A stretch of DNA of 64,000 nucleotides from Parapedobacter koreensis (lineage in GTDB: Bacteria; Bacteroidota; Bacteroidia; Sphingobacteriales; Sphingobacteriaceae), in NCBI RefSeq assembly GCF_900109365.1, contig NZ_FNZR01000009.1:62001-126000 (forward strand), written 5' to 3'. Position 1 is the stretch's first letter. Each line of letters starts with the position of its first letter. The position numbers were made by a program, and so were the translations under genes. The notes beneath the pieces are model-generated. The model was not told the origin of the DNA, searched no databases, and saw only the letters and a list, made by a program, of their open reading frames with translations. Positions 1-64,000 of the stretch are shown here, one piece after another.

Positions 1-2
1 GA

Positions 3-1274
3 CAGCAAGTACAGGAAAATAACGTACAGGCTGCGCTGGATAAGTACAGCAACGCACTGAATGCTCCCAACTCCTCACTGGCCGAACAGTGGAATAAACG
101 GTGGCCCGTAGTCACTGCTGCCGCAAAAGCCGCTTATTATGCGCAGTCTAATAGCTTGAAAGCGCAGGCCCGCTTCATTCGGGCGACCATCAACTTTGAA
201 TTGGCTATGTTATGGGGCCCTATCCCGATCATCGACCAAGAGAACATGCGGGAGGCCAGGCAGCCCCTGACGGATGTTTTTGATTTCATCATCAAAGACC
301 TGGAATTTGCCGCAGAGTATCTTGAAGACACGCAATCCGACAAGAAAATCCCTACAAAAGGGGCAGCATTGGCCTTGTTGGGGAAAGTATACCTGTCCGC
401 ACCGGAAGAAACGGGTTTCCGCGACTATGAGCGGGCCATCTCCTATTTTGACCAGGTCATTCCGCAGTATGCACTCCTGGATAACTATGCCGATTTATTC
501 AACACGACATTAAACCAAAATTCATCGGAGTCCATATATGCCTTCCAATTCATCAATCTCTCTCCTGATAACAACATGGCCCAGCACCATGCCGGCTCAA
601 GGGCGGTGGCTGATTTGGATGGAAACACGTATTTCGGTGGCTATGACCTGATCATGCCGACAGATTATTATGCCAATGATCAGACAAACGGCGGCGTATG
701 GGAGCCCGGTGACACACGCAAATTGGCGAGCATCCGTTATGACTTTACCTTGCCCGACGGCCGTGTACCGACCATCACCTGGACGGGGCAACAGGACGAA
801 CTTGGCCCTCACACCCGTAAATTTGAAGACATCAGGACCCAAGGCGTACAAAACTTCTGGTATTCGGGTGGATTGATTCACTATTTGCGCTTAGCGGATA
901 TCCTACTATGTAAAGCGGAGTGCTTGAATGAACTCAATCAAACCGCTGAAGCTATTCAATTACTGAACACCACCGTACGCAGGCGCGCATTTGGCGGCAC
1001 CATCCCCGAAGGATACTCTTGGGAAGGCATTTCAAGAGAAGAATTACGGGAGCGGATCATGGACGAACGTATTCGCGAACTCGGCTTCGAAGGATGGCGG
1101 AGGATGGATCTCATCCGTACCGGCAAATTGGTGGAATATGTCTCCGAACGCAATCCCTGGGCTAAAGCAGAGGGAGCAATACGGGAATTCCACAACCGCT
1201 ATCCAATTCCGGAATCTGAAATCAAACAGAATGATATGATCAACGAAGAGGACCAAAATCCGGGATACAACTAA
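3..1274 (+). CDS. RagB/SusD family outer-membrane nutrient-binding lipoprotein, 5' end outside window
   Basis: This is the C-terminal part of a SusD-type glycan-binding lipoprotein, which sits on the cell surface and caps a SusC TonB-dependent channel. The reading frame is open from the left edge (first full codon at 3), so the lipoprotein signal and any SusC partner lie outside. Visible hallmarks are the TPR-like stretch with KAQARFIRA, the segment 'PTKGAALALLGKVYL', and the C-terminal block RIRELGFEGWRRMDLIRTGK followed by the usual ending in which 'YPIPESEI' precedes 'NPGYN'. An internal TTG at 156 is only an apparent start, because coding similarity continues upstream of it. A bidirectional terminator follows, so the gene probably ends its operon. 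The substrate cannot be told from sequence. Confidence 0.93.
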   Translation, partial: QQVQENNVQAALDKYSNALNAPNSSLAEQWNKRWPVVTAAAKAAYYAQSNSLKAQARFIRATINFELAMLWGPIPIIDQENMREARQPLTDVFDFIIKDLEFAAEYLEDTQSDKKIPTKGAALALLGKVYLSAPEETGFRDYERAISYFDQVIPQYALLDNYADLFNTTLNQNSSESIYAFQFINLSPDNNMAQHHAGSRAVADLDGNTYFGGYDLIMPTDYYANDQTNGGVWEPGDTRKLASIRYDFTLPDGRVPTITWTGQQDELGPHTRKFEDIRTQGVQNFWYSGGLIHYLRLADILLCKAECLNELNQTAEAIQLLNTTVRRRAFGGTIPEGYSWEGISREELRERIMDERIRELGFEGWRRMDLIRTGKLVEYVSERNPWAKAEGAIREFHNRYPIPESEIKQNDMINEEDQNPGYN

Positions 1275-1308
1275 GTATTATTCCTTGTTCGGCCCTATAC
1301 CGGCGGCC

Positions 1309-1355
1309 AAAAATCCATTGCTGTGTTCAGTACGTTGACATGGCAATGGATTTTT
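1309..1355 (+). terminator. Intrinsic terminator after the SusD gene
   Basis: A 13-bp perfect inverted repeat (AAAAATCCATTGC at 1309-1321 and its complement at 1343-1355) forms a stem with a 21-nt loop. It starts with an A run and ends with a T run, so it could work on either strand. It separates the SusD gene from the small lipoprotein gene. Confidence 0.8.
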
Positions 1356-1416
1356 GCTGTGCCCCCTTTGGCATGGCCTTTGCCTTTTTTACCTTGTAAA
1401 ACAAAACTATATCATT

Positions 1417-1794
1417 ATGAAAAATCAAATGAAAGTATTTGGGGCGTTAGTGATAGCTTCATTGATGTTTGTAGTTTCATGTGACAAGGACACTGATCCT
1501 GCAGATAGGGACGTATTCGTAGGAACCTATGAAGGGACAATTACCTTCAATGACAGCGAACGAACAATCACGGACGAGGATGGCCGAGTGACGGTAACGA
1601 AAGTAGGTGATTCTTACTCGTTTATCTTCGGTAGCGGCATACCGGATATCACGGGCGTTCGTTTCGAACAAGGTGATGACAATGTCTATGTCGGCATTGG
1701 TGAAGGATTTACAGGCATCCGGATTACGGCAAGTTCACTCAACATAGCGGTAACAAACGGCCAAGGCACGTGGACTGCGGATTGCAGCCGATAA
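1417..1794 (+). CDS. Small putative lipoprotein, unknown function
   Basis: I do not recognise this protein of about 125 residues. The start chosen is the ATG at 1417, giving MKNQMKVFGALVIASLMFVV then Ser-Cys, a clean lipoprotein signal with the lipidated Cys near residue 23. An in-frame TTG at 1354 would add a long, implausible N-terminal stretch. The mature part is acidic and beta-rich in appearance (repeated 'GTYEGTITF', 'VTVTKVGDSYSFIFGSG'), resembling small beta-sandwich or lipocalin-like surface lipoproteins of Bacteroidota, but no catalytic motif is visible. It is flanked by intrinsic terminators on both sides and so is probably a single-gene transcript. Confidence 0.7.
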   Translation: MKNQMKVFGALVIASLMFVVSCDKDTDPADRDVFVGTYEGTITFNDSERTITDEDGRVTVTKVGDSYSFIFGSGIPDITGVRFEQGDDNVYVGIGEGFTGIRITASSLNIAVTNGQGTWTADCSR

Positions 1795-1808
1795 TTATAC
1801 TTAATTTT

Positions 1809-1839
1809 AGGGGCGACCGGTGACGATCGCCCCTTTTTT
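1809..1839 (+). terminator. Intrinsic terminator after small lipoprotein
   Basis: The stem GGGGCGA (1810-1816) pairs with TCGCCCC (1827-1833) across a 10-nt loop and is followed by a run of six T. Confidence 0.85.
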
Positions 1840-1866
1840 CTTATTTTGCGGGCCTATAAGAAACGT

Positions 1867-2565
1867 ATGGAAAGTGTGACACCAAGTAAACAAGGCAAGA
1901 CAACCCGAACAAAAACATGGACAAAGGCAAAAAATGGTAACATCAGCTTTATTCTGTTGATTACCATTGGTACAGCGTTTTTTTTGGTTTCATGCACGCT
2001 GGACAAGCAGGCCAAAGCACTAAGGGCCCTTGAAAAATGCCGCTATGAATTTGTCTCCGCAGACAGTGTGTTTTTAGCCGGTACAGATATAAACAAATTC
2101 ATCGCCAATGGGCGATTAGACATCAGCCGTCTCCCTGGTGTCGCACTGGGTTTCCTAAACCGTGATATCCCACTTTCGGGCATCCTACGCATCCAAATCA
2201 CCAATCCTACGGACAACTTGGCGGGAATCAGTCAGTTTGCTTACAAAATAGCCATCGAAGATAAGGAAGTGATCGATGGCACCTCAGATTTGCCAATAGA
2301 AGTGCCTCCCGGACAAACCATCACCGTACCGGTAAAACTACAGACCAACGTATATAAATTTCTTTCAGACGGGCAAACACTTGATAGGTTGCTTACATTT
2401 ATTCAGCGTGCACAAAGCGGGACTGCGGACGAAAAAATCAATTTAACATTCAATATCAAACCCACCCTTGCCCTGGGCAACAAGCAAATCAACTATCCGG
2501 GCTATATCCGTATAGATAAACAGGTAGATGCCGACTTGCTCATAAAAAATGGCCTTATCCGTTAA
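1867..2565 (+). CDS. LEA type 2-like lipoprotein
   Basis: This is a predicted lipoprotein of about 232 residues. A hydrophobic stretch leading to FFLVSC gives the lipobox. The mature domain ('RDIPLSGILRIQITNPTDNLAGISQFAYKI', 'VPPGQTITVPVKL', then 'NIKPTLALGNKQINYPGYI') has the pattern of the LEA14/WHy-like domain seen in many Bacteroidota lipoproteins: a beta-sandwich with an 'N-P-T/N' turn. Function is unknown. The ATG at 1867 leaves an unusually long basic N-region of about 26 residues before the hydrophobic core, and a TTG at 1846 is also in frame, so the start is uncertain. Its stop codon overlaps the rfbB stop codon by four bases in convergent orientation. Confidence 0.75.
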   Translation: MESVTPSKQGKTTRTKTWTKAKNGNISFILLITIGTAFFLVSCTLDKQAKALRALEKCRYEFVSADSVFLAGTDINKFIANGRLDISRLPGVALGFLNRDIPLSGILRIQITNPTDNLAGISQFAYKIAIEDKEVIDGTSDLPIEVPPGQTITVPVKLQTNVYKFLSDGQTLDRLLTFIQRAQSGTADEKINLTFNIKPTLALGNKQINYPGYIRIDKQVDADLLIKNGLIR

Positions 2566-3614
2566 CGACTTGCATATTGCTCTTCATAGTACTGCTGGTA
2601 ATGTCCGGAAGTAACGTCCTGTAGCCATTCTTCATTGGCCAAGTACCAGTCTACCGTCTTTTCCAGCCCTTCTTCAAATTGCAGGCTAGGTTTCCACCCC
2701 AATTCGCGCTTCAGCTTGGTCGCGTCAATGGCATAGCGGAGATCGTGGCCGGCACGATCTTTAACGAAGGTGATAAGTTGGGCCGATTCGCCTGCTGGCC
2801 GTCCCAGTTTACGATCCATGATGCTGCACAGCAAACCGATAAGGTCAATATTTTTCCATTCATTATGCCCACCGATGTTGTAAGTTTCTCCTGCGGCCGC
2901 CCGATGAAAAATCACATCAATGGCACGGGCGTGATCTTCAACCCACAGCCAATCACGCACATTCTCTCCCTTGCCGTACACAGGCACAGGCTTATTGTTC
3001 TTGATATTATTGATGGCCAATGGAATAAGTTTTTCTGGAAAATGGTGCGAACCGTAGTTGTTGGAACAATTGGAGATGACCGTATCAATGCCATACGTAT
3101 CGTGATAAGCACGCACAAAATGGTCTGACGAGGCCTTGGAAGCCGAATAAGGTGAGTGCGGATCGTATTTGGTGTCTTCCGTGAACATGCCCGTATCCCC
3201 CAAAGCGCCATAGACCTCATCGGTAGAGACATGGTAAAATCGGTGTGTATCGTATGCACCCTGCCAATAGTTTCGGGCAGCATTCAGGAGCACAACGGTG
3301 CCCACCACGTTGGTCAGCACAAAATCAATGGGGTCGCTAATAGAGCGGTCTACATGTGACTCGGCGGCAAGATGGATAATGGCATCCGGTTGCTCCGAGG
3401 CAAACAAGCTGTCGATAAATGGCGCGTCGGTAATGTCGCCTTTGACAAAGCGGTAATTTGGTTGTGTTTCGATATCCCGAAGATTGGCCAGATTACCGGC
3501 ATACGTGAGGTTATCAAGATTAATGATTTGGTATCCGGGATACGTGTTCACAAACCGACGCACGACATGAGAACCGATAAAACCAGCACCACCTGTTATG
3601 ATTATTTTCTTCAT
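2562..3614 (-). CDS. rfbB: dTDP-glucose 4,6-dehydratase
   Basis: The enzyme converts dTDP-glucose to dTDP-4-keto-6-deoxyglucose, the second step towards dTDP-rhamnose and other deoxysugars for surface polysaccharide. At 350 residues it is normal length for this extended short-chain dehydrogenase. Visible features are the Rossmann motif GGAGFIGSH near residues 8-16, the catalytic Thr-Asp-Glu of 'HVSTDEVYG' near 131-133, and Tyr156/Lys160 in YSASK. It is the last gene of uxs-galE-rfbB, 29 nt after galE. The partner genes rfbA, rfbC and rfbD are not in this window. Confidence 0.95.
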   Translation of the reverse strand: MKKIIITGGAGFIGSHVVRRFVNTYPGYQIINLDNLTYAGNLANLRDIETQPNYRFVKGDITDAPFIDSLFASEQPDAIIHLAAESHVDRSISDPIDFVLTNVVGTVVLLNAARNYWQGAYDTHRFYHVSTDEVYGALGDTGMFTEDTKYDPHSPYSASKASSDHFVRAYHDTYGIDTVISNCSNNYGSHHFPEKLIPLAINNIKNNKPVPVYGKGENVRDWLWVEDHARAIDVIFHRAAAGETYNIGGHNEWKNIDLIGLLCSIMDRKLGRPAGESAQLITFVKDRAGHDLRYAIDATKLKRELGWKPSLQFEEGLEKTVDWYLANEEWLQDVTSGHYQQYYEEQYASR

Positions 3615-3643
3615 CTTTACCTGAATTATTTCACCTTGCGAAA

Positions 3644-4675
3644 TTAATCATTTAGTGGATTATCCTTCAAATACTGCTCCCATTTCCACGCCGAACGCAT
3701 CATTTCTTCAATACCCAATTCAGCTTTCCATCCCAGTTCATCGGTCGATTTGGACACATCACCCCATACCTGCTCCACATCGCCCGCGCGGCGGGGGCCT
3801 ATCTGGTAATCGAGCTTCACGCCTGTAGATGCTTCAAAAGCCTTGATAACCTCCAGTACGGAATTGCCCTTGCCCGTACCGATATTGAAGACATCGTAGT
3901 TGCCGTTTGGATTTCCTTTCTCGAGCAGCCTGATAGCCGCCACATGGGCTTTGGCTAAATCCACCACGTGAATGTAATCGCGGATGGCCGATCCATCCGA
4001 TGTATTGTAGTCATTTCCAAATACAGTAATCGGCCCGCGTTTGCCGATCGCACTTTGTGTAATGAAGGGCACAAGATTTTGGGGAATACCCAATGGCAGC
4101 TCACCGATGAGCGCACTTTCGTGTGCCCCTACCGGATTGAAGTACCGGAGGGATACGATGTTGTAATTAGGGAACGCCGCGGCAGTTTCCGACAACACTT
4201 CTTCCGAGACCTGTTTCGTATTGCCGTAAGGCGACTCTGCCCGCTTTACCGGAGCTGCCTCCGTGACGGGCAATGCATCGGGCTGGCCGTATACGGTACA
4301 GCTTGATGAAAACACAAAATTCACCGGCTTTCCCTGATAGGCATTCAGCAGGTTGATGAGTGAAAAAAAATTGTTGTAATAATATTTCAGTGGTTCACGA
4401 ACGGATTCTCCTACTGCCTTATAGGCCGCAAAATGAATAATGCCCGTAATGTCGGGGTGATTAGCGACAAATTGCCTGACCTTTGCCTCATCGCAAAGAT
4501 CAAATTGGTAGAACTCGGGTTTGACACCGGTGATTTTACGGATTTGCTCCAGTACGCCAGCGTTCGAATTGGATAGATTATCGATTATCACGGGCGTATA
4601 ACCGGCATGTTGCAATTCTACGACAGTATGGGATCCGATATAGCCCGTACCGCCTGTCACTACTATTTTAGCCAT
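3644..4675 (-). CDS. galE: UDP-glucose 4-epimerase
   Basis: GalE interconverts UDP-glucose and UDP-galactose with bound NAD. The 343-residue protein shows GGTGYIGSH (8-16), the 'SSSCTVYG' segment with the active-site Ser near 124-125, and Tyr150/Lys154 in YGNTK. The C-terminal substrate-binding part with 'GPRRAGDVEQVWGD' is typical of GalE. Its start codon lies directly against the uxs stop codon, so the two are probably translationally coupled. It supplies UDP-galactose for envelope polysaccharide or for galactose catabolism; no other Leloir pathway gene is nearby, which favours the envelope role. Confidence 0.95.
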   Translation of the reverse strand: MAKIVVTGGTGYIGSHTVVELQHAGYTPVIIDNLSNSNAGVLEQIRKITGVKPEFYQFDLCDEAKVRQFVANHPDITGIIHFAAYKAVGESVREPLKYYYNNFFSLINLLNAYQGKPVNFVFSSSCTVYGQPDALPVTEAAPVKRAESPYGNTKQVSEEVLSETAAAFPNYNIVSLRYFNPVGAHESALIGELPLGIPQNLVPFITQSAIGKRGPITVFGNDYNTSDGSAIRDYIHVVDLAKAHVAAIRLLEKGNPNGNYDVFNIGTGKGNSVLEVIKAFEASTGVKLDYQIGPRRAGDVEQVWGDVSKSTDELGWKAELGIEEMMRSAWKWEQYLKDNPLND

Positions 4676-5659
4676 TTATTGTTTGTTATAATAGGTAAAG
4701 TCCTTGTGTTTTATCTCCTTATCCGGCAGGGACTTGAAATACTCATAGGTGATGCGCAGCCCCTCGGCACGGCCCACCCGGGCCTCCCAGCCCAGCAGCT
4801 CACGGGCCTTGGTGATGTCCGGCCGCCGCTGCTTGGGGTCGTCCACCGGCAAATCCCTGTATACCAGCTTCTGGGTGGTGCCCGTCAGCTTGATGATTTC
4901 CTCGCCGAACTGCCTGATGGTGATCTCATCCGGGTTGCCGATGTTCACCGGGTAGGGGTAGTCGCTGTGCAACAGCCGGTAGATGCCCTCCACCTGGTCG
5001 TCCACGTAGCAGAACGAACGGGTCTGCGAGCCATCGCCGAACACCGTGAGGTCCTCCCCGCGCAGCGCCTGCCCGATGAAGGCCGGCAGCACCCGCCCGT
5101 CGTTGAGCCGCATCCGCGGGCCGTAGGTGTTGAAGATGCGCACGATGCGGGTCTCCAGCCCGTGGAAGGTATGGTAGGCCATGGTGATGGCCTCCTGGAA
5201 GCGCTTGGCCTCGTCGTACACGCCCCGCGGCCCCACCGGGTTCACGTTGCCCCAGTACTCCTCCGGCTGCGGGCTCACCGTGGGGTCGCCGTACACCTCC
5301 GAGGTGGAGGCCACCAGGATGCGGGCCCCCTTGGCACGGGCCAATCCCAGCAGGTGGTGGGTACCCAAAGAGCCCACCTTCAGCGTCTGGATGGGAATCT
5401 TCAGGTAGTCTATCGGGCTGGCCGGGGATGCGAAATGAAGGATGTAGTCCAGCTTGCCCGGCACATGCACGAACGTGGAAACATCGTGGTTGTAAAACTC
5501 GAAATGCTCCAGGCTGAAAAGGTGCTCGATGTTACGGAGATCCCCCGTAATCAGATTATCCATGCCGATGACGTGGTAATCTTCCTTGATGAAACGGTCG
5601 CATAGGTGAGAACCCAAAAAACCTGCGGCACCGGTGATGAGTATGCGTTTTCTCGACAT
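4676..5659 (-). CDS. UDP-glucuronate decarboxylase (UDP-xylose synthase)
   Basis: This 327-residue extended SDR enzyme is expected to turn UDP-glucuronate into UDP-xylose. It has GAAGFLGSH near residues 10-18, '[10 protein letters not shown]' near 117-126 and Tyr148/Lys152 in YDEAK, and the sequence '[16 protein letters not shown]' is characteristic of the UXS group. The start is placed at the ATG at 5659 because the motif should fall within the first 20 residues; the longer in-frame ATG at 5731 would add a basic leader unlike the family. The middle of the gene (about 4750-5460) is far richer in G+C, especially at third positions, than its neighbours, while both ends look like host DNA. Confidence 0.92.
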
Positions 5660-5697
5660 AATTGCGCAGTATAACCGATTAAGGAAACGGTTTTTGA

Positions 5698-5705
5698 TAT
5701 ATTTG
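5698..5705 (+). promoter_or_regulatory. Promoter -7 element for waaA
   Basis: TATATTTG is an exact match to the Bacteroidota TAnnTTTG element and ends 27 nt before the waaA start codon. A convincing -33 TTTG is not seen. Confidence 0.5.
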
Positions 5706-5732
5706 CTGCGAATATAACGATTTATCGTCAAG

Positions 5733-6971
5733 ATGTGGGTGATCTATTTCTTCGGAATAAAAATTTATGGGCTGTTAATTTGGATTTTGTCACCTTTCAA
5801 CGACAAGGCAAAAAAGTGGATCCATGGACGGAAAGGATTACTCGCACAGGTCGCCAGGGAAGTCGACCGTCATAAGGGTTGTATTTGGTTCCATTTTGCT
5901 TCCTTGGGAGAGTTTGAACAGGGGCGCCCTGTATTGGAAATGCTCAAATTACAGCGGCCAGGCAAACCCATTGTCATTACCTTCTACTCACCCTCAGGAT
6001 ATGAGATACGGAAAAACACACCCCTTGCTACACATGTATTTTACCTGCCTGAAGATACCCCACAAAACGCGGCAATCTTTATCCAACTAATCAACCCTGA
6101 AATGGCCATATTCACGAAATACGAATATTGGTATTTTTATTTCAAAACCTTGGCCTCCAAAGGCATACCGCTATATCTGATTTCGGCCATTTTCAGGCCG
6201 AACCAAGTGTTTTTCAAGTGGTACGGCGGTTTCTTCCGGCAAACGCTTGGTTATGTTACCTATTTTTTCACCCAAAATGAGGAAAGCCGTTTACTATTGA
6301 ATCGCTTAGGTTTCACCCATGCGAGCGTAGCTGGTGATACCCGTTTTGACCGCGTAGTAACATTACCGGAAACACGGAAACACATCCCTGAAATCGAAGC
6401 GTTTGCCAATGGCAATCCGGTGCTGATAGCGGGTAGTACTTGGCCGGCCGACGAACAATTATTAACACATATACAGGAGCGGTTTTCTTCATGGAAAATC
6501 ATTATTGCTCCGCATGAAATCCATGAAGAACACCTTTGTGCCATTGAGAAATTGTTTCCACAAGCCATTCGGTTTTCCGACAGCCAATTGGCCACCGATC
6601 ACCGATCGCCAGCCCGTGTCCTCATCATTGACAACATAGGTATGCTTTCTTCGCTCTACGCCTATGGCACGATAGCTTACATAGGCGGAGGCTTTGGTGT
6701 AGGTATCCACAATACGCTGGAAGCAGCTGCATACGGGCTTCCCGTAATTTTCGGACCCAACTACCGCAAATTCCAGGAAGCGAAAGACTTGATTGCGAAC
6801 GGAGCAGGCTTCAGTATACCGGACGGCGCGGCATTAGTAAACGCCTTCAGTCAATTGTGCAATACACAGCTGCGGGAGCAGGCGGGAAATACTGCAAAAC
6901 AATATGTACAGGATCATGCAGGGGCAACTGCCCGGATACTTAGCCACTTAAACGTGGATGGCGATAATTAA
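5733..6971 (+). CDS. waaA: 3-deoxy-D-manno-octulosonic acid (Kdo) transferase
   Basis: WaaA transfers Kdo from CMP-Kdo to the lipid A precursor at the inner face of the cytoplasmic membrane. The 412-residue protein begins with a hydrophobic anchor (about residues 1-20) as in the family. It has the N-domain motif [14 protein letters not shown] with Glu60 (the expected general base), '[10 protein letters not shown]', and the C-domain glycosyltransferase-B signature '[36 protein letters not shown]'-type region near residues 310-350 that binds the CMP-sugar. It is divergent from the nucleotide-sugar operon, consistent with a shared role in envelope glycan synthesis. Nine bases separate its stop from the convergent hemW stop. 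Confidence 0.95.
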
Positions 6972-6980
6972 TCATACACG

Positions 6981-8105
6981 TTAAACAAACAGTTCTGCAG
7001 CAATGTGGTCTGCGAGCAGCTTGCCGTTTTGGGTAAGGGTGGCTACCGACCCTGTAAGTACCACGGCAGCATTTGACATAAAAGGCTGTAGCCCTGAATA
7101 AAGGGCGTCGCGGCAGTCCTTACCAAACACTTGTTCCACATGGTTCAGGTCTATTCCCCAGATGGTGCGCAAGGCCGTCATAATATATTCATTGAATTTA
7201 TCCTGCTCACTCAATGATTCCCTGTCATAGGGCAATACGCCAGCCTGTAGGGCCCGGATATATTTAGCATTATTACTTACATTCCACTGCCTGCTGTGCC
7301 CGTTGAACGAGTGAGCCGATGGGCCAATGCCGAGATAGGCTATGCCCTTCCAGTAATTACTGTTGTGGCGTGCGTAATGTCCCGGCCTGGCAAAATTGGA
7401 TATTTCATAGTGTATATAACCGTTGGCAGTGAGCATCTCCATCAGGTATTCAAATTGGGCTGCACTTTGCCCTTCGTCCATAGCAGATTGCTTGCCCTTA
7501 CGGATAAAAGCGGCCAATGCGGTTTGCGGTTCCACAGTCATGCTGTAGGCTGAAATATGCGGAATACCGAAATCCAGCAGCCTGCCAATGTTATCGTGCC
7601 ATTTGCCAGACGTAAGCAATGGATAGCCGTAAATGAGGTCGGCAGTGATATCCGTATATCCCGCATCCTGCACACGCTGTAATGCTTGCTTTGCTTCATC
7701 TGCAGTATGCGCTCGATTCATCCAACGTAAATCTTCTTCAAAAAACGATTGTATGCCGATGCTGAATCTGTTGATAGGCGTTTTCTTTAATGCTTGTAGT
7801 TTCGTACTGCTGAGGTCATCCGGATTAGCCTCGATGGTAATTTCAGCATCAGGCTGAATGTGGAAGCGCGCAGCAACCTCATCAATAAGTTGCAGGATGT
7901 CAATCGCCTCAAGCAACGAAGGCGTGCCGCCACCAAAGTAGATGGATTCCACCGGCTGCCCATTCAAATACGGCACTTGCAGGGCAAGCTCCCGTTGCAT
8001 AGCATGCAGCATTTCATCCTTGTACTTCAATGACGTACTGAAATGAAAATCACAATAATGGCATGCCTGCCTGCAAAAAGGTATATGGAAATAAATGCCG
8101 GCCAT
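6981..8105 (-). CDS. hemW: HemW-like radical SAM haem chaperone
   Basis: This 374-residue protein is of the HemW family (long annotated as oxygen-independent coproporphyrinogen oxidase-like), which binds haem and a 4Fe-4S cluster. The radical SAM motif is Cys11-x3-Cys15-x2-Cys18 in PFCRQACHYCDF. 'YFGGGTPSLL' and 'IEANPDD' are family-typical SAM-contacting segments, followed by 'RFSIGIQSF' and a C-terminal winged-helix-like HemN_C part. The extra N-terminal residues of true HemN are missing, which supports HemW. A TATCTTTG element lies only four bases upstream of the start. Confidence 0.9.
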   Translation of the reverse strand: MAGIYFHIPFCRQACHYCDFHFSTSLKYKDEMLHAMQRELALQVPYLNGQPVESIYFGGGTPSLLEAIDILQLIDEVAARFHIQPDAEITIEANPDDLSSTKLQALKKTPINRFSIGIQSFFEEDLRWMNRAHTADEAKQALQRVQDAGYTDITADLIYGYPLLTSGKWHDNIGRLLDFGIPHISAYSMTVEPQTALAAFIRKGKQSAMDEGQSAAQFEYLMEMLTANGYIHYEISNFARPGHYARHNSNYWKGIAYLGIGPSAHSFNGHSRQWNVSNNAKYIRALQAGVLPYDRESLSEQDKFNEYIMTALRTIWGIDLNHVEQVFGKDCRDALYSGLQPFMSNAAVVLTGSVATLTQNGKLLADHIAAELFV

Positions 8106-8109
8106 GCTG

Positions 8110-8117
8110 CAAAGATA
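8110..8117 (-). promoter_or_regulatory. Promoter -7 element for hemW, close to the start codon
   Basis: On the minus strand TATCTTTG exactly matches TAnnTTTG. Its last base is only five positions from the ATG, so the mRNA would have almost no leader. Confidence 0.5.
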
Positions 8118-8140
8118 GTTAGCTTTTTATTAAATAATTG

Positions 8141-8675
8141 AAGGATTTATTTTGGCAATTTCTGCTGGCCGCAGGGGCTTTTTTGCGTTTGTGCGCAAGG
8201 CTTTTTCGTCCTCCATGCCGGACAGGCGTGGTACTTTTGCGATCAAAAGTACCCAAAAATCACCGCTTGGATCTTTTGCTACAAAGGTAGTGCATCAACC
8301 TGCTTGCCGCAAAATCTCCTATGCGGTAAGCCAAGCTATACGGAGGGTTGTTGCTGAAAGCCGGACGTGATTATCATCGGAGCCGGACCGGCTTAGGCCG
8401 TGGAGGAAGCCATCGGCAGCGAAGCATCCCCCTGTGGGAATAAAACGCGGTAGCGGACGTATTTAAGCAGACCGACGAAGCGAAGTAAGGGCACAGCGGG
8501 GGCGTCTGCGGGATGCGTCCGGGGATGCCGCAACGGATGGCAACGGAGCGGCCAGCCGAAGCGCTTTGGTTACTTTGGCGCGCCAAAGTAACATGCCCGC
8601 GCGGCATAGAGCGCAAAAGAAAGTCGCTTCCAGCGACAAAGGCCTGCATGGCCGCATGTGCATAAATTAAACCTT
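8141..8675. repeat. Dispersed non-coding element, copy A (about 535 bp)
   Basis: This stretch matches 29206-29700 over most of its length in the same orientation. The left end AAGGATTTATTTTGGC and the complement of the right end, AAGGTTTAATTTATGC, agree at 12 of 16 positions, so the element has imperfect terminal inverted repeats. It contains a hairpin at 8230-8253 (10-bp stem, CGAT loop), a perfect 24-bp palindrome at 8569-8592, and a second hairpin at 8593-8607. Short reading frames within it (for example 8374-8649 and 8463-8663 on the minus strand) are Arg/Pro/Ser-rich and look like translated repeat, not genes. It fills the divergent gap between hemW and the YjbQ gene. No transposase is present. 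Confidence 0.85.
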
Positions 8676-8715
8676 CCTTTCCATTACAAAAAGAAAAAAC
8701 TCCTATCTTTCAACC

Positions 8716-9138
8716 ATGGAAATCTTCCAACAACAGCTGGTATTGCGGGCACGGCCAAGGGGGTTCCACCTCATCACTGCGGAAATAAATGACCGGTTAT
8801 CTGCCATTTCCCATTGGAAATCGGGGATATGCCATGTGTTTATCCAGCACACGTCGGCATCGCTCACTATCAATGAAAATGCAGACCCTACGGTACGGGG
8901 GGACTTCGAAACTTATTTTAATAAGGCCGTTCCGGAAAACGATCCAGACTATCTCCACGACTACGAAGGAGCTGATGATATGCCTGCCCACATCAAGGCC
9001 TCAATGATGGGCGTTTCGCTGACCATACCCATCGAAAACGGACAATTGGCACTGGGTACATGGCAAGGGGTATACCTTTGCGAGCATCGCAATCGTGGTG
9101 GTAGCAGGCGACTGGTGATCACGGCTTGGGGGGCATAA
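8716..9138 (+). CDS. YjbQ family (UPF0047) protein
   Basis: This 140-residue protein is a clear member of the YjbQ/UPF0047 family, a small trimeric beta-fold protein sometimes reported to have weak thiamine-phosphate synthase activity; its true role is unsettled. Characteristic segments are 'HVFIQHTSASLTINEN' (conserved His and Asn), 'YEGADDMPAHIKASMMG' and 'GTWQGVYLCEHRNRGG' near the C-terminus. Length matches the family. A near-consensus TATCTTTC ends four bases before the ATG. It has no operon partner: repeat copy A lies upstream and a terminator downstream. Confidence 0.9.
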   Translation: MEIFQQQLVLRARPRGFHLITAEINDRLSAISHWKSGICHVFIQHTSASLTINENADPTVRGDFETYFNKAVPENDPDYLHDYEGADDMPAHIKASMMGVSLTIPIENGQLALGTWQGVYLCEHRNRGGSRRLVITAWGA

Positions 9139-9140
9139 AA

Positions 9141-9175
9141 ATAAAAAGCCGCAAGCAGACATGTCCGTTGCGGCT
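9141..9175 (-). terminator. Intrinsic terminator for the OmpA-like gene
   Basis: Stem AGCCGCAA/TTGCGGCT (9147-9154 with 9168-9175) and, read on the minus strand, a following T-rich run (TTTTTATTTTT). It lies between the convergent YjbQ and OmpA-like genes; the plus-strand side lacks a T run. Confidence 0.75.
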
Positions 9176-9197
9176 GATCATCCACTTACAATTATTA

Positions 9198-9890
9198 TTA
9201 ATTGCCAGCTTCACGCAGTGCTTCCTCTTTCATCTGATCATTGGCCACGATGACGATTTCCACCCGGCGGTTTTCAGCGCGCCCGGCATCTGTATTGTTA
9301 TCCCCTATGGGTTCATGGAAGCTACGCCCCTCCGTCTTAATGCGGCGGGTAGCAAGTCCCTGTGACACCGCATAGTCCCTTACCGCTTTGGCCCGGCGTT
9401 CGGACAATCCCTGGTTATAGCTATCGGTGCCTTTATTATCGGTATGCCCTACGACCAAGATATCCGTGTTGGGTTCTCCATTGAGCGAAGCAACCAACTT
9501 ACCGATGTTTTCCCGGGCAGCAGGCTTGACCTCTGTTTTATCAAAGTCAAATAAAATGCCCGAATCAAACTTCACAATAATACCTTCATCAGCCTTAATC
9601 ACTTCTGCACCGGCTACTGTCCGCTCGATCTCCGCAGCCTGTCTGTCCATTTTTTTACCAATCAATCCACCAGCCACTCCCCCGATAGCCGCCCCGGCGA
9701 GCACGCCTACGGCGGTGTTACCGGCCTTGTTGCCAATGATGGCTCCTAATGCACCCCCTGCTACAGCGCCTGTGGCTGCCCCCTTCTGTGTATTACTCAT
9801 TGACTGAATGGTACTGCAACTTCCCAACAGCATAGCTGACGTCGCTATCGAAAGCCCCAGTAAGGCTATTTTTCTATTCATCATTACCAT
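9198..9890 (-). CDS. OmpA family lipoprotein with glycine zipper
   Basis: The protein is predicted to be an outer-membrane lipoprotein that grips peptidoglycan. After the start at 9890 (an ATG cluster at 9890/9884/9881 leaves a few residues uncertain), a signal ends in MLLGSC. A glycine-zipper segment rich in GAVAGGALGAIIG-type repeats follows, and then an OmpA C-terminal domain with the peptidoglycan-binding signature 'GHTDNKGTDSYNQGLSERRA' and 'RRVEI' near the end. This architecture (glycine zipper plus OmpA) is common in Bacteroidota. The upstream GTG/ATG extension to 9932 would spoil the signal peptide and was not used. Confidence 0.9.
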   Translation of the reverse strand: MVMMNRKIALLGLSIATSAMLLGSCSTIQSMSNTQKGAATGAVAGGALGAIIGNKAGNTAVGVLAGAAIGGVAGGLIGKKMDRQAAEIERTVAGAEVIKADEGIIVKFDSGILFDFDKTEVKPAARENIGKLVASLNGEPNTDILVVGHTDNKGTDSYNQGLSERRAKAVRDYAVSQGLATRRIKTEGRSFHEPIGDNNTDAGRAENRRVEIVIVANDQMKEEALREAGN

Positions 9891-9959
9891 AACATTGATT
9901 ATTTTACAGCATAGATACAAACCCAATGCCAAAACTACATCGGGAATTATAATCAGTAG

Positions 9960-10721
9960 CTATTGGGCGGGATTGGCTTCTAATTTCGGCAGTTTGGGCG
10001 CTACCGGGCGACCATCCCGATCAAATTGCTTAAATGACTGGACGATATAAGCAGTAATGTCGTAGTCAGCCCAATACTGTGCTTTTTCGTAAGAAGGGCG
10101 ATACCAAATCATAAAATTGGTCAGGTCGTCACCATCGAGACCGGTCAGCTCCTGGATTTTACCTCTACTGAATTTTTTGTCCACTTCCGTTTCTTCCAGT
10201 TCTTTTTCCATATAATTGCCAAAACGCCGTGCATTGCGGGGTGTACGGCCCAGTAGCTCATAAAGTGACGTAATGGGATTGAAAACATACGCTAAAGCGG
10301 GTGGCTTGCCATTATAATAAACACCCTGTTTCCGATAACCCCGCATGGCGTCATTGAGTTCAGCTTCTTTGCTCATCCGGTTTACATCGACCTGATCAAG
10401 CATGATGCTCCCCGGTCGCATATCGATGAGTATATCACTCAATGTCTTCACTTCGGTGGATATTGGCGTGTATCCCATGATGTTTGCCGTAAGTGTATCC
10501 CCTACCGAAACGTTTAGCTCAAAAGTACCTACACCACTGGAAACCGTGGATTGGCCTGTCTTTTTATTGGTGATCGTCACACTCCCTAACCGATTACTCG
10601 TACCGGCCTCGACGACAATACCCCGAATCGTCCCTGATTCTTGGGCGTAAAGCCATACCGGCGGCAACCAGACGGAAATAATCAGCATGATTTTAGCAAG
10701 ACGACTCCTATGCATTTCCAT
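9960..10721 (-). CDS. Carboxypeptidase-regulatory-like domain protein, exported
   Basis: This is a secreted or periplasmic protein of about 253 residues, with a signal peptide ending near 'WLYAQ'. Residues about 30-105 form a CarboxypepD_reg-like (transthyretin-like) domain: 'GTIRGIVVEAGTSNRLGSVTI', 'TVSSGVGTFELNVSVGDTLTANIMGYTP', as found at the N-terminus of many SusC proteins, but no beta-barrel follows. The C-terminal half (residues 115-253) has the pattern 'NPITSLYELLGRTPRNARRFGNYM', seen in a family of uncharacterised Bacteroidota proteins. Function is unknown; a role at the envelope is inferred only from export. Confidence 0.8.
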   Translation of the reverse strand: MEMHRSRLAKIMLIISVWLPPVWLYAQESGTIRGIVVEAGTSNRLGSVTITNKKTGQSTVSSGVGTFELNVSVGDTLTANIMGYTPISTEVKTLSDILIDMRPGSIMLDQVDVNRMSKEAELNDAMRGYRKQGVYYNGKPPALAYVFNPITSLYELLGRTPRNARRFGNYMEKELEETEVDKKFSRGKIQELTGLDGDDLTNFMIWYRPSYEKAQYWADYDITAYIVQSFKQFDRDGRPVAPKLPKLEANPAQ

Positions 10722-10782
10722 TTGACTGCTTTTTATACTAAACGTTTAAAGGCCTCGTTTTCTTATTTGTCGATACGGCACC

Positions 10783-11181
10783 TTACGCTTTATACGGATA
10801 GAATACAAAATTGGCCCCTTCGGGTACAATAACAAATAAACACATGAAATTTTCAGGTTTCTTATACTGCTTGATAAAATGGGCCTTACGTTCTTCCTTG
10901 ATAATCCCCCGTTCTACAAATTCTTCCAATGTGGAAGCATGGACAGACCATTCCGTACCCAATTCCTTCCTATCCAATATCAGCTCGCCCAAACTAACTT
11001 CGTGCTGGTGGGCAATGAAGATGGGATAAGCAGATAGTCCTTCCGCCATAATTTCTACGGCGATTTCCTTGATGGACTCACTGTAAAAATCCAAATCTAC
11101 CTTAAGGCTTTTTAGTGGACTATCTTTTTTCGATTGCCCATCATCACCACCTTGCGCGCCAAGCAAATCTTGTAATTCCAT
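10783..11181 (-). CDS. Conserved hypothetical protein downstream of rlmD
   Basis: I do not recognise this 132-residue soluble protein. It is acidic at the N-terminus (GGDDGQSKKD) and then appears mixed alpha/beta, with 'DLDFYSESIKEIAVEIMAEGLSAYPIFIAHQHEV' and a conserved-looking C-terminal strand 'FVIVPEGANFVFYPY'. There is no signal peptide or membrane segment. It starts four bases after the rlmD stop codon on the same strand, so it is probably cotranscribed and possibly coupled to it. Confidence 0.75.
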   Translation of the reverse strand: MELQDLLGAQGGDDGQSKKDSPLKSLKVDLDFYSESIKEIAVEIMAEGLSAYPIFIAHQHEVSLGELILDRKELGTEWSVHASTLEEFVERGIIKEERKAHFIKQYKKPENFMCLFVIVPEGANFVFYPYKA

Positions 11182-11185
11182 AATG

Positions 11186-12598
11186 CTATCCTTTCCGTGT
11201 GAGCAAAGCTACGTTTTCAACATGTTGTGTATGCGGAAACATATCGACCGGCCGAATCCGACCAACCTCGTATTTTTCATTAAGCAATGCCAGGTCCCGG
11301 GCCTGTGTAGCTGCATTGCAGCTCACATATACGATTTTTGCCGCCTCCATCTCCAATAGACGGGCCACCACATCGGCATGCATACCGGCGCGGGGTGGAT
11401 CGGTAATGACGACATCGGGCTTCCCTTGTGCTGCAATAAACTCGGGTGTTAGCACATCTTTCATGTCCCCGGCATAAAACCGCGTATTGCGAATGCCGTT
11501 GATGGCGGAATTAATCTTGGCGTCTTCAATGGCTGAGGGCACGTATTCCACGCCGACGACTTCATGCACATGCCGTGCAACGAAATTGGCAATGGTGCCT
11601 GCCCCCGTGTATAAGTCGTAGACCCGTTCATGGCCACCAAAGCCAGCAAAATCACGGGCTATCTTGTACAGTTCATAGGCCTGTGCCGAGTTGGTTTGAT
11701 AGAACGACTTCGCGCCGATTTTGAAGCGCAGCCCTTCCATCTCCTCAAAAATATGATCGCGCCCCGCATATACCTGGATATCTTGATCAAAGATCGTATC
11801 GTTCTTCTTTTGATTGATGATATAAAGCAATGATGTGATGGCCGGAAATTCATGTTGGAGAAAGGTCATCATGTTGTCGATGGTATCCTGATCAACGTAA
11901 GCAAACACCACAATCACCATCAACTCGCCCGTGGATGCTGTGCGGATAATCAGATTGCGCAGTGCTCCTTCATGCTGCCGGAGGTCGTAAAAGGAAACCT
12001 GATGTTCCAGGGCGAAAGCCCTCAGTCTGTTGCGGATATCATTTGAGGGGGACTGTTGCAAATAACAGTGCTCAATGTCCAATATTTTGTCAAACCGGGA
12101 GGGCACATGAAATCCCAGCGCATTCATCTCCAGACTCGCCTGCTCGTCATCGATATTAGTAAGCCATCGCTTGTTGGAAAATGTGTATTCCAGCTTATTG
12201 CGATAGTATTGGGTCTGCGGTGCCGCCAAAATGATTTCCATCGAAGAGATGTCTACGCCGCCCAAGCGGGTAAGCGCGTTGTTCACGCTCTGCTGCTTGT
12301 AGGTCAATTGGGCAGCATAATCCATATGTTGCCATTTGCAGCCCCCACATACACCGAAGTGCTGGCAAAAAGGCGCAACCCGATGGGACGACGTGTTGAT
12401 GAACCGCTTCACCCTGGCCTCGGCAAAATTCTTTTTCTTGCGAATCACCTCCACGTCCACCACATCTCCGGGGATGGCTTTGTCTACAAAGAGCACCAGC
12501 TCGCCTGCCCGGCCTACACCCTTGCCTTCTTCGGCAATATCGATAATCGAAATATCAGATAACTGCCGCTCTTCGGGCAAAATCCTTCTTTTACTCAT
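11186..12598 (-). CDS. rlmD: 23S rRNA (uracil-5-)-methyltransferase, RlmD/RumA family
   Basis: This 470-residue SAM-dependent enzyme methylates uracil C5 in 23S rRNA, or a related RNA target; family members differ in the site. Domain order: an N-terminal TRAM RNA-binding domain (residues about 15-75, 'VELVIRKKKNFAEARV'-like), a 4Fe-4S cluster motif 'FCQHFGVCGGCKWQHM' near 77-92, a central domain, then the methyltransferase core with 'VYDLYTGAGTIANF', the 'TDPPRAG' motif and the nucleophile Cys in 'IVYVSCNAATQARDL'. The fold and motifs are unambiguous; the exact target nucleotide is not. It has its own promoter element upstream. Confidence 0.92.
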   Translation of the reverse strand: MSKRRILPEERQLSDISIIDIAEEGKGVGRAGELVLFVDKAIPGDVVDVEVIRKKKNFAEARVKRFINTSSHRVAPFCQHFGVCGGCKWQHMDYAAQLTYKQQSVNNALTRLGGVDISSMEIILAAPQTQYYRNKLEYTFSNKRWLTNIDDEQASLEMNALGFHVPSRFDKILDIEHCYLQQSPSNDIRNRLRAFALEHQVSFYDLRQHEGALRNLIIRTASTGELMVIVVFAYVDQDTIDNMMTFLQHEFPAITSLLYIINQKKNDTIFDQDIQVYAGRDHIFEEMEGLRFKIGAKSFYQTNSAQAYELYKIARDFAGFGGHERVYDLYTGAGTIANFVARHVHEVVGVEYVPSAIEDAKINSAINGIRNTRFYAGDMKDVLTPEFIAAQGKPDVVITDPPRAGMHADVVARLLEMEAAKIVYVSCNAATQARDLALLNEKYEVGRIRPVDMFPHTQHVENVALLTRKG

Positions 12599-12605
12599 AA
12601 GGATG

Positions 12606-12637
12606 CAAAGGTACGGCGTTTTTTTACCACTACCTAA
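12606..12637 (-). promoter_or_regulatory. Promoter for rlmD
   Basis: Minus-strand TACCTTTG (12606-12613) is an exact TAnnTTTG; a TTAG (12634-12637) sits 20 nt upstream at the -33 position. The same TTAG-N20 spacing occurs before recA. The element ends seven bases before the ATG, so the leader would be very short. Confidence 0.55.
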
Positions 12638-13209
12638 TCTACCGTGGCTTTGACCAAATAGGGCAGGATTTCCTTTTGGAAGGAAACGAAATTCTTCCGC
12701 ACATCCGCCTCGCTGACCGACGTGAAAGCAAAAGAAAATACAATATTTTTACTGGCTTTGATAAGGAAGGTTAGCTTTTCAGGTTTTACGGCTTCGCCGA
12801 TTTCCGCGTTATTGATAAAGGAGCTGATCAATAAAAACTCCAAATCATCTGACAGTGTGCGAAGATATTCCTGTGTGTTGGCAGATTCACGGATAAAATC
12901 CCAACCCAAAAATTCATTACAGATGGTATACGTAAGTCTGCTAACACGCAGAATAGTATTCCCCAAGTAGGTTTCGAGATCTGCCTGCTTACTATATTTG
13001 CTTAATAAATCCGCTACACTTTCGCGGATATAGTCCATTAAGATAGCATGCAAGACCAACTCTTTGCTATCGAAATACTTATATATCGTTGCTTTGGCGA
13101 TTTTTGCTTTGCGGGCAATCTCATTGACGCTGGTTTTTTTATAACCGTAGCGTCTGAATAGTTCACGCGCTGCCTTTTTTATCGATTCTTTTACTTTATC
13201 GGCTTCCAT
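12634..13209 (-). CDS. TetR/AcrR family transcriptional regulator
   Basis: This 191-residue regulator has a TetR N-terminal helix-turn-helix at residues about 8-54: 'KAARELFRRYGYKKTSVNEIARKAKIAKATIYKYFDSKELVLHAIL', a strong match to the family. The C-terminal ligand-binding domain is divergent, so the effector is unknown. Its ATG overlaps the stop codon of the upstream lipoprotein gene by one base (TAATG), giving translational coupling in the chain pheS - lipoprotein - tetR. It may control a distant efflux or lipid gene; no divergent target lies next to it. Confidence 0.9.
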   Translation of the reverse strand: MEADKVKESIKKAARELFRRYGYKKTSVNEIARKAKIAKATIYKYFDSKELVLHAILMDYIRESVADLLSKYSKQADLETYLGNTILRVSRLTYTICNEFLGWDFIRESANTQEYLRTLSDDLEFLLISSFINNAEIGEAVKPEKLTFLIKASKNIVFSFAFTSVSEADVRKNFVSFQKEILPYLVKATVD

Positions 13210-13613
13210 TAGTTTGAAACGATTATGGTTTCGCCGCTCCGCTGTGCCCGGTAAGGCTTAAGCGGACATTCTGCGAGTTCAGCAGGCGATCCATTAACTA
13301 ATACATAACGTGCACCCGAACAGGGATCCTTGGCTACAAGCCCCCCCTCCTCCACTTCTACGGCACACCGTCTTCCGGCATCTACCGTGCTGCATCGATC
13401 GTATGCCACATAGCCCTGTCCGGTATTCACTATTATTAAACCAGCTACACCACCCCGTTGGGTCACCGCATACCCTCCGGGTGTGTAAAGTTGGGAATAC
13501 TGGACCATGGAAATCTGCTCCATGACCGACACATCCTGCACTACATTACATCCACCTTTCTTACAAGCCCCAGGCAGTACGATAACAGCGATGAATGCAA
13601 TATATTTAATCAT
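13209..13613 (-). CDS. Rieske-like lipoprotein lacking cluster ligands
   Basis: This 134-residue lipoprotein (lipobox LPGAC, Cys17) follows the layout of the small Bacteroidota Rieske-type lipoproteins: 'PGGYAVTQRGGVAGLIIVNTGQ', then 'YVAYDRCST' where Cys-x-His would be, then 'DPCSGARYVL' where Cys-x2-His would be, and 'PLKPYRA' near the end. The paired Cys/His residues that bind a 2Fe-2S cluster are not complete (no His in either place), so I infer a Rieske fold without the cluster, perhaps with a disulfide between remaining cysteines. It directly follows pheS with no gap and is coupled to tetR. Confidence 0.7.
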   Translation of the reverse strand: MIKYIAFIAVIVLPGACKKGGCNVVQDVSVMEQISMVQYSQLYTPGGYAVTQRGGVAGLIIVNTGQGYVAYDRCSTVDAGRRCAVEVEEGGLVAKDPCSGARYVLVNGSPAELAECPLKPYRAQRSGETIIVSN

Positions 13614-14654
13614 CTAAATGAGTTCCCCTTCAAACTGGCTTAAGAAGCGTACATCGTTTTCGGAAAATAACCGCAGATCTCTGATCTCGTATTTGAGATT
13701 GGTAATCCGCTCGATTCCCATACCGAAGGCAAAACCGCTATACGTCGTGCTGTCAATTCCACAATTTTCAAGCACATTCGGATCAACCATGCCACAGCCC
13801 AATATTTCCACCCAACCTGTTTCCTTGCACATCGCACATCCCTTTCCTTTACAGATGGTACAACTGATATCCATTTCTGCCGAAGGTTCAGTAAACGGGA
13901 AATATGACGGACGGAAACGCACTTTGGTATCTTCTCCGAACAACTCTTGAACAAAGTGATATAACGTCTGTTTAAGATCGGCAAACGAGACGCCTTCATC
14001 TACATATAACCCCTCGACTTGGTGAAAAAAACAATGTGCGCGAGCAGATATCGCTTCATTGCGGTACACCCGCCCTGGCATAATAGCCCGAAAAGGCGGT
14101 TTACCGTTTTCCATCATCCTTACCTGTACCGAAGAGGTATGTGTGCGCAACGCGATGTCATTGCCTTCCTGCTTTTTGATGAAGAAGGTATCCTGCATAT
14201 CACGCGCGGGGTGCTCAGGCGGAAAATTAAGCGCAGTGAAATTGTGCCAATCATCTTCAATTTCCGGCCCTTCAGCAACGGTAAACCCTAATTTCTTGAA
14301 TATTTCAACGATTTCCTTACGGACCAGCGATAGGGGATGGCGCGAACCAAACACAAACCCTTCGCCAGGTAAGGTAAGATCGGTTTCTGCTTTCTTTTTG
14401 GAGGTCTGTATGGTGGATGCAAACTGTTCTTGTAGTGTTTGATATTTTTGCTCTGCCGCTTGCTTAAATTCATTAAGAACCTTCCCAAGAATACGTTTTT
14501 GATCAGCGGATACCTCCTTAAACTCTTCAAACAGATTACGCACGATACCCTTGGCTACTAAAAACCTAAGCCTAAATGCTTCTACGTCTTCATGAGATTG
14601 AGGCACAAACCGCTCAATCTCTTTTGTATACTGCTGTATTTTCTCTTGCAACAT
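13614..14654 (-). CDS. pheS: Phenylalanyl-tRNA synthetase alpha subunit
   Basis: PheS with PheT charges tRNA-Phe. The 346-residue protein has the N-terminal coiled-coil arm (residues about 1-90), then the class II catalytic core: motif 2 region 'FFHQVEGLYVDEGVSFADLK', 'RFRPSYFPFTEPSAEMDI' and motif 3 'GFAFGMGIERI'. The insertion 'CTICKGKGCAMCKETGW' carries four Cys in two C-x2-C pairs and could bind zinc, as in many Bacteroidota PheS. pheT is not in this window, so the subunits are encoded apart. A TATCTTTG element sits five bases upstream of the ATG. Confidence 0.96.
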   Translation of the reverse strand: MLQEKIQQYTKEIERFVPQSHEDVEAFRLRFLVAKGIVRNLFEEFKEVSADQKRILGKVLNEFKQAAEQKYQTLQEQFASTIQTSKKKAETDLTLPGEGFVFGSRHPLSLVRKEIVEIFKKLGFTVAEGPEIEDDWHNFTALNFPPEHPARDMQDTFFIKKQEGNDIALRTHTSSVQVRMMENGKPPFRAIMPGRVYRNEAISARAHCFFHQVEGLYVDEGVSFADLKQTLYHFVQELFGEDTKVRFRPSYFPFTEPSAEMDISCTICKGKGCAMCKETGWVEILGCGMVDPNVLENCGIDSTTYSGFAFGMGIERITNLKYEIRDLRLFSENDVRFLSQFEGELI

Positions 14655-14659
14655 GACGC

Positions 14660-14667
14660 CAAAGATA
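14660..14667 (-). promoter_or_regulatory. Promoter -7 element for pheS
   Basis: Minus-strand TATCTTTG matches TAnnTTTG exactly and leaves five bases before the pheS start codon. Confidence 0.5.
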
Positions 14668-14736
14668 GGAAATTTCTCTTTAGCTTTTGAGGTTCACCTT
14701 TCGCCCATCCACTCACAAAGTACAATTTTCGGTTGC

Positions 14737-15186
14737 TCAAAACAAGGCATCCTCTTCTCCGTCATTTTCCTTAAAGTCTACGACGGAGCTGTCGTCTTCT
14801 GCTTTCTTAACAGACTGTTGGCTTGTACCACCCTGGCCACTTGGTGATTCAAAGTCGCTTTTGCGACCCAATAAGGTAAAGTTTTCGGCCACCACCTCTG
14901 TTGTATAGCGCCTTATCCCTTCTTTGTCTTCATAAGTCCTTGTCCTCAGCTTACCTTCTACATACACCAGTTTACCCTTAAATAAATATTTTGCTGCTAC
15001 TTCCGCCAGCCCCCGCCACATGACGATGTTATGCCATTCGGTCTGTTCAACTTTGCGCCCATCCTTGTTATACATTTCCGAAGTGGCCAATGGGAAGCTT
15101 GCTACCGTGACGTTTCCCTCCAAATGGCGGATTTCTGGATCTTTACCTAAGTGACCTACTAAAATAACTTTATTGATGCCTGACAT
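14737..15186 (-). CDS. ssb: Single-stranded DNA-binding protein
   Basis: SSB coats single-stranded DNA in replication, recombination and repair. The 149-residue protein has the OB fold in residues 1-105: 'NKVILVGHLGKDPEIR', 'ASFPLATSE', 'EWHNIVMW', 'LVYVEGKLRTRTYEDKEG'. A glycine/serine/glutamine-rich linker follows, and the acidic tail 'DGEEDALF' replaces the usual DDDIPF partner-binding tip. It lies 26 nt after mutY on the same strand, a common Bacteroidota pairing, so the two are probably cotranscribed. Confidence 0.96.
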   Translation of the reverse strand: MSGINKVILVGHLGKDPEIRHLEGNVTVASFPLATSEMYNKDGRKVEQTEWHNIVMWRGLAEVAAKYLFKGKLVYVEGKLRTRTYEDKEGIRRYTTEVVAENFTLLGRKSDFESPSGQGGTSQQSVKKAEDDSSVVDFKENDGEEDALF

Positions 15187-15212
15187 AATAATTTAGGTAT
15201 ATTTGGATACTT

Positions 15213-16265
15213 CTATTCAACCATATATTCCTCTAAAAAAGAATAAATTAGCTTCGGTTTAGCTAATGTACCTAAATCTTTCATAAAAACATAATTCCAT
15301 TTCATTTTTTTACCTATAATTTCATCCTGTACATCAATGGCGATAAACTGGGCAAATAGGTTTTGATGGCTTAGCACATGTTTCACAGGACCAGCCACTA
15401 ACCGCAAATCGGCGCCCTTACCGAAACATTCAGCCACTTCTTGTATACTGGCAAGCTCCCGCACATCCATGAGGTAGGGAGTCTCTATCAACGGCAGCTC
15501 ATAGAGGTTTTCCCAAATGTCTCCCGTCCCCCGTTTATTCATCAACAAACGGTCGCCCATCGTTACCACGAAATAATTAAAATAGCGGTTTCGGCTAGCT
15601 TTCCCTTTTATCTTGACGGGCAATTGGTTTACACGCCTTTCTGCAAGTGCACGGCAATCCAAACGGAGCACACAGTTGGCACAATCCGGATGCTTAGGCT
15701 TGCATTGTATCGCACCGAACTCCATCACTGCTTGATTATAAAGACCAGGGTTTACCTTGTCCAGCAAGTCATCAGCCAGCCCCAGAAAAAGCTTTTTTCC
15801 TTTAGACGAATTAATGGGTTCGTCTATTCCAAAATAACGGGCCAATACGCGGAATACATTGCCATCAACTACAGCCTTGGCCTCATTGGCAGCAAACGAA
15901 GCGACAGCGGCAGCCGTATATTCGCCGACTCCTTTTAGCCGGATAAGATCTTCATATTTCTTCGGGAAGATACCATCATATTCCGCCACCACGGCCTTAG
16001 CCGCTTTATGCATATTGCGCGCCCTGGAATAGTAACCCAATCCCTGCCAATGGAGTAGTATCTCCTCCTCAGGGGCACCGGCAAAAGATATGACGTCAGG
16101 GTAATGCGTCAAAAATCGATAAAAATAGGGAAGTCCTTGCTCCACACGTGTTTGTTGCAGGATAACCTCAGAAAGCCAGATAACATAAGGGTTACGGGTG
16201 TGACGCCAAGGAAGATCCCGCTTATGCTGATTATACCAGGTAATGATTTCATCAGAAAATGCCAT
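15213..16265 (-). CDS. mutY: A/G-specific adenine glycosylase
   Basis: MutY removes adenine mispaired with 8-oxoguanine. The 350-residue protein has the helix-hairpin-helix-GPD core: 'LPWRHTRNPYVIWLSEVILQQTRVEQG' near the N-terminus, 'LKGVGEYTAAAVASFA' as the HhH, and 'AVVDGNVFRVLARY' containing the catalytic Asp. The 4Fe-4S loop is C-x6-C-x2-C-x5-C ('CKPKHPDCANCVLRLDC'), and a C-terminal NUDIX-like 8-oxoG recognition domain begins around residue 225. All expected elements are present. ssb follows. Confidence 0.95.
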   Translation of the reverse strand: MAFSDEIITWYNQHKRDLPWRHTRNPYVIWLSEVILQQTRVEQGLPYFYRFLTHYPDVISFAGAPEEEILLHWQGLGYYSRARNMHKAAKAVVAEYDGIFPKKYEDLIRLKGVGEYTAAAVASFAANEAKAVVDGNVFRVLARYFGIDEPINSSKGKKLFLGLADDLLDKVNPGLYNQAVMEFGAIQCKPKHPDCANCVLRLDCRALAERRVNQLPVKIKGKASRNRYFNYFVVTMGDRLLMNKRGTGDIWENLYELPLIETPYLMDVRELASIQEVAECFGKGADLRLVAGPVKHVLSHQNLFAQFIAIDVQDEIIGKKMKWNYVFMKDLGTLAKPKLIYSFLEEYMVE

Positions 16266-16317
16266 GAGGCAAAAATCTTAATTTTTTCTTATACCACAGC
16301 CATATGATGGTGGGATA

Positions 16318-17115
16318 TCATTTGCCTTGTTCTACGATGCGGACATCGTTATTGCGATCCATGGTCAGATTTACATGCTGAAAAGCAGATGTGCCCGGTA
16401 GCTCTACCGTAATGTTGCGCATTCGGCTAAGTTCTATTTTTAGCGCACGGGATTCAAATCCAAAAACATGCCCGCCGGCCTGCTTGTCTGCAGTAAGTAA
16501 GTGGAAATGAAAACCGTCAACATTGATGTTTTTAAGAAAATGGGGCACAAAGAAACCAACCATGGTACCCTTTACTTCATTTAGCGTAAATGTATGTTGG
16601 TGATCGTTCAGGTGTTCAAGCAATGTTGGGTATGGGCGGTGGGCTGGAGCTGGGGCCCTGGTACGCACTTGCGCAAAATCGCCAATGATGCGGATGGCGT
16701 AAATATGATTTGCTTTCAACAGGCGGCCCAAGCGATCTTGGAGCCCTTCGTAACTAATGGGGCCATCAGCGGCATTAAATTCAAAAACAGTATCGCGCTG
16801 AAAAAATGTGGCAACGGCAAAAGGAGAGGTTTCTGAAGGTGCTACCGGATAGGCTTTGCCATCATGGCGAATACGATATAGCTCACCTTCATTCATGAAT
16901 AGTTCACCATCTACGGCGTTAAATGTCCCAATACCAAAATCGCCCTGCGCACCCAAATCCGACATATGCAAATCACCTTCAAATACACCGCCCAACAGCG
17001 CGTCAATCGTGGAATATTGATACAGTAGATTATCACTCCGCTTATCCGGCGTATCCTCCCCTGAGCAAGCAACACTAAAAACACCTAACAAAAACCACCA
17101 GTATGTCTTTATCAT
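16318..17115 (-). CDS. budA: Alpha-acetolactate decarboxylase, predicted lipoprotein
   Basis: The enzyme converts alpha-acetolactate to acetoin. The zinc ligands His203, His205 and His216 (GFHFHLLTADKQAGGH) reproduce the 2- and 11-residue spacing known for the family, and 'YQYSTIDALLGGVFEGDL' near the N-terminus and 'IRIIGDFAQVRTRA' are also typical. Unlike the cytoplasmic form, it begins with a signal ending in VFSVAC (Cys17), so it should be a lipoprotein in the periplasm or on an outer-membrane leaflet. No acetolactate synthase gene is next to it. It is a single gene between mutY and the divergent miaB operon. Confidence 0.92.
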   Translation of the reverse strand: MIKTYWWFLLGVFSVACSGEDTPDKRSDNLLYQYSTIDALLGGVFEGDLHMSDLGAQGDFGIGTFNAVDGELFMNEGELYRIRHDGKAYPVAPSETSPFAVATFFQRDTVFEFNAADGPISYEGLQDRLGRLLKANHIYAIRIIGDFAQVRTRAPAPAHRPYPTLLEHLNDHQHTFTLNEVKGTMVGFFVPHFLKNINVDGFHFHLLTADKQAGGHVFGFESRALKIELSRMRNITVELPGTSAFQHVNLTMDRNNDVRIVEQGK

Positions 17116-17241
17116 ATAGAAAAATTTTGAAAGCCCTCATTGACGTCGTGAAGATAACTTTTAATTTTCAATTAAACTATTTTTCCGCTGTTTTAGCTTC
17201 CGGCAAGCTGCCAAACTGTCATCCATTCAAAATATTATTGC

Positions 17242-17249
17242 TAACTTTG
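17242..17249 (+). promoter_or_regulatory. Promoter -7 element for the miaB operon
   Basis: TAACTTTG exactly matches TAnnTTTG and ends 20 nt upstream of the miaB ATG. No clear -33 element. Confidence 0.5.
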
Positions 17250-17269
17250 TAGCCTTTAAACAAACGACG

Positions 17270-18673
17270 ATGTTTGAAATACCAACAAGTACGAAACAAC
17301 ACGACGAATCACGGCAGGGAGAGGCGCTGCTCTTGGAAAAAGATCCACAGAAAAGCAATGGCCGCAAGCTCTATATTGAAAGCTATGGCTGCCAGATGAA
17401 CTTTTCCGATAGTGAAATCGTTGCCTCTATATTGCTGGATAAGGGATTTGAGACCACACGCGACTACAAGGAAGCGGATGTGGTGTTTATCAACACCTGT
17501 TCCATCCGCGAAAATGCAGAGCAACGTGTACGCAATCGGCTCAAGGAATTTGAATCGGCCAAAGCCAAGAATCCGGGCATGGTGGTGGGTGTGCTTGGCT
17601 GTATGGCCGAGCGCCTGAAATCCAAATTTCTGGAAGAGGAAAGGCTGGTTGATGTAGTCGTGGGGCCTGATGCATATCGGGATTTGCCTAATCTTATTGA
17701 AAAAGTAGATGAAGGCTCACGTGCCGTGAACGTATTATTGTCCCGCGAAGAGACGTATGCAGATATCAGCCCGGTACGCCTCAACACGAACGGCGTGACG
17801 GCATTTATCTCCATCATGCGCGGCTGTGACAACATGTGTTCATTTTGCGTAGTGCCCTTCACGCGCGGTCGCGAACGAAGCCGCGACTCACAATCCATCG
17901 TAAAGGAGGCGCGGGATCTCTTCGATGCCGGGTACCGCGAGGTGACGCTTTTGGGACAAAACGTGGATTCTTATAACCATGAAAACACAAACTTCGCCAA
18001 CTTGCTGGAAATGGTGGCCTTGGTAAATCCATTGCTGCGTGTACGATTCTCCACGTCACATCCCAAAGATATCACCGACGAGGTGTTGTACACCATGGTG
18101 AAGTATGACAACATTTGTAAGTACATCCATTTGCCGGTACAATCGGGCAACTCCCGGATATTGAAGTTGATGAACCGCACTTATGATCGTGAATGGTACA
18201 AGGAGCGGGTAGATGCCATCCGCCGGATTATTCCGGATTGCGGGATTTCAACCGACGTCATCACCGGTTTCTGCAGTGAAACGGAGGAGGAATATCAGGA
18301 TACCCTATCTATGATGGATTATGTCAAATACGACTTTGCCTATATGTTTGCTTATTCTGAGCGCCCGGGCACGTTGGCAGCCAAACGCTACGCTGATGAC
18401 GTACCCGAAGAGGTAAAGAAACAGCGCCTGACAGAAGTAGTAGATCGGCAGCGGCAGCATAGCTTAGAACGACTGACAACATACGTTGGCAAAGTGCATA
18501 ACGTACTGATCGAAGGGACGTCCAAGCGCTCGGACAAAGATTACTGCGGCCGGAATGATCAGAACACCATGGTTGTTTTCCCTGTGGACGAACGCTATAA
18601 AAAAGGTGATTATGTACGCGTCTATGCCGAGACATGTACCTCGGCAACGTTGATTGGTAGGATTATCGGTTAG
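17270..18673 (+). CDS. miaB: tRNA-2-methylthio-N6-dimethylallyladenosine synthase
   Basis: MiaB adds a methylthio group to i6A37 of tRNAs. The 467-residue protein has the N-terminal UPF0004 domain with a second 4Fe-4S cluster ('[13 protein letters not shown]', Cys41, '[12 protein letters not shown]' and 'GCMAERLK'), the radical SAM motif Cys186-x3-Cys190-x2-Cys193 ('[17 protein letters not shown]'), and a C-terminal TRAM domain starting near residue 400. The approximately 30-residue N-terminal extension before the first domain is charged and poorly conserved. It is the first gene of miaB - sigma-54 activator - lptE. Confidence 0.96.
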
Positions 18674-18684
18674 TGACATAGAAA

Positions 18685-19935
18685 ATGGATATTCAAGACA
18701 TCAAAAATAGATTCGGGATCATAGGCAATTCGCCCTTATTGAATCGGGCCATCGATATAGCCCGGCAAGTAGCTCCTACCGACATATCTGTGCTCATCAC
18801 CGGTGAAAGTGGCAGCGGCAAGGAAGTGTTTTCACACATCATCCACCAGCTCAGCGCACGCAAACATGGCCCTTTCATTGCCGTCAATTGTGGAGCAATA
18901 CCAGAAGGCACAATAGATTCTGAACTTTTTGGGCACGAAAAGGGTTCTTTCACCGGTGCGCATGAGGCCCGAAAAGGTTATTTTGAAGTCGTAAATGGCG
19001 GCACGATCTTTTTGGATGAGGTAGGCGAATTACCATTAGGCACACAGGCCCGGCTGCTGCGCATCCTGGAAACTGGAGAATACATACGTGTCGGCTCGTC
19101 AAAGGTACAAAAAACCAATGTGCGTGTGGTGGCTGCTACGAATGTGGACATCTATGACGCTGTCCAAAAAGGCAAATTCAGGGAAGACCTTTATTATCGG
19201 CTCAATACGGTACCCCTTCGTACACCTGCCCTGCGTGATCGCAAGGAAGATATCCACTTGCTTTTCCGCAAATTCATCGCAGACTTCACGGATAAATACC
19301 GCAGTCCCAATGTGCAGCTAACCGAAGATGCGCAACAGCTGCTGGCCAATTACCCTTGGCCCGGCAATGTGAGGCAATTGAAAAATATTGCCGAACAAGT
19401 TGCCGTGCTGGAAAAAGAACGCCTAATAGACGCACGGATACTCCAGCAATACCTGCCAACGGACAATAGGAATACCTTGCCCATACATGTAGCATCTGGG
19501 GGAAACGATGATTTCTCCGAACGCGATCTGCTCTACAAAGTGCTTTTCGATATGAAGAAGGATATGGTGGAGTTAAAAAAATTGGTCGTTGAAATCATTC
19601 AAAATGGGATTAATTCGAGGATAGTCGAGGATAATTCACCCTATATCAATAAATTATACCGGGAAGTTGATAGTTCTACACCGGAGCAGTTGGTACCGCC
19701 TTCTACCTTGACCATCCACCATTCGCCTGCTGCGGGACAAAATGACGATTTTCATTTCCATACCCAGGAGGCTGAAGAAATAGAAGAAGAATCGCTTTCA
19801 TTGGTAGAGAAAGAATCTGATTTAATTAAAAAAGCACTCAAAAAACACAAAGGCAAGCGCAAATCCGCCGCACAAGAACTCGGAATATCTGAGCGGACCT
19901 TATACAGAAAGATAAAGGATTTAAACCTTAATTGA
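18685..19935 (+). CDS. Sigma-54-dependent transcriptional activator (AAA+, Fis-type)
   Basis: The protein is a 416-residue enhancer-binding activator without an N-terminal receiver domain; the AAA+ module begins almost at once. Walker A is 'ITGESGSGKEV', the sigma-54 contacting loop is GSFTGA (the usual GAFTGA with Ser for Ala), Walker B is 'GGTIFLDEVGELP', and the arginine-finger segment 'FREDLYYRLNTVPLRTPALRDRKEDI' is intact. An acidic linker spans residues about 260-370. The last 40 residues form a Fis-type helix-turn-helix ('KRKSAAQELGISERTLYRKIKDL'). Lacking a sensory domain, it is probably controlled by level or partner. Position before lptE/secG is a conserved Bacteroidota arrangement. 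Confidence 0.93.
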   Translation: MDIQDIKNRFGIIGNSPLLNRAIDIARQVAPTDISVLITGESGSGKEVFSHIIHQLSARKHGPFIAVNCGAIPEGTIDSELFGHEKGSFTGAHEARKGYFEVVNGGTIFLDEVGELPLGTQARLLRILETGEYIRVGSSKVQKTNVRVVAATNVDIYDAVQKGKFREDLYYRLNTVPLRTPALRDRKEDIHLLFRKFIADFTDKYRSPNVQLTEDAQQLLANYPWPGNVRQLKNIAEQVAVLEKERLIDARILQQYLPTDNRNTLPIHVASGGNDDFSERDLLYKVLFDMKKDMVELKKLVVEIIQNGINSRIVEDNSPYINKLYREVDSSTPEQLVPPSTLTIHHSPAAGQNDDFHFHTQEAEEIEEESLSLVEKESDLIKKALKKHKGKRKSAAQELGISERTLYRKIKDLNLN

Positions 19936-19940
19936 ACAGG

Positions 19941-20474
19941 ATGATGGCATCAAAAATTATGGCAATGAGAAACCGTTACGTATTGCTGTTGTTTTCGGCC
20001 CTACTCATCCAAGGGTGTGGCGTCAAATATGGTTTTACCGGCGGGTCTATCCCCGAAGGAACCACAACATATACCGTAGAATTCTTTGAAAATACCGCAC
20101 CGATAGTTTATCCTACACTCAGCCAGACATTCACCGAGGCACTCAAGGAACGCATCCGAAGCCAATCAAGCCTCAGCCAGGTAACCACAGATGGGGATGC
20201 TATTTTTGAAGGGCGGATCACGGGCTATAGCATTGCACCAGCCGCCGTGGAAGCCGGTACCGATCGCGCTGCACTCAACCGGCTTTCAATTACGGTCAAC
20301 GTAAAATACACAAACAATAAGAAGCCTGAAGATAATTTTGAACAGCCATTCACCCGTTTTAAGGATTTTTCCTCGGCTGGGGGATCCATCCCGGCCCAAG
20401 AAGAATCACTGATACGCGATATAAACGTCATGCTTACCGAAGATATTTTCAACAAAGCATTTGCAAATTGGTAA
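19941..20474 (+). CDS. lptE: LptE-like LPS assembly lipoprotein
   Basis: This is a predicted outer-membrane lipoprotein of the Bacteroidota LptE family, the partner that plugs LptD in LPS export. The signal ends in LLIQGC, and the mature part has 'KYGFTGGSIPEGTTTYTVEFFENTAPIVYPTLSQTFTEALKERI' and 'RISxYSIAPAAVE'-like segments with the beta-alpha pattern of the family. Several starts are possible: a TTG at 19932 overlapping the previous stop, ATG at 19941 or 19944, and ATG at 19965, which would give an ideal short signal peptide. Assignment to LptE rests on family resemblance and synteny, not on known activity. Confidence 0.8.
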   Translation: MMASKIMAMRNRYVLLLFSALLIQGCGVKYGFTGGSIPEGTTTYTVEFFENTAPIVYPTLSQTFTEALKERIRSQSSLSQVTTDGDAIFEGRITGYSIAPAAVEAGTDRAALNRLSITVNVKYTNNKKPEDNFEQPFTRFKDFSSAGGSIPAQEESLIRDINVMLTEDIFNKAFANW

Positions 20475-20530
20475 ACAGGCTAAATACAAGCGCCATAAAT
20501 AACTTTGGTTGTCTTTAACAAGAATAGGTA

Positions 20531-21565
20531 GTGGAGCATATAGATTACAAAACGTTATACAACAAAGTATTGTCCAATCCGTTGGATGCCGATGCGGAAA
20601 CATTGGCAAAACTGATCGACAGGTATCCCTATTCGCAGCCCTTACGTTATATTCAGGCGAGAAAGGACTATCAGGAGCAGGGATTAGCCAATGGTGACAC
20701 CGCATTATTATACACCTCGTTTACCGATTGGTTGCTGGCCTATGTAATTTCCGATGAAGGAGACACAGGTGATGCAAACTTGAATGACGAGGTAGCATTA
20801 CAAGACGAAGCAGCATTACAAGACGTCGTACCACCAGCAATAGAAGTAATAACTGCTGCGTCTGAAACCACAGGTGACGATCCGGATGCGATTGACCAGC
20901 CAGGCAATGAAGCCGAACTAATCGAGCACCCGTCAAGCATTGATTATTTCGTTTTCGAAGAAAAAACCGACAATAAACCCGTGGGAGAGGAGACCGAAGA
21001 CGCTTCCCAAGAAGTGGTACCGCTATCACAGGCGACGCCGCACGAACGGGTGAGCCGTTATAATGACGAGCATATGCCTTATAGTTTTCTTTGGTGGCTT
21101 CACAAAACCCGTATTGAGTTTGCACACACGTACCAACCTTATGCACCGCTGGACGACAGATTACCAGATGCGGATAAATTGGAAGAGGAACAGGTATTAG
21201 ACCAACAAATCAAGGAGCACATTTTCCACCTGCAATCTCCGGAGGAAAAGTTGAGCGCTGAGCACAGGGCCCAAACCGTGCCCTTCCAAATCCCCAAAAA
21301 GATAAATCCTGTCATCGAACGTTTTATCCGCGAAGAACCCCAAATCAAGCCTCCTCCCGCAGATAAAATTGACTTGGAAAATAAAGCACGGAAAAGCGCC
21401 GAAGATCAATTGACACTGGTTACGGAAACCTTGGCAAAAATATATGTGGAACAAGGCTTATATCCCAAAGCCATAGCCATCTATAAAAAATTAAGTTTGA
21501 AATATCCCGAAAAAAGTGCTTACTTTGCCACCCAAATAGCTGAGTTAGCGAATAAATTAACGTAA
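20531..21565 (+). CDS. Conserved protein with TPR-like C-terminus, unknown function
   Basis: This 344-residue protein starts with GTG (no ATG is available near the conserved start MEHIDYKTLYNKV). The N-terminus has a helical segment that recurs in Bacteroidota proteins at this locus. The middle (residues about 75-170) is an acidic, low-complexity, probably disordered linker. The C-terminal 50 residues, 'LVTETLAKIYVEQGLYPKAIAIYKKLSLKYPEKSAYFA', match a TPR repeat. There is no signal peptide, so it is cytoplasmic. It sits between lptE and secG, which suggests but does not show a link to envelope biogenesis. Confidence 0.8.
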   Translation: MEHIDYKTLYNKVLSNPLDADAETLAKLIDRYPYSQPLRYIQARKDYQEQGLANGDTALLYTSFTDWLLAYVISDEGDTGDANLNDEVALQDEAALQDVVPPAIEVITAASETTGDDPDAIDQPGNEAELIEHPSSIDYFVFEEKTDNKPVGEETEDASQEVVPLSQATPHERVSRYNDEHMPYSFLWWLHKTRIEFAHTYQPYAPLDDRLPDADKLEEEQVLDQQIKEHIFHLQSPEEKLSAEHRAQTVPFQIPKKINPVIERFIREEPQIKPPPADKIDLENKARKSAEDQLTLVTETLAKIYVEQGLYPKAIAIYKKLSLKYPEKSAYFATQIAELANKLT

Positions 21566-21579
21566 CGGAATAAAGAAAA

Positions 21580-21918
21580 ATGCAAACGTTGTTGATCATA
21601 TTGATTATTTTGGCCTGTATCCTATTGGCTTTCCTCGTGCTCATCCAAAATCCCAAGGGCGGTGGGTTAGCAGCCGGTTTTGCTGGTGGCACTAACCTGA
21701 TGGGGGTGAAACGTACGGGCGACATCTTGGAAAAAGGCACTTGGGGATTGGTGATTGCCATTATGGTATTCTCACTGCTTATAAATATCATGGGCCCATC
21801 TTCCGGTTCAGGCGGCAGTGGTTTGACCGATCAGATCACGCCTACAGCTCCTGCAACTTCCCCTGTCCCTCCGGCAGAAATCCCGGGCACCGTACAGGAT
21901 ACAGACACTACGCAATAA
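21580..21918 (+). CDS. secG: Preprotein translocase subunit SecG
   Basis: SecG is the small membrane partner of SecYE. The 112-residue protein has two transmembrane helices (about residues 3-23 and 53-72) separated by the conserved 'VLIQNPKGGGLAAGFAGG' and 'NLMGVKRTGDILEK' cytoplasmic loop. The C-terminal tail is rich in Pro/Ala/Thr, common in this phylum. It starts 14 nt after the TPR-like gene and is followed by a terminator. Confidence 0.94.
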   Translation: MQTLLIILIILACILLAFLVLIQNPKGGGLAAGFAGGTNLMGVKRTGDILEKGTWGLVIAIMVFSLLINIMGPSSGSGGSGLTDQITPTAPATSPVPPAEIPGTVQDTDTTQ

Positions 21919-21960
21919 AATACAAGGATATAATTCCCATTGACACTTGCTCAAGGCTTG

Positions 21961-21996
21961 AAGCCTCCGGTAAAAACCGCGAGGCTTTTTCTTTTA
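21961..21996 (+). terminator. Intrinsic terminator after secG
   Basis: AAGCCTCCGGT pairs with ACCGCGAGGCTT (with one mismatch) around an AAAA loop and is followed by TTTTTCTTTT. Confidence 0.8.
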
Positions 21997-22183
21997 TTCC
22001 GGATTGCATGCTGCCATCTACACTGACATCCTGACATCATGATGACGAAAACCCCGCCCAATATCGGGTTGTAAAAATGAAAAAATGGCAAGGCTATACT
22101 GGAAAATCAAGAGTTGGCATAGTTGATGAGGTAAGGTGGGAGGAAAAATTAAAACACATATTAAATTAAAAATAAGATCAATT

Positions 22184-22459
22184 ATGGCGTTAAGTATTAA
22201 ACCTATCGGAGACAGAGTGGTGGTGGAAGCCGCCCCTGCAGAGGAAAAGACCGCATCAGGTATCTATATTCCGGATACCGCCAAAGAAAAGCCACAGCGC
22301 GGAACAGTAGTGGCTGTCGGTGCAGGAAAAACGGATGAACCTTTGACTGTAAAGGTAGGCGATCAAGTGTTGTATGGCAAATATGCCGGCACCGAAATCA
22401 CTTATGAAGGAAAAGAATACTTAATCATGAAGGAATCCGATATCTACGCTATCGTATAA
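22184..22459 (+). CDS. groES: Co-chaperonin GroES
   Basis: GroES is the lid of the GroEL folding chamber. The 91-residue protein begins at the ATG at 22184 ([15 protein letters not shown]); the longer in-frame start at 22136 lies in an AT-rich leader and is not used. The mobile loop region '[19 protein letters not shown]' and the roof '[16 protein letters not shown]' are standard. groEL follows after 106 nt. No CIRCE operator (TTAGCACTC-N9-GAGTGCTAA) is visible upstream, so HrcA control is not evident; the 22020-22183 region shows only an AT-rich leader. Confidence 0.97.
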
Positions 22460-22565
22460 GCAAGTAGCGATCGGACCTGTGGTGTATTTCTTCATTCATG
22501 GGTACTTAATCATTTAATGGTAAACTTAAAAGTTACAAGTTTAACATCTCAAATCAATTAAAAAA

Positions 22566-24203
22566 ATGGCGAAACAAGTAAAGTATAATGTAGAAGCACG
22601 TGATGCGCTAAAAAGAGGCGTGGACACGTTGGCAAATGCGGTAAAGGTGACATTAGGCCCACGCGGACGTAATGTGATTATTGAGAAAAAATTTGGTTCT
22701 CCTTCAATCACTAAAGACGGCGTTACCGTTGCAAAAGAAATTGAATTGAAAGACGCGCTTGAAAATATGGGCGCACAGATGGTGAAAGAAGTGGCTTCAA
22801 AAACTGCTGATCAAGCAGGTGACGGTACCACCACCGCCACGGTGTTGGCGCAAGCCATCATCGCTCCCGGCTTGAAAAGTGTAGCTGCTGGTGCTAATCC
22901 AATGGATCTGAAGCGCGGTATCGACAAGGCTGTTGCTACGGTAGTTGAAAGTCTGCAAAAACAATCACAAACGGTAGGTGAAGACAACAACAAAATCAAG
23001 CAAGTAGCCAGTATCTCCGCAAACAACGATGAAGTGATCGGTGCATTGATCGCAGAAGCGATGGAGAAAGTCGGTAAAGACGGCGTTATCACGGTTGAGG
23101 AAGCCAAAGGCACGGAAACAGAGGTTAAAACAGTAGAAGGTATGCAGTTTGACCGCGGTTACCTTTCGCCTTACTTCGTGACCAATACGGATAAAATGGA
23201 AGCCGAATTGGAGAGCCCTTACATCCTGATTTACGACAAGAAAATCAGTAACATGAAGGAATTGCTTCCCATCTTGGAAAAACAAGTACAAACGGGCAAA
23301 CCCTTGTTAATCATCGCAGAAGATCTTGACGGTGAAGCTTTGGCAACCTTGGTAGTCAACAAAATCCGTGGCTCACTGAAAGTAGCTGCAGTAAAAGCTC
23401 CAGGCTTTGGCGATCGCCGTAAAGCCATGTTGGAAGACATCGCCATCCTTACAGGGGGTACAGTTATTTCTGAAGAAAGAGGATTCAAATTGGAAAATGC
23501 CGACCTTTCTTACTTGGGACAAGCGGAAAAAGTGGTTGTTGACAAAGACAACACCACCGTCATCAACGGCTCTGGCAATCCTGAGGACATCAAAGGTCGC
23601 GTAAACCAAATCAAAGCGCAAATCGAAACAACCACTTCCGACTACGATCGCGAAAAATTGCAAGAGCGTTTAGCTAAGTTGGCCGGCGGTGTAGCGGTAT
23701 TGTACGTAGGTGCGGCTACCGAAGTGGAAATGAAAGAGAAGAAAGACCGCGTAGACGACGCTTTGCATGCAACCCGTGCTGCCGTGGAAGAAGGTATCGT
23801 TGCAGGTGGTGGTGTTGCTTTCATCCGCGCCAGCGAAACATTGAAAGACCTTAAAGGCGCCAATGAAGATGAAAACATCGGTATCGAAATCATCAAACGT
23901 GCCATTGAAGAGCCGTTGCGCCAAATCTGCAACAACTCCGGTATCGAAGGTGCTGTAGTGGTACAAAAAGTGAAAGAAGGCACAGCTGACTTTGGCTACA
24001 ATGCCCGTACAGATAGCTATGAGAACCTGATTGGTGCAGGTGTAATCGATCCAACCAAGGTGACACGCATCGCATTGGAAAATGCTGCTTCCATCGCTGC
24101 CATGTTATTGACTACCGAAGTCGTATTGGCAGACGAGCCAGAAGAAGAAAAAGCTGGTGCTGGTGCTCCCCCGATGGGCGGAGGCATGGGCGGAATGATG
24201 TAA
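22566..24203 (+). CDS. groEL: Chaperonin GroEL
   Basis: GroEL is the 60-kDa chaperonin that folds proteins in an ATP-driven cycle with GroES. The 545-residue protein is full length. The ATP-binding '[11 protein letters not shown]' with the preceding 'KTADQAGDG', the conserved '[11 protein letters not shown]' and the flexible GGM-rich tail (GGGMGGMM) are all present. Codon use is biased to a restricted set, consistent with high expression. It is cotranscribed with groES and followed by a strong terminator. Confidence 0.98.
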
Positions 24204-24241
24204 GAATTGTCCCGATATGTGTCGGGAACTATCATATACGC

Positions 24242-24274
24242 AAAAACGGTACATCACATGATGTACCGTTTTTA
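24242..24274 (+). terminator. Intrinsic terminator between groEL and the mazG-like gene
   Basis: A near-perfect inverted repeat of about 14 bp (AAAAACGGTACATC with its complement) around a 4-nt centre, with an A run on one side and a T run on the other, so it can serve both convergent genes. Confidence 0.9.
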
Positions 24275-24287
24275 TTTTAGTCGTTTT

Positions 24288-24623
24288 TTATTTCAGGTCG
24301 TGAAGCTTATTGTTATTCCGGTGTCGATCTGCATCCCGGATATTTTTCTTTTCCAGGTTTTTAGCTAACGCTTCCGTAAGGTCAATACCCGTCTGATTGG
24401 CCAAGCAGATAAGCACAAAAAGTACATCCGCCATTTCATCAGCAAGGTCTACCTGCTCATCGGATTTCTTGAAAGATTGCTCACCATATTTGCGCGCCAT
24501 GATGCGGGCTACCTCCCCTACCTCTTCCATGAGGATAGCCGTATTGGTCAGCTCATTGAAATAACGGATGCCTGTCGTATTGATCCAGCGATCAATTTGT
24601 TCCTGCGCTTCTTTAATGGTCAT
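24288..24623 (-). CDS. MazG-like nucleotide pyrophosphohydrolase
   Basis: This 111-residue all-alpha NTP pyrophosphatase domain protein is likely to hydrolyse non-canonical or excess nucleoside triphosphates. The metal-binding pattern is visible as 'LMEEVGEVARIMARKYGEQ' (E-x2-E) and, about 25 residues later, 'DLADEMADVLFVL' (E-x2-D). It is shorter than two-domain MazG and resembles the single-domain MazG-like group. It follows dtd by 24 nt on the same strand; both act in quality control of metabolites or tRNA charging. A single start is well supported. Confidence 0.88.
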   Translation of the reverse strand: MTIKEAQEQIDRWINTTGIRYFNELTNTAILMEEVGEVARIMARKYGEQSFKKSDEQVDLADEMADVLFVLICLANQTGIDLTEALAKNLEKKNIRDADRHRNNNKLHDLK

Positions 24624-24647
24624 AGCAAAAGCTTCGTCGGTTTTTAT

Positions 24648-25106
24648 TTAATGGTTGTCTTTATCCCGGGTATCCATAATGATGGTTACAGGCCCATCGT
24701 TGACGAGTGAAACCTTCATATCAGCGCCAAATATCCCGGTGGCTACCGGTTTGCCCAAATGAGCTGAAAGTTCCACCACCATTGTTTCATACAGCGGTAT
24801 AGCTTTGTCAGGTTTCGCCGCACGGATAAATGACGGGCGATTACCCTTTTTTGTCTGTGCAAATAGCGTAAATTGGGATATCAACAAAATATCGCCGCTG
24901 ATATCGTGGATGGCTCTGTTCATCAATCCGTTTTCATCCCCGAACACACGCAAGCCGGCAATCTTTTGGGCCAGCCATGTCACATCTTCATGGTCATCGG
25001 TTTCCTCAACGCCCAATAATACCATAAACCCTGGCCCAATGGCTCCGGTAATGTCGCCATTTACCTTGCATGAAGCTTCAGATACCCGTTGGATAACCGC
25101 CCTCAT
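24648..25106 (-). CDS. dtd: D-aminoacyl-tRNA deacylase
   Basis: DTD removes D-amino acids (and glycine mischarged on tRNA-Ala) from tRNA. The 152-residue protein has both signatures: 'SQFTLFAQTKKGNRPSF' (the SQFTL motif) and 'VSLVNDGPVTIIMDT' (the Gly-cisPro GPVT motif that gives chiral selection). Length is normal. It sits between the sugar dehydrogenase gene (27 nt upstream) and the mazG-like gene on the same strand, probably as one operon. Confidence 0.96.
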   Translation of the reverse strand: MRAVIQRVSEASCKVNGDITGAIGPGFMVLLGVEETDDHEDVTWLAQKIAGLRVFGDENGLMNRAIHDISGDILLISQFTLFAQTKKGNRPSFIRAAKPDKAIPLYETMVVELSAHLGKPVATGIFGADMKVSLVNDGPVTIIMDTRDKDNH

Positions 25107-25133
25107 TTCATTCAGAACACCTTGGCGAGCTAC

Positions 25134-26369
25134 TTATTTGCCAATCCGATAAAGCCGCCCGCCGTCCGTAACCGCGTAAAGTGCACCATCGTTACCTTGT
25201 TTCACATCACGGAAACGTTGGGCTTGATCCTCCAACAGCCGTTCTTCGCCTACCACCTTATTGTCTACGATAACCAACCGCGCAATATGCACGCTGCTCA
25301 GTCCTGATATAAATAAGTTGTTTTCCCATTCGGGGATTGAATTTCCCTTGAAGAATGTAATACCACTGGGTGACAACACAGGATCATAATAATACACGGG
25401 CTGTTCCATTCCTTCTTGTTGCTGGATAGCATCGCCAACCTGGTTGCCGTTATACTCTATGCCATAAGTGATGGTTGGCCAGCCATAATTTTTGCCCGGC
25501 TGGATGAGGTTCACCTCGTCACCCCCGCGAGGGCCAAATTCGGTTTCCCAAAGATCCCCCGTGACCGGATGGATGGCCAGCCCCTGTACATTACGATGTC
25601 CATAGGAGTAAATCTCGGGCCGGGCATCGCTATTACCTTCGAAGGGATTGCCCGCCGCGGGTTTGCCATCCGTCGTAATCCGCAGCACCTTTCCCAATGC
25701 CGAATTCAACTCCTGAGCCTGTGGCCTGGTCACGATATCCGAGCGTTCACCCGTACTTACAAATAGGTTGCCATTTTTATCAAACAAAATACGCCCACCA
25801 TAGTGCAGATTACTTTTGTGGGCCGGAGTGGCCTGGTAAATCACCTGTGCATTTTCAACGGTCTTTTCATCGGCAGCTAAGCTTCCCTTGGCTACAGCAG
25901 TAAGCGTTCCATTCGGTGTGTCTTGGGAAAACACCCAATAGATCATGCGATTGCTTTCAAAAGCAGGGTCAATGGTAATACCCAATAAGCCACCTTGGCC
26001 GTCAGCATTTACTGCAGGAATACCTGTAATCGCATCGCTTAACCCACCGTCTGCCGTAGCAATCCGAAGCGTTCCTTCTTTCTCGGTAATCAATAGCCGT
26101 CCGTCCGGCAAAACGGCAATACCCCATGGCCTGTTGAGTCCTTCACTCAACACCTTTACGTTGTAGGGTGAATTGGTTTTTACACCAGCGATCCGGGTTT
26201 GCCCCTCAAAAGCCGGCTTGTAAGTCGAATTGGCTGCTTTAGTTTCTACAGGTGCATAAGTCGAGTCTGCTTGTGTTTGGTCCGTTTCCTTGGACGCAGA
26301 CGAGTCGCACGCAGCAACCATCAAGGTTAGTCCTGCAAATGCGCCTATTGTTCTTAGTGTGTATTGCAT
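25134..26369 (-). CDS. PQQ-dependent aldose sugar dehydrogenase-like lipoprotein
   Basis: This is a soluble glucose dehydrogenase (sGDH/YliI/Asd) type six-bladed propeller, which oxidises aldoses at C1 using PQQ. The start is the ATG at 26369, giving a signal that ends in LMVAAC; the in-frame ATG at 26432 adds an improbable leader. The mature sequence has 'LNRPWGIAVLPDGRLLITEKEGTLRI', 'GLLGITIDPAFESNRMIYW' and 'ELNSALGKVLRITTDGKP', plus 'YSYGHRNVQGLAIHP' and 'EFGPRGGDEVNLIQPGKNYGWP', hallmarks of the family including the His/Arg that contact PQQ. Whether the cell makes PQQ cannot be judged here. Confidence 0.92.
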   Translation of the reverse strand: MQYTLRTIGAFAGLTLMVAACDSSASKETDQTQADSTYAPVETKAANSTYKPAFEGQTRIAGVKTNSPYNVKVLSEGLNRPWGIAVLPDGRLLITEKEGTLRIATADGGLSDAITGIPAVNADGQGGLLGITIDPAFESNRMIYWVFSQDTPNGTLTAVAKGSLAADEKTVENAQVIYQATPAHKSNLHYGGRILFDKNGNLFVSTGERSDIVTRPQAQELNSALGKVLRITTDGKPAAGNPFEGNSDARPEIYSYGHRNVQGLAIHPVTGDLWETEFGPRGGDEVNLIQPGKNYGWPTITYGIEYNGNQVGDAIQQQEGMEQPVYYYDPVLSPSGITFFKGNSIPEWENNLFISGLSSVHIARLVIVDNKVVGEERLLEDQAQRFRDVKQGNDGALYAVTDGGRLYRIGK

Positions 26370-26432
26370 AGTGAAAATTTTCCCTAAAGATAACGACATT
26401 TTGGCCATAAAGTCAATGGCAGACCCACACAC

Positions 26433-26471
26433 AAAAAAGCAAGTGCACCATTATTTTTACAATAGTGCACT
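26433..26471 (-). terminator. Intrinsic terminator of the TonB receptor gene
   Basis: AGTGCAC (26442-26448) pairs with GTGCACT (26465-26471), with further partial pairing inside, and on the minus strand is followed by TGCTTTTTT. It separates the receptor from the sugar dehydrogenase gene. Confidence 0.8.
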
Positions 26472-26500
26472 CATCATCATCCATTTAAGGCCACACTGGG

Positions 26501-28966
26501 CTAAAATCGAACATTCAGTCCCAGCAGGAAATTTGCTGTCGCCTGTGGATAATAGAAATTATAATCCACCCTATCCGTTTCAGACAAATAGTACCCCCAG
26601 GTATACCCGCTCGATGAATATTTTTCGTTAAAAACGTTGTTGACCAGCAACGTTACCCCCACGTTCTTTAATTTCCACAATGAGGTATTGTATGCCAATC
26701 GGACGTGATTCACCAAAAAACCGTCGATGCTTCGGCCGGTATTGCCTGTATTGTCAAGGTATTGCCGAGACACATACTTACTGAGTAGCGCAAGTTCAAC
26801 GAAGTTCCACGGTTTAATACCCAATTCACTTGACGCCACCCAATTCGGTGAAAATGAAATAGCCGTGGTTTCATAAAAATTCTCCACATCGCCCACCACT
26901 TCCGTGAAATCTTTGATCTTGTTCTGACTATAAGCCAGTGTCGCTCCCCAAGTAAGCCAACGCACCGGTGCCCACCTACCGTCAAATTCCAATCCGATAC
27001 GGTAGCTATCATCGACGTTTCTACGCAAAGTTGCCCCCACATCATTGAGCTGCCCGGTAAGCACCAGCTGGTTCTTGTAAAGCATGGCGTAGCCATTTAA
27101 CCCAACAGTAAACCGCGGTGATCGGATGCGGTAGCCCGCCTCAATATCATGTAATTGCTCGGCTTTGGGCGTTTGATCAACAGGCCAGTCCGTAAAATCG
27201 CTGCGTACCGGTTCTTTGTTGGCCAATGCATAGGAAACATATAAATTGCTTGCAGCCGACAAATGGTAGGTAAGCCCCACCTTGGGATTAAAGAAATCAT
27301 ATGTAGCATCCTGCGTAATGTCGCGCAGATCGTTGTCTATACCCGCGATGGCATAGTCGATATGCCGGTACTGGACATCCGCAAACAAAAACCAGTTGTC
27401 TAATTGATAAGAAGCTTTCACATACGTATTGAAGTCTTTTTTCGTCGCCTCTCCATCATAGTAGCGATATGCGGTTTGGAATACCCCTTCCGGCCCAGCA
27501 GGATATACCCTATCCGTAGCCAATGGGTATTCGGACCAAACGATATCACCATAATGCCCACCTTTGTATTGATTATACCCACCGCCCCACATCAGCTCAA
27601 CACCAGCGTTGTTATCAAATACCAGCGAGTAAGTACCCCCGTAAAAATGATTATCCAGCCACCGTTGGCGCACGAGATCTGTCTCTGCTATCGTATTGTC
27701 ACCGATAGCAATGGGAGACAGCCCGTAATCGGCAAAGTCATCTCCATCACGAAATTGCTCATAATACCCTTTACCGCGCGTATAGTGGAGGGCTGTATTC
27801 AACGTGAGCCGTTCATTCAGGGCCGAGGAAAACAACAATTGGTAATGTGTCTGTTGGTAATTGTCGGTCTCATTGTCGTACAGATATTTGTTATACCGCC
27901 GATCCGAGCGCAGCAGGTTTTCAATTTCATAGTCGGTCAATCCGTCGTCTCCCGCATAGGCCTCCATGGCAGCGACATCGCCTGTAAGCCGGGATTCTGG
28001 CGTGCCATACCATGCTTGGTATGTTTTCTCTTTACCACCAAATACATTGGCACGCAGCAAGCTGTTTTTGCCATGCCAAGCACCCGATAGGAAAAACGAT
28101 TGTAGATCGGAGGTGGCACGGTCGATATAACCGTCGCTTTTGATACGGGACAGCCGTCCATCAAAGCTAAATTTATCATCGATAAGCCCTGTCCCCAGCC
28201 GCACCGTGTTTTTCCACGAATTGTAAGAACCAAAAGAATTATCCAGTTCAGCATACGGCTCCGCATTGAGGGTATTCGTCTGGATATTGAGGCTGGCACC
28301 AAAAGCACCCGCGCCGTTTGTAGACGTACCTACCCCACGCTGTATTTGTATGTTATCTACTGAAGAAGCAAAATCCGGCAAGTTGATAAAAAAAGAGCCG
28401 AGGCTCTCTGCATCATTCAATGGGATGCCATTGACAGTTACATTCGTACGCTGCGCGTCACTCCCCCGTATGCGCATACCTGTATATCCGATACCAGCGC
28501 CAGCATCAGACGATATCACCACACCCGGTGTTTGGTCGAGCAGGTAGGGGATATCCTGCCCAAGGTTGTTTTTGGCGATATCCGCTTTGCTCAGATTTTT
28601 GTAGGTAGTAGCCGTATTTTCGGTAGCACGTGTAGCCTGCACCACTACTTCCTCCGTCAAGAACGCGGTCCTTTTCAGCGACAAATGGATCTGTTGATCA
28701 CCGTCAAGCGAGACCTCCTGTACTGCGGACAGGTAGCCCAGGTGGCTCACTGTAACGGTATAAATACCCGCTTTCACATTGCGGATAATGGCCTCACCAT
28801 TAGCACCGGTCTGGCCTTGATACATGGTTCCCTCCAAACGTACGGAAGCCCCTGGCATGGACTCGCCACTATCGGCATTGGATACCATCACTGCTAGGCT
28901 ATGCTGCGCCATGGAAATTCCTGCATACGCAAGAAATGCGATTCCTGCAATTAACTTTTTAAACAT
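26501..28966 (-). CDS. TonB-dependent receptor, probable thiamine (or thiamine-pyrophosphate) uptake
   Basis: This 821-residue outer-membrane active transporter starts with a signal peptide (to about residue 20). A CarboxypepD_reg-like domain (about 22-105, 'SLAVMVSNADSGESMPGASVRL') comes next, then the plug ('LLDQTPGVVISSDAG', 'GMRIRGSDAQRTNVTVNGIPLNDAES', 'GAFGASLNI') and a 22-strand barrel ending in the aromatic C-terminus LGLNVRF. It lacks the STN domain of the signalling SusC proteins. The mRNA leader is a TPP riboswitch, so the substrate is inferred to be thiamine or a derivative, as for the Bacteroidota receptors first linked to this riboswitch by comparative genomics. No thiamine permease is adjacent. 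Confidence 0.92.
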   Translation of the reverse strand: MFKKLIAGIAFLAYAGISMAQHSLAVMVSNADSGESMPGASVRLEGTMYQGQTGANGEAIIRNVKAGIYTVTVSHLGYLSAVQEVSLDGDQQIHLSLKRTAFLTEEVVVQATRATENTATTYKNLSKADIAKNNLGQDIPYLLDQTPGVVISSDAGAGIGYTGMRIRGSDAQRTNVTVNGIPLNDAESLGSFFINLPDFASSVDNIQIQRGVGTSTNGAGAFGASLNIQTNTLNAEPYAELDNSFGSYNSWKNTVRLGTGLIDDKFSFDGRLSRIKSDGYIDRATSDLQSFFLSGAWHGKNSLLRANVFGGKEKTYQAWYGTPESRLTGDVAAMEAYAGDDGLTDYEIENLLRSDRRYNKYLYDNETDNYQQTHYQLLFSSALNERLTLNTALHYTRGKGYYEQFRDGDDFADYGLSPIAIGDNTIAETDLVRQRWLDNHFYGGTYSLVFDNNAGVELMWGGGYNQYKGGHYGDIVWSEYPLATDRVYPAGPEGVFQTAYRYYDGEATKKDFNTYVKASYQLDNWFLFADVQYRHIDYAIAGIDNDLRDITQDATYDFFNPKVGLTYHLSAASNLYVSYALANKEPVRSDFTDWPVDQTPKAEQLHDIEAGYRIRSPRFTVGLNGYAMLYKNQLVLTGQLNDVGATLRRNVDDSYRIGLEFDGRWAPVRWLTWGATLAYSQNKIKDFTEVVGDVENFYETTAISFSPNWVASSELGIKPWNFVELALLSKYVSRQYLDNTGNTGRSIDGFLVNHVRLAYNTSLWKLKNVGVTLLVNNVFNEKYSSSGYTWGYYLSETDRVDYNFYYPQATANFLLGLNVRF

Positions 28967-29030
28967 CTATAACCTGTAATTTTAGTTAAACCTTACTGTC
29001 ATAAGGGGCCCATGGCAGTCCAATTATTTA

Positions 29031-29145
29031 ACTTACCTTCCCTACGCCGGCATTATCCGGATCAGGTGCTTGGCGCCACGCGCCAATGGGTATAATCTCA
29101 GCCTTTATTCGTGTCTGTCGGTACAAACAAGGCACCCCTAATTGA
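29031..29145 (-). promoter_or_regulatory. TPP riboswitch (THI element)
   Basis: On the minus strand the conserved thiamine-pyrophosphate aptamer core is seen in order: AGGGGTGCC (near 29131-29139), then GGCTGAGA and ACCC, then ACCTGATCCGGATAATGCCG and GTAGGGA. Between the aptamer and the receptor ATG, AGTTAAA just after the aptamer is complementary to TTTAACT about 40 nt later, which could form the expression platform. A full promoter lies immediately upstream. TPP binding should lower receptor expression. Confidence 0.95.
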
Positions 29146-29150
29146 TGGAG

Positions 29151-29182
29151 CAAATCTATGTTATTTTTTACGCTATAGCAAA
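29151..29182 (-). promoter_or_regulatory. Promoter of the TPP riboswitch transcript
   Basis: Minus-strand TTTG (29179-29182), a 20-nt spacer, then TAGATTTG (29151-29158) fit the Bacteroidota sigma consensus TTTG-N19-21-TAnnTTTG exactly. Transcription would begin right at the 5' side of the riboswitch. Confidence 0.8.
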
Positions 29183-29205
29183 TCGTGTATTTTTGTTGTT
29201 AATGG

Positions 29206-29700
29206 AAGGATTTTATTTTGCCAATTTCTGCTGGCCGCAGGGGCTTTTTTATTTGCTTTTGCGCTCATGGCTTTCCGTCGCTCGCCGCTTGGGTCTTTGC
29301 TACGGTTGGTAGTGCATCAACCTGCTTGCCGCAAATCCCCTATGTGGCATTTAATGGTGTACGGAGATTTCTTGCGCGCAGCCGCACGCGGATAAATTCA
29401 TGGCCGGACCGGCTTAGGCCGCAGAGGAAGCCATCGGCAGCGAAGCATCCCCCGACGGAAATCATCGGCGCAGCGGACGTGGTTAAGCAGCCCGACGAAG
29501 CGAAGCGTAGGCCTTGTACTTGGGGGCGTCTGCGGGATGCGTCCGGGAATGCCGCAACGGATGGCGACGGAGCGGCCAGCCGAAGCAGCTTGCGCACTTG
29601 GCTGCCTCCAAGTGCGAGCCCCGCCGGCTTGAGGCGAAGAGAAGCAGGTCGCTTCCAGCGACAAAGGCCCGCACGGCCGCACGGGCATAAATTAAACCTT
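29206..29700. repeat. Dispersed non-coding element, copy B (about 495 bp)
   Basis: This is the second copy of the element at 8141-8675, same orientation. Shared blocks include the left end, TGCTGGCCGCAGGGGCTTTT, a segment around TGCATCAACCTGCTTGCCGC, one around GGACCGGCTTAGGCCG, a central GTCTGCGGGATGCGTCC, and the end around CGCTTCCAGCGACAAAGG. The first hairpin of copy A (8230-8253) is missing here. The palindrome of copy A is replaced by a hairpin of different sequence (29593-29616: 9-bp stem, CTGCCT loop), and the following small hairpin also differs (29617-29629). It lies between the TPP-riboswitch promoter and hemA, again in a divergent gap. Confidence 0.85.
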
Positions 29701-29788
29701 CATTTTCTCAAAACAACCCCCTAATTTATAACCATTCTAAATATCTGTGTTTTACACGTTTCTGACACAGGTCAGCAGATAGATATTG

Positions 29789-29796
29789 TACTTTTG
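29789..29796 (+). promoter_or_regulatory. Promoter -7 element for hemA
   Basis: TACTTTTG exactly matches TAnnTTTG and ends 30 nt before the proposed TTG start at 29827, which argues against the farther TTG at 29794, because that codon lies inside the promoter element. Confidence 0.55.
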
Positions 29797-29826
29797 TTAC
29801 CGGAAATTAGTGAGTATAGTACAACC

Positions 29827-31068
29827 TTGAAGAATCTCAAAGTCATAGCGTTCACCCACAAACATGTGGATCTAAAGGATTTAGGCAACCTTGTTATTTG
29901 CAACGAGGAACTGGAGAGTCGGCTAATTAGTTTAAAAAATAGCTTTGACATCCCTGAAATTTTTTACATCGGCACTTGTAACCGTGTGGAGTTTGTCTTT
30001 TATGGAGCGCATGAGTTGAAGCCGGAGTTTGTCAAAGAATTTATGCACAAGCTCAATTTCTGTGTTCCATCGGAGCGGCTGGAATGTTTCCTCGGACAGG
30101 TAACCACCTATGAAGGCCTTGATGCGCTGAATCATTTGCTGCGCATGTCTTGTTCCCTGGAGAGCTTGGTGGTTGGCGAAAAGGAGATCCTTGCCCAGGT
30201 GCGCAGGGCTTACGAACGTTGCCGACAAAGCGGGTTTACAGGCGATTTTTTGCGGTTGGTAATGAATTGCCTGGTCAAAACGGCCAAAGAGGTATATACC
30301 CACACGCGGATATCCCGTAATCCGGTCTCCGTAGTTTCGCTTGCTTATCGCAAACTGCGGGAAATCAAATTGCATGACAATCCGCGCATCCTCATCATCG
30401 GTGCCGGTGAAACCAATCAAAACATTGCTAAGTACCTACAGAAGCATCGGTTTTCCAATTTCGTAATATTTAACCGTACATTAGGAAATGCACTCGCATT
30501 GAGTACCGAACTCAATGCCAAAGCTTTCCCATTGAGTGAGTTGCCTTATTATAAAGGTGGTTTCGACATGATGATCACTTGTACAGGTGCCCCTGAAGCC
30601 ATCGTAGACATTGCCCTTTATCAATCACTCCTCAATGGAGAGACGGACAAAAAGGTCATTGTGGATTTAGCAATTCCAAACGACGTCCATCCAGATGTGC
30701 TCCAACACCATCCTATCCACTACATTGAGGTAAGTGGTTTACAGGCCATAGCTTCCAAAAACTTGCAGGAACGCTATGAAGAACTGGCTCATGCAGAACG
30801 TATCATTGCTGAAAACATCCGCGAGTTTATTCCCCTATTAAAGCAACGCCGGGTTGAACTGGCCATGCGTGAAGTCCCCGAAAAAGTAAAGGAAATTCGG
30901 TCGTTTGCACTTAATGAAGTCTTCGCCACTGAGGTCAATGCATTGGACGCCAATTCGCGTCAAGTGCTTGAAAAAGTGATCGATTACATGGAAAAAAAGT
31001 ACATCAAGGTACCCATGGTCATGGCAAAAGACATTCTGGTAAAAACAAATCCGATAGACATCAATTAA
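29827..31068 (+). CDS. hemA: Glutamyl-tRNA reductase
   Basis: HemA reduces glutamyl-tRNA to glutamate-1-semialdehyde, the first committed step of tetrapyrrole synthesis by the C5 route. The 413-residue protein is called from a TTG at 29827 (MKNLKVIAFTHKHVDL), because the family begins here and no ATG is available. The catalytic Cys51 lies in 'GTCNRVEF', followed by 'SLVVGEKEILAQVRRAYE' and the NADPH-binding 'ILIIGAGETNQNIAKYL'. A C-terminal dimerisation helix follows. It heads the run hemA - hemCD - hemB - hemL. Confidence 0.94.
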   Translation: MKNLKVIAFTHKHVDLKDLGNLVICNEELESRLISLKNSFDIPEIFYIGTCNRVEFVFYGAHELKPEFVKEFMHKLNFCVPSERLECFLGQVTTYEGLDALNHLLRMSCSLESLVVGEKEILAQVRRAYERCRQSGFTGDFLRLVMNCLVKTAKEVYTHTRISRNPVSVVSLAYRKLREIKLHDNPRILIIGAGETNQNIAKYLQKHRFSNFVIFNRTLGNALALSTELNAKAFPLSELPYYKGGFDMMITCTGAPEAIVDIALYQSLLNGETDKKVIVDLAIPNDVHPDVLQHHPIHYIEVSGLQAIASKNLQERYEELAHAERIIAENIREFIPLLKQRRVELAMREVPEKVKEIRSFALNEVFATEVNALDANSRQVLEKVIDYMEKKYIKVPMVMAKDILVKTNPIDIN

Positions 31069-31154
31069 ATTGATTGGCTGCTTTCATTCTGTCTTCATTC
31101 ATCCGCCCATGGATATTCTTTTGATATATCCGTTCGGGTAATACTTTTATTCGT

Positions 31155-31162
31155 TAAATTTG
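31155..31162 (+). promoter_or_regulatory. Possible promoter -7 element at hemCD
   Basis: TAAATTTG exactly matches TAnnTTTG but ends only three bases before the ATG at 31166, implying a leaderless mRNA or a start at the TTG at 31184. Confidence 0.4.
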
Positions 31163-31165
31163 CTT

Positions 31166-32800
31166 ATGCTAATAGAAGAACCCTTGGTAAAAACTGCGGC
31201 AAGCACACAAAAAACAGACCGAACACTCATCATAGGCACTCGTGGCAGTGAGCTGGCTTTGTGGCAAGCCAACTATATCAAAGACAAGCTGGCTGATATT
31301 GGCGTCAGTGCCGAACTCAAAATCATCAAAACTCAGGGTGATATTGTACAGCATTTACGATTAGACAAGCTTGAAGGGAAAGGTTTTTTCACAAAGGAAT
31401 TGGAAGAAGAATTGCTGAATGGCAGTATTGATTTAGCCGTTCACTCGCATAAAGACCTGCCCACAGTGCATCCGGCGGGGTTGATTATTGCTGCCGTGAG
31501 TTCCCGCGAGGATCCCTCCGAATTGCTCATTATTCACAAAGATTGCGTAGATCTCAAAAAAAGGCTGGCACTGAAGCATAACGCCATTGTAGGCACCTCA
31601 TCAAATCGCCGAAAAGCGCAACTGCTGGCCTTACGTCCTGATTTGGAATTTGATGACCTGCGGGGCAATGTTATTACACGTGTCGAAAAGTTGCGGGATG
31701 AAAATTATGACGCTATCATGCTTGCCAAAGCCGGCCTTACCCGCATAGCAGCAGATTTAAGTGATTTCCATGTGGAGGAATTGCCCCCCGTAGAAATCAT
31801 TCCTGCTCCAGCTCAGGGCGTATTGGCGGTGCAAATCCGTGAAAACGATAAGCAACTGTATGACATCTTACAAACCATAAATGATGCTGACGTAGCCGAC
31901 ACTATTGCCGTGGAGCGTAAAGTATTAAACCTATTCGATGCAGGATGCCATGCTCCCCTCGGCTGTTATTGCCGCAAGCAGGAAAGCAAGTATGAGGTGT
32001 GGACGTCAAAGGCGGATGAGCAGGAAGAATTTCCAGATCGCCTCTACCTTTCATCAAGCAGTACGGAAGGCTTGGCCGAACGGATTGCCGCCAAATTTGA
32101 CAAAAACCGCAAATTCCCCTCCCAGGTGTTTATCACGCGGGACATTTCAGAAACAAGCTATTTCCACAGGGCTATGGCCAAACACGGCATAGCGGTGGAA
32201 GGTCGTTCCCTCATCCGGATATTCCCCATTATTAATAAGCTTGACCCCTACATCCTCAAATATGTAGATTGGATTTTCTTTGGCAGCAAAAATGGCATTG
32301 AAAATTTCTTCCGGCTCCAACCACGTCTCAGCAAGCGGACAAAGTTTGCTGTCATCGGCCGCGGATCTGAAGAAATGCTCCGGCAATTTGGTTATGCACC
32401 CGATTTTTCAGGGGAGCAGCTGGGCATCAATATGGATGAAATAGCTATTGAATTTGCCAAGGTAGCGGCAGGAACTACCGTATTGATCCCAAGGGCCAAG
32501 GATTCGCTTGAAACGATACAAAAATCATTGACAACAGATACGAAGACGATTAATCTACCAGTCTATCAAACCCGGATGGACACCAATGTAGATAAATCAA
32601 ACGCTGATGTCCTCATTTTTACCAGCCCAACCAATGTAGAAGCTTATTTCGTGGACAATTTAGTCGATCCCGGGCAAAAAATCATTTGCATAGGGCGCTC
32701 CACAGGCAAACGGATCGAAGAACTGGGCCTTTCATATACCCTCCCCTATTCGCCGGATGAAATTGGATTGGCCGAGGCGGTTTTTGGGCTGGACTATTGA
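31166..32800 (+). CDS. hemC: Fused hydroxymethylbilane synthase / uroporphyrinogen-III synthase
   Basis: This 544-residue protein joins two consecutive enzymes of the haem pathway. Residues about 20-305 are HemC (porphobilinogen deaminase): 'LIIGTRGSELALWQANYI', 'KGFFTKELEEELL', 'SHKDLPT', 'GTSSNRRKAQLL' and Cys261 in 'GCHAPLG', which carries the dipyrromethane cofactor. From about residue 315 the sequence is HemD-like ('QVFITRDISETSYFHRAMAKHG', 'DWIFFGSKNGIENFF', 'DVLIFTSPTNVEAYF', 'IICIGRSTGKRIEELG'), typical of the poorly conserved uroporphyrinogen-III synthase fold. The ATG at 31166 is preferred over TTG at 31160; TTG at 31184 is another option. Confidence 0.92.
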   Translation: MLIEEPLVKTAASTQKTDRTLIIGTRGSELALWQANYIKDKLADIGVSAELKIIKTQGDIVQHLRLDKLEGKGFFTKELEEELLNGSIDLAVHSHKDLPTVHPAGLIIAAVSSREDPSELLIIHKDCVDLKKRLALKHNAIVGTSSNRRKAQLLALRPDLEFDDLRGNVITRVEKLRDENYDAIMLAKAGLTRIAADLSDFHVEELPPVEIIPAPAQGVLAVQIRENDKQLYDILQTINDADVADTIAVERKVLNLFDAGCHAPLGCYCRKQESKYEVWTSKADEQEEFPDRLYLSSSSTEGLAERIAAKFDKNRKFPSQVFITRDISETSYFHRAMAKHGIAVEGRSLIRIFPIINKLDPYILKYVDWIFFGSKNGIENFFRLQPRLSKRTKFAVIGRGSEEMLRQFGYAPDFSGEQLGINMDEIAIEFAKVAAGTTVLIPRAKDSLETIQKSLTTDTKTINLPVYQTRMDTNVDKSNADVLIFTSPTNVEAYFVDNLVDPGQKIICIGRSTGKRIEELGLSYTLPYSPDEIGLAEAVFGLDY

Positions 32801-32850
32801 TGTTGGAAAGGACAGGGATGTTACGGATTAAAAAAAGATACTAAACACAC

Positions 32851-33822
32851 ATGTTGATACGACCCAGAAGGAACCGCAAATCGTCGGTTATACGCGATAT
32901 GGTGCAAGAGACGCAGTTAAGCGCCGCCAACTTCATATTTCCTCTATTTATCATCGACGGAAATAATTTACAGACCGAAGTAGCTTCTATGCCTGGTATT
33001 TACCGGTATTCCATTGATAGGCTATTGCATGAAGTAGAAACGTGCATGAATCTCGGATTACGTGCATTTGATCTGTTTCCCAACATCGATGAATCACGCA
33101 AAGACAAGTATGCTACGGAAAGCTACAGGGAAGGAAGTTTGTACCTCCGTGCCATCAGCGAAGTAAAGCGGCATTTCCCCGAAGCATGCATCATCACCGA
33201 TGTGGCTATGGATCCGTATAGCAGCGACGGCCATGACGGCCTTGTCGAGAAGGGCGAAATCCTTAATGACGAAACCCTCGCTATCCTAGCCAAGATGGCT
33301 CTGGCCCATGCACAAGCCGGCGCAGATATTGTTGCTCCCTCGGATATGATGGACGGCCGTATTGGTTACATCCGCAATGTGTTGGACGAAAACGGCTTTG
33401 CCAACGTATCCCTCATGTCGTATACCGCCAAATACGCCAGTGCATTCTACGGGCCCTTTCGCGATGCCCTAAATTCGGCCCCAAAACATGGGGATAAAAA
33501 AACGTATCAAATGAATCCGGCAAATCAGCGGGAAGCCTTGATTGAAGCCGAATTGGACACGCAAGAAGGTGCCGACTTCCTCATGGTGAAACCAGCGTTG
33601 GCATATTTGGATATCATCAAATTGCTTAAAGACAATTTTGACCTTCCAATAGCCGCATACAATGTAAGCGGCGAATACGCCATGATCAAGGCTTCGGCCC
33701 GCAACGGTTGGCTCGATGAACAACGGGCCACCATGGAAGTCCTCACGGGCATAAGGCGGGCAGGTGCCACCGCCATACTCACCTACCACGCCAAGGAAGT
33801 GTTAGCAAAGAAATGGCTTTAA
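32851..33822 (+). CDS. hemB: Porphobilinogen synthase (delta-aminolevulinic acid dehydratase)
   Basis: HemB condenses two ALA molecules to porphobilinogen. The 323-residue protein has the usual start 'RPRRNRKSSVIRDMVQETQL' and the two active-site lysines in 'SYTAKYASAFYGPFRDA' and 'DFLMVKPALAYLDII'. The zinc site of Cys-rich forms is not present in the 'VAMDPYSSDGHDG' region (Asp/Ser instead of Cys), so this is the magnesium-type enzyme. It lies 50 nt after hemCD. Confidence 0.96.
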   Translation: MLIRPRRNRKSSVIRDMVQETQLSAANFIFPLFIIDGNNLQTEVASMPGIYRYSIDRLLHEVETCMNLGLRAFDLFPNIDESRKDKYATESYREGSLYLRAISEVKRHFPEACIITDVAMDPYSSDGHDGLVEKGEILNDETLAILAKMALAHAQAGADIVAPSDMMDGRIGYIRNVLDENGFANVSLMSYTAKYASAFYGPFRDALNSAPKHGDKKTYQMNPANQREALIEAELDTQEGADFLMVKPALAYLDIIKLLKDNFDLPIAAYNVSGEYAMIKASARNGWLDEQRATMEVLTGIRRAGATAILTYHAKEVLAKKWL

Positions 33823-33853
33823 GAATCTCAGGACAAACACGATCAAATTTATA

Positions 33854-35233
33854 ATGCTAAATTCACTCAAAAAAGCTTTCGGCGGAAACGACGAACCCCG
33901 GCCTTCGTCCGGGAAAAAAGGGGATATAGTCCGAGAGAAGTCTGCCGAACTCTATGAGAAGGCCAAAACTTACTTTCCCGGTGGGGTCAACTCGCCCGTG
34001 CGGGCATTCAAATCGGTATATGGCACGCCTTTATTCATTGAGCGCGGCGATGGCTGTTTTCTTTGGGATGCAGATGGCAATCAGTTCATCGATTTCTGCT
34101 GTTCATGGGGCCCGCTTATTTTGGGGCACAACCATCCCAGAATACGGGAAAAGGTGACCAAAGCATTGGAAAAAGGACTAAGTTTCGGTGCCCCGACTGC
34201 CTTGGAAAACGAACTTGCCGAGCTGATTATCAAGCATAACAAATACATCGAAAAAATCCGTTTTGTCAGCTCCGGCACCGAAGCAGTGATGTCTGCCATT
34301 CGCTTGGCCCGCGGATATACCGCCCGCGATAAAATTGTCAAATTCGAAGGTTGCTACCACGGCCATTCAGACTCGTTGTTGGTCAAAGCCGGATCAGGGT
34401 TGGTTACCTTTGGCGAAACGTCTTCTGCTGGTGTGCCCAAAGCATTTGCAGATGAAACCATCGTCATCCCCTTGGACGACCGGACAGCATTAGAAACTGT
34501 TTTTTCGGATTTTAAGGAGCAGATTGCAGCGGTCATCATCGAAGGGATTCCATCCAACAATGGCCTGCTTATCCAAGAAAAGGAATACATCCAATTTCTG
34601 AGGGATATCACCAAGGAAAATGGCTCTTTGCTTATTTTCGATGAGGTCATCACCGGCTTTCGCCTGGGCTTTGAGGGTGCCGCCGCTCACTATGACATAC
34701 AACCAGATATCATCACGTATGGCAAGATCATAGGAGGCGGTATGCCTGTAGGTGCTTATGGCGCTTCTGCCGAGTTGATGCGTCTTATCTCTCCAGATGG
34801 CGGCGTCTACCAAGCAGGCACCCTATCCGGCAATCCTGTAGCCATGGCGGCTGGGATCGCACAGCTCACCGAGCTGCGTACGAGCAACTTCTATAAAAAC
34901 CTCAATACCAAGGCAGAAGAGTTCACAGGAGCCATCCAGCGGTATGTAAAAGCCAAAAACTACCGGGTCAATATCTTCAATGTAGGTTCAATTTTCTGGT
35001 TTGCCTTTACAGATAAAGCACATATCCGGGCTGCAGGTGATATCGATCCGGCCAGTATGGAGTATTATAAAGCCTTTCACCGCGAATTACTTAACCGAGG
35101 CATTTACCTCGGCCCCTCAGGTTATGAGGTCGGATTTGTCTCTGCTGCGCACAGTAAAATCGAATTAGAAAAAGCCAAGCGCGCGATTTTTGAAAGTCTG
35201 GATGAAGTATTTCGGCATAAGCCTGCGGTTTGA
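33854..35233 (+). CDS. hemL: Glutamate-1-semialdehyde 2,1-aminomutase
   Basis: HemL turns glutamate-1-semialdehyde into ALA with PLP. The 459-residue protein carries an N-terminal extension of about 25 residues before 'SAELYEKAKTYFPGGVNSPVRAFKSV', where the family usually begins. The PLP lysine is Lys291 in 'TYGKIIGGGMPVGAYG', preceded by 'LLIFDEVITGFRLG' with the PLP-contacting Asp. It ends the hem operon, 31 nt after hemB, and is convergent with argC. A short hairpin at 35223-35242 follows but lacks a T run. Confidence 0.96.
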   Translation: MLNSLKKAFGGNDEPRPSSGKKGDIVREKSAELYEKAKTYFPGGVNSPVRAFKSVYGTPLFIERGDGCFLWDADGNQFIDFCCSWGPLILGHNHPRIREKVTKALEKGLSFGAPTALENELAELIIKHNKYIEKIRFVSSGTEAVMSAIRLARGYTARDKIVKFEGCYHGHSDSLLVKAGSGLVTFGETSSAGVPKAFADETIVIPLDDRTALETVFSDFKEQIAAVIIEGIPSNNGLLIQEKEYIQFLRDITKENGSLLIFDEVITGFRLGFEGAAAHYDIQPDIITYGKIIGGGMPVGAYGASAELMRLISPDGGVYQAGTLSGNPVAMAAGIAQLTELRTSNFYKNLNTKAEEFTGAIQRYVKAKNYRVNIFNVGSIFWFAFTDKAHIRAAGDIDPASMEYYKAFHRELLNRGIYLGPSGYEVGFVSAAHSKIELEKAKRAIFESLDEVFRHKPAV

Positions 35234-35258
35234 TCCGCAAGCTTGTGCCCAGCCTATG

Positions 35259-36287
35259 CTAAAATCCTACGCTTTTCAATCGTAAACCTGCGGTCTCTTC
35301 AAGCCCGAATAGCAGGTTCATGTTCTGAACGGCTTGGCCGCTGGCCCCCTTCAGCAGGTTATCAATAATGCTCACAATAAAGAGCTTGTTGCCATGTTTT
35401 TCAACATGCAGGATGCATTTGTTGGTATTCACCACCTGTTTCAAATCGATGTTTGCCCCGCTTACGTGGGTAAAGGGATGCAATGCATAATACGCATCGT
35501 ATAAGGCAACAGCCTCCACTTCATCGAGGTCACTATCCAGATAAATGGCGGATAAGATACCCCGTGTAAAATCACCTCGTTGGGGGATGATATTGATGCG
35601 TTGTTGCGCTTTTTTCAATAATACGCTTTCATCTTCAGGCAGGAAACCTGGCTGTAGTTTTTCCAACGACTCACTTATTTCCTGCAGATGTTGGTGCGCA
35701 AAAGCTTTGTAGGCTGACAGGTTATTGTTGCGCCAGCTGAAATGCGAGGTAGCGGAAGGTTTTTGTCCAGCACCTGTAGAACCCGTTGTTGCATTGATAT
35801 GGATTTGGTTTGGCAACAATCCCTTAGCTGCCAGCGGCAATAGGGCCAGTTGGATACCAGTAGCAAAACACCCCGGATTGGCAATGTACTGTGCATTACG
35901 GATGGCCTCACGTTGCAGCTCGGGCAAGCCATACACAAAAGACACCCCTTGATATGCTGTATGGGTACTCAATCGATAATCCTGTGAGAGATCAATGATC
36001 TTGACACGCGGGTCAATGGCGTTGGCCTCCAAAAATTTCCGCGCGTCACCGTGCCCCACACAGAGAAACAATACGTCGATATCATCATGATAGGTATCGC
36101 TGAAGCGCAAATCGGTATCACCGAATAAGTCAGCATGCACATCTGATACCTTGTTGCCTGCATTGCTGGCACTATGTGCGAATACGATATCGACATCAGG
36201 GTGATAAATCAGGATGCGCAGCAATTCGCCACCGGTATAACCCGCCGAACCTATGATGCCTATTTTGAGCTTGAATCCGCGTTCCAT
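35259..36287 (-). CDS. argC: N-acetyl-gamma-glutamyl-phosphate reductase
   Basis: ArgC makes N-acetylglutamate semialdehyde in arginine synthesis. The protein of about 342 residues has the NADP motif 'IGIIGSAGYTGGELLRIL', the catalytic Cys in 'IANPGCFATGIQLAL', and the conserved 'GSTGAGQKPS' and 'FTRGILS' segments. The ATG at 36287 is chosen: it lies one base after the argG stop codon, whereas the ATG at 36299 would overlap argG. Usual downstream arg genes (argD, argB, argF, argE) are not next to it; hemL is convergent instead. Confidence 0.95.
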   Translation of the reverse strand: MERGFKLKIGIIGSAGYTGGELLRILIYHPDVDIVFAHSASNAGNKVSDVHADLFGDTDLRFSDTYHDDIDVLFLCVGHGDARKFLEANAIDPRVKIIDLSQDYRLSTHTAYQGVSFVYGLPELQREAIRNAQYIANPGCFATGIQLALLPLAAKGLLPNQIHINATTGSTGAGQKPSATSHFSWRNNNLSAYKAFAHQHLQEISESLEKLQPGFLPEDESVLLKKAQQRINIIPQRGDFTRGILSAIYLDSDLDEVEAVALYDAYYALHPFTHVSGANIDLKQVVNTNKCILHVEKHGNKLFIVSIIDNLLKGASGQAVQNMNLLFGLEETAGLRLKSVGF

Positions 36288-36288
36288 C

Positions 36289-37473
36289 CTACTTCGCATT
36301 TACTTTATGCCAAATGGACACCTGGTTGCCAAATATTTTCGAAAAACCTTTCACATCATCGCCTGTCCAAGTATTATTCATTTCGCCGTAGCTTCCAAAT
36401 TTGCTGGACATCAGATCGTGTGCCGATTCAATACCGATTACAACGAACCGGTAAGGGTGCAATTCCACGATGACTTTGCCGGTAACGGTTTCTTGGGCGC
36501 TTTGCAGGAACGCCTCGATATCACGCATAACGGGGTCATGTAACTGCCCTTCGTGCATCCAGCTACCATAAAATGCAGCCAGTTGGTCTTTCCAGCTCAA
36601 CTGCCACTTGGTCAGCGTATGTTTTTCCAGTGTATGGTGCGCCTTTATGATGATCAAGGGTGCCGCAGCCTCGAAGCCCACCCGGCCCTTGATACCGATG
36701 ATGGTGTCGCCTACGTGGATATCCCTTCCGATACCATACGGCTGGGCAATGGCCTGCAATTCCTGAATCACCCTTACCGCGCCGATACGTTCACCGTCCA
36801 ATGCCACGGGCTCACCTTTTTCGAAGTCGATGGTGATGCGGCGGGGTTCGTTTGAAGTCGCGGGTGTGGGCCACGCTTCCTCCGGCAACGTCTCATGGGA
36901 TGTCAGCGTTTCTTTTCCACCTACGGAAGTGCCCCATATACCTTTATTGATTGAATACTTCGCCTTTTCGGCGCTGAATTCCACACCATGCTTATGTAAA
37001 TATTCGATTTCTTCCTCTCGGCTCAATTTCAGGTCACGGATAGGTGTAATGATTGCCACCTCCGGAATTAGAATATTGAAAATCATATCAAACCGCACCT
37101 GGTCATTGCCGGCCCCGGTGCTCCCATGCGCCACGTATTCCGCACCTATTTGCTTCGCATAATTGGCAATAGCCGTGGCCTGGCTCACCCGCTCGGCGCT
37201 TACTGAAAGCGGGTATGTGGCATTTTTCAATACATTGCCGAAAATAAGGTATTTGATACTGCTGTCGTAATAGTTTTGTGTTTCGTCTACCACGGCGTGC
37301 GATTTGACGCCGAGGGAATAAGCCCGCTTCTCAATTTGCGCCAGTTCTTGCGATGAGAATCCACCGGTATTGACGATGACCGAATGCACTTCTAAACCCA
37401 GATCCCTGGATAAATAAATACAACAAAATGAGGTATCAAGCCCCCCACTAAATGCTAATACGACTTTCTTCAT
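36289..37473 (-). CDS. argG: Argininosuccinate synthase
   Basis: ArgG joins citrulline and aspartate with ATP. The 394-residue protein starts with the PP-loop ATP site 'FSGGLDTSFCCIYL' and contains 'EYVAHGSTGAGNDQVRFDM', the aspartate/citrulline binding region typical of the family, and 'KYSINKGIWGTSVGG'. It lies 22 nt after the acetyltransferase gene and is immediately followed by argC, so the three form an operon. Confidence 0.97.
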   Translation of the reverse strand: MKKVVLAFSGGLDTSFCCIYLSRDLGLEVHSVIVNTGGFSSQELAQIEKRAYSLGVKSHAVVDETQNYYDSSIKYLIFGNVLKNATYPLSVSAERVSQATAIANYAKQIGAEYVAHGSTGAGNDQVRFDMIFNILIPEVAIITPIRDLKLSREEEIEYLHKHGVEFSAEKAKYSINKGIWGTSVGGKETLTSHETLPEEAWPTPATSNEPRRITIDFEKGEPVALDGERIGAVRVIQELQAIAQPYGIGRDIHVGDTIIGIKGRVGFEAAAPLIIIKAHHTLEKHTLTKWQLSWKDQLAAFYGSWMHEGQLHDPVMRDIEAFLQSAQETVTGKVIVELHPYRFVVIGIESAHDLMSSKFGSYGEMNNTWTGDDVKGFSKIFGNQVSIWHKVNAK

Positions 37474-37495
37474 TATTATTTATTGAGTTATGTGA

Positions 37496-38206
37496 CTATA
37501 CCGCTTTCGGGTGCCGGGCGATAAAGGCGGTAACCATCTTCTTGGTGGATTTCCACAATTTTGCCTCGATGCGCTTCAAGAGCGACGACTTTTTGGTAAT
37601 TTGTTTCAACCGTTCTTTTGCTTTGGCTTTCATCTCGATCCGTTCACGCAATTCTTTTTCTTTCTCCACGGGATCCCACAGCATGGCCGTACACATGCAA
37701 TTCTTGCGTTGCTTACTGGTCAGAATATCATAGTTGACGCAGCTTTGGCAACCTTTCCAAAATTCTTCATCCTGCGTAAGTTCCGAATAAGTCACCGGCT
37801 CATACCCCAATTCAGAATTGATTTTCATCACTGCCAATCCAGTGGTCAGTCCGAATATCTTCGCTTTAGGATATTTTTCCCTAGAGAGGTCGAAGATACG
37901 CTTTTTTATGGCCTTGGCCAAGCCTACCTTCCGGAATTCGGGATTGACCACCAAACCCGAATTAGCCACAAAGTCTCCATGACTCCACGTCTCGATGTAG
38001 CAAAAACCAGCCCATGCATTGTCTGACTTGCGCAATGCAATCACAGCCTTGCCCTCGCGCATCTTGTTTGCCACGTATTCCGGACTGCGGCGGGCGATGC
38101 CCGTGCCCCTGGCTTTTGCAGACTCAGCCATCTCATCGCAAATCTGCTCGGCATAACCAACATGCTGTTCGGTTGCAGGAATTACCAAAAAATCTGAAAG
38201 TTCCAT
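37496..38206 (-). CDS. GNAT family N-acetyltransferase at head of arg operon
   Basis: This 236-residue protein has a GNAT domain in residues about 5-150 ('IPATEQHVGYAEQICDEMAESAKARGTG', 'WAGFCYIETWSHGDFVANSGLVVNPEFRKVGLAKAIKKRIF' with the acetyl-CoA pyrophosphate-binding loop replaced by a basic 'RKVGLAKA'). A Cys-containing tail ('WKGCQSCVNYDILTSKQRKNCMC') and a lysine-rich C-terminus follow. Position as first gene before argG and argC suggests an N-acetylglutamate synthase-like role, which is inference from context and from the recurrence of such genes at Bacteroidota arg loci. It has a leader of about 300 nt. Confidence 0.85.
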   Translation of the reverse strand: MELSDFLVIPATEQHVGYAEQICDEMAESAKARGTGIARRSPEYVANKMREGKAVIALRKSDNAWAGFCYIETWSHGDFVANSGLVVNPEFRKVGLAKAIKKRIFDLSREKYPKAKIFGLTTGLAVMKINSELGYEPVTYSELTQDEEFWKGCQSCVNYDILTSKQRKNCMCTAMLWDPVEKEKELRERIEMKAKAKERLKQITKKSSLLKRIEAKLWKSTKKMVTAFIARHPKAV

Positions 38207-38346
38207 TGAATGAAGGACCCCAAAAACTGAAAACAGCCAACCGAAGTTGTATGTTTTTAATGATGTTAAAAAACGCTAAATGTCATTGATGATGTACAGT
38301 TATCGGACCTAATTACTGTACGTTTTCGGAAAGGGATGCCCCACTA

Positions 38347-38484
38347 TTAAGCCCGGGGCAATATGGGTCGTCGGAATCGAAGTACCGGTCGCTCGGCAGT
38401 TGAGTTTTCACACAAAAAACACATCATGCGATGCTGGAAGCACGACATGGTAGATACTGCGATTATAGTTTTTGTGTTCATCAT
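38347..38484 (-). CDS. Possible arginine-rich leader peptide of the arg operon
   Basis: A 45-codon frame (MMNTKTIIAVSTMSCF...) starts about 35 nt downstream of an exact TAnnTTTG element and lies wholly in the untranslated leader of the acetyltransferase-argG-argC operon. Its last 14 codons hold five Arg codons (CGA at 38389, 38377, 38371 and 38368, CGG at 38353; positions are the low ends), and it closes with TAA at 38347. A GCCCC/GGGGC hairpin (38338-38359) covers the final codons and stop, and a 7-bp GTACAGT/ACTGTAC hairpin lies at 38294-38321. This is the layout expected of a leader peptide sensing arginine, but no classical terminator follows, so it could be chance. Confidence 0.3.
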   Translation of the reverse strand: MMNTKTIIAVSTMSCFQHRMMCFLCENSTAERPVLRFRRPILPRA

Positions 38485-38518
38485 TAAAGCTATTGCAGCC
38501 CTATTGCAATTTGGGTGC

Positions 38519-38526
38519 CAAATATA
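38519..38526 (-). promoter_or_regulatory. Promoter -7 element for the arg operon
   Basis: Minus-strand TATATTTG is an exact TAnnTTTG. It gives a leader of about 300 nt before the acetyltransferase start; the remainder of the 38207-38573 gap holds the leader reading frame and hairpins described there. Confidence 0.5.
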
Positions 38527-38573
38527 GGTTTTTTTTCTTTCATTGTATATTTTTTGACGAATTAATATTACAT

Positions 38574-39332
38574 TTACATTTGCCCTACATAAACTTTGGT
38601 TAGATAGGCAATAGTTACCTGTCCAGCTACTTCATATTTATCAAACAACTCCCGAAGTGCTGACACCATGGCTGAATATCCCTCACTATTCTTTTGGGGC
38701 ATATAAGAAGAGGATAATAACCTACCCTCCAATCCGTTATAATCAAGTTGCTGCGCATTAGGAAACGCCTTTAGCTGGTAAGCTTTAGGGCTATAAAAAT
38801 CTCCTATTTCCTTTTCGCTGATATTCCGGTGATCTACTCGCTGGTAGTCCTGCGCATGGTCAATAACCAATCTTTCAAAAGCCTTCCCAAAATCGTCATC
38901 TTCCTGCCGCTCATTCCAAATAAGCACCACGAAGCCATTAGCCTTCAGTATTCGCTTAAATTCCGATTTGGCCTTCCTCCGATCGAACCAATGGAAGGCT
39001 TGGCCGGACAGGATGGCATCTACTGCTTGATCGGCTAAAGGAATATTTTCGGCCGTCCCATCCAATGCGGTGAAACGTGGGTAGCCCTGAAGGAGCTGAA
39101 TCGATTTCTCACGCATTGGCTGATTTGGCTCTACACCAATTACCGTATATCCCTTTTTCAAAAATAACTCAGCGGAAATGCCCGTTCCACTACCGATATC
39201 TGCAATCACATGACCATCAGCCAAGCCATAGGTTTCCTGAAGAAAAGCAATAACTTCTGCGGGATAGTGTGGCCGATACTTCACGTAATCCTCCACGCGG
39301 CTACTAAATCTTGTCGTACTGTCCTGTTTCAT
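38574..39332 (-). CDS. Class I SAM-dependent methyltransferase
   Basis: This 252-residue methyltransferase has a Rossmann SAM site: motif I 'VIADIGSGTGISAELFLKKGYTVIGVEPN' near residues 45-73, 'AENIPLADQAVDAILSGQAFHWFD', and 'RILKANGFVVLIWNERQ'. The pattern 'QAFHWFDRRKAKSEFKRIL' is typical of the UbiE/trans-aconitate-like group with unknown small-molecule substrates. The ATG at 39332 is chosen because a TAACTTTG element lies at 39338-39345, between it and the alternative ATG at 39362. Confidence 0.88.
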   Translation of the reverse strand: MKQDSTTRFSSRVEDYVKYRPHYPAEVIAFLQETYGLADGHVIADIGSGTGISAELFLKKGYTVIGVEPNQPMREKSIQLLQGYPRFTALDGTAENIPLADQAVDAILSGQAFHWFDRRKAKSEFKRILKANGFVVLIWNERQEDDDFGKAFERLVIDHAQDYQRVDHRNISEKEIGDFYSPKAYQLKAFPNAQQLDYNGLEGRLLSSSYMPQKNSEGYSAMVSALRELFDKYEVAGQVTIAYLTKVYVGQM

Positions 39333-39337
39333 TTGAG

Positions 39338-39345
39338 CAAAGTTA
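39338..39345 (-). promoter_or_regulatory. Promoter -7 element for the methyltransferase
   Basis: Minus-strand TAACTTTG exactly matches TAnnTTTG, ending five bases before the ATG. Confidence 0.5.
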
Positions 39346-39394
39346 AAAAACCATATTTGCATTCCATGGGTTTTCTTCCGACCTTTGCGGCACT

Positions 39395-39628
39395 ATGACT
39401 GGAACCAGTTGGTTTTTTATCGTTATTTTTGCCATACCGCTCATCGCTTTCCTCGTTTGGCTGATGAAACAGGATAAGCGTAAAGGGATATGGGGTATCA
39501 TCATCGTTATCATCCTCACCGCCGGAGCCATATTCGCTTCCTCAAGGGCCAGTCGGAACGCTGTTGAAAATTTTGAATTACAAAAAAAAGAAGCACAAGG
39601 AAAAAGCACCCCTTCTCCTACTCCGTAA
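39395..39628 (+). CDS. Small membrane protein, unknown function
   Basis: I do not recognise this 77-residue protein. It has two predicted membrane helices (about residues 5-24 and 32-50) joined by a basic loop MKQDKRKG, so both ends probably face the same side, and a hydrophilic tail ending STPSPTP. A near-consensus GACCTTTG lies just upstream at 39380-39387. Its 3' end overlaps the oligopeptidase gene by 11 nt in convergent orientation. Confidence 0.65.
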   Translation: MTGTSWFFIVIFAIPLIAFLVWLMKQDKRKGIWGIIIVIILTAGAIFASSRASRNAVENFELQKKEAQGKSTPSPTP

Positions 39629-41771
39629 TCCCTTCCAGTGCTAATAAAAATGCATATTCCAACGCCACTTCCTTGAGGTAGTCAAACCGTCCGGATGCCC
39701 CGCCATGTCCGAAGTCCATTTCAGTCTTTAGGAGAAGTACGTTATTGCCGGTTTTCATAGCACGCAATTTGGCTACCCATTTAGCAGGCTCAAAATATTG
39801 CACCTGGCTATCATGCAAACCAGTAGTTACCAATATATTCGGGTAATCCTTAGCCTCCACATTTTCATACGGCGAATAGCTTTTCATGTAGTCATAAGCC
39901 GCCTTCTCGTTGGGATTTCCCCACTCATCATACTCATTGGTTGTAAGCGGTATCGTTTCATCAAGCATCGTATTGACTACGTCCACAAATGGCACCTGCG
40001 CAACGATACCGTGCCAAAGGAGGGGTGCCATATTGGCCACTGCCCCCATCAATAATCCACCAGCACTACCACCCATTGCATATAGGTGTTCGGGAGCCGT
40101 ATACTGCTGCTCCGTCAGAAATTGTCCACATGCAATGAAATCGGTAAACGTATTTTCCTTCTTCATCATTTTTCCATCTTCATACCATTGCCTCCCCATT
40201 TCCTGCCCGCCCCGGATATGCGCGATGGCATACACAAAACCCCTATCCAACAAACTCAACCGGCTCGAACTAAATGTCGGATCCATTGTCGCCCCATACG
40301 AACCATATCCATACAACAATAAGGGTGCGCTGCCATCTTTCTTGAATCCTTTTTTGTATACCAATGAAATAGGCACCTGGGTACCGTCTTCTGCGCGGGC
40401 ATACAAACGTTCGGTCACATAATCCGCTACCTGATAACCTCCCACTACCTCCTGTTGTTTCAGCAAGGTCTTTTCACGGGTATGCATGTCATAGTCGTAT
40501 GTGGATGATGGTGTGGTGAGCGACGTATAACCATAGCGCAGCGTAGTCGTTTCATACTCCGGATTGGTGGAAGGATATGCCGTATATGCTTCCTCACCAA
40601 AATCAAGGTAATGTGCGCTACCATCTTTCAAGTTGCGGATAGCCAATTGGGTAAGCCCATCCTTCCGTTCGGACACTACCAAGAAATCCTTAAACTCATC
40701 CACGTCTTCCAGCAACACATCCTCCCGATGAGGAATCACCTCTTTCCAGTTCGCTACGCCCGTTTGGTCCAGCGGACACTCCATCAATTTGAAGTTTGTA
40801 GCGTTTTGATTGGTCACAATGAGAAAACGGTCCTCCAGTGCCGTCACGTTATACAGCACGTCCTTCATGCGGGGCTGAAACACCTTAAAGGCACCTAATG
40901 GATTGTCCGCTTCCAAATAACGGGTTTCAGATGACAGCGTGCCACCCGAATAGATGTAGATGAACTTACCTGACTTGGCTTTCCCCACACCAATATAGTT
41001 TGTATTATCCGTTTCATGGTATACCGTAGCATCTTCCCGGCTATCCGTGCCCAATGTATGCCGCATAATCTTTTCGGTGAGCAACGTAGACGGGTTGTTT
41101 TTGGTATAAAAAAGCGTCCGGTTGTCATTGGCCCATACCGATCCGCCAGATGTGGCTGGAATAGCATCCGTCAATAGTTCGCCGGTTTCCAGATTTTTGA
41201 CATGGATGGTATACTGGCGTCGTGATACGGTATCCACGCCATAAGCCAGCAATTTATTATCCGGGCTTATGTTGAATCCACCCGCAGCATAATACGGATG
41301 TCCTGCGGCCAAGGCATCGACATCAAGAAGCACTTCCTCAGCCGCTTCCAACGAGCCTTTCTTCCGGCAGTATTTATAATATTGCTTGCCCTCCTCGGTA
41401 CGGGTGTAGTAATAATAGCCGTTTTTGAAATAAGGCACCGACTCGTCCTGCTCCTTGATACGACCTTTCATTTCATCGAACAGCTTGGCTTGCAGCGGCT
41501 CCGTAGCCTTCATCATCGTATCCGTATACTCGTTTTCCGCTTGAAGGTAGGCGACGACCGCCGTCGAATCTGCGCCCTTTTTAAAATAATCGTTCAGCCA
41601 GTAATAATTATCCATTACTGTATCACCATGCAGCGCCCGGATATGGGGTTTCACATCCGCTACCGGTGCAACAGCATCCGGCCATTCATAGGGTGTCCGA
41701 CTAACGTTGGTTTGCGTACAGGAAGTAACTATCGTGCTCATTAGCAATATATAAGTAAATTTTTTATCCAT
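39618..41771 (-). CDS. Prolyl oligopeptidase family (S9) serine peptidase, lipoprotein
   Basis: This 717-residue enzyme is of the oligopeptidase B/prolyl oligopeptidase family, cutting short peptides after basic or proline residues. The start at 41771 gives the lipobox IVTSC (Cys18), so it is anchored in the envelope; the ATG at 41849 lies upstream of a promoter element and is rejected. The N-terminal part is a seven-bladed propeller ('YYYYTRTEEGKQYYKYCRKKGSLEAAEEVLLDVD'-like repeats). The C-terminal alpha/beta-hydrolase has the nucleophile Ser569 in GGSAGGLL, 'LLYGYGSYGATMDPTFS', and the His in 'DFGHGGASGR'. All three catalytic segments are present. Confidence 0.94.
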   Translation of the reverse strand: MDKKFTYILLMSTIVTSCTQTNVSRTPYEWPDAVAPVADVKPHIRALHGDTVMDNYYWLNDYFKKGADSTAVVAYLQAENEYTDTMMKATEPLQAKLFDEMKGRIKEQDESVPYFKNGYYYYTRTEEGKQYYKYCRKKGSLEAAEEVLLDVDALAAGHPYYAAGGFNISPDNKLLAYGVDTVSRRQYTIHVKNLETGELLTDAIPATSGGSVWANDNRTLFYTKNNPSTLLTEKIMRHTLGTDSREDATVYHETDNTNYIGVGKAKSGKFIYIYSGGTLSSETRYLEADNPLGAFKVFQPRMKDVLYNVTALEDRFLIVTNQNATNFKLMECPLDQTGVANWKEVIPHREDVLLEDVDEFKDFLVVSERKDGLTQLAIRNLKDGSAHYLDFGEEAYTAYPSTNPEYETTTLRYGYTSLTTPSSTYDYDMHTREKTLLKQQEVVGGYQVADYVTERLYARAEDGTQVPISLVYKKGFKKDGSAPLLLYGYGSYGATMDPTFSSSRLSLLDRGFVYAIAHIRGGQEMGRQWYEDGKMMKKENTFTDFIACGQFLTEQQYTAPEHLYAMGGSAGGLLMGAVANMAPLLWHGIVAQVPFVDVVNTMLDETIPLTTNEYDEWGNPNEKAAYDYMKSYSPYENVEAKDYPNILVTTGLHDSQVQYFEPAKWVAKLRAMKTGNNVLLLKTEMDFGHGGASGRFDYLKEVALEYAFLLALEGITE

Positions 41772-41786
41772 GGCAGTAATCGCTGT

Positions 41787-41794
41787 CAAAAGTA
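41787..41794 (-). promoter_or_regulatory. Promoter -7 element for the S9 peptidase
   Basis: Minus-strand TACTTTTG matches TAnnTTTG and ends 15 nt before the ATG at 41771, supporting that start. Confidence 0.45.
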
Positions 41795-41936
41795 CCAATT
41801 CAAGACAAAATACATAAGCAAACGTATTACACATAACGTCTACTTCCATTACAAATGAAAGAATTATAATTCTTCAATTAAACTTTTCGTCTCGATATTT
41901 ATCAAATTTTAACAATTACGTCGTAGCAATAAACAG

Positions 41937-41944
41937 TATATTTG
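41937..41944 (+). promoter_or_regulatory. Promoter -7 element for the S8 peptidase
   Basis: TATATTTG matches TAnnTTTG exactly and ends 25 nt before the ATG at 41970. Confidence 0.5.
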
Positions 41945-41969
41945 CCCGCACACTTAAAAAAACCATTAT

Positions 41970-43601
41970 ATGGCGTTTCATAAACTGCTCAAAGCATTCC
42001 TCATCTTCTTGTTGCCCCTATTTTCTTTCGGACAAGCGAAAGACACTCCGCCAGCCAATTGGTTCAACCTGGATTATGAGCAGGATGGCGTAATGGGTAT
42101 CAGTACGGAAAAAGCTTATGAGTTGTTATTGAAAGACAAAAAGAGTACCCCGGTAGTCGTGGCTGTAATCGATGGCGGTGTGGATGTAAACCACGAAGAC
42201 CTGAAAGACATCATCTGGATAAATGAAAAAGACAGCGCCTCAACGGGCGACGACGCAGATGGTAACGGCTATATTAACGACAAATATGGCTGGAATTTTT
42301 TGGGTAATGCCAATGGCGAAAACGTACAATATGACAACCTGGAAGTAACGCGTTTAGTTCGGGTCTTGGAGCCTAAGTATGTATCTGTCCTTCCCACTAC
42401 TCCCATGGATGGAGAAGAACGCCGTGAGTTTCAGGAATACCAAAAAATGGTCACTTATTATGCCAACAAAATGCAGGAGGCCCGGTTTGGTCAAATCAGT
42501 TACACCGGCCTTAAGCGCACAATAGACACGATAGTCACCCGCATTGGCAAGGAAAACCCCACACTTGCCGATTTTGACAGCTATCGGCCGGATGGCGACT
42601 TCGAAAAAATGGCCTTGCGAATTGTCAGAAAAGAATTGAAAGACAAACCGGATTTCCCGAAGTTTTACGAGGAATTGGAAGAAGGGGTAACCCATTTCAA
42701 CAATCAAGTTGACTACCACCTCAACAAAGCATATGACTCCCGTTCCATTGTCGGTGACGATTACGAAAACAGCCGGGAACGTCATTACGGCAACCCAGAC
42801 GTCGTTGGACCTGATGCTGAGCACGGCACCCACGTAGCCGGCATCATTGGCGCTGTACGCAACAATGACATTGGCATTAAAGGCGTGGCAGACGATGTAC
42901 GCATCATGGTATTACGTACCGTGCCGGATGGTGACGAGCGCGACAAGGACGTAGCCAATTCCATCCGATATGCTGTGGAAAACGGCGCTAAAGTCATCAA
43001 CATGAGCTTTGGCAAAGCCTTTGCCAAAGACAAACAGGTCGTCGATGATGCCGTACAATTTGCGATGGAAAATGATGTGCTCTTGGTACACGCCGCTGGA
43101 AACGAGGGACAGGACAACGACGCCAATCCCAACTTCCCCAACCGCAACTATGTAGACAGCTTAGGTATCAATAAAGGAGAAGCCGATGCATGGATAGAAG
43201 TAGGTGCTACCTCTTGGAAAAACGATGGCGATTTACTAGCCTCGTTTTCCAATTACGGTCGCCGATCCGTGGATGTTTGCGCTCCCGGTGTCGATATCCA
43301 CTCCACCATGCCGGGCTCAACGTACAAAGACCAGCAAGGAACCAGCATGGCAGCCCCTGTTGTAGCCGGTCTTGCCGCGCTAATACGATCCTACTATCCA
43401 CAGCTCCCTGCTATGGAAGTAAAACGCATCATCATGCAATCGGTCACACGCGTCGACCAACGGGTGAAGATAACGGGGCCTGACGGCCGGACTATGCGGG
43501 TGTCCATGAACGACGTCTGCGTAACGGGAGGTATCGTAAATGCATATAAAGCACTCCAACTCGCCGCAGCGCAAGCGACAGAATCCGAAAAAAAGAAATA
43601 A
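41970..43601 (+). CDS. Secreted subtilisin-like (S8) serine peptidase
   Basis: This 543-residue exported peptidase has a signal peptide ending near 'SFGQA'. The catalytic triad is Asp68 ('VAVIDGGVDVNHED'), His285 ('AEHGTHVAGIIGAV') and Ser459 ('GTSMAAPVVAGLAAL'), with the oxyanion Asn in 'HAAGNEG'. The Asp-His distance of more than 200 residues is far larger than in subtilisin because of a helical, charged insertion (residues about 90-280), a feature of a Bacteroidota subgroup. No C-terminal sorting domain is seen. It stands alone with its own promoter. Confidence 0.94.
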   Translation: MAFHKLLKAFLIFLLPLFSFGQAKDTPPANWFNLDYEQDGVMGISTEKAYELLLKDKKSTPVVVAVIDGGVDVNHEDLKDIIWINEKDSASTGDDADGNGYINDKYGWNFLGNANGENVQYDNLEVTRLVRVLEPKYVSVLPTTPMDGEERREFQEYQKMVTYYANKMQEARFGQISYTGLKRTIDTIVTRIGKENPTLADFDSYRPDGDFEKMALRIVRKELKDKPDFPKFYEELEEGVTHFNNQVDYHLNKAYDSRSIVGDDYENSRERHYGNPDVVGPDAEHGTHVAGIIGAVRNNDIGIKGVADDVRIMVLRTVPDGDERDKDVANSIRYAVENGAKVINMSFGKAFAKDKQVVDDAVQFAMENDVLLVHAAGNEGQDNDANPNFPNRNYVDSLGINKGEADAWIEVGATSWKNDGDLLASFSNYGRRSVDVCAPGVDIHSTMPGSTYKDQQGTSMAAPVVAGLAALIRSYYPQLPAMEVKRIIMQSVTRVDQRVKITGPDGRTMRVSMNDVCVTGGIVNAYKALQLAAAQATESEKKK

Positions 43602-43678
43602 TCCCGAAGGCGCATTCCCAGTACCATACTAATACACCATTTAGGACGTTATAATATACATATAGCAACTAATGACGG

Positions 43679-43888
43679 ATGCTTATGACAGAAACGTATA
43701 CCACCAAAAGCCCCGCTCGCGGGATCATCAAAAGACTAGACAAGGAAACTATTCGGTTAGATGTTGATGATCAACTATTCTATGAGTTGATCAAAAGTAA
43801 AATGGACACCATCCTCCGCCAGCCACATCCGGGAAGCATCACGAAAATTTCTTCCTATTCCAAGGCTTGGCGTACGCCGTTGACATGA
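43679..43888 (+). CDS. Small conserved hypothetical protein
   Basis: This 69-residue protein (an ATG at 43679; an ATG at 43685 gives 67 residues) is not recognised. The sequence 'ARGIIKRLDKETIRLDVDDQLFYELIKSKMDTIL' is amphipathic and soluble, followed by a basic tail. It sits 13 nt before nth on the same strand and may be cotranscribed with it. Codon use is ordinary for the window. It is a credible but weakly supported gene. Confidence 0.5.
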   Translation: MLMTETYTTKSPARGIIKRLDKETIRLDVDDQLFYELIKSKMDTILRQPHPGSITKISSYSKAWRTPLT

Positions 43889-43900
43889 GCGAAACAGCAT

Positions 43901-44560
43901 ATGCGCAAAAAGGAACGGTATCAGGCTTTTGTGGCCTATTTTTCCACGCACAACCCAGATGCACAGACCGAATTAAACTACAGCAATCCTTATGAGTTGC
44001 TCGTTGCCGTGATTCTTTCTGCGCAATGCACAGACAAGCGAATCAATCAGGTGACCCCCGCGTTGTTTAACCGTTTTCCCGATGCAGAAAGCCTCGCTGC
44101 AAGCACCCCTGATGAAGTATATACGTATATTCGAAGCGTAAGCTATCCCAACAACAAAGCAAAGCATTTGGTAGGCATGGCACAGAAGCTTGTCAATGAT
44201 TTCGACAGCGTAGTGCCACAAAAGATTGAAGATCTCCAAAAATTACCCGGTGTGGGCCGTAAAACCGCCAATGTCATTGCATCTGTAGTGTATCAAGCCC
44301 CAGCAATTGCCGTAGATACGCATGTATTTCGAGTAGCAAATCGCATTGGGCTCACCGACAACGCAAAAACACCGCTCGCCGTCGAGAAACAATTGGTCAA
44401 CTATTTACCTCAAGATACTTTGGCGATTGCCCATCATTGGCTAATTTTACACGGGCGATACATTTGTGTAGCCCGTAGGCCCAAGTGCGAGGAATGCCCG
44501 ATTACAGGAATGTGTAGGTATTATGAGAAGAATCGGAAATTGAGCGCAGCGAAATCCTGA
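43901..44560 (+). CDS. nth: Endonuclease III
   Basis: Nth removes oxidised pyrimidines and nicks abasic sites. The 219-residue protein has the helix-hairpin-helix 'LQKLPGVGRKTANVIASV' with the catalytic Lys, the catalytic Asp in 'IAVDTHVFRVANRIG', and the 4Fe-4S motif C-x6-C-x2-C-x5-C ('CVARRPKCEECPITGMC') near the C-terminus. Length and motifs are typical. It lies between a small unknown gene and recA. Confidence 0.96.
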   Translation: MRKKERYQAFVAYFSTHNPDAQTELNYSNPYELLVAVILSAQCTDKRINQVTPALFNRFPDAESLAASTPDEVYTYIRSVSYPNNKAKHLVGMAQKLVNDFDSVVPQKIEDLQKLPGVGRKTANVIASVVYQAPAIAVDTHVFRVANRIGLTDNAKTPLAVEKQLVNYLPQDTLAIAHHWLILHGRYICVARRPKCEECPITGMCRYYEKNRKLSAAKS

Positions 44561-44680
44561 AGAATTTCGGGGCGAAGCCCTGATAAACGGCAGTGATATT
44601 GGGATCGGAAGTCATAAACAAAAAAATAGCTGATTTCCTATAAAAATCGAAAAAAATTAGTATTTAATCAAAATTAGCGT

Positions 44681-44688
44681 TACCTTTG
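44681..44688 (+). promoter_or_regulatory. Promoter -7 element for recA
   Basis: TACCTTTG matches TAnnTTTG exactly; a TTAG at 44657-44660 lies 20 nt upstream. It ends 20 nt before the ATG. No LexA-like operator is recognisable. Confidence 0.6.
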
Positions 44689-44708
44689 ACCGAATAATTA
44701 CTAAAACC

Positions 44709-45716
44709 ATGAGCAACCAAGAAAAATTAAAAGCTTTACAGCTTACTTTAGATAAACTGGAAAAATCTTACGGAAAAGGCACCATCATGAAGTTGGGTGA
44801 TGCTGCGGTAGAACCTATTGACGCTATTTCCACTGGTTCCATTGGTTTGGATATCGCATTAGGTATCGGTGGCGTGCCAAAAGGCAGGGTTATCGAGATA
44901 TACGGCCCCGAATCTTCCGGTAAAACTACCTTGGCCACACACATCATTGCCGAATCCCAAAAAAAAGGCGGCATTGCGGCATTTATTGATGCAGAGCATG
45001 CCTTTGACAAATATTACGCAAAAAAACTCGGCGTAGACATCGAAAATTTATTAATCTCCCAGCCTGACAATGGTGAGCAAGCGTTGGAAATTGCGGACAA
45101 TTTGATTCGATCCGGAGCCATTGATGTGATCGTCATCGACTCGGTCGCTGCGCTTGTTCCTAAAGGTGAAATTGAAGGCGAAATGGGGGATTCCAAAATG
45201 GGCCTCCAAGCCCGTTTGATGTCTCAGGCTTTGCGGAAACTCACCGGCACCATTTCCAAGACCAAATGCTGCTGCATCTTCATCAACCAGCTACGCGAAA
45301 AAATCGGTGTCATGTTTGGCAATCCTGAAACAACCACCGGTGGAAACGCCCTTAAGTTCTACGCTTCCGTGCGTCTGGACATCCGCCGCATGGCACAAAT
45401 CAAGGATGCAGATGAGGTAGCAGGCAATCGTGTAAAGGTGAAGATTGTGAAGAACAAGGTCGCTCCCCCTTTCCGTGTTGCCGAGTTTGACGTCTTGTTT
45501 GGCGAAGGTATCTCCAAAGCTGGCGAGATCATTGACTTGGGGGTAGACTTCAATATTATCAAAAAATCCGGTTCGTGGTTTAGCTATGGAGACACCAAAC
45601 TCGGCCAAGGCCGTGATGCCGTGAAAAACTTGCTCCTTGACAATCCCGACCTCATGGACGAACTTGAAACCAAAATCAAAGCGGAAGTAACCGCAGAGAA
45701 ACTGGAGGAGCTGTAA
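44709..45716 (+). CDS. recA: Recombinase RecA
   Basis: RecA drives homologous recombination and the SOS response. The 335-residue protein has Walker A '[13 protein letters not shown]', '[21 protein letters not shown]', Walker B '[13 protein letters not shown]', the L1 loop region '[26 protein letters not shown]' and the L2 region '[28 protein letters not shown]'. It is slightly short at the C-terminus, without the long acidic tail of some homologues. The intrinsic terminator begins inside its last codons. Confidence 0.98.
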
Positions 45717-45729
45717 AAGCTCCTTTTTT
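45706..45729 (+). terminator. Terminator overlapping the recA stop codon
   Basis: GGAGCT (45707-45712) pairs with AGCTCC (45718-45723) around the 5-nt loop GTAAA, followed by six T. The TAA stop codon (45714-45716) lies in the loop. Confidence 0.85.
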
Positions 45730-45796
45730 GTTTTTTTCAGCTGGCCCCGTCGTCTATCAGATTAATCCAACACTTACAACCCCGTATTAAGGCCTC

Positions 45797-45831
45797 TTGA
45801 TATTCCCTGAATTTACTACCTTCGCAGGGAA
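45797..45831 (+). promoter_or_regulatory. Promoter with inverted repeat before the first ECF sigma gene
   Basis: TTG (45797-45799), 17 nt, then TACCTTCG (45817-45824) approximates the Bacteroidota promoter. TTCCCTG (45803-45809) and CAGGGAA (45825-45831) form a 7-bp inverted repeat that brackets the -7 element, a possible operator. The start codon follows eight bases later. Confidence 0.4.
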
Positions 45832-45839
45832 AACCAACG

Positions 45840-46409
45840 ATGGCCGCATACTCCAACTATACGGATGAAGCATTGGTGCCTTTACTACAGAAAGGCGACA
45901 AAGCCGCCTATACCGAAATTTACAACCGCTATCATGGCCTTCTTTACATCTTTGCTTACAAACGCTTAACCGATCGGGAAGAGGCAAAAGACATTATCCA
46001 TGAATTGTTCCTCAAGCTCTGGACCGATAGGGATAGGCTCGAAATCACCGGCCACCTTTCAGCCTACTTGTATGCTGCCGCGCGCAACCGCATCATCAAT
46101 TCCATTGCCCACCAACAGGTAGCTACCCGCTACATCGATTCTTTCCTTTCGTATATTGAGCAGGTGGATCACCAGTCGGCCGATCACCTTGTGCGGAATA
46201 ATGATCTACAAGCTTTTATTCAAAAGGAAATCAATAGCCTACAACCCCGTATGCGGGAGGTATTCGAACTGAGCCGCAACACCAATTTATCCCGCAAGGA
46301 AATCGCCGAAAAATTAGGTATCTCCGAAGAGACCGTCAAAAGCCATATGCACAACGCACTAAAGCTATTAAAAGCCCGATTGGGAGACCTGTTTCTTATG
46401 GTATTCTGA
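45840..46409 (+). CDS. ECF RNA polymerase sigma factor (Bacteroidota SusC/FecR type)
   Basis: This 189-residue sigma-70 family ECF factor has region 2 ('ALVPLLQKGDKAAYTEIYNRYHGLLYIFAYKRLTDREEAKDIIHELFLKLW') and region 4 ('LQPRMREVFELSRNTNLSRKEIAEKLGISEETVKSHMHNALKLL'). It starts the operon sigma - fecR - susC - susD and downstream redox genes. By analogy with FecI/FecR/FecA systems, the SusC STN domain should signal through FecR to free this sigma factor when substrate binds. Confidence 0.94.
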   Translation: MAAYSNYTDEALVPLLQKGDKAAYTEIYNRYHGLLYIFAYKRLTDREEAKDIIHELFLKLWTDRDRLEITGHLSAYLYAAARNRIINSIAHQQVATRYIDSFLSYIEQVDHQSADHLVRNNDLQAFIQKEINSLQPRMREVFELSRNTNLSRKEIAEKLGISEETVKSHMHNALKLLKARLGDLFLMVF

Positions 46410-46494
46410 TCATTTTTTAAAAAAGTTAACCTTTCACTCACCCCTACCCCCCGCTTAGCTGTCTTACTATACAACAGGCTAAAGGCTAACCATT

Positions 46495-47655
46495 ATGGAC
46501 AAACAAACTGCTGAAAATATCTTAGCACGCTATCGCGCCGGCAACTGCACCGAAGCTGAGCAGCAATTAGTAGAAAGCTGGATATTGCACGGCGTTACCA
46601 GTCCACTGGATTTGAACGACGCACAGCTACTGGAAGACCTGTTGGACATTCGGCTACGTTTGGAACGTAATTTACACGCACAGCATCCCACAAAAACATA
46701 CCGCCTCCGCAAATGGCTGCCCTATGTCGCTGCCGCACTTATTGCATTGGCTGTGGGTGCCTTGGTAATTGGTGATCAGTGGTCGATAACTGGCGACCAA
46801 TGGTCAGCGATTAATGATGCGGATATTGCTCCCGGAGGAAATCGAGCTACCTTGACCCTTGCCGATGGGCGCACCATTGATTTGAGCGAGGCGCAAGGCA
46901 GCATTATCATTGGAGACAGGATCACGTATGCTGATGGAAGCTTGGTGCTTAGTTCGGGGTCCGGGGAACAGCCCCCGAAGACTAACCATGACGAATCTCG
47001 TCTGCTGACGTTAACCACTCCCCAAGGCGGCACCTACCAAATCACTTTGCCCGATGGCACCAAAGTGTGGCTGAATGCGGCCTCCACGCTGAAATACCCG
47101 TCGCGGTTTGACAGGAAAGAACGGATTGTGGAATTGGAGGGCGAAGCGTACTTTGATGTCAGTGAACAGTGGTCTGCAGCCGATAGCAGGTCCGCGAACA
47201 AAAAAATACCCTTCCTCGTGAAAACGAAGGAACAGACGGTAGAAGTTTTAGGCACTCAATTCAACATTATGGCCTATGCAGACGAAGTGGAAACCAAAAC
47301 TACGTTAGTAGAAGGTAAAGTAAAAGTATCGGACTTCACGCTAAAACCCGGCCAGCAAGCCACGCTTCGCGGAACGGCTATCGACATTCAAGTGGCAGAC
47401 ATCCAATCCGTAGTTGCCTGGAAAGAAGGTTATTTTGTGTTCAATGGCACCGAATTACGGGATGCGATGCGGCAATTGAGCCGTTGGTATAAGGTGGAAG
47501 TCATTTATGAAGGCAACATTCCGCGAACACCATTCTTTGGAAAAATCAGTCGGGACGATACACTGGTTGAAGTACTTGATATTCTTAAAGCGGGAAAAGT
47601 GAATTTTCGGATCGAACAGCGGGAAAAGATTAACCGAGTCGTTGTTATGCCATAA
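46495..47655 (+). CDS. FecR family anti-sigma factor / signal transducer
   Basis: This 386-residue protein couples the outer-membrane receptor to the ECF sigma factor. An N-terminal cytoplasmic anti-sigma part (about residues 1-70) precedes one membrane helix ('WLPYVAAALIALAVGALVIG', about 73-92). The periplasmic FecR domain shows 'GGNRATLTLADGRTIDLSEA', 'LTTPQGGTYQITLPDGTKVWLNA' and 'IVELEGEAYFDVS', and a C-terminal DUF4974-type STN-binding domain 'ELRDAMRQLSRWYKVEVIYEGN' completes it. It lies 85 nt after its sigma gene. Confidence 0.94.
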   Translation: MDKQTAENILARYRAGNCTEAEQQLVESWILHGVTSPLDLNDAQLLEDLLDIRLRLERNLHAQHPTKTYRLRKWLPYVAAALIALAVGALVIGDQWSITGDQWSAINDADIAPGGNRATLTLADGRTIDLSEAQGSIIIGDRITYADGSLVLSSGSGEQPPKTNHDESRLLTLTTPQGGTYQITLPDGTKVWLNAASTLKYPSRFDRKERIVELEGEAYFDVSEQWSAADSRSANKKIPFLVKTKEQTVEVLGTQFNIMAYADEVETKTTLVEGKVKVSDFTLKPGQQATLRGTAIDIQVADIQSVVAWKEGYFVFNGTELRDAMRQLSRWYKVEVIYEGNIPRTPFFGKISRDDTLVEVLDILKAGKVNFRIEQREKINRVVVMP

Positions 47656-47754
47656 GTAGTCCTTTTTATAAATAACCAATTATTAATTTACCAAACTAAA
47701 AGCGATGATGAGAAATAAAAGAAAAACTTGACAGAGGTGGCGGTTGTTCGTAAC

Positions 47755-47860
47755 AAAAAAGACCGGATGGTGTTGAAGCCACCGTCCGGCCGTAACGCTT
47801 GAATATACCGCTATCGACAAGGCGATCATTGATGTAACCAATTAATAACGTAATCCAAAC
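47755..47860 (-). ncRNA. Predicted antisense RNA in the fecR-susC gap, locus 1
   Basis: On the minus strand an intrinsic terminator is clear: CCGGACGGTG pairs with CACCATCCGG (47763-47772 with 47780-47789, one G-U pair) and is followed by six T (47755-47760). Upstream on the same strand TATGTTTG (47865-47872) matches TAnnTTTG, with TTTT (47893-47896) 20 nt behind it. The predicted RNA of about 100 nt is complementary to the susC leader. Locus 2 has the same arrangement. The layout recalls DonS-type antisense RNAs of Bacteroides susC operons. No transcript evidence is available here. Confidence 0.4.
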
Positions 47861-47871
47861 AGTACAAACAT

Positions 47872-50800
47872 ATGATTTTTTGTTCATGTGTTAAAAGCCG
47901 TCCTTGGCTTTTGACAGACCGATTATTACTAACTATGAAACTAACCGTTTTTCTGACCCTGATGACGGTATTGCAGGTAAGCGCTGCGGTAAACGCACAG
48001 ACGATTTCCCTCGAAGTGCGCGACATGCCCTTGCCCGAAGTCATGGAACGCATCCAGGCACAGAGTGGTTATCTTTTCTTCCTGCAAGGGGAAAAATTAG
48101 CGAAGATGAAGGTAAGCGCGCGTATCCAACAGGTTGAGCTTCGTGAGGCCATGGATATGCTCACCGATGATTTAGGACTGGAATGGGTATTGAAAGGCAA
48201 AACCATTATCCTCCGGCCCGCCCCCCCTACCGTGGTTCAGCAGCAGCGTGTCATCCAAGGGACCGTCGTGGATTCCCTGAATAGTCCGCTGGAGGGTGTT
48301 ACGGTCACGGTCAAGGGAACAAGCCGGGCCACTACCACCGATTCCGCTGGCCGTTATCGCCTTACCTTACCAGCGCAAGACAATGCACTGGTTTTTTCGA
48401 TGGTAGGCTTCCAACCCACGGAACTGGCCATCGGTGAATCTGACATGGTCAATGCCACCCTGCATATGTTGACCAGTGACATCAATGAAGTTGTTGTCAT
48501 TGGATACGGTACGACCACGAAGCAAGACCTCACGGCCGCCGTTTCTTCCATTTCGCAGGAAGCATTAGGGCAACGGACAATGGTATCACTGGCCGACGCC
48601 ATGCGCGGTAAAGCCGCTGGGGTACAAATCTCACAGGATGACGGCACACCGGGATCAGCCTTCACCTTCCGGATCCGGGGAGCCAGTTCCATCAGTGCGG
48701 GCAGTACGCCCTTGTTCGTCATCGACGGCGTATTGCAAGACAATGCAGATAACATCAATCCGGGGGATGTTGAGTCCATCGAAATCCTCAAGGATGCATC
48801 CGGTACAGCGATGTATGGCGCCCGTGGGGCAAACGGGGTGGTCATGATTACCACTAAAAGCGGGAAAGCCGGCCGGACAAATGCGGAATTTTATTCCAAC
48901 CTTACCGTCCAGACACCAAGCCGACAGTTTCCGGTAATGGATGCCCAGGAATTTGCACGAGCACGTTTCCTGGCATCGGCATACGTATTTTCTCCTCCGA
49001 GCGCAAGCGACCCCAACGTTCCTGCCAACGTCCTGCCTGAATTTACCTACTTTCGGGACACCCCGCTCGGCGAGCCCGGAGGTTTCTGGGGAGTCGCTCA
49101 GGATGCCCTATACCACGACTGGGAAAATTACGGGTCGCCGGACTCGATCAATACCAACTGGCAGGATGCCATGTTCCAGCATAGCTTGGTACAAGAATAC
49201 CGGCTAAACATTTCCGGCGGTACCGAGAAAACGAAGTTTTCCCTGATGGGTGGTTATTTGGGGCAAGGTGGGCTTGTCGTGTTCAGCGACTACGAACGGC
49301 TAACAGGCCGTTTCAACCTGCAACAGCAATTGTCACCAGCCATTAATATGACCTTGAACCTTTCGGGCGATCACTCCGCGACGAACGGCTTCATCGCCGG
49401 CTCCCTAAATGGTGGCGTCGTTTCCAATACCATCGTTACGGCCATGCTCGCCAAGCCGCCGACGGAGCCCTTGACGCAAAGCGACGTGGAAGACAATGTC
49501 GCCGTCGATGACTACATCACCACGAATCCCTATTCCTTGGCAAAGTATGTCACCAATAACCGGTATCCAACCAATTGGCTGGCCCGATTGAGTTTCGATG
49601 CCAAACTCAACAAACAGTTTACCTATAAGATCACCGGTACCTATTCGACTACCAATGTAAATACGGATGCCTATTATCCGAAGTTCACCGGCTCGGGTTC
49701 GCGGTTCAATGGTCGCGCTTACCTGTCCAGGGGTACGACCACCAAACTGATGAATGAAAATCTGCTGTATTATAAAAACCAATTCGGCGATTCCCATCGG
49801 ATTAATGCGGTCGCCGGGGCCACGTTTGAACGGCAACGAATCAACTTGGTCACGGCAGAAAACCAAAACTACGACATCGAAATCCTGGGAGTCTACGGCC
49901 TTCAAAACGGCACGGTACCCATCATCCCCACCTATAACATCACGGAATGGACAATGGCATCGTTTTTTGGGCGGGCAGAGTACAGCTATAAGGGAAAATA
50001 CCTCCTGACGGGAACATTCCGTGCTGATGGGTCTTCCCGTTTCAGCAGAAGCAGCAAATGGGGGTATTTCCCCTCCGCAGCCATCGCGTGGAACATTTTC
50101 CAAGAAGATTTTATGGAAAATGTACACGCCATATCGAATCTTAAGCTCCGGGCAAGCATTGGGCAAAGCGGAAATACGGCCATACCTTCCTACCTCACGC
50201 TATCTACCATTGGTACGTATTTTTCGCCCATGGATGGCAATACACCCAACTATGGTGTGGTCGTCGAGCGCCCCGAAAACCTCGCGTTGAAATGGGAGAC
50301 CACCACCCAGGTGAATACCGGTCTTGACGTAGGTTTACTGGACAACCGGGTAAACCTGACCGCTGAATGGTATTTGAAGCGAACCCGGGACCTGCTTATC
50401 CAAAAGGTGACCCCGGGTTACAGTGGCTACCGAAGTACCTGGACAAACCTCGGCGCCATCCAAAACAGCGGCGTTGAACTGACCTTATCGACGACCATCT
50501 TCGACAAGCCTGATTTTGCGTGGAATCTCGACGCCAATATCGGTTTCAACCGTTCAAAGGCCCTAGAAGTAGGAGCAGATCTGGGCTTAGATCCCGGCGT
50601 GGTACCCGGCGTGGGAAACAGTGCCTTTATCCGCAATGGACAACCCATAGGCCAGTGGTATGGTTATGTCACCGACGGTATTTATCAATCGTACGAAGAG
50701 ATTCTGTCATCCGGGCTCCGGTCCATCAACGGCCAAGCCATCGCAGCCGTACGGCCGGGTACGCGGCGGTTTATCGATCAAAACGGCGATGGCGTCATTG

Positions 50801-51381
50801 ACGCCAACGACCGGGTGGTACTGGGTACCGGACAACCCGATTTTATGGGCGGGCTCACCAACCTGTTGCAATATAAGCAATTCAGCCTCAATACAGTCAT
50901 CACCTACAGCTACGGCAATCAGGTCTACAACGCCAACCGGGTCGCACTGGAACACGGGCGCAACATCAACAACATGTCCAAAGGGCCTGCCGATGCGTGG
51001 CGGCCAAGCTTGTATGACTTAAATACCGGTGCGTTGGTTGAAACGGGGAATCCCACCAATGTATACCGGATGCCGGGTGGGCCGGAAGAGCTACTGATGC
51101 TGTCGGATTGGGTCGAAGACGGATCGTTCATCCGGTTGTCGGATGTCACCTTGTCCTACAACCTGGGGAATAATGGGATAGCCAAGCTAAAACGTTTTGG
51201 TATCTCAGGTTTAACCGTGTTTGCCAGCGGGAAAAACCTGTGGGTATGGACCGACTACTCCGGTTATGACCCCGAAGTAAATACCCGCCAGGGAAATTTC
51301 GGAGATCTGATGCCATCGCTGGATTATGCTTCCTATCCGCGGTCGCGGATGTATGCCCTTGGTTTTAGGTTGAGTTTTTAA
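47872..51381 (+). CDS. SusC/RagA family TonB-linked outer-membrane channel with STN domain
   Basis: This 1169-residue TonB-dependent transporter imports a glycan or related oligomer with the SusD protein encoded next. Order: signal region (the ATG at 47872 gives a basic N-region; an ATG at 47935 starts MKLTVFLTLMTVLQVSA and could be used instead), STN domain about 45-120 ('SLEVRDMPLPEVMERIQAQSGYLFF'), CarboxypepD_reg-like domain about 125-210, the SusC signature 'NEVVVIGYGTTTKQDLTAAVS', plug ('FRIRGASSISAGSTPLFVIDGV', 'ILKDASGTAMYGARGANGVVMITTKSG') and barrel ending 'MYALGFRLSF'. The STN domain shows it also signals to FecR/ECF sigma. Confidence 0.96.
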   Translation: MIFCSCVKSRPWLLTDRLLLTMKLTVFLTLMTVLQVSAAVNAQTISLEVRDMPLPEVMERIQAQSGYLFFLQGEKLAKMKVSARIQQVELREAMDMLTDDLGLEWVLKGKTIILRPAPPTVVQQQRVIQGTVVDSLNSPLEGVTVTVKGTSRATTTDSAGRYRLTLPAQDNALVFSMVGFQPTELAIGESDMVNATLHMLTSDINEVVVIGYGTTTKQDLTAAVSSISQEALGQRTMVSLADAMRGKAAGVQISQDDGTPGSAFTFRIRGASSISAGSTPLFVIDGVLQDNADNINPGDVESIEILKDASGTAMYGARGANGVVMITTKSGKAGRTNAEFYSNLTVQTPSRQFPVMDAQEFARARFLASAYVFSPPSASDPNVPANVLPEFTYFRDTPLGEPGGFWGVAQDALYHDWENYGSPDSINTNWQDAMFQHSLVQEYRLNISGGTEKTKFSLMGGYLGQGGLVVFSDYERLTGRFNLQQQLSPAINMTLNLSGDHSATNGFIAGSLNGGVVSNTIVTAMLAKPPTEPLTQSDVEDNVAVDDYITTNPYSLAKYVTNNRYPTNWLARLSFDAKLNKQFTYKITGTYSTTNVNTDAYYPKFTGSGSRFNGRAYLSRGTTTKLMNENLLYYKNQFGDSHRINAVAGATFERQRINLVTAENQNYDIEILGVYGLQNGTVPIIPTYNITEWTMASFFGRAEYSYKGKYLLTGTFRADGSSRFSRSSKWGYFPSAAIAWNIFQEDFMENVHAISNLKLRASIGQSGNTAIPSYLTLSTIGTYFSPMDGNTPNYGVVVERPENLALKWETTTQVNTGLDVGLLDNRVNLTAEWYLKRTRDLLIQKVTPGYSGYRSTWTNLGAIQNSGVELTLSTTIFDKPDFAWNLDANIGFNRSKALEVGADLGLDPGVVPGVGNSAFIRNGQPIGQWYGYVTDGIYQSYEEILSSGLRSINGQAIAAVRPGTRRFIDQNGDGVIDANDRVVLGTGQPDFMGGLTNLLQYKQFSLNTVITYSYGNQVYNANRVALEHGRNINNMSKGPADAWRPSLYDLNTGALVETGNPTNVYRMPGGPEELLMLSDWVEDGSFIRLSDVTLSYNLGNNGIAKLKRFGISGLTVFASGKNLWVWTDYSGYDPEVNTRQGNFGDLMPSLDYASYPRSRMYALGFRLSF

Positions 51382-51400
51382 TTAGTCAATTCCTTTCATC

Positions 51401-53119
51401 ATGAAAAAAATAACCATACGGATGAAAATCGATAACACAAAGCTTTGGATGATCGCATTGCCTTTGCTTTTTATGACATCGAGCTGTGAAAAATTCCTCG
51501 CTGAAGAACCCGAAACACAATACACAGCAGACAACTTTTTTGTCGATAAAGTGACGCTTGATGCAGGCTTGGTCGGCATGTACTCGTCGGCAAAGGACTT
51601 GTTTGGCGTATACACCAACACGCCCCTGTTTATGACGGAGCTGGGTACCGACGAAGCCATGTTCAAGGGTTCCACGGGCGTCCGCTTCAATTTTGACCGG
51701 TATACGTTTTCGATCAACGAAGGTGCTGTCGGCGAATACTGGTTCCGGCATTACGAGATTGCTGCGCGGGCTAATGTACTAATAGACGCCGCGCAAAAGG
51801 TTGAAGCGATTACCGAAGCCCAGCGCAATGAGGTGCTTGGCGAGGCACGGTTTATCCGTGCATTTGTATACTTCCGGCTGGTACAGGCATTTGGCGAACT
51901 GCCCATTGTCGCCGAACCGATTACCGGTGAGTTTGACTATGGACTACCCCGCAGGCCCATTAGCGAAGTATATGATTTTATTCTGGAAGACCTGCGTTTT
52001 GCTACCGGCGAAGGCATACTCACGACCGCCAAAACGAATAACGGGCATGCTAACCACTGGGCTGCCAAAACCTTGCTGGGCAAAGTCTACCTCACCATGG
52101 CCTCGGCCAAGGAGGCGGCAAAAGTACCGGGTTATGCCGGAATACCCCAACCTTCCGATGAATTGTATACGTTGGCGTGGGAGACCTTAAAGGATGTAAA
52201 AGACAATAGCGGAGCCGAGTTATTGCCCGTTTACGGAGACGTATTCAAAATTGAAAACAAAAACGTCAACAAAGAATCTATTTTTGAGCTCCAGTTCAGT
52301 GCCGTTGTACCCTACGGCACCCAATGGACCAAAGAATACGGCATGATTGCCTCGGGCACCATCAATGGCAATCCAGCCTATCACACCAACGCGATGATCG
52401 GGCAATGCAACCTCGTGTATGTCCCCAAATTCTACACCTACTACAAGCCCTCGCTTGATGCGCCGGACTATGATGTGAGGCGGCTCTGGAACCTCACGGA
52501 TTCGATGGTCAACGTGATCAACAACGTTCCCGACTCGCTGACGTATATCTGGGGGACTGCCTATTCACCCGACAACTACAACCAGGTCGTCATGGGTCGT
52601 TGCGGGGTGACAAAATACCGCTGGGGCGACTCCTGGCGCGAGACTTCGGATTACCTCTATTCCAATGCCCCTAATAACGTGATTGTACTCCGCTTTGCGG
52701 ATGTGCTCCTCATGTTTGCAGAAGCGGACTATAAGAAAAACGGGGTGATTTCGGACGAAGGGCTCGAAGCCATCAATCAGGTGCGTCAACGGGCGCGTGG
52801 ACTGGGTGCCAACGGATTGCCGATTCCCGAATCGGAGACTCCCGGCTTCCTCAATTACACGGCCTCGGATATCGATATGGAAGAAATCATGATGGAGCGC
52901 GCGCGGGAGCTATGCTTTGAATTCCAGCGGTGGTTTGACTTGGCGCGTACCGGCATGTTTGAGTATTTCCTCGAAAAAACCCGTTCGGCTTCGTTTACGA
53001 CCATCGTCAATACCAGCACGAACTTCGATCCGGCCAAACATTACCTCTTCCCGATACCCCAAAGCCAGATCGACCTTTCCACCAATCCGGAAGGTTTCCA
53101 ACAGAATCCGAATTACTAA
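51401..53119 (+). CDS. RagB/SusD family nutrient-binding lipoprotein
   Basis: This 572-residue lipoprotein pairs with the SusC upstream (19 nt gap). The lipobox is MTSSC with Cys29. TPR-like N-terminal segments ('EVLGEARFIRAFVYFRLVQAFGELPIV', 'HWAAKTLLGKVYLTMAS') and the C-terminal SusD block ('IMMERARELCFEFQRWFDLARTGM' and 'YLFPIPQSQIDLSTNPEGFQQNPNY') are intact. At 572 residues it is of ordinary length. The ligand cannot be deduced from the sequence. Confidence 0.96.
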   Translation: MKKITIRMKIDNTKLWMIALPLLFMTSSCEKFLAEEPETQYTADNFFVDKVTLDAGLVGMYSSAKDLFGVYTNTPLFMTELGTDEAMFKGSTGVRFNFDRYTFSINEGAVGEYWFRHYEIAARANVLIDAAQKVEAITEAQRNEVLGEARFIRAFVYFRLVQAFGELPIVAEPITGEFDYGLPRRPISEVYDFILEDLRFATGEGILTTAKTNNGHANHWAAKTLLGKVYLTMASAKEAAKVPGYAGIPQPSDELYTLAWETLKDVKDNSGAELLPVYGDVFKIENKNVNKESIFELQFSAVVPYGTQWTKEYGMIASGTINGNPAYHTNAMIGQCNLVYVPKFYTYYKPSLDAPDYDVRRLWNLTDSMVNVINNVPDSLTYIWGTAYSPDNYNQVVMGRCGVTKYRWGDSWRETSDYLYSNAPNNVIVLRFADVLLMFAEADYKKNGVISDEGLEAINQVRQRARGLGANGLPIPESETPGFLNYTASDIDMEEIMMERARELCFEFQRWFDLARTGMFEYFLEKTRSASFTTIVNTSTNFDPAKHYLFPIPQSQIDLSTNPEGFQQNPNY

Positions 53120-53134
53120 AAAATATCCAATCAC

Positions 53135-55399
53135 ATGCTATACAACAGGAATCAAATCATTAAGCTCACCATGAATCATACATTCGGCAAGACCGCTGCA
53201 CGCTTTTTTTTCATCATCAGTATCTTCTTGGTCTTCTCCGGCTATTCGCGGCATGCCGCCGCCCATACCGCTCGCCATGAACCCACATCTGCTGACTTGA
53301 TTGTGTATGGAGGCACGCCAGCAGGCGTCATTGCGGCAGTCGCTGCAGCACGGATGGGCCACTCGGTGATCATCGTTGAGCCACAAGTCCGGATCGGTGG
53401 AATGACCTCAGGTGGGCTTATCCGTACGGACGTGGGCGATGAAGAAACCATTGGCGGGCTATCCAAGGAGTTTTTCAACCGCAATTTGGCCTACTACGTC
53501 AAGCAATACGGCGAAGGATCCAAGCAGGTTGAAAAATCCTACCAAGGTTATTTTACCGAACCCCACGTAGCCGAACAAATCTTTAATGAGATGGTGAAGG
53601 AACAAGCCAACATCACCGTGCTGACCCGTCACCGATTGGTGGACGTGGCTATACAACAGCAGAAAATAGCTTCCATCGCCATTGAACGCGTCGCATCGGG
53701 TGAACAGCAAACCCTCTCGGGGAAGATGTTTATCGATGCAAGCTATGAAGGCGATCTGATGGCCGCAGCAGGCGTACCCTATCGCGTGGGGCGGGAGAGC
53801 CAATGGGAATATAACGAATCCTTTGCCGGAGTCAACTACGGCCCCAAGGAAATCCGTGGAATGGGTGACCATAAACTACAGGCATACAACATCCGGGGTA
53901 CCCTCACGCGGCGCGAAGACATCCGTGTGTTGTTTCCAAAGCCGGATCACTACACGCCTGAACGTTTCGAGGCGATGAAACAGAAAATACTCCAGGAAGG
54001 CTATACGAAGCTGGAAGAATTGATGCCCCATCTCATCGGTGCGGAAATGCCCAATGGCAAACACGATAACAATGATGGCGATTTGCCGGGCGTAAACTTT
54101 GCCTATCCCGAGGCAAACTGGGAAGAACGGCAACAGATCTACGCCATGCACCGCGACCATTGGCTGAGCCTCTTTTACATGCTCCAAAATGACCCTGAAC
54201 TTCCCGAGGCATTCCGTGCAGATGCGCGAAAATGGGGTTTGCCTTCGGATGAATACCCCGAAAACAACCACATCACGCCACAACTTTACGTGCGTGAGGC
54301 CCGGCGGATGGTGGGCAAATATGTGTTGACCCAAAATGATATCCGCACCCACCGCTACAAGGAAACAACCATCTGTGTCGGCAGCTACAACATGGACTGC
54401 CATGTGGTAGATTACCTCATGACAGCAAAAGGAATCGTGCCCGAAGGCGGTTTCATCGAACCCTGCGATGCCTATGAAATCCCTTATGAAATCATTGTAC
54501 CCCACAGCAACGAAAACCTTCTGGTCATTGGTGGTTTTTCGGCCACCCACGTGGCTTATGGATCGGCCCGCATGGAGCCCGTATTCATGATGCTGGGCCA
54601 TGCTGGAGGGTTGGCAGCACACCTTGCCCTGCAATCCGGTAGCGCGGTGCAGGATGTAGCCGTCAAGCAGCTACAATCCCTGCTGACCCAGCAAGGTGCC
54701 ATATTGAAAGCCCCTTACCTGCCGGATGTGGCCATCCATTTCACGCCGGCCGAACCCAAAGTGGGCGAAGAAGTAACGTTTACCGTGGAGGAAAAGGATG
54801 TCCGCGCTCCACTCAAAAAAATCTGGTGGAGCCTGGACGGAACGGGAGAAATCAACGCCACTGACAAAATGGTTAAACACACGTTCACTTCAGCGAAGGT
54901 CAACGAGATTACCCTACTGGTGGAAGACGAAAACGGATTGCGTTCGCCATTTATCAAGGCAGAAGTCCCTGTCGGCGAATCGGCTATCCGTGACGTGAAT
55001 GTAGAAGCCGAAGACGGCGAAATAACAGGCGAATGGATCCGCTCGCGCTCGCCAAATTATGATTTCCGGCTGCTGTATATCGACGGCGACACGAAAAAAG
55101 GTGGGAAAAAAACGCGGTTTGTCCCCGATTTGCCTAAAACCGGCCGGTACATGGTTTCGGTTGCCTATTCACCGGGTGAAAACCGGGCGACGAATGTACC
55201 CGTCACCATCCAGCATAGCGACGGCACCAGCAACGTTACGCTGGACCAATCTACGGCCAGTACCCTTTTTGTGTACAAGCCCTTGGGGGAATTCCGCTTC
55301 GAGGAAGGCGAATCGGGCTGGGTGGAAATCAGCAATGCAGGAACCACCGGACAGGTCGTTGTAGATGCAGTAAAATGGATCTGGCTCGGTGATGAATAG
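53135..55399 (+). CDS. FAD-dependent oxidoreductase with C-terminal Golvesin/xanthan-lyase-like domain
   Basis: This is a 754-residue exported flavoprotein. After a signal peptide (start ATG 53135, or 53171), the FAD-binding fold begins with 'DLIVYGGTPAGVIAAVAAAR', a variant dinucleotide motif, then 'GGMTSGGLIRTD' and 'KMFIDASYEGDLMAAAGVPYRVGRE', the signature of the FAD_oxidored family (Pfam PF12831). A conserved 'YVREARRMVGKYVLTQND' and 'GSARMEPVFMMLGHAG' follow. From about residue 530 come beta-sandwich segments, ending in a Golvesin/Xly CBD-like domain ('RFVPDLPKTGRYMVSVAYSPGENRATNVPVTI'). It resembles proteins annotated as xanthan lyases, but the catalytic part is an oxidoreductase. Substrate is probably a carbohydrate. 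Confidence 0.88.
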   Translation: MLYNRNQIIKLTMNHTFGKTAARFFFIISIFLVFSGYSRHAAAHTARHEPTSADLIVYGGTPAGVIAAVAAARMGHSVIIVEPQVRIGGMTSGGLIRTDVGDEETIGGLSKEFFNRNLAYYVKQYGEGSKQVEKSYQGYFTEPHVAEQIFNEMVKEQANITVLTRHRLVDVAIQQQKIASIAIERVASGEQQTLSGKMFIDASYEGDLMAAAGVPYRVGRESQWEYNESFAGVNYGPKEIRGMGDHKLQAYNIRGTLTRREDIRVLFPKPDHYTPERFEAMKQKILQEGYTKLEELMPHLIGAEMPNGKHDNNDGDLPGVNFAYPEANWEERQQIYAMHRDHWLSLFYMLQNDPELPEAFRADARKWGLPSDEYPENNHITPQLYVREARRMVGKYVLTQNDIRTHRYKETTICVGSYNMDCHVVDYLMTAKGIVPEGGFIEPCDAYEIPYEIIVPHSNENLLVIGGFSATHVAYGSARMEPVFMMLGHAGGLAAHLALQSGSAVQDVAVKQLQSLLTQQGAILKAPYLPDVAIHFTPAEPKVGEEVTFTVEEKDVRAPLKKIWWSLDGTGEINATDKMVKHTFTSAKVNEITLLVEDENGLRSPFIKAEVPVGESAIRDVNVEAEDGEITGEWIRSRSPNYDFRLLYIDGDTKKGGKKTRFVPDLPKTGRYMVSVAYSPGENRATNVPVTIQHSDGTSNVTLDQSTASTLFVYKPLGEFRFEEGESGWVEISNAGTTGQVVVDAVKWIWLGDE

Positions 55400-56138
55400 G
55401 AAAACATTTATTTGGGATTTGGGTGCCCTGACCGCCGGTTTCTCCGGACTGAGCTGGGCAGGGCACCCCTCCTATCTCAATCAAAGCAGTGAAGACGAGC
55501 CGTTGGTCGTGAATGCCGGGGTAAACGGCAACAATACACGGAACCTGCTGGCGCGGGTAGCACAAGACTGCCTGTCTCACCGGCCGGATCTGGTCATTCT
55601 CATGGTCGGCACAAACGACATGAACCACGGCAAGTACGTACCACTCAACGAATATGAAGCCAACCTCACCAAGCTTGCCGATCAACTAACAGCCAGTGGG
55701 AGTCGGCTGCTATTGCTGAGTATGCTGCCATTTTATGAACCTTATCTGCTGACCCGGCATCCGGAGGAGTTCTTCCAGCCCGAGGGTCCATCGGGACGAC
55801 GGGCCGCATACAATGCCGTGATTGAAAAGGTGGCGCATGAAAGCGGCACTGCCTTTTTTGATATCGGGAAGATCTTCGAAAGAATCGGAAAAATCGGGCT
55901 GGATAACGATTCGCTGCTCCGCAACGAAGCTAACAGCGGTCGGACCGACGGTGTCCATCCCACACCGAACGGCTATCGCTTCCTCGCCTTAGCCGTCGGT
56001 CAATTTATCCAATATCACCAGCTCCCGATGAGGCGAATCGTCTGTTTCGGTGATAGCATCACCCGTGGCGACGGGTCGGTGGATAAAGAAAGTTATCCGG
56101 CTTATTTACGTAAATTGTTTATATTAACAACGTTATGA
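55392..56138 (+). CDS. SGNH/GDSL hydrolase with apparently circularly permuted active-site blocks
   Basis: This 248-residue hydrolase has all SGNH blocks in an unusual order: 'NAGVNGNNTR' (block II region, about residues 41-50), GTND (73-76, block III), DGVHPT (186-191, block V, Asp and His) and only then IVCFGDSITRG (block I, Ser222). In the normal family GDS is at the N-terminus. The segment following block I, YPAYLRKL (235-242), resembles HPSYLNQ (25-31) near the N-terminus, as if the N-terminal part had been moved to the end. The N-terminus (NRKTFIWDLGALTAGFSGLS) looks like a Tat-type signal. ATG at 55392 is preferred to GTG at 55389. It overlaps both FAD-oxidoreductase genes, so is translationally coupled. 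Confidence 0.85.
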   Translation: MNRKTFIWDLGALTAGFSGLSWAGHPSYLNQSSEDEPLVVNAGVNGNNTRNLLARVAQDCLSHRPDLVILMVGTNDMNHGKYVPLNEYEANLTKLADQLTASGSRLLLLSMLPFYEPYLLTRHPEEFFQPEGPSGRRAAYNAVIEKVAHESGTAFFDIGKIFERIGKIGLDNDSLLRNEANSGRTDGVHPTPNGYRFLALAVGQFIQYHQLPMRRIVCFGDSITRGDGSVDKESYPAYLRKLFILTTL

Positions 56139-57796
56139 AAAAACTAAAAACGGTACTGTTTGCGCTAATTGCGCTATTAACCATTACGAGTTGTTCGTCT
56201 CCAGCCACGGATCACGCTGAAGCCGACATCATTATCTATGGTGGCACAGCCTCCGCGATCACCGCGGCGGTACAAGCTAAGCAACTGGGTAAATCGGTCA
56301 TTGTGGTGTCGCCCGACAACCATTTGGGCGGCCTGTCTTCGGGTGGGCTGGGCTTTACCGACACAGGGGACAAGTCTACCATCGGTGGCCTCGCCCGTGA
56401 CTTCTACCACCGGGTCTACCTCCATTATGAAGACAGTGCGGCATGGCGCTGGCAGCAACATTCGGAGTATGGCAACAAGGGGCAGGGCACACCGGCTATT
56501 GATGGCAATGCCCGCACAATGTGGATATTCGAGCCCCACGTAGCCGAAAGCGTATTTGAAAGCTATGTGGACGAAAATGGCCTAGACGTGCGCCGCGACG
56601 AGTGGCTGGACCGTGATTCAGGTGTGGCAGTGGAAAACGGCCAAATCGTTTCCATCACGACGTTGAGCGGAACGACCTACCGGGGCAAGATGTTCATCGA
56701 TGCCACCTATGAAGGCGACTTGATGGCCGCGGCCGGAGTCAGCTACCACGTAGGACGGGAGGCAAACAGCGTATACGACGAACAGTGGAACGGTATCCAG
56801 ACCGGTGTACTGCATCACAAACACTGGTTTGCATCGGATATCAGCCCCTATCAGGTCCCCGGCGACAGCACCAGCGGTTTGCTGTACGGCGTATCGACGG
56901 ATCCGCCGGGTGAATACGGACAGGGCGATCATCGTTTGCAAGCCTACTGTTTCCGTATGTGCCTGAGCAATCACCCGGACAACCGCGTCGCTTTTCCGAA
57001 ACCGGATGGTTATAATCCAGCGCACTATGAATTGTTGGCACGCGTATTTGCCTCGGGCTGGCGGGAGACGTTCGAGAAGTTCGACCCCATTCCCAATCGC
57101 AAAACGGACACCAATAACCACGGCCCATTCAGCACGGACTTCATTGGCATGAACTACGACTATCCCGAGGCCAGCTATGAACGGCGCCGGGAAATCATTA
57201 AAGAACATGAGGATTACCAAAAGGGCTTGATGTATTTCTTGGCCAACGATCCAAAAGTGCCCGAAGAAGTCAGGGAGGAAATGGCACAATGGGGGCTGGC
57301 CAAAGACGAATTTACCGACAATGGCAACTGGCCACACCAACTGTACATCCGGGAAGCCCGGCGCATGGTAGGTCAATACGTGATGACCGAGCACGACACC
57401 TTCAGCGAGCGGGAAATCACCGACCCTATAGGCATGGGATCGTACACGCTCGATTCGCATAACGCACAGCGCTACATAAAGCCGGACGGATTTGTACAAA
57501 ATGAAGGCGACATTGGCGTCAGCACAAAGAAAGGGCCTTACCGCATTTCCTATGGCTCAATCATCCCCAAGAAAGGGGAATGTGCAAACCTATTGGTACC
57601 CGTATGCCTATCCAGCTCACATATCGCCTTCGGCAGCATCCGCATGGAGCCGGTGTTTATGATCCTCGGCCAGAGCGCCGCTCTTGCGGCCTCACTGGCC
57701 ATCGATGGCGATATGGCCGTGCAGGACGTGGACTACGCCGATTTGGAAAAAGCATTGCTGGAACAGCAGCAAGTACTGTCAAAACCCAACAAGTAA
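56135..57796 (+). CDS. FAD-dependent oxidoreductase, lipoprotein
   Basis: This 553-residue protein is a paralogue of the one at 53135. It has a lipobox TITSC (Cys20), then 'DIIIYGGTASAITAAVQAKQLG', 'GGLSSGGLGFTDTG', 'MFIDATYEGDLMAAAGVSYHVGREA', 'YIREARRMVGQYVMTEHD' and 'SIRMEPVFMILGQSAALAA'. It lacks the C-terminal beta domains of its partner. The tandem arrangement around the SGNH hydrolase, with 4-nt overlap (ATGA), suggests a coordinated exported pathway, perhaps oxidising then deacylating a sugar. Substrate unknown. Confidence 0.88.
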   Translation: MKKLKTVLFALIALLTITSCSSPATDHAEADIIIYGGTASAITAAVQAKQLGKSVIVVSPDNHLGGLSSGGLGFTDTGDKSTIGGLARDFYHRVYLHYEDSAAWRWQQHSEYGNKGQGTPAIDGNARTMWIFEPHVAESVFESYVDENGLDVRRDEWLDRDSGVAVENGQIVSITTLSGTTYRGKMFIDATYEGDLMAAAGVSYHVGREANSVYDEQWNGIQTGVLHHKHWFASDISPYQVPGDSTSGLLYGVSTDPPGEYGQGDHRLQAYCFRMCLSNHPDNRVAFPKPDGYNPAHYELLARVFASGWRETFEKFDPIPNRKTDTNNHGPFSTDFIGMNYDYPEASYERRREIIKEHEDYQKGLMYFLANDPKVPEEVREEMAQWGLAKDEFTDNGNWPHQLYIREARRMVGQYVMTEHDTFSEREITDPIGMGSYTLDSHNAQRYIKPDGFVQNEGDIGVSTKKGPYRISYGSIIPKKGECANLLVPVCLSSSHIAFGSIRMEPVFMILGQSAALAASLAIDGDMAVQDVDYADLEKALLEQQQVLSKPNK

Positions 57797-57799
57797 CCC

Positions 57800-59023
57800 A
57801 TGAATGTAAAAACCAAACTCATTGCCGCCGTCACCGTGGCGGCCCTCGGTTACTTCGTAGACATCTATGACCTGCTCCTGTTCAGCATCGTGCGCGTGGC
57901 ATCCCTCCAGGACCTCGGTCTCAGCGGTCAGCAGCTCACCAACACCGGCATCCTCCTGCTGGACATCCAGATGGCAGGCATGCTCATCGGCGGCATCGCC
58001 TGGGGTATCCTCGGCGATAAGAAAGGACGCCTCTCCGTCCTGTTCGGATCCATCCTCATGTATTCCATCGCCAATGTTGCCAACGGGTTTGTCACCTCCG
58101 TCACCCAATACGCCATCTGGCGCTTCATCGCAGGCCTCGGCCTGGCCGGTGAGCTCGGTGCCGGTATCACCCTCGTGGCCGAACTCATGCCCCGCGAAAA
58201 ACGCGGCTTTGCTACCACGCTCGTCGCCTCCGTGGGCATATCCGGTGCCGTGGTCGCCTACCTCGTGTCCGACTTCTTCCACTGGCGCACCTCCTTCTTC
58301 ATCGGCGGTGGGCTCGGCCTGGCCCTGCTCCTGCTCCGCATCGGCGTGGCCGAGTCCGGCATGTTTGACCATGCCAAAAAAACCGTGGGAAACCGCGGCG
58401 ACTTCTTCGGCCTGTTCCGCTCCCGCAAAAACCTGCTCAAGTACCTCCGCTGCATCCTCATCGGCATGCCCCTGTGGTACGTGGTGGGCATACTCGTCAC
58501 CCTGTCACCCGAGTTTGGCAGGCTGCTCGGCGTAAGGGGCGACATCAGCGGCGGGCAGGCCATCGCCTGGTGCTACGGCGGCATGACACTCGGCGACATT
58601 GCCAGCGGCCTGCTCAGCCAGGCGCTCCGCAGCCGCCTGAAAGTGGTCTATACCTTCTTGGGCATCGCCGTCGCCAGCATTGGCATTTACTTCTTCCTTA
58701 CCCCGCAAAGCCTGGGCGCCTTTTACCTGCTCTGCGGCCTGCTGGGCTTCTCCGTGGGCTACTGGGTCATTTTCATGACCATAGCCACCGAGCAGTTCGG
58801 CACCAATATCCGCGCCACGGTCACCACCACCGCGCCCAACTTCGCCCGCGGCGCGCTTGTGCCATCCACCATCCTCTTCCACCTGGTGACCCAGTGGACG
58901 GGCTCCATGGTTACCGGCGGGCTCACCGTCGGTGTCCTATTGCTCGCACTGGCCTTCTGGGCGACTCTGGGCATGAAAGAAACCTTCCATAAGGACTTGG
59001 ATTATGTGGAGGAGCTAAACTAA
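57800..59023 (+). CDS. Major facilitator superfamily transporter
   Basis: This 407-residue inner-membrane transporter has about 12 helices and the MFS signature 'GGIAWGILGDKKGRLSVLFGS' between helices 2 and 3, with 'RFIAGLGLAGELGAGITLVAELMPREKRG' after helix 4, a pattern of the sugar/organic-acid transporter group. It lies three bases after the second FAD oxidoreductase and probably imports the product of the exported enzymes. The gene is much richer in G+C than its neighbours (third positions nearly all C or G), a sign of a different origin or strong codon selection. Confidence 0.9.
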   Translation: MNVKTKLIAAVTVAALGYFVDIYDLLLFSIVRVASLQDLGLSGQQLTNTGILLLDIQMAGMLIGGIAWGILGDKKGRLSVLFGSILMYSIANVANGFVTSVTQYAIWRFIAGLGLAGELGAGITLVAELMPREKRGFATTLVASVGISGAVVAYLVSDFFHWRTSFFIGGGLGLALLLLRIGVAESGMFDHAKKTVGNRGDFFGLFRSRKNLLKYLRCILIGMPLWYVVGILVTLSPEFGRLLGVRGDISGGQAIAWCYGGMTLGDIASGLLSQALRSRLKVVYTFLGIAVASIGIYFFLTPQSLGAFYLLCGLLGFSVGYWVIFMTIATEQFGTNIRATVTTTAPNFARGALVPSTILFHLVTQWTGSMVTGGLTVGVLLLALAFWATLGMKETFHKDLDYVEELN

Positions 59024-59028
59024 GCAGT

Positions 59029-59094
59029 GGGTGTGGCTAATTGCATTTTCCAAAAATTACGTATCTTTGGAAAAAAACCAATTATGCCACACCC
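59029..59094 (+). other. Long interrupted inverted repeat over the second ECF sigma promoter and start
   Basis: GGGTGTGGC (59029-59037) pairs with GCCACACCC (59086-59094), TAATTG (59038-59043) with CAATTA (59079-59084), and TTTTCCAAA (59046-59054) with TTTGGAAAA (59066-59074): 24 paired bases with small internal bulges and an 11-nt loop. It includes the promoter elements and puts the start codon (59084-59086) in the stem. Read-through RNA from the MFS gene would fold it, while RNA from the gene's own promoter would lack the left arm. Confidence 0.75.
59041..59069 (+). promoter_or_regulatory. Promoter of the second ECF sigma gene
   Basis: TTG (59041-59043), an 18-nt spacer, then TATCTTTG (59062-59069) fits the Bacteroidota promoter. 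It lies within the reading frame that extends upstream of the ATG at 59084, supporting that ATG as the true start. Confidence 0.6.
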
Positions 59095-59689
59095 ATCACC
59101 AACGATCGATGCCGATGTAGTGCGTAGGCTACGTGACGGGGATAACATGGCTTTTGACGAAGTTTACAAAACCTTTGCTCCTGTACTCTACCAGCGTCTA
59201 CTGCGCTTGCTGAAAGACACCGACACGGTGGAAGAAATCTTACAAGATACCTTTCTGAAACTTTGGGAAAAGCGAGAGCAAATTGATCCCCAACAGGGAT
59301 TCAAGACCTACCTATATCGCATTGCAGACCATTTGGCCATTGACCTTTTCCGTAAAATAAGCCGTGATAAGGCATTGCAGCAAGAGCTGTGGGCCAGTAC
59401 GGTAAGTTTTTATCTCCACAGCGAAGAGACGTTGATCGCCAAGGAACAACGTCAACTCATTTCTGCCGCCATCGATCGGCTCCCACCAAAGCGCAAGCAA
59501 ATACTCTTGCTGTGCAAACTGGAAGAAAAGAGCTACCAAGAAGTAGCTGAACTGATGGGAATTTCCGTTTCAACCGTAAGCAATCAATTGGTAAAAGCCA
59601 TCAAGGAAATCAAAAGTTACGTGCTCCAATCGACCCGTGATGAGCAAGCGGTTATCTTGTATCTTTTGTTGGCCTTTCATATCGCCTGA
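59084..59689 (+). CDS. ECF RNA polymerase sigma factor, second locus
   Basis: This 201-residue ECF sigma factor has region 2 'RLRDGDNMAFDEVYKTFAPVLYQRLLRLLKDTDTVEEILQDTFLKLWEKRE' and region 4 'IDRLPPKRKQILLLCKLEEKSYQEVAELMGISVSTVSNQLVKAIKEI'. The start is the ATG at 59084, downstream of a promoter; the in-frame GTG at 59027 would translate the promoter. Paralogous but distinct from the one at 45840. It begins a second sigma - fecR - susC unit that runs off the window. Confidence 0.93.
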   Translation: MPHPSPTIDADVVRRLRDGDNMAFDEVYKTFAPVLYQRLLRLLKDTDTVEEILQDTFLKLWEKREQIDPQQGFKTYLYRIADHLAIDLFRKISRDKALQQELWASTVSFYLHSEETLIAKEQRQLISAAIDRLPPKRKQILLLCKLEEKSYQEVAELMGISVSTVSNQLVKAIKEIKSYVLQSTRDEQAVILYLLLAFHIA

Positions 59690-59777
59690 CCATAGCTCAC
59701 TATTTTTTTATTTTCCAATAGTGTGTTTGGTCTGCTCGAACGTATATACATACAAACGAATTATAACCGCATTATCA

Positions 59778-61019
59778 TTGGAGAATCGCAAGGCAATACT
59801 CGATTTATTGACGGCCTATTTAAATAAGCAAGTCAGCCGCGAAGAATTTGACCAATTATTCACGCAGCTCGCTGCACTGGAAGACGAGGCCTTCAAGGAG
59901 ATTATCCTTGATGCGTTGGACAGCGAATCTACTTTGAGCGATACCGATTTCATCCAAGCGCGCGTTGATCAATTATATCCACAGCTTCATGCGAAAATCA
60001 AGAAACTTCCCGAGGCAATCGCCGATCCAATAGATACACAAAAATCGACCCGTCAAATCTGGTGGAGTATGTCTGCCGCAGCCGCCATCCTCATTTTCCT
60101 GCTTGCGGGTATTTACTTTTTCACAGACAGATCGCGTCAATACAAACCCATAGCCATCACACCGGAACAAATTCTTCCGGGAGGTAATCGTGCGACGCTG
60201 ACACTTGCCAATGGGCAAACCATTGATCTGAACATAGAGCAAAGTGGAATTGTCATTGGAGATGGGATTACTTATGCAGACGGAACTGATATTTTAGACG
60301 ACAGATGGGCAGACGGAAAGGAAAGTCCAATGTCTAATGTCTCGCGTCTATTGTCTCTAAGTACGCCGAAAGGCGGCCAATACCAGATAACCTTATCCGA
60401 TGGGACGAGGGTATGGCTCAATGCGGCCAGTTCGATCACCTATCCTGTCGCGTTTGAAGGCGGTAAGCGCGAAGTCTCTCTTCAAGGAGAGGCTTATTTT
60501 GAAGTGGCAAAAGACAAATCCAGGCCATTTATCGTAAATACCACCAAACAACGCGTGGAAGTACTTGGCACTTCATTCAATATCAACGCCTATGAAAATG
60601 AAACGGCCACGAAGACAACGCTGTTAACCGGATCGGTACGTATACAAGCATCCGAAGGGGCCCAAGCAAATGGAAACAGCCAGATGCTTGACCCAAATCA
60701 ACAAAGCGTCGTGAACCATCAGGATAATAAAATTACGGTCAACCACATCGACCCAAGTGCCGCTGTGGCGTGGAAAGACGGATTATTCAACTTCCACGGA
60801 TTAAGCATCGATGAATCGATGAAACAGATTGAGCGTTGGTATGATATTCATGTCGTGTATAAAGGCAAAAAACCTGAAGGCTATTTGGGCGGAAAAATGA
60901 GCCGCGGAGTGAAATTAGCTACTTTTCTCAGCTTTTTAGAGAAAGATTTCCACATTAAATCGGAATTGCAACCAGACCGTACACTTATCTTATTCGTTTC
61001 GAAAGAATCTAATAACTGA
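59778..61019 (+). CDS. FecR family anti-sigma factor, second locus
   Basis: This 413-residue signal transducer is called from a TTG at 59778 (MENRKAILDLLTAYLNKQVSREEF). The ATG at 59637 would overlap the sigma gene and add a Cys/Phe-rich non-homologous stretch. Cytoplasmic part to about residue 90, one membrane helix ('SAAAAILIFLLAGIYFFT'), then the FecR domain ('PGGNRATLTLANGQTIDLNI', 'LSTPKGGQYQITLSDGTRVWLNAAS', 'VSLQGEAYFEVAKD') and a C-terminal 'SIDESMKQIERWYDIHVVYKG' domain. The 59690-59777 gap holds a hairpin (CACTATT/AATAGTG, 59698-59723) with a T-rich loop. Confidence 0.9.
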   Translation: MENRKAILDLLTAYLNKQVSREEFDQLFTQLAALEDEAFKEIILDALDSESTLSDTDFIQARVDQLYPQLHAKIKKLPEAIADPIDTQKSTRQIWWSMSAAAAILIFLLAGIYFFTDRSRQYKPIAITPEQILPGGNRATLTLANGQTIDLNIEQSGIVIGDGITYADGTDILDDRWADGKESPMSNVSRLLSLSTPKGGQYQITLSDGTRVWLNAASSITYPVAFEGGKREVSLQGEAYFEVAKDKSRPFIVNTTKQRVEVLGTSFNINAYENETATKTTLLTGSVRIQASEGAQANGNSQMLDPNQQSVVNHQDNKITVNHIDPSAAVAWKDGLFNFHGLSIDESMKQIERWYDIHVVYKGKKPEGYLGGKMSRGVKLATFLSFLEKDFHIKSELQPDRTLILFVSKESNN

Positions 61020-61083
61020 TTAATAAACTTAAATTGAATAATCATGAGGAGACCACCACCATAACCCCAGCGGGATACCATAG

Positions 61084-61179
61084 AAAAAGCAGGGAAGTGT
61101 TGACGCCACTTTCCCCGCCATATGCCATGGGCTATCCCTGATACGATAATCGGATTATTTCACAAAGTATAACCTTAGC
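61084..61179 (-). ncRNA. Predicted antisense RNA in the fecR-susC gap, locus 2
   Basis: A minus-strand terminator is seen: the arms at 61092-61099 and 61107-61115 (GGGAAAGTG against CACTTCCC on that strand, one bulged base) close a TTGACGC loop (plus-strand reading), extended by a GC pair, and are followed by five T (61084-61088). TAACTTTG on the minus strand (61184-61191) matches TAnnTTTG and ends exactly at the susC ATG. The loop and position match locus 1 (GTG-TTGAnGC-CAC in both). A clear -33 element is absent. Confidence 0.38.
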
Positions 61180-61190
61180 ATCACAAAGTT

Positions 61191-64000
61191 ATGAAAAAAA
61201 AGCGAGGCTTGGAAGGTTTTTGCCTACCTCCTAAGCTCCACACCAATAAATCTATTTTACGGCAAGTTGTCATGGTCATCAAAGTGAGTTATGTATTGCT
61301 ATTGATTACTTGCATGCAATTGCAGGCCCGCACGTATTCACAGACCATCACCCTGAATACGAAGCGGACATCGCTGGAAAATGTATTTAAAGCGATTGAG
61401 CAACAGACCGGTTATGTGATACTTTACAACTACAACGAGTTGCAACGCGCTAAACCGGTTTCCATTTCGGCGACCCAAATGGATATTCACCGGTTTCTTG
61501 ACAAACTCCTTTCCGATCAGCCTTTTACCTATACAATTGAGGATAAGACCATTTTGGTCACGAATAGGCCCGCGGCAACGGCACTATCCATCAATCCTGA
61601 AAAAGCAGTTACGCAGCTGCCCCAGCAACGATTGATCACCGGATCCGTGACGGACGAAACGGGCAGTCCGCTCGAAGGCGTCACCGTCACCGTCGACGGT
61701 ACGTCGGCAGCTACCACAACCAATGCGCAGGGCAACTATCGCATTCAAGTGCCTGAAACCGGCACTATCCTGGTGTTTACCATTGTGGGATTTGAAGCCC
61801 TAAAGCAACCGATAGGTGATAGACACACCATCAATATTGTGCTGAAAGCATCCATGAGCGATTTGGACGAAGTGGTGGTGGTAGGATATGGCAGCCAACG
61901 TAAGCGAGATCTTACCGGTTCGGTTTCTTCAGTTGGCGCTGACCAGCTTGCGGCATACCCCACGGCAGGGGCCGTTCAGGCCCTACAGGGAAGGGCCCCG
62001 GGGGTGGCCGTATCGAGTGTAAACGGTGAGCCAGGCCAAGCCCCCCGTATCCGCATTCGTGGAGGTACGTCAATTAACGCAAGCAGCGAACCGCTGTACG
62101 TAGTTGACGGTTTTGCAGGCGGTTCGCCCCCTCCTCCGGAAGACATCCAGTCCATAGACATCCTGAAGGACGCTTCGGCCACAGCGATCTATGGATCTCG
62201 CGGAGCCAACGGCGTTGTACTGATTACAACAAAAAGCGGTAAAGCCGGAAAAACCCAAGTGGGGTTTAGCAGCTCCTATTCTATCCAAGAAATAGGCAAG
62301 AAGTTGACACTGCTCAACGGAGAACAGTTTGCCCAATACATCAACGAAATCTATCAAAATGACGGATCGTCCATTGTACCTTATCCCAACCCCGAGCAAT
62401 ATGGCGCGGGTACAAATTGGCAAGATGCGGTTTTCCGGACGGGTGGATTGGGGAATAGCCAGCTTTCTGCCAGCGGAGGTACCGACGGAATCAAATTTTA
62501 TACATCCGTCGATTACTTCAACAATAAAGGGATCATAACCAATTCGCTGTTCGATCGCATATCTGGTATGTCCAACTTGGACATCAAGCTAAATGACCGT
62601 GTACGGTTCGGCACGAAGATGTTCTATTTACGTTCGAAGAGCGATGGCGTTTTGACACAAGAACCCAGCGGCGGGTCTACGGGTACCGGTGTGATTATGG
62701 CCGCGCTAAAGTTCGAGCCTGTCCAGGACATCTTTGGCCCGGACGGGACGTATACGCTGTCTCAGGTTGGCGACCCGCACGACAACCCGGTAGCGGTTGC
62801 CAGGGAACGCGAAAGCGGCAGGATAACCGATTTGTTCCAAGGCAATGCTTACGCCGAGCTGGATCTGTGGCGTGACCTGACATTTCGATCGACTTTTGGT
62901 ATCCAGACCAACAATTACCGAACGGGCGAATATATCCCTACCACGTTGAATGCGGGAAGAAATTACGGGGGGATCGGCTCTATTGCCGCAAATAAGCAAA
63001 CGATGGTCATCAATGAAAATTATTTGACTTATGACAAACGCATTGACGAGTCAAATAGGCTCATGGTGATGGGCGGCTATTCCTATCAGTTTTCCCGGGG
63101 CGAATACTGGCGGGCTTCCAATCAGAATTTTGTCACCAATTCATTCTCGTATTGGAACCTGGGCGGCGGCTCTAACTACCAAAACGCTGCATCGAGCCTT
63201 ACCGAATGGGTACTATCGTCGTTCTATGGGCGATTAAACTACAACTTCAAGGACCGGTACCTGCTTACCTTCACCGGACGATACGACGGCTCCTCCCGTT
63301 TCGGCGCTAACAATAAATGGGCTTTTTTCCCATCCGGCGCCGTCGCATGGAACATAAAGGAAGAACCCTTCCTTCGGGATGCCGACATATTATCGCTGTT
63401 CAAAATCAGGGCAAGCTATGGGGAGACGGGGAATACAGAGATCGGCTCTTACCGATCCCTCGCCAAATTCTCGCCGTCGTTTACCATTATTAATGGCAAT
63501 CCCGTCAATGCCGTCTTGCCTACCGATGTGGCCAATGCCAACCTGACTTGGGAAAGCACCCAACAGACCGATATCGGGATAGATGTAAGTTTCTTCAACA
63601 GCCGGTTGTCTTTCACAGCCGACTACTATAATAAGAAGACCATGCAACTGCTTTATGACGTGCCGCTTCCTGAATACTCCGGGTATACAACCTCACTGCA
63701 AAACATAGGAAGCCTGCGCAACAAAGGGTGGGAATTTGCATTGTCTACCATAAACTTGGATCGCGACTTTAAGTGGAATACCGATTTCAATATTTCCTTC
63801 AACCGCAATAAGATCCTGAAATTAGCTGGGGGTGATTTGCTATACTCTACCGCCCCGGGGCATATGCTTTCTACGGATTCGCAGATCCTACGTGAAGGGC
63901 AAGTTATAGGGGCGTTCTACGGTTGGGTATTTGACGGCATTTATCAAACAAACGACGATTTCAGTGCGGAACCCCACAAAAATCCAGGAGATGTCCGGTA
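61191..64000 (+). CDS. SusC/RagA family TonB-linked outer-membrane channel, 3' end outside window
   Basis: The frame opens with ATG at 61191 (MKKKRGLEGFCLPPKLHTNK) and stays open to the window edge, about 936 codons. A hydrophobic signal ('SYVLLLITCMQLQA') is followed by an STN domain ('ITLNTKRTSLENVFKAIEQQTGYVILYNYNEL'), a CarboxypepD_reg-like domain ('ITGSVTDETGSPLEGVTVTVDGTSAATTTNAQGNYRI'), the signature 'DEVVVVGYGSQRKRDLTGSVSS', plug segments 'RIRIRGGTSINASSEPLYVVDG' and 'ILKDASATAIYGSRGANGVVLITT', and the beginning of the barrel. It is the third SusC/D-type locus touched by the window; its SusD partner must lie to the right. Confidence 0.95.
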   Translation, partial: MKKKRGLEGFCLPPKLHTNKSILRQVVMVIKVSYVLLLITCMQLQARTYSQTITLNTKRTSLENVFKAIEQQTGYVILYNYNELQRAKPVSISATQMDIHRFLDKLLSDQPFTYTIEDKTILVTNRPAATALSINPEKAVTQLPQQRLITGSVTDETGSPLEGVTVTVDGTSAATTTNAQGNYRIQVPETGTILVFTIVGFEALKQPIGDRHTINIVLKASMSDLDEVVVVGYGSQRKRDLTGSVSSVGADQLAAYPTAGAVQALQGRAPGVAVSSVNGEPGQAPRIRIRGGTSINASSEPLYVVDGFAGGSPPPPEDIQSIDILKDASATAIYGSRGANGVVLITTKSGKAGKTQVGFSSSYSIQEIGKKLTLLNGEQFAQYINEIYQNDGSSIVPYPNPEQYGAGTNWQDAVFRTGGLGNSQLSASGGTDGIKFYTSVDYFNNKGIITNSLFDRISGMSNLDIKLNDRVRFGTKMFYLRSKSDGVLTQEPSGGSTGTGVIMAALKFEPVQDIFGPDGTYTLSQVGDPHDNPVAVARERESGRITDLFQGNAYAELDLWRDLTFRSTFGIQTNNYRTGEYIPTTLNAGRNYGGIGSIAANKQTMVINENYLTYDKRIDESNRLMVMGGYSYQFSRGEYWRASNQNFVTNSFSYWNLGGGSNYQNAASSLTEWVLSSFYGRLNYNFKDRYLLTFTGRYDGSSRFGANNKWAFFPSGAVAWNIKEEPFLRDADILSLFKIRASYGETGNTEIGSYRSLAKFSPSFTIINGNPVNAVLPTDVANANLTWESTQQTDIGIDVSFFNSRLSFTADYYNKKTMQLLYDVPLPEYSGYTTSLQNIGSLRNKGWEFALSTINLDRDFKWNTDFNISFNRNKILKLAGGDLLYSTAPGHMLSTDSQILREGQVIGAFYGWVFDGIYQTNDDFSAEPHKNPGDVR

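Follow-up and report, generated by a model that had tools for sequence, protein, structure and literature searches.

Block order of the window gene

The locus considered here raises the question of whether a gene that carries the catalytic blocks of an SGNH hydrolase, with the serine-bearing block at the far end of the chain, codes for a rearranged enzyme or is the debris of a genomic accident. SGNH enzymes are usually described with the serine first, i.e., with the block order I-II-III-V. In the window—the whole 64,000-nucleotide stretch of Parapedobacter koreensis DNA that was analyzed—an intact forward-strand reading frame (55392..56138) codes for a 248-residue protein, followed by a stop, whose Pfam match is PF13472 (3.2e-28) and whose blocks run II-III-V-I (G46, N75, D186/H189, S222). 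Strand beta-2 and block II (VVNAGVNG, residues 39–46, 55506..55529; VVNAG from residue 39, GVNG at 43–46, with the oxyanion Gly46) form the new N-terminal edge of the domain, the strand being modeled at 38–43. These are followed on the same strand by block III (GTND, residues 73–76, 55608..55619, with the oxyanion Asn75), block V (DGVH, residues 186–189, 55947..55958, with Asp186 and His189) and, displaced to the C-terminus, block I (CFGDS, residues 218–222, 56043..56057, with the nucleophile Ser222), for which a strand is modeled at 215–220. The protein then ends in the C-terminal helix alpha-1 (YPAYLRKLFILTTL, 56094..56135, forward strand; modeled as a helix at 235–247). Since the usual I-II-III-V order is not found, the protein is filed as a permuted variant of the SGNH superfamily. 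A GTG three bases upstream offers an alternative start.

When set against the canonical SGNH/GDSL hydrolases of PF13472 (e.g., AlAXEase 7ddy, Axe2 and the lipases 3p94 and 1yzf), the window protein has the same blocks, catalytic residues and predicted fold, but differs in its C-terminal block I, its G-N-H-S order and a cut that falls between alpha-1 and beta-2. Its first 23 residues (MNRKTF..., 55392..55460, forward strand; pLDDT 50–59) are a putative export signal recognized from the sequence, which had earlier been called Tat-like. That label is plausible but weakly shown: an RR motif is present in 37 of 94 members, while the window protein has RK and a hydrophobic stretch below the rough cut-off used.

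Conservation of the order among relatives

The sequence-only reading of this DNA had noted the reversed order of blocks III, V and I and proposed a search for homologues sharing it. The best 80 of 309 genome-contig loci were kept, with search patterns that included one for a C-terminal block I (I[VI]CFGDSI) and hence favored permuted members; among these 80, 79 have the II-III-V-I order, with the chain stopping 19–34 residues past GDS. Across 93 distinct sequences N75, D186, H189 and S222 are invariant, as are C218, G220 and D221, and the oxyanion G46 is kept in 91. No block I precedes block II in any of the 94 members, eight regex matches proving on reading to be the GGNST of block II. On sequence grounds, then, the rearranged order is neither chance nor a local accident. 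In the family sample, 28 of 301 genomes, the window's own among them, match the permuted profile over its full length (a row reaching at least profile position 233 of 237, with at most nine candidates scored per genome).

The permuted architecture with its invariant catalytic residues recurs in Bacteroidota, Verrucomicrobiota, Lentisphaerota, Kiritimatiellota and Planctomycetota, the occurrence beyond Bacteroidota being based on 7 of the 80 kept loci. A scan of viral contigs showed no relative of the permuted protein, and one of plasmids gave partial matches only, all 14 records falling short of 80% query coverage. In trees built with canonical sequences picked by regex (52, thinned to 40), the permuted members all fall on one side of a single branch, with an SH-aLRT support of 90 when the block I columns are included and 78 when they are left out.

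The notion, raised in the earlier reading, of a remnant of two tandem hydrolases, or else of a frameshifted or truncated gene without a working enzyme, can be set aside as highly improbable: a headless first copy fused to the head of a second would give the identical order, and one related locus (L096) is broken while one of the 28 genomes with a full-length match (G263, locus L133) has an in-frame TAG, but against this stand the compact architecture and invariant catalytic residues across the groups named above, the lack of any block I before block II among the members, and frames that end 19–34 residues past GDS in the 105 of 110 loci showing the pattern. Nor does the proposed scar of the permutation, a YPxYL overlap between the two ends of the chain, hold up. 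A YPxxL-type motif is present in the tails of all 94 members (YPAYL, residues 235–239 in the window protein), and its HPSYL counterpart at the front occurs in one of the 94, the window protein itself, and is thus a coincidental match, situated right after the putative export signal.

Rotation tests and predicted fold

If block I has been moved from front to back, returning it should improve the fit to ordinary SGNH profiles. This is borne out in all 94 members, each of which scores higher against an ordinary-SGNH profile once its C-terminal piece is put first, with a median gain of 23 bits; the same rotation raised the score of none of 24 canonical proteins, which are the very sequences behind the profile. 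In a rotation scan of the window protein, the best single-domain score was highest for a chain started at residue 209, at 111.5 versus 92.9 for the native chain. Against PF13472, the native protein without its signal covers model positions 32–177 of 178 at 94.7 bits with block I absent, and the derotated one covers positions 1–177 at 97.7 bits; the gain is modest, but the controls scored lower (85.6 and 81.1 bits for rotation at two other points, and 81.2 with the C-terminal piece shuffled). With PF00657 the score rises from 65.4 to 76.6 bits upon derotation. The full native protein reaches 99.8 bits with PF13472 (gathering cut-off 32.9), above the derotated 97.7, owing to a fortuitous alignment of the signal peptide with block I. 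With block I thus mimicked by the Tat-like signal, the window protein is credited with an almost complete domain in automatic matching to Pfam, and such a rotation can escape notice. Coevolution analysis (APC-corrected mutual information on alignment A2, Neff 73) was so noisy that no contacts of the C-terminal piece could be read from it.

The AlphaFold2 monomer of the window protein (pLDDT 90, pTM 0.83) is predicted to have the alpha/beta/alpha SGNH fold, with blocks II, III and V and the strand 215–220 at a pLDDT of about 97. The C-terminal piece is modeled as a strand of the sheet; residues 221–248, comprising the nucleophile and the tail, are the least confident ordered part (pLDDT 84–88). 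A fold search with this model returned Z scores of 13.2–17.6 over 143–173 residues among the 50 PDB matches listed, nearly all of them SGNH/GDSL proteins by title. In 46 of these 50 the alignment starts at chain residue 30 or later, behind the matched protein's own block I region, and in four (1z8h, 1vjg, 9hi4 and 8zbc) it starts near the chain N-terminus. In a profile comparison the acetyl xylan esterase 7ddy came out as the closest solved relative (E 9.4e-27). The permuted profile matched 38 PDB sequences at 1e-10, none of which aligned past profile position 187 of 223, and therefore no solved structure of the permuted type was found.

Taken with the order, residue invariance, rotation tests and one-sided trees, the predicted fold makes circular permutation, as the earlier reading had proposed, a well-supported account of the window gene at the level of sequence and model. 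Helix alpha-1 and the strand before it, beta-1 with its nucleophile elbow GDS, would have been relocated from the front to the C-terminus, placing the catalytic residues in the order G-N-H-S instead of S-G-N-H. On folding, the C-terminal strand (215–220) should take up the normal beta-1 position in the sheet to give an ordinary active site, with Ser222 as the nucleophile, His189 and Asp186 beside it, and an oxyanion hole formed by the backbone nitrogens of Ser222 and Gly46 and by Asn75. One might instead imagine completion in trans, with the C-terminal block I filling the site of a neighboring chain in a strand-swapped dimer, given that only a monomer was modeled and that the nucleophile stretch is its least confident ordered part. 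In the SGNH topology, beta-1 is the sheet neighbor of beta-2, here at 38–43; this fits a C-terminal strand supplied by the same chain and, along with the confidence of about 97 with which strand 215–220 is modeled, makes the swapped dimer very unlikely.

The permuted SGNH cores found in print, namely AlgX, AlgJ, PatB1 (DHHW) and WssI, are in the available portions of the sources O-acetyltransferases of polymer modification with the order H-S-G-N (PMC9487903, PMC4148444, PMC10302187). The window protein has circular permutation of the SGNH core in common with them, but as far as these portions go its G-N-H-S order is a different rotation from that of the AlgX/DHHW group, and their block III is altered; AlgX and AlgJ are described with a Tyr in block III and DxH in block V (PMC9487903, PMC4148444), whereas all 93 distinct sequences of the window family keep N75 and the D and H of DxxH. 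No AlgX-type Pfam family matched the window protein at 0.01. The printed precedents might suggest that the window protein is likewise an acyltransferase rather than a hydrolase; this is improbable in light of the differing rotation, the hydrolase-like Asn75 and DxxH, and loci that resemble clusters for uptake and degradation rather than polymer synthesis. The literature matches listed, with most subscription journals and bioRxiv outside their scope, include no G-N-H-S case of an SGNH protein. Next to the single other rotation that the printed exceptions have in common, G-N-H-S can be seen as a second, with hydrolase-type blocks, and as a sign that the SGNH fold tolerates a cut directly behind the nucleophile.

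Gene neighborhood and proposed pathway

The window gene lies in a forward-strand series beginning with a SusC-like outer-membrane transporter (47872..51381, assigned by membership of the SusC-like homology cluster rather than by a Pfam scan of its own) and a SusD-like lipoprotein (51401..53119; PF07980, PF14322). The gene that follows (53135..55399), whose end runs into the first bases of the permuted gene, codes for a PF12831 FAD oxidoreductase that carries Golvesin_C at its C-terminus and matches PKD weakly, under the cut-off. Downstream, the gene for a second PF12831 FAD oxidoreductase, one with a lipoprotein-like signal (56135..57796), overlaps the permuted gene by four bases (ATGA). Next in line is an MFS transporter (57800..59023; PF07690), whose membership of the operon is uncertain. 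The locus has SusC/SusD next to degradative enzymes, as in a polysaccharide utilization locus, with a polysaccharide as the putative substrate.

Neighborhoods were counted in 74 of 81 loci, some of them shortened by contig ends and two pairs (L039 with L090, and L034 with G005) sharing one genome each. A PF12831-type flavoprotein gene is found within five genes of the permuted gene in 64 loci and none so near in 10; in 51 (52 genes) it directly adjoins it on the same strand, and in none of the 74 on the opposite strand. A simple gene caller left the permuted gene uncalled in the seven omitted loci, where tblastn detected a PF12831-type gene in L033, L073, L093 and L096 and none in the stretches examined of L079, L092 and L100. 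Of the seven loci outside Bacteroidota, L093 alone, at about 30% identity, shows a PF12831-type gene within the stretch examined. The SusD cluster is present in 50 of the 74 loci and the SusC cluster in 48, and 18 have exactly the cassette sigma-FecR-SusC-SusD-permuted SGNH-PF12831. PF12831 (FAD_oxidored) flavoproteins are thus conserved genomic partners, and by gene order the permuted gene in Bacteroidota sits in a conserved operon with one. The coupling to two FAD oxidoreductases claimed at the outset stands to this extent, i.e., as a conserved gene linkage in Bacteroidota. Some neighboring proteins matching the permuted protein, presumably GH29-like from their sequence, were considered and rejected; they have, or adjoin, an SGNH domain of canonical order.

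A parallel might be struck with the FjoAcXE-type acetyl xylan esterases of Bacteroidota, which, in the parts of the reports available, are SGNH esterases that carry a signal sequence, the gene for FjoAcXE lying in a polysaccharide utilization locus (PMC5863359, PMC9105624); unlike the window protein, they are there of canonical order (Ser before Gly and Asn), with an N-terminal CBM-like domain and a GNSI motif. Gene order makes it most likely that the permuted enzyme cleaves O-acyl esters of carbohydrates in partnership with the flavoenzyme: its substrate would be a glycan or glycoside that the SusC/SusD pair handles, the groups taken off would be O-acyl (probably acetyl) ones, and the neighboring PF12831 flavoenzyme would belong to the same pathway. 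The flavoenzyme might instead act first, converting a sugar or an alcohol into a lactone or an ester that the permuted enzyme then hydrolyzes, so that no O-acyl glycan is involved. The exact cassette in 18 of 74 loci, from which the hydrolase and flavoenzyme may form a pathway of their own, is compatible with this. So is the model of the flavoenzyme, which Foldseek places near FAD dehydrogenases of the fumarate reductase and ketosteroid dehydrogenase type and VIA-align near thioredoxin reductases, the fold search bringing up many FAD enzymes and no specific match or substrate class; phmmer at 1e-3 found no PDB relative of the downstream protein. This reading is nevertheless unlikely, though the least so of the alternatives, as acetyl xylan esterases are among the closest solved relatives of the hydrolase and other permuted-gene loci have GH28, GH76, GH88, GH97 or sulfatase genes, consistent with glycan breakdown.

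Thus, the window gene very probably codes for an SGNH-fold serine hydrolase, probably exported and permuted between blocks I and II, that most likely serves as a glycan or glycoside O-deacylase sharing a pathway with a PF12831 flavoenzyme; it is from the observed order, conservation, gene linkage and predicted fold that we infer its catalysis, export, substrate and place in the reaction order. More tentatively, and with some doubt prevailing, the G-N-H-S rotation might be an unreported one of single origin, spread through Bacteroidota and also reaching Verrucomicrobiota, Lentisphaerota, Kiritimatiellota and Planctomycetota, that in Bacteroidota came to supply the esterase in a conserved pathway of two enzymes, the other being a PF12831 flavoenzyme, seen in its simplest form in minimal SusCD loci without another recognized degradative gene. 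The PF12831 linkage in such compact Bacteroidota loci points to an uncharacterized pathway of uptake and processing. In the window's own genome there are only three near full-length PF12831 matches, two of which flank the permuted gene.

Block order and circular permutation

The permuted SGNH gene (55392-56138, + strand) is an intact ORF of 248 residues, in which the catalytic blocks follow one another in the order II (GVNG, residues 43-46), III (GTND, 73-76), V (DGVH, 186-189) and I (CFGDS, 218-222). The Pfam match of the protein to Lipase_GDSL_2 (99.8 bits, residues 13-196, model positions 6-177) conceals this odd order because its first part is supplied by the block I-like signal peptide (DLGALTAGF, window 55392-55460). 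Such mimicry of block I by a Tat-like signal, with the near-complete PF13472 match that it yields, may explain why the permutation is overlooked. Once the signal is removed, the match to the native protein starts at position 32 (94.7 bits), and that to the derotated form, with the C-terminal block I piece moved to the front of the chain, spans positions 1-177 (97.7 bits); the score falls to 85.6 and 81.1 bits when the chain is rotated at two other points, and to 81.2 bits when the moved piece is shuffled.

The circular permutation proposed in the sequence-only reading is supported by a rotation scan in which the profile was built from 24 canonical SGNH proteins, i.e., those with block I first. 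The window protein attains its top single-domain score of 111.5 with the start at residue 209, versus 92.9 in its native form. Derotation raises the score in 94 of 94 members, with gains between 5.2 and 30.1 bits and a median of 23, and shifts the median entry into the profile from position 49 to 9, whereas the same rotation improves none of the 24 canonical proteins, on which the profile was itself trained. An AlphaFold2 model from a 90-row alignment (mean pLDDT 90.0, pTM 0.83) has residues 215-220 as the C-terminal strand (block mean about 97) and 235-247 as a helix, with residues 221-248 less confident (pLDDT 84-88). In the SGNH fold strand beta-1 is the sheet neighbour of beta-2; as residues 38-43, here beta-2, are modelled as a strand, the C-terminal strand would fit the place of beta-1 beside beta-2. 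Among the 50 PDB matches listed, most align to model residues 31-214 (Z 13.2-17.6); 46 start at their own residue 30 or beyond, past their own block I region, and four (1z8h, 1vjg, 9hi4 and 8zbc) start earlier.

Permuted SGNH cores are known: AlgJ, AlgX, PatB1 and WssI are described as having the order H-S-G-N and altered blocks (PMC9487903, PMC4148444, PMC10302187). In contrast, the window family has the order G-N-H-S and keeps hydrolase-type blocks. This order was not found in the literature searched, outside which lie most subscription journals and preprints, and no PDB sequence matched the permuted profile past its block V part; the G-N-H-S order with hydrolase-type blocks therefore appears to be new.

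Conservation, spread and origin

The first instances were three relatives from nearby genomes with an identical order, one with a long N-terminal region ahead. A search of genome contigs used two patterns, one of them taken from the C-terminal block I and therefore favouring permuted members, and recovered 309 relatives among 466 candidate stretches. Homologues with the same block order, as sought from the sequence-only reading, make up 79 of the best 80 of these 309, their chains ending 19-34 residues past GDS; the sole exception, L096, is frameshifted. Across loci L031-L140 the pattern fits 105 of 110, the rest being L096, L133 with an in-frame TAG, L138, permuted once inspected, and the canonical L139 and L140. 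The broken permuted copies lie at about 10000-10593 in L096 (Niabella defluvii) and about 1520-2150 in L133 (genome G263).

Among 93 distinct sequences, of which those other than the window protein share 29-63% identity with it, N75, D186, H189, C218, G220, D221 and S222 are unchanged in all, and G46 is retained in 91. C218 (window 56043-56045) stands two residues ahead of the GDS glycine. Full-length permuted matches occur in at least 28 of 301 genomes of the family sample (up to nine candidates scored per genome) and at least four of 395 of the phylum sample (G000, G425, G613 and G477; up to seven candidates); in the other 25 matching phylum-sample genomes the match is confined to the first part of the profile. 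Record titles assign all 80 loci but seven to Bacteroidota, and the seven to Verrucomicrobiota (L082, L091, L100), Lentisphaerota (L079, L093), Kiritimatiellota (L080) and Planctomycetota (L092).

In a tree of derotated sequences, one branch (SH-aLRT 90) separates all 46 permuted rows from the 40 canonical ones, and omission of the block I columns leaves the same grouping with weaker support (78). Both trees are quick ones with some long branches, and they therefore accord with a single origin without proving it. None of the loci with the pattern has a reading frame that runs on into a second domain, and the G[DN]S-like matches ahead of block III in 8 of 94 members all proved on reading to be the block II GGNST. 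The YPxYL overlap of the two ends, once taken as a trace of the permutation, occurs in one of 94 members and is due to chance.

The permuted branches L134-L138 are divergent, with E-values of 8.5e-41 to 1.3e-19 against profile A1. More than 150 residues precede the permuted domain in 10 of 94 members (e.g., L028:4398-6374, L081:8696-10702 and relatives); L081 has a Pfam match to a Beta_helix domain, and L028 has none at 0.001. In L098, L107 and L094, a GNS-type SGNH domain with the canonical block order is present in neighbouring proteins, and thus both block orders occur within one locus; that of L098 is fused C-terminal to what we take to be a GH29-like domain.

Linkage to flavoproteins and SusC/SusD

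Neighbourhoods were counted in 74 of 81 loci (the 80 and the window), the permuted gene having been missed by the simple gene caller in seven. In 64 of the 74, a member of the PF12831 homology cluster (Pfam applied to its representative and both window members) lies within five genes. In 51 loci it is immediately adjacent on the same strand (52 genes, 40 downstream and 12 upstream, the window carrying both), and in none of the 74 immediately adjacent on the opposite strand. In the window, the permuted gene and the two flavoprotein genes flanking it share a few bases at their junctions, in the manner of a translationally coupled operon. Three PF12831 matches in the window's genome are near full-length: the two flanking ones and a third with no permuted gene beside it. 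SusD-like and SusC-like genes lie within five genes in 50 and 48 of the 74 loci, respectively, and the exact layout sigma-FecR-SusC-SusD-permuted SGNH-PF12831 recurs in 18. GH76, GH28, GH88, GH97 or sulfatase genes appear in other loci (Pfam on representatives).

The proposed association with FAD oxidoreductases holds as gene linkage but is not universal. Ten of the 74 loci have no PF12831-type neighbour within five genes, and tblastn of the seven non-Bacteroidota stretches found a flavoprotein homologue in one (L093, about 30% identity). No such neighbour was seen in G613, G477, G265 (whose contig ends just behind the gene) and G193, the last two being the surroundings read for the divergent branches L134-L138 (L174 and L175, respectively); G425 has a distant PF12831-type gene three genes downstream. 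Therefore, the linkage is mainly a trait of the main Bacteroidota branch.

Probable export and proposed function

Export of the permuted proteins is likely from their N-termini: a rough script found a hydrophobic stretch in 75 of 94 members and an RR motif in 37. The suggested Tat-like signal is plausible, but the window protein itself has RK instead of RR and falls below the script's cut-off. The protein should fold into an ordinary SGNH active site and would cleave an ester, most likely an O-acetyl of a sugar, as acetyl xylan esterases are among its nearest solved relatives. The sequence of the downstream flavoprotein shows a lipoprotein-like signal, and the model of this protein (pLDDT 91) resembles general FAD enzymes, with structural matches pointing to no particular substrate. 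As a first guess, deacylation would precede oxidation by the flavoenzyme; as a second, the flavoenzyme would oxidise first and the permuted enzyme then hydrolyse the product. The upstream flavoprotein (window 53135-55399) combines PF12831 with a C-terminal Golvesin_C, preceded by a weak PKD-like match below the Pfam cut-off.
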